A stretch of DNA of 7,941 nucleotides from an uncultured bacterium (GTDB lineage Bacteria > Bacillota > Clostridia > Lachnospirales > Lachnospiraceae), in contig CAMTZV010000047.1 in NCBI GenBank assembly GCA_947086625.1, positions 1 to 7,941 on the forward strand. Direction: 5' to 3'. The notes beneath the pieces were generated by a model. The model saw only the letters and a program-made list of their open reading frames with translations. It did no database searches and was not told where the DNA came from. Below are positions 1-7,941 of the stretch, in pieces (positions within the stretch are counted from its first letter, which is position 1; every line of letters starts with the position of its first letter). A program made the translations under genes and the position numbers.

Positions 1-818
1 AAGTACGCCGCGCTCTGGGAGCTTCCCGCAGAGTTCACAAAGTGGATCGAAGAGGAGTGCGACTTCTGCAACTCTCTGGTGGACCGTATCGTGACCGGCT
101 ATCCGAGGGATGAGGCCGAGGAGCTCTGGAAGGAGATCGGTTATCAGGACAACTGTCTCGACACCGCGGAGATTTTCCATCTGTGGGTCATCGAGGGACA
201 CCACGAGGACGAGCTGCCCTTCAACAAGGCGGGCTACAACATCGTCTGGACGGACGACGTGAAGCCCTACAAGAAGCGCAAGGTGCGTATCCTGAACGGC
301 GGACATACCTCTATGGGCTGGAGACGGTGGGCGAATGCTTAAAGGACGAGACGGTTTCCGCATTTTTGAAGAAGTGCATTTTTGACGAGATCGTGCCCAC
401 GCTCGGCAACACCGAGACGGATATCAACTTTGGCAAGGCGGTTTTGGAGCGCTTCTCCAATCCGTTTATCAAGCATATGCTGCTCTCGATCGCGCTCAAT
501 TCGGTGAGCAAATTCCAGGTGCGCGTGCTGCCGACGATTTTGGAGTACAAGGAGAAATTCGGCGCGTATCCGCCGGCACTCACCTTCTCGATGGCGGCGC
601 TCATCGCGTTCTACCGCACCGACAACGCCAATGACGGCGAGGAGATCATGAAGTTTATGAAGGATGCGTCTGTGGCTGATATCATGGCGCGCGAGGATTA
701 CTGGGGCGGCGATATCACCGATATGACCTCCCTCGTGGAAGGCTACTATAATCTGATTCAGGAGAAGGGGATGAAGGCGGCTTACGAGCAGGTTCTCTCC
801 GAGAAAGAGGCTTACTGA
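1..818 (+). pseudogene. uxaB: tagaturonate reductase (altronate oxidoreductase), 3' part, frameshifted
   Basis: UxaB reduces D-tagaturonate to D-altronate with NADH in galacturonate breakdown and belongs to the mannitol dehydrogenase family. The window opens inside the gene, so the N-terminal nucleotide-binding half lies outside. Frame 1 reads through [12 protein letters not shown], a conserved family segment, and on to [10 protein letters not shown] (about 286-315). It then leaves the family pattern and stops at TAA 340-342. The rest of the protein continues in frame 3 from [15 protein letters not shown] (about 306-350) through RFSNPFIKHMLLSIALNSVSKF and LTFSMAALIAFYR to TGA 816-818. Family proteins have about four more residues between the HTSM and YLYG segments, so about 22 bp appear to be missing. 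The product would lack the C-terminal substrate-binding domain. Either the gene is broken or the read/assembly has an error here. The identity is firm; the disruption is directly visible. It overlaps the uxaA operon, ending 2 bp before uxaA. Confidence 0.85.
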
Positions 819-820
819 TT

Positions 821-2317
821 ATGCAGGAATTTGTTAAAATTAACGCCGCCGACAATGTGGCGGTTGCCCTGCGCGATTACGCGAAGGGTGAGACGCTCGT
901 TGTGGACGGGAATGCCCTGACGCTGGCGGAGGATATCGCCAGAGGGCACAAGTTTACGCTGGCTGCGCTGGATGCCGGGGCGGCGGTCATCAAATACGGC
1001 TTTCCGATCGGGCACACGAAGGAGGCGGTGGGGAAGGGCTGTCACATCCACGTCCACAATTTAAAAACCGGGCTCGGGGACGACCTGAGCTACGAGTACC
1101 GCCCGACGAACGTAGAAAACCGCGCGTGTACCCTGCCCGAAGCGGACCGCTTCTTTATGGGCTATGAGCGAAGCGACGGGCGCGCGGGCATCCGCAACGA
1201 GCTGTGGGTCATCCCGACGGTCGGCTGCGTCAACTCGGTTGCAGGTGCGATCGCGGCGCGCTGTCAGGATCTGGTATGTGAAAACATCGAGGCGGTTGTC
1301 TCCTATGCGCACCCTTACGGCTGCTCGCAGATGGGGGACGATCAGGAGAACACGCGAAAGGCGCTTGCAAGCCTGATGAAGCATCCGAACGCGGGCGGCG
1401 TGCTCGTGCTCGGGCTTGGCTGTGAGAATTCGAATATCGACGTGTTAAAGCCGTATCTCGGGGACTACGACGAGAGCCGCGTCCGTTTTCTGGTGAGCCA
1501 GGACGTGGAGGACGAGGTAGCGGAGGGCGAGCGCCTTCTGCGCGAGCTTGCGGAAAATGCCGCGAAGGTAAAGCGCACGAAGGTTCCCGTGGAAAAGCTG
1601 GTGATCGGTATGAAGTGCGGCGGCTCCGACGGGCTCTCCGGCATCACGGCAAACCCGGTGGTGGGAGAGCTTTCCGACCTCGTCACGAGCGCGGGCGGCA
1701 GCACGATTTTAACCGAGGTACCGGAGATGTTCGGTGCGGAGACGATTCTCATGGATCGCTGTATCGATGAAACGGTGTTTGAGAAGACCGTGCATCTCAT
1801 CAACGATTTTAAGGATTATTTCAGGCGCCACGACCAGACGATCTACGAAAACCCGTCGCCCGGAAACAAGAAGGGCGGGATTTCCACGCTCGAGGACAAG
1901 GCGCTCGGCTGCACGCAGAAGTCCGGCTCCTCGAAGGTGGTCGACGTGCTCGCCTACGCCGAGCCGCTAAAGCGCGCGGGGTTAAACCTGCTCAGCGCGC
2001 CGGGCAATGATCTCGTGGCGAGCACCGCGCTTGCGGTGAGCGGGGCGCAGATCGTGCTCTTTACGACCGGAAGGGGGACGCCGTTTGCGAGCGCGGTGCC
2101 GACCGTCAAGGTGTCGTCGAACTCGCAGCTCGCGGGCAAAAAAAAGGGATGGATCGACTTTGATGCCGGACGGCTCTTAGAGGATGGCATGACACTCGAG
2201 CAGCTCGGGCTGGAATTTTACGAGTACGTGCTCGCCGTGGCAAACGGCGAGAAGGTGAAGACCGAGGTGGCAGGCTACCGCGACCTCGCGATCTTCAAGC
2301 AGGGTGTAACGCTGTAA
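821..2317 (+). CDS. uxaA: altronate dehydratase
   Basis: UxaA is a cytoplasmic, iron-dependent dehydratase that converts D-altronate to 2-keto-3-deoxy-D-gluconate, the last step specific to galacturonate breakdown. The 498-residue product is close to the E. coli length (about 495). It has an SAF-like N-terminal domain (about residues 8-80, with ARGHKF and VIKYGFPIG). The catalytic UxaA core follows: GYERSDGRAGIRNELWVIPTVGC (114-136), HPYGCSQMGDD (164-174), LGLGCEN (197-203), GMKCGGSDGLSGITANP (263-279), GCTQKSGSSK (363-372) and TTGRGTPF (415-422). Conserved cysteines at 136, 168, 201, 266 and 364 are candidate iron or active-site ligands. The start is ATG 821, 2 bp after the uxaB stop and 10 nt after the AAAGAGG at 804-810. 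The N-terminus aligns with known UxaA from its first residues. Translational coupling to uxaB is likely, so the uxaB frameshift could lower its expression. Confidence 0.96.
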   Translation: MQEFVKINAADNVAVALRDYAKGETLVVDGNALTLAEDIARGHKFTLAALDAGAAVIKYGFPIGHTKEAVGKGCHIHVHNLKTGLGDDLSYEYRPTNVENRACTLPEADRFFMGYERSDGRAGIRNELWVIPTVGCVNSVAGAIAARCQDLVCENIEAVVSYAHPYGCSQMGDDQENTRKALASLMKHPNAGGVLVLGLGCENSNIDVLKPYLGDYDESRVRFLVSQDVEDEVAEGERLLRELAENAAKVKRTKVPVEKLVIGMKCGGSDGLSGITANPVVGELSDLVTSAGGSTILTEVPEMFGAETILMDRCIDETVFEKTVHLINDFKDYFRRHDQTIYENPSPGNKKGGISTLEDKALGCTQKSGSSKVVDVLAYAEPLKRAGLNLLSAPGNDLVASTALAVSGAQIVLFTTGRGTPFASAVPTVKVSSNSQLAGKKKGWIDFDAGRLLEDGMTLEQLGLEFYEYVLAVANGEKVKTEVAGYRDLAIFKQGVTL

Positions 2318-2386
2318 CGTTCAGAAGTTTACGCTTTGCCGCTGCAAGCCGGCGCGCAGAGGCATTGCGAGTATATTATATGAGTT

Positions 2387-2393
2387 AGGAGGG
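2387..2393 (+). promoter_or_regulatory. strong ribosome binding site of uxaC
   Basis: AGGAGGG lies 8 nt before the ATG at 2402 and fixes the uxaC start. The 84-bp gap between uxaA and uxaC also holds an AT-rich patch (TATATTATA, 2372-2380) that could be a -10 element, but I find no matching -35 at 16-18 bp. An internal promoter is therefore not supported. Confidence 0.85.
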
Positions 2394-2401
2394 TTTTTCA
2401 T

Positions 2402-3823
2402 ATGAAAGCATTTATGGACAAGGATTTTTTACTGGATACCGACACCGCGAAAAAGCTCTACGCGAACTACGCGGACATGACAAAGATCCCGGTGCTCGAC
2501 TACCACTGCCATATCAATCCGCAGGAGATCTGGGAGGATCGCCAGTTTGAGAACATCGCGCAGGTATGGTTGGAGGGCGACCACTACAAGTGGCGTCAGA
2601 TGCGCACAAACGGCGTGGACGAGAAGTACATCACGGGCGACGCGACCGACCGCGAGAAATTCCAGAAATGGGCGGAGACGATGCCCAAGCTCATCGGAAA
2701 CCCGCTCTACCACTGGTCGCATCTGGAGCTGCGCTATTACTTCGGCTTCCAGGGCAATTTAAACGGCGATACGGCAGAGGAGGTCTGGAATCTGTGCAAC
2801 GAGAAGCTGCAGAGTAAGGACTTTACGGTGCGCAATCTGATCCGGAAATCAAATGTACAGTTAATTTGTACCACGGACGATCCGGTCGACAGCCTCGAGT
2901 ACCACCAGAAAATCAAGGCGGACGAGACGTTTGAGGTGCAGGTGCTGCCCGCATGGCGTCCCGACAAGGCGATGAACATCGAGAAGCCGGATTTTTCGGA
3001 CTACATCAAAAAGCTCTCCGACGCTTCCGGCATTGCCGTGACTGATTTTGCCTCCCTGAAGGATGCGTTAAACAACCGTCTGGACTTCTTCGCGGAGAAT
3101 GGCTGCTGTGTCAGTGACCATGCGCTTGAGTATGTGATGCATGTGCCCGCGGATGACGCACAGATCGACGCGATCTTAAAGAAAGCGCTGGCCGGGGAAA
3201 CGACGAGCGTGCTCGAGAATTTGCAGTACAAGACCGCGTTCATGCTGGCGATGGCGAAGCAGTATGCGAAGCGCGGCTGGGTGATGCAGCTCCACTACGG
3301 CTGCAAGCGCGACAACAACGCGCTTATGTACGAGAAGCTCGGTCCCGACACCGGCTTTGACTGCATCAACAACTATGCGCCCTCCGCACAGCTCGCGGAT
3401 TTCTTAAATGCGCTCTCCGCGACGGACGAGGTACCGAAAACGATCATCTACTCGCTGAACCCCAACGACGACGAGGCGATCGGCACGATCATCGGCTGCT
3501 TCCAGGGCGGCGGCGTCAGGAATAAGATTCAGCAGGGCAGTGCGTGGTGGTTCAACGATCACTACACCGGAATGACAAAGCAGATGAAGTCGCTCGCAAA
3601 CCTTTCCGTGCTCGGAAACTTTGTCGGAATGCTGACGGATTCCCGCTCCTTCCTCTCCTACACAAGACACGATTATTTCCGCAGGATTCTCTGCCAGATG
3701 GTCGGCGCATGGGTGGAAAACGGCGAGTATCCTGACGACGAGAAGCTGCTCGGCGAGATCGTAAAGGGAATCTCGTTCAACAATGCGGTGGAATACTTCG
3801 GATTTGATCTGAAAACGGTGTAA
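2402..3823 (+). CDS. uxaC: glucuronate/galacturonate isomerase (uronate isomerase)
   Basis: UxaC isomerises D-galacturonate to D-tagaturonate and D-glucuronate to D-fructuronate, the entry step for hexuronates in the cytoplasm. It is a divergent member of the amidohydrolase superfamily. The 473-residue length matches the family (E. coli about 470). Visible motifs are FLLDT near the N-terminus, DYHCHINP (33-40, the metal-site HxH at His35 and His37), GDHYKWRQMRTNG (59-71), NPLYHWSHLELR, TTDDPVDSLEYH, LPAWRPDK, RGWVMQLHYG, NPNDDEAIGTIIGCFQGG, GSAWWFNDHYTGM and LTDSRSFLSYTRHDYFRRILCQ (Asp413 in the DSRS segment). All key segments are intact. The start has a strong Shine-Dalgarno sequence. Together with uxaB and uxaA it covers the path from galacturonate to 2-keto-3-deoxygluconate, although uxaB is damaged here. 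Confidence 0.97.
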   Translation: MKAFMDKDFLLDTDTAKKLYANYADMTKIPVLDYHCHINPQEIWEDRQFENIAQVWLEGDHYKWRQMRTNGVDEKYITGDATDREKFQKWAETMPKLIGNPLYHWSHLELRYYFGFQGNLNGDTAEEVWNLCNEKLQSKDFTVRNLIRKSNVQLICTTDDPVDSLEYHQKIKADETFEVQVLPAWRPDKAMNIEKPDFSDYIKKLSDASGIAVTDFASLKDALNNRLDFFAENGCCVSDHALEYVMHVPADDAQIDAILKKALAGETTSVLENLQYKTAFMLAMAKQYAKRGWVMQLHYGCKRDNNALMYEKLGPDTGFDCINNYAPSAQLADFLNALSATDEVPKTIIYSLNPNDDEAIGTIIGCFQGGGVRNKIQQGSAWWFNDHYTGMTKQMKSLANLSVLGNFVGMLTDSRSFLSYTRHDYFRRILCQMVGAWVENGEYPDDEKLLGEIVKGISFNNAVEYFGFDLKTV

Positions 3824-3826
3824 TAC

Positions 3827-4306
3827 ATGGAATTTAAGTATGAGTATAAGGTGGTACCGTCGGATCTGTGGCAGGTGCAGATGTATTATGCGTATTCGTC
3901 GTACACGGCGATTATCAATGTGATCTGCATTGTTTCATCCATCGCGCTGCTCTATTCACTCTGGGGGACGGCGCCTTGGTGGCTTCGGCTTTTGCTTTTG
4001 TTCTTTTTATCGCTGTTTACGGTCATCCAGCCGCTTGCCATGTATTTCCGGGCCAAAAAGACACTCGGGGATATCGACGATACGCTGCGGCTGACATTCA
4101 GCGAGCAGGGCATCCAGGTAGAGGTGAAGGATCAGAAGGAGTTTAAAAACTGGGCCGAGGTGCAGGGCATCGTGCTAAAGCCCACGCTGGTGACGATCTA
4201 CACGGACAAAAGCCATGGATACATTCTGACGGACCGGATACTGAAGGACACAAAAAAACAATTTCGGGCTTTTATAAAGGCAAGGCGGTCGGCGCGGGCC
4301 AGATGA
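3827..4306 (+). CDS. YcxB-like two-helix membrane protein of unknown function
   Basis: This is a 159-residue protein with two adjacent hydrophobic segments (about residues 24-46 and 52-74) followed by a soluble, presumably cytoplasmic C-terminal part. The C-terminal pattern LTFSEQGIQVEV...FKNWAEVQGIVLKPTLVTIYTDKSHGYILTDRIL (about 88-139) resembles the YcxB-like C-terminal domain: beta strands with a conserved W-S/A-x-I/V core and a final strand ending in a basic or acidic turn. The function of that family is not known to me. The end is rich in Arg and Ala (KARRSARAR). It starts only 3 nt after the uxaC stop and has no clear Shine-Dalgarno sequence, so it is probably coupled to uxaC translation and is the last gene of the uronate operon. 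Nothing in it points to a transporter or enzyme of uronate metabolism. The gene call is firm; the family assignment is from pattern memory. Confidence 0.8.
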   Translation: MEFKYEYKVVPSDLWQVQMYYAYSSYTAIINVICIVSSIALLYSLWGTAPWWLRLLLLFFLSLFTVIQPLAMYFRAKKTLGDIDDTLRLTFSEQGIQVEVKDQKEFKNWAEVQGIVLKPTLVTIYTDKSHGYILTDRILKDTKKQFRAFIKARRSARAR

Positions 4307-4313
4307 GATGCGG

Positions 4314-4337
4314 ACGCTGTCCATGCGTGGACGGCGT
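4314..4337 (+). other. hairpin 1 of the lipoprotein gene leader
   Basis: ACGCTGTCCA pairs with TGGACGGCGT around a 4-nt loop (TGCG). This gives a 10-bp stem with one T-G wobble at 4318/4333. It is followed by GACTGCTT, not a T-run, so it is not a standard intrinsic terminator. It lies 7 nt after the stop codon of the YcxB-like gene. Confidence 0.6.
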
Positions 4338-4351
4338 GACTGCTTCCGGTG

Positions 4352-4365
4352 TGCGCGGATGCGCA
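4352..4365 (+). other. hairpin 2 of the lipoprotein gene leader
   Basis: TGCGC pairs with GCGCA around a GGAT tetraloop. This is a short GC-rich stem between hairpin 1 and the terminator-like hairpin 3. Taken alone a 5-bp stem could arise by chance; its position between two stronger stems is why it is listed. Confidence 0.35.
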
Positions 4366-4373
4366 GAGAAGTG

Positions 4374-4413
4374 TACCGCCACGGGCTGTTTATGCGTCCT
4401 GTGGCGGTATTTT
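4374..4413 (+). terminator. intrinsic-terminator-like hairpin between the uronate operon and the lipoprotein gene
   Basis: TACCGCCAC (4374-4382) pairs perfectly with GTGGCGGTA (4401-4409). The stem extends inward by GGG/TCCT pairing (4383-4385 with 4398-4400, one G-T), giving about 12 bp, and is followed by TTTT (4410-4413). It may end the uxaB-uxaA-uxaC-ycxB-like transcript. The T-run is short, and the hairpin ends only a few bases before the AAAGG ribosome binding site (4418-4422) of the next gene. An attenuator or a structured leader is therefore a fair alternative. I see no convincing sigma-A promoter between this hairpin and the start codon. Confidence 0.6.
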
Positions 4414-4430
4414 GGATAAAGGCGATGATG

Positions 4431-5471
4431 ATGAAAAAGAGATATTCGGTTGTGATTGTTTTGGCGCTGCTTATTTTGCTGAGCGGCTGTGCGGCTTTGC
4501 AGGAGCAGCAGGCTGTGGAGGAGACAAAGTTTGCCAGCGAGACGTTTCGGGAGCAGGTGGATAACGGCAGGCCCAATATTTACCTGATTACAAAGGGCTA
4601 CGGCAGCGATTACTGGGATACGCTGCGCCAGGGCGCGGCCAACGCGGCGGAGGAGTACGACTGCAATCTCTACGTCGCCGGAACGCAGACGGAGTCGCAC
4701 TTTGAAGTTCTGGCAGAGCTGATGCAGGACGCGCTCGACCGGGGTGCGGATGCGATCATCCTGTCACCGGCGGACACGCCGGAGATCATGCAGATGACGA
4801 AAAAAGTGAAGATGGCGGATGTTCCGCTGGTCTTTGTGGACACGATTTTAAACACGGAGGATTTCGATGCGTGCTTTGCCACGGATAATATGGAGGCGGG
4901 GCGGCTGGCGGCGCGCGAGACGATCCGGCTTTTGGAGCGCATGGGAAAGCAGCCGGAGGAGGCCGTGTCTGTGGGGATTGATATCGGCTCCGCACAGTCG
5001 CAGACGATTCTGGAGCGTCTGGCGGGCTTTCAGGAATACTGGAGCAGCCACACGCCGGGCACGTGGAAGGTTGTCGACGATATCAAAATTAACGACGGCG
5101 ATATGGAGACGGCGGAGCGCCAGTGCTATGAGTTCATGGATGGCTGTCGGGATCTTGCGGCGCTGGTGGGCTTAAACAACGGCTCTACCGTGGGCCTTGC
5201 CAGAGGACTTTTGAAGAAAAAGCGTACCGACCTCGTGCTGGTCGGCTTCGACTATTCACAGGAGATAAAGGAGCTTATCGAGGAGGGGACATACCTGACG
5301 GCGAGCATCGTCCAGCGGCAGTATGATATGGGATATGAGGGCGTTTTTGCGGCGGTAAAGCTGCTTGGCGGCGGCACGGTTCCCTATCGGTATGTGGATA
5401 CCGGCGTGCAGCAGGTGACAGGCGACAATGTGAACAGTCCTTACATACAGGAAATTTTGAACGGGAAATGA
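4431..5471 (+). CDS. sugar-binding-type periplasmic binding lipoprotein
   Basis: This is a 346-residue exported lipoprotein. KKR is followed by a hydrophobic stretch and the lipobox LLSGC, with the lipidated cysteine at residue 20. Mature residues about 48-335 look like a periplasmic-binding-protein type 1 fold of the ribose/galactose-binding class (Peripla_BP_4-like). Strand and helix patterns include NIYLITKGYGSDYWDTLRQGA (49-69), GADAIILSPAD (105-115), VPLVFVDT (131-138), ATDNMEAGRLAA (150-161), LVGLNNGSTVGLARGL (245-260), LVGFDYS (270-276) and QRQYDMGYEGV (295-305). The ligand is unknown. The start was set at ATG 4431, 8 nt after AAAGG (4418-4422); ATG 4425 and 4428 are in frame but sit too close. 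An upstream in-frame ATG at 4308 would add an Arg-rich stretch that breaks the signal peptide. No ABC permease or ATPase is adjacent. The next gene, 37 bp on, is a sensor diguanylate cyclase, so a signalling partner role is likely but inferred. Confidence 0.85.
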   Translation: MKKRYSVVIVLALLILLSGCAALQEQQAVEETKFASETFREQVDNGRPNIYLITKGYGSDYWDTLRQGAANAAEEYDCNLYVAGTQTESHFEVLAELMQDALDRGADAIILSPADTPEIMQMTKKVKMADVPLVFVDTILNTEDFDACFATDNMEAGRLAARETIRLLERMGKQPEEAVSVGIDIGSAQSQTILERLAGFQEYWSSHTPGTWKVVDDIKINDGDMETAERQCYEFMDGCRDLAALVGLNNGSTVGLARGLLKKKRTDLVLVGFDYSQEIKELIEEGTYLTASIVQRQYDMGYEGVFAAVKLLGGGTVPYRYVDTGVQQVTGDNVNSPYIQEILNGK

Positions 5472-5473
5472 CA

Positions 5474-5491
5474 GCGCGCGGCAATGCGCGC
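5474..5491 (+). other. GC-rich hairpin before the diguanylate cyclase gene
   Basis: GCGCGC pairs with GCGCGC around GGCAAT, directly upstream of the GGGAGGAG ribosome binding site (5495-5502). There is no T-run, so it does not look like a terminator. It could tune the relative expression of the two genes or protect the downstream mRNA. Simple CG repeats can also form by chance in GC-rich DNA. Confidence 0.35.
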
Positions 5492-5508
5492 GCAGGGAGG
5501 AGAAGCGC

Positions 5509-6969
5509 ATGGCAGACAGAAAGAAAAACGACAGGCGGACATATGTGGTCGCTCTGCTTGCCTATCTTGTGATCTGTGTGCTCATCCTGATCGTCGGGGT
5601 GCTTGACGTAAGGGATACGGTGAAAAACTACAACATGAGCCAGGCACGGCTTGTGAGCACGCTGCTCGTCGAGAATGTCAACGAGGCGCTGGACGATGTC
5701 GTCAGCCAGATCGAGCAGGTCAGCCGCGCGATCGCGGGCGGAAACGAGCGAGACTCCGATGTGATCTACGAGGAGCTTCTGGCATACAGATCGCGCTCGG
5801 ATATTTGCAGCATCGGGTACGTTGACGTGGACATGAATCTGTATGGGGAGGAAGGCGACTATCAGGATTTTATCAAGCACGGGTTTTTAAAGGATATGAC
5901 GGAGACCGCGCAGACGATGGTGACGGATCCGTACCGCTCGAAGATTTCCGCGGACAATGTGATTACCGTGTTTGTGCCGATCTACAAAAAGGGTGCGCGC
6001 ACCGGGACGGTCTACGCGAATCTGACGCTGCAGCGGCTGCAGGAGTTTGCAAAAATGGGGAATTTTAACGAGGGGGCCAATATTTACCTCATCGACTGCG
6101 ATTCTCTGAACTGCATCGCCTGCATGGACAGCGAGCTGGCGTCGGCGGGAACGTGGAACAATCTGGCGCTGCGGCAGGCGGGCATGGAGTTCGATACCGA
6201 TCACGATTATCAGTTTTACATCTCGAAAATGAAAAACGGCGTGAAGGGCGATATGGTCAGCTACCGCATCAACGGGACGGCGTATTCGCAGGGATATGAG
6301 CGCATCGACAAGATGCAGGGCTGGTATCTGGCGGTGGAGCTTGCCAACCATTCGCTCTCGGATTCGTTCGACACGTTTCAGAGCAAGCTGGTCGCTTATG
6401 CGGTCATGCTGCTTTTTGTGACGTTTGTGGTCGGCATCTTTCTGATCCTTGTGGAGAAGCTGCAGAAGAAAAATTTTGAGAAGCTTTCCAGCACGGACGC
6501 CATGACCGGGCTTTATAATAAGAAGACGTTTACCTCACTCGTGGAGGAGCGTCTGCGGGACAAAAAGGAGCCGGGCGTGCTCATCTTTGTGGACGTGGAC
6601 AATTTTAAAAATTACAACGACAGCTACGGGCATTTAAACGGTGACGCGGTGTTAAAGAAGTTTGCCAGAGAACTGCAGGCGGAGTTCGCAAGCCGCGGCA
6701 TCATCGGGCGCTACGGCGGCGATGAGTTTATCGTCTATCTGGAACGCGTTTCGGACAAGGGGCCTGTGGAGGTGTCCATGCAGCGCTTACAGACGGCGCT
6801 TTCGTCTATGGAGCTTGAGGGCTTCGGAACCGTTGCATTGAGCTTTAGCTCCGGCGGCGTGCGTTTCCCGCAGGACGGCACGGGTTTTAAGGAGCTGTGT
6901 AAGATGGCGGACGAGACGCTCTACCGCGTCAAGGAGGGCGGCAAGGGCAGGTTTTACTGGTATCAATAA
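5509..6969 (+). CDS. membrane diguanylate cyclase with extracytoplasmic Cache-like sensor
   Basis: The predicted activity is synthesis of cyclic di-GMP from two GTP. The 486-residue protein has a first membrane helix at about 13-33. An extracytoplasmic region follows at about 34-292, of Cache type judged by layout and segments such as TDPYRS...ITVFVPIYKKGARTGTVYANL (139-172). The second membrane helix is at about 294-316. The GGDEF domain (about 325-485) carries STDAMTGLYNK (328-338), FVDVDNFKNYNDSYGHLNGD (360-379, with Asp362 as a metal ligand and Asn370 and Asp379 at guanine positions) and RYGGDEF (401-407). The signature is intact, so the domain is likely active. The RxxD inhibitory site expected nine residues before GGDEF is absent (ASRG at 394-397). 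The start ATG 5509 follows a strong GGGAGGAG (5495-5502). It lies 37 bp after the binding lipoprotein gene with no terminator between, so the two are likely co-transcribed and may form one sensor. Confidence 0.92.
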   Translation: MADRKKNDRRTYVVALLAYLVICVLILIVGVLDVRDTVKNYNMSQARLVSTLLVENVNEALDDVVSQIEQVSRAIAGGNERDSDVIYEELLAYRSRSDICSIGYVDVDMNLYGEEGDYQDFIKHGFLKDMTETAQTMVTDPYRSKISADNVITVFVPIYKKGARTGTVYANLTLQRLQEFAKMGNFNEGANIYLIDCDSLNCIACMDSELASAGTWNNLALRQAGMEFDTDHDYQFYISKMKNGVKGDMVSYRINGTAYSQGYERIDKMQGWYLAVELANHSLSDSFDTFQSKLVAYAVMLLFVTFVVGIFLILVEKLQKKNFEKLSSTDAMTGLYNKKTFTSLVEERLRDKKEPGVLIFVDVDNFKNYNDSYGHLNGDAVLKKFARELQAEFASRGIIGRYGGDEFIVYLERVSDKGPVEVSMQRLQTALSSMELEGFGTVALSFSSGGVRFPQDGTGFKELCKMADETLYRVKEGGKGRFYWYQ

Positions 6970-6977
6970 AAAAGCGG

Positions 6978-7006
6978 TCATAACCCCTTAAAAATACTCA
7001 TATATT
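6978..7006 (+). promoter_or_regulatory. sigma-E-type sporulation promoter of spoIIID
   Basis: The -35-like element TCATAAC (6978-6984) and the -10-like element CATATATT (6999-7006) are separated by exactly 14 bp. The known sigma-E pattern is roughly KMATAWW, 14 bp, CATACAMT, so the -35 matches six of seven positions and the -10 six of eight. Sigma-E is the early mother-cell sigma factor and drives spoIIID in Bacillus subtilis. Transcription would start at about 7012-7014. The -35 begins 8 nt after the stop codon of the diguanylate cyclase gene. Confidence 0.7.
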
Positions 7007-7029
7007 GAAGCAAAGTATTTTTAAGGGGT
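6983..7029 (+). terminator. perfect 16-bp inverted repeat: terminator-like hairpin overlapping the spoIIID ribosome binding site
   Basis: ACCCCTTAAAAATACT (6983-6998) and AGTATTTTTAAGGGGT (7014-7029) are exact reverse complements around a 15-nt loop. The RNA is followed by CTTCTCTTT, a weak pyrimidine-rich tail. It may terminate transcripts from the diguanylate cyclase gene. The right arm contains AAGGGG (7023-7028), the only plausible Shine-Dalgarno sequence for spoIIID, and the loop begins with the -10 element of the promoter. A role in blocking spoIIID translation from read-through RNA is therefore at least as likely as simple termination. The repeat is seen directly; its function is inferred. 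Confidence 0.8.
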
Positions 7030-7036
7030 CTTCTCT

Positions 7037-7297
7037 TTGAAAGAGTATATTGAAAAACGGGCGATCGATATTGCGAATTATATCATCGAGCATAATACCA
7101 CGGTGCGTCAGACCGCAAAGCAGTTCGGGATCTCGAAATCGACGGTACATAAGGATGTCGCGGAACGTCTGGTGCTCATCAATCCCACGCTGGCGTCGGA
7201 CGTCCGCAAGGTTTTGGACATGAACAAGTCCGAGCGGCACATCCGGGGCGGGCTGGCGACAAAGGATAAATATTTGCGCGAAAAAAGTTTGAAATAG
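7037..7297 (+). CDS. spoIIID: stage III sporulation transcriptional regulator SpoIIID
   Basis: SpoIIID is a small DNA-binding protein of the mother cell during endospore formation that activates or represses many sigma-E-dependent genes and helps the switch to sigma-K. The 86-residue product has a helix-turn-helix at about 22-41 (TVRQTAKQFGISKSTVHKDV) and the conserved basic tail segment KSERHIRGGLATKDKY (64-79), both hallmarks of the family. It is slightly shorter than the B. subtilis protein (93 residues) at the C-terminus. The start is TTG 7037: the residues that follow (KEYIEKRAI) align with the N-terminus of known SpoIIID, and AAGGGG (7023-7028) is 8 nt upstream. The rare start codon and the ribosome binding site held in an inverted repeat suggest tight translational control. 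It is likely transcribed by sigma-E from the promoter just upstream. Confidence 0.95.
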   Translation: MKEYIEKRAIDIANYIIEHNTTVRQTAKQFGISKSTVHKDVAERLVLINPTLASDVRKVLDMNKSERHIRGGLATKDKYLREKSLK

Positions 7298-7300
7298 GGC

Positions 7301-7328
7301 TTGATTTTTTGGGCGGTTCTGCTATAGT
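7301..7328 (+). promoter_or_regulatory. sigma-A-type promoter of the MATE transporter gene
   Basis: TTGATT (7301-7306) and TATAGT (7323-7328) are separated by 16 bp, each one mismatch or two from the TTGACA/TATAAT consensus. It sits in the 61-bp gap between spoIIID and the transporter, 30 bp before the start codon. This suggests the transporter is expressed independently of sporulation. No clear terminator is seen after spoIIID. Confidence 0.65.
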
Positions 7329-7358
7329 CATATCTGTTTGATAAGAGAGGTATGGCAG

Positions 7359-7941
7359 ATGGCAAAAGAATATGTTCTGGATATGACAAAGGGAAACGAG
7401 ACGGGGCTGCTGCTGCGTTTTACTTTGCCGATGCTCGTCGGCAATCTTTTTCAGCAGTTTTATAACATGGTGGACTCCGTCATCGTGGGCCGCTTTGTCG
7501 GTACAAATGCGCTGGGCGCGGTCGGTTCCGTGGGCAGCATCGTTTTCATGTTTTTTTCGCTGTGCATGGGGCTTGGTTCCGGCATCGGGATTCTGATCTC
7601 CCAGTATTTCGGGGCGGGAGAGGACGATTATGTGAAGCGCATCGTCGCAAACGCAGTTTACATCACGGGCGCGACGGGTGCGCTGATGGGGGTTTGCGGC
7701 GCGGTGTTTGCGGATCCGATCCTGCGGTTTCTAAACACGCCGCCGGAAAATTTTGCGGACGCGCTCGTCTATATGCGCATTGTGTGCGGGTTTACGCTCG
7801 TCGTGGCGGGCTACAACACGGTTTCCGCGATCCTGCGCGCGCTTGGCGACGCAAAAACACCGCTCATTTTTCTCGGTGTTGCGAGCATCATCAACATTGT
7901 GCTGGATCCCATCATGATCTTCGGGCTGTTCGGCTTCCCGG
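7359..7941 (+). CDS. MATE-family efflux transporter, 5' part
   Basis: The open reading frame runs off the right edge after 194 complete codons. The sequence shows the N-terminal half of a multidrug and toxic compound extrusion (MATE) protein, an integral membrane antiporter that exports cationic compounds using Na+ or H+ gradients. Family-typical segments include LRFTLPMLVGNLFQQFYN (19-36), MVDSVIVGRFVGTNALGAVG (37-56), GSGIGILISQYFGAG (75-89), AGYNTVSAILRALGDAKTP (152-170) and INIVLDPIMIFG (180-191). Several hydrophobic helices separate these segments. The start ATG 7359 follows AAGAGAGG (7343-7350) with 8-nt spacing. An ATG at 7352 is in another frame and gives no MATE-like protein. The substrate cannot be told. 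A polysaccharide flippase of the same superfamily is less likely, given the QQFYNMVDSVIVG pattern. Confidence 0.9.
   Translation, partial: MAKEYVLDMTKGNETGLLLRFTLPMLVGNLFQQFYNMVDSVIVGRFVGTNALGAVGSVGSIVFMFFSLCMGLGSGIGILISQYFGAGEDDYVKRIVANAVYITGATGALMGVCGAVFADPILRFLNTPPENFADALVYMRIVCGFTLVVAGYNTVSAILRALGDAKTPLIFLGVASIINIVLDPIMIFGLFGFP

Follow-up and report, generated by a model that had tools for sequence, protein, structure and literature searches.

A hairpin over the predicted sigma-E promoter of Lachnospiraceae spoIIID and its probable role in silencing read-through RNA

Read-through locks in known systems and the spoIIID locus

In phage T4, the lysozyme gene e has two late promoters close upstream of its ribosome binding site (RBS), and longer RNA arriving from upstream folds over the Shine-Dalgarno (SD) sequence, with a reported effect of ~100-fold; soc, 49 and I-TevI are further cases of the same logic (PMC3014915). 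A preliminary description of the present DNA had likened spoIIID to gene e. For sigG of Bacillus subtilis, PMC5942855 describes a hairpin of 20+ bp that is proposed to keep read-through RNA from spoIIGA-sigE from being translated and that cannot arise on transcripts started at sigG's own promoter; it also reports that sigG translation falls 2- to 4-fold through an RBS hairpin of −6.2 kcal/mol and is nearly blocked when this hairpin is strengthened. B. subtilis spoIIID itself depends on an upstream frame, usd (PMC4474612).

The window analyzed here, the whole 7,941-nt stretch of DNA, ends with a GGDEF diguanylate cyclase gene (open reading frame at 5509–6969; PF00990, 119 bits), then spoIIID (7037–7297; TTG start at 7037–7039, 86 aa), and then the first part of a gene for a MATE transporter; the first two lie on the + strand, as do all features of the intervening gap given below. 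In profile searches the spoIIID product scores 127 bits against TIGR02844, above the curated cut-off of 111.5, and 138.3 bits against PF12116 (cut-off 27). As a regulator of the mother cell, SpoIIID should be off during growth. The Lachnospiraceae count as major spore formers of the gut, and experimental genetics in them is scarce. The GGDEF gene is the presumed source of read-through RNA; a simple terminator scan of the + strand from 6969 to 7037 called no terminator-like site. Ahead of the GGDEF gene, the window encodes a dehydratase of the galactarate/altronate group, the glucuronate isomerase UxaC, a YcxB-like protein and a periplasmic sugar-binding protein (821–5471).

Thirteen nucleotides past the GGDEF stop codon begins an inverted repeat of two 16-nt arms (6983–6998 and 7014–7029) that are 100% complementary and stand 15 nt apart. 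The left arm is the exact 16-nt spacer between the core of a predicted sigma-E −35 element, TCATA (6978–6982), and a predicted −10 element, CATATATT (6999–7006), which forms the first bases of the loop. The right arm would begin the 5′ leader and carries AAGGGG (7023–7028), the SD, with eight bases between it and the TTG start codon. A U-rich tail follows the stem and runs into that codon (7030–7038). The preliminary description had reported the perfect repeat at these positions, the −10 element opening its loop and the SD within its right arm, and we find all three in the sequence.

We infer the sigma-E promoter from its motif, ATA-N16-CATATATT. The B. subtilis sigma-E −10 consensus is KCATANANTN (PMC3416734), and TCATATATTG matches every fixed position of it; the −35 fits at 5 of 8 positions, and the two elements lie at the proper spacing. 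The spoIIID promoter of Clostridioides difficile, a mapped sigma-E promoter, reads ATA-N16-CATATATA and thus shares the layout predicted here (PMC3789822). From the distance to the −10, transcription would start at about 7012–7014. Among 190 related leaders, found with a −10 matrix trained on the very leaders to which it was applied, 142 have an exact ATA-N16 ahead of the −10, 35 have a similar triplet 16 nt away and 13 show something else. A TGTAAAA block is conserved after the −10 (bases 8–14 counted from its first base; each position in 168–190 of 190), partly by construction since the block had gone into the training of the search matrix, and is missing from the window's genus. In several relatives the −10 itself lies inside the stem.

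When the whole window was shuffled 200 times, crudely and in blocks of two, a perfect inverted repeat of at least 12 bp with a gap ≤40 arose in 7 of the shuffles, against the 16 bp of the real one. RNA spanning 6970–7060 folds at −22.5 kcal/mol (z = −3.7), a value reached by none of 200 shuffles; the predicted sigma-E RNA (7014–7070) folds at −8.8 kcal/mol, about as its shuffled versions do (z = −0.1). We think it probable that this hairpin silences spoIIID on RNA reading in from upstream, chiefly by hiding the SD and, in part of the family, also by ending transcription. Read-through RNA, if made, would contain both arms, fold and hide the SD; RNA started at the predicted promoter would begin in the loop and, without the left arm, remain less closed; and in some relatives transcription would probably end in addition at the U-rich tail. 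On this model spoIIID would likely be made only from its own sporulation switch, here and in many relatives.

Covariation of the arms across Lachnospiraceae

A family search matched spoIIID in 232 of 397 genomes at 1e-15; loci were taken from these matching genomes (30 automatically and 100 chosen among the matches listed), and further named loci were the best 80 of 580, so composed that the sample favours close relatives. This gave 199 distinct family leaders, of which 190 were kept and 9 dropped when filtered by their distance to the −10, their start codon and the length of upstream sequence, with SD and start codon chosen by script. A first run used 129 leaders, 6 of 135 rows having been dropped beforehand. 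Because the register of the stem slips between genera, an alignment-free swap test was preferred over a covariance model and structure prediction.

Within the window's genus, spoIIID was matched in 7 of 10 genomes, and all seven leaders retain the arms, perfect or imperfect, with duplex energies of −13.2 to −27.4 kcal/mol. In the alignment of these seven leaders, both sides have changed in 6 of 16 pairs, and 88.9% of cells are paired compared with 33–57% in slid controls. Two sisters, L002 and L006, have readable upstream frames, and in both of them another gene precedes spoIIID. A UxaC-like frame lies much closer to spoIIID in L002 than in the window; the neighbourhood has thus been reshuffled while the hairpin was retained.

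Across the 190 leaders, own arms pair at a mean of −14.43 kcal/mol versus −10.19 kcal/mol for arms swapped between genomes (z = −20.8), and none of 20,000 permutations reaches the own-arm value. The signal climbs at the start of the spacer, and a control block 40–62 nt upstream of the −10 gives no pairing signal in the same leaders (z = +1.3). The 129-leader run had the same outcome, with z = −15.6 when the window's genus was left out. Chance complementarity, or the base composition of a C-rich spacer and a G-rich SD, would account for the fact that swapped arms also pair somewhat (−10.2 kcal/mol), but the permutation result and the double-sided changes in the genus leave this reading with practically no probability, and as a sole cause it is refuted by the swap permutations.

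The pattern of mismatches indicates the molecule on which pairing acts. With Watson-Crick-only scoring of the stem, own arms show 86 G-U and 21 A-C mismatches and swapped arms 167 and 122 (Fisher p = 3e-5 for the G-U excess); such an excess of G-U over A-C is what pairing in sense-strand RNA would leave, and is not expected of a palindrome in DNA. A palindrome bound by a protein, e.g., SpoIIID itself or another promoter regulator, would fit the overlap of the repeat with the promoter and the conserved A-rich block after the −10, and the SpoIIID consensus is matched near the −10 in 34 of 190 leaders. The window has no match to that consensus at 6901–7060, however, and arm sequences diverge widely between genera with complementarity retained. 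This covariation of own versus swapped arms and the G-U bias weaken the palindrome as main cause, and we regard it as very unlikely. Judged from the leader sequences, complementarity between the arms is under selection at the RNA level across Lachnospiraceae relatives. The comparison that the preliminary description had called for, an alignment of the gap before spoIIID across the family with a search for compensatory changes, therefore came out in its favour: the arms co-vary, and the gap is conserved in much of the family.

The hairpin is not universal. When the left arm was taken from the nearest relative, own arms paired better in 120 and worse in 61 of the 182 cases with differing arms, so that a third of these swaps pair better. 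Weak hairpins occur in Mediterraneibacter massiliensis, Frisingicoccus caecimuris and Lactonifactor longoviformis, and in the close sister L002 opening the SD costs 4.7 kcal/mol. Outside the family, 3 of 28 usable class-level leaders (L170, L177 and L192) fold at −13 kcal/mol or below.

Similar hairpins can be seen by eye in other families of the order. In two leaders from one of these (L149 and L158), the arm pairs with the SD plus the bases up to the TTG, and the stem reaches the start codon. Seven leaders (L017, L020, L215, L217, L219, L220 and L248) have a G-rich SD unusually distant from the ATG and a second stem-loop between the two, as if a hairpin bridged SD and start codon.

The longest upstream frame is directed away from spoIIID in 51 of 185 leaders, where read-through from that gene is not expected. 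Mean arm pairing is −10.3 kcal/mol in these and −12.4 kcal/mol in leaders with a co-directional frame; the tests on upstream-gene direction (p = 0.028) and on distance (p = 0.013), which use this longest-frame heuristic, give weak support. The same walk applied to Lachnospiraceae sigG (n = 29) and spoVT (n = 28) reached peak z values of −3.3 and −3.0, compared with −6.7 for 27 random spoIIID leaders. Relative to these two genes, the covariation of spacer and SD thus appears largely specific to spoIIID; the idea that it is a general property of sporulation genes is weakened, the signals of sigG and spoVT being far weaker than that of spoIIID and not zero.

Several genomes have an interrupted spoIIID, its two parts separated near codon 42 (STVHKDVT). 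The split loci are L334/L335 (G696), L336/L337 (G132), L338/L339 (G559), L344/L345 (G630), L340, L341 and L342, as well as L343/L007 (G001) in the window's genus. The halves in G696 lie ~64.7 kb apart on one contig and one strand, and all four scanned frames of inserted DNA encode large serine recombinases, as in skin-type sporulation intervening elements. A literature search that included the available part of PMC5595907 found no spoIIID case of such an element.

Predicted access to the ribosome binding site and termination

Opening the SD costs a median of 8.6 kcal/mol on read-through RNA and 2.7 kcal/mol on the predicted sigma-E RNA across the 190 leaders; with foreign left arms the cost is 5.1 kcal/mol. 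A cost of at least 8 kcal/mol is seen in 101 of 190 leaders on read-through RNA and in none of the 190 on sigma-E RNA. The mean probability that the SD is unpaired is 0.16 on the former versus 0.49 on the latter, and it falls below 0.2 on read-through RNA in 122 of 190 leaders. For the window, the opening costs are 11.6 and 5.7 kcal/mol and the unpaired probabilities 0.0005 and 0.010, respectively. The SD thus lies in an arm of a stable predicted read-through hairpin whose pairing is kept by selection, two of the features by which a lock of the T4 e and B. subtilis sigG type was judged here.

Two predictions of the preliminary description need qualification. That read-through RNA folds over the SD is favoured by the covariation of the arms and by an SD far more covered than on sigma-E RNA; premature termination of that RNA, which the description left aside, is also likely. 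That sigma-E RNA, lacking the left arm, is open for translation holds in so far as it is predicted to be more open than read-through RNA; at 5.7 kcal/mol, the window's own sigma-E RNA would be partly closed.

This residual structure raises the reading that the hairpin works on the sigma-E transcript, whose leader would be tuned by its own weak hairpin (compare the RBS hairpin of B. subtilis sigG), with the left arm idle. The window's sigma-E RNA, at −8.8 kcal/mol with its SD partly hidden, is compatible with it. The left arm nonetheless co-varies with the right although sigma-E RNA would lack it, shuffled versions of the window's sigma-E RNA fold about as well, and 13 of 190 leaders cost at least 6 kcal/mol on this RNA; we give the reading very little credence.

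Silencing of read-through RNA remains our preferred reading, and the tail of the stem suggests a second component to it. From the strongest to the weakest pairing quartile, the 8 nt after the SD contain on average 5.71, 4.87, 4.10 and 3.83 T, and T count is related to pairing energy (rho = −0.41, p = 6.5e-9; 190 leaders); the 28 class-level leaders have 3.43. The tail is on the sense side: of 131 stems, 84 are followed by at least 5 T, and 14 are preceded by at least 5 A. Strong hairpins are less often accompanied by an ordinary terminator of its own ahead of the promoter (2 of 49, versus 8 of 40 weak ones; p = 0.038). A strict terminator score, with block shuffles as controls, was passed by 10 of 190 leaders versus 0 of 380 shuffles; the window fails it (−35), which disfavours a strict intrinsic terminator there. 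The richer U-tracts of stronger hairpins make partial termination of read-through likely in part of the family. Termination needs the U-tail and SD hiding does not; with few leaders passing the strict score, SD hiding would be general and termination added in part.

In the family, 129 of 190 spoIIID leaders have a TTG start codon; with starts chosen by script, none of 29 sigG leaders and 1 of 28 spoVT leaders do. A TTG start would lengthen the U-tract.

The same observations could be taken to mean that the hairpin serves mainly to end transcription of the upstream gene, as an intrinsic terminator crowded into the promoter of spoIIID, the cover on the SD being a by-product of the G-run at the stem base. 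The sense-side U-tract that increases with stem strength, the rarity of separate upstream terminators beside strong hairpins and the strict passes absent from shuffles all speak for it. Against it, 180 of 190 leaders including the window fail the strict score (with its crude shuffle), the 15-nt loop is long for a terminator, the simple scan made no call at the site, and a terminator does not require pairing of the SD, yet the SD is closed in most leaders. We consider this explanation unlikely. Silencing chiefly by SD hiding may be one face of a three-in-one element, in which the spacer doubles as an arm of a lock formed on read-through RNA only and the hairpin both hides the SD and terminates through a U-tract running into the TTG, making a family-wide one-way valve. 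We put this forward tentatively, as possible rather than probable; if true, the spoIIID checkpoint would obey its own sigma factor only, and the gene could adjoin any neighbour.

Comparison with known systems

The hairpin resembles an intrinsic terminator in its G+C-rich stem base and in a sense-strand U-rich tail graded with stem strength, and differs from one in its long, promoter-holding loop and in the strict score noted above. Control of B. subtilis spoIIID by usd, reportedly described by Decatur in 1997, is alike in making translation conditional on upstream RNA context. It differs in that B. subtilis needs usd to be translated and has its sigma-E promoter upstream of usd, whereas the promoter predicted in Lachnospiraceae lies within the hairpin and would give a leader of about 23–25 nt; there is no usd-type small frame between the predicted sigma-E promoter and spoIIID, such a leader having no room for one.

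B. subtilis sigG shares with spoIIID the position of a sporulation regulator behind another gene and a proposed hairpin on read-through RNA, and it is unlike the present case in being another gene, under another sigma factor, in Bacilli (PMC5942855). T4 gene e is alike in hiding the SD on a longer RNA and in having its promoters in the 5′ strand, so that the shorter RNA lacks that strand and is translated, which for spoIIID is a prediction. Gene e relies on phage late promoters, and the available part of its account mentions no U-tract gradient (PMC3014915); spoIIID has a predicted sporulation promoter, an arm that is exactly the spacer, and covariation across a bacterial family.

The preliminary description knew of no such report for spoIIID. 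We found no description of an SD lock for this gene in the listed titles and abstract openings of the open-licence PMC literature; sigG nevertheless provides a precedent within sporulation. A spacer bound to complementarity with the RBS would explain why the spacer is unusual and why the gap ahead of the start codon is rich in U; it may also explain why that codon is so often TTG. The spoIIID hairpin would be a clean case in which promoter choice decides translation, and the covariation of spacer and SD offers a handle for finding other insulated developmental genes. The logic is already known from T4 gene e and has been put forward for B. subtilis sigG. Within the reach of our literature searches, what is new is the gene concerned, the covariation across the family, and the way in which promoter spacer, SD lock and U-tract coincide exactly.
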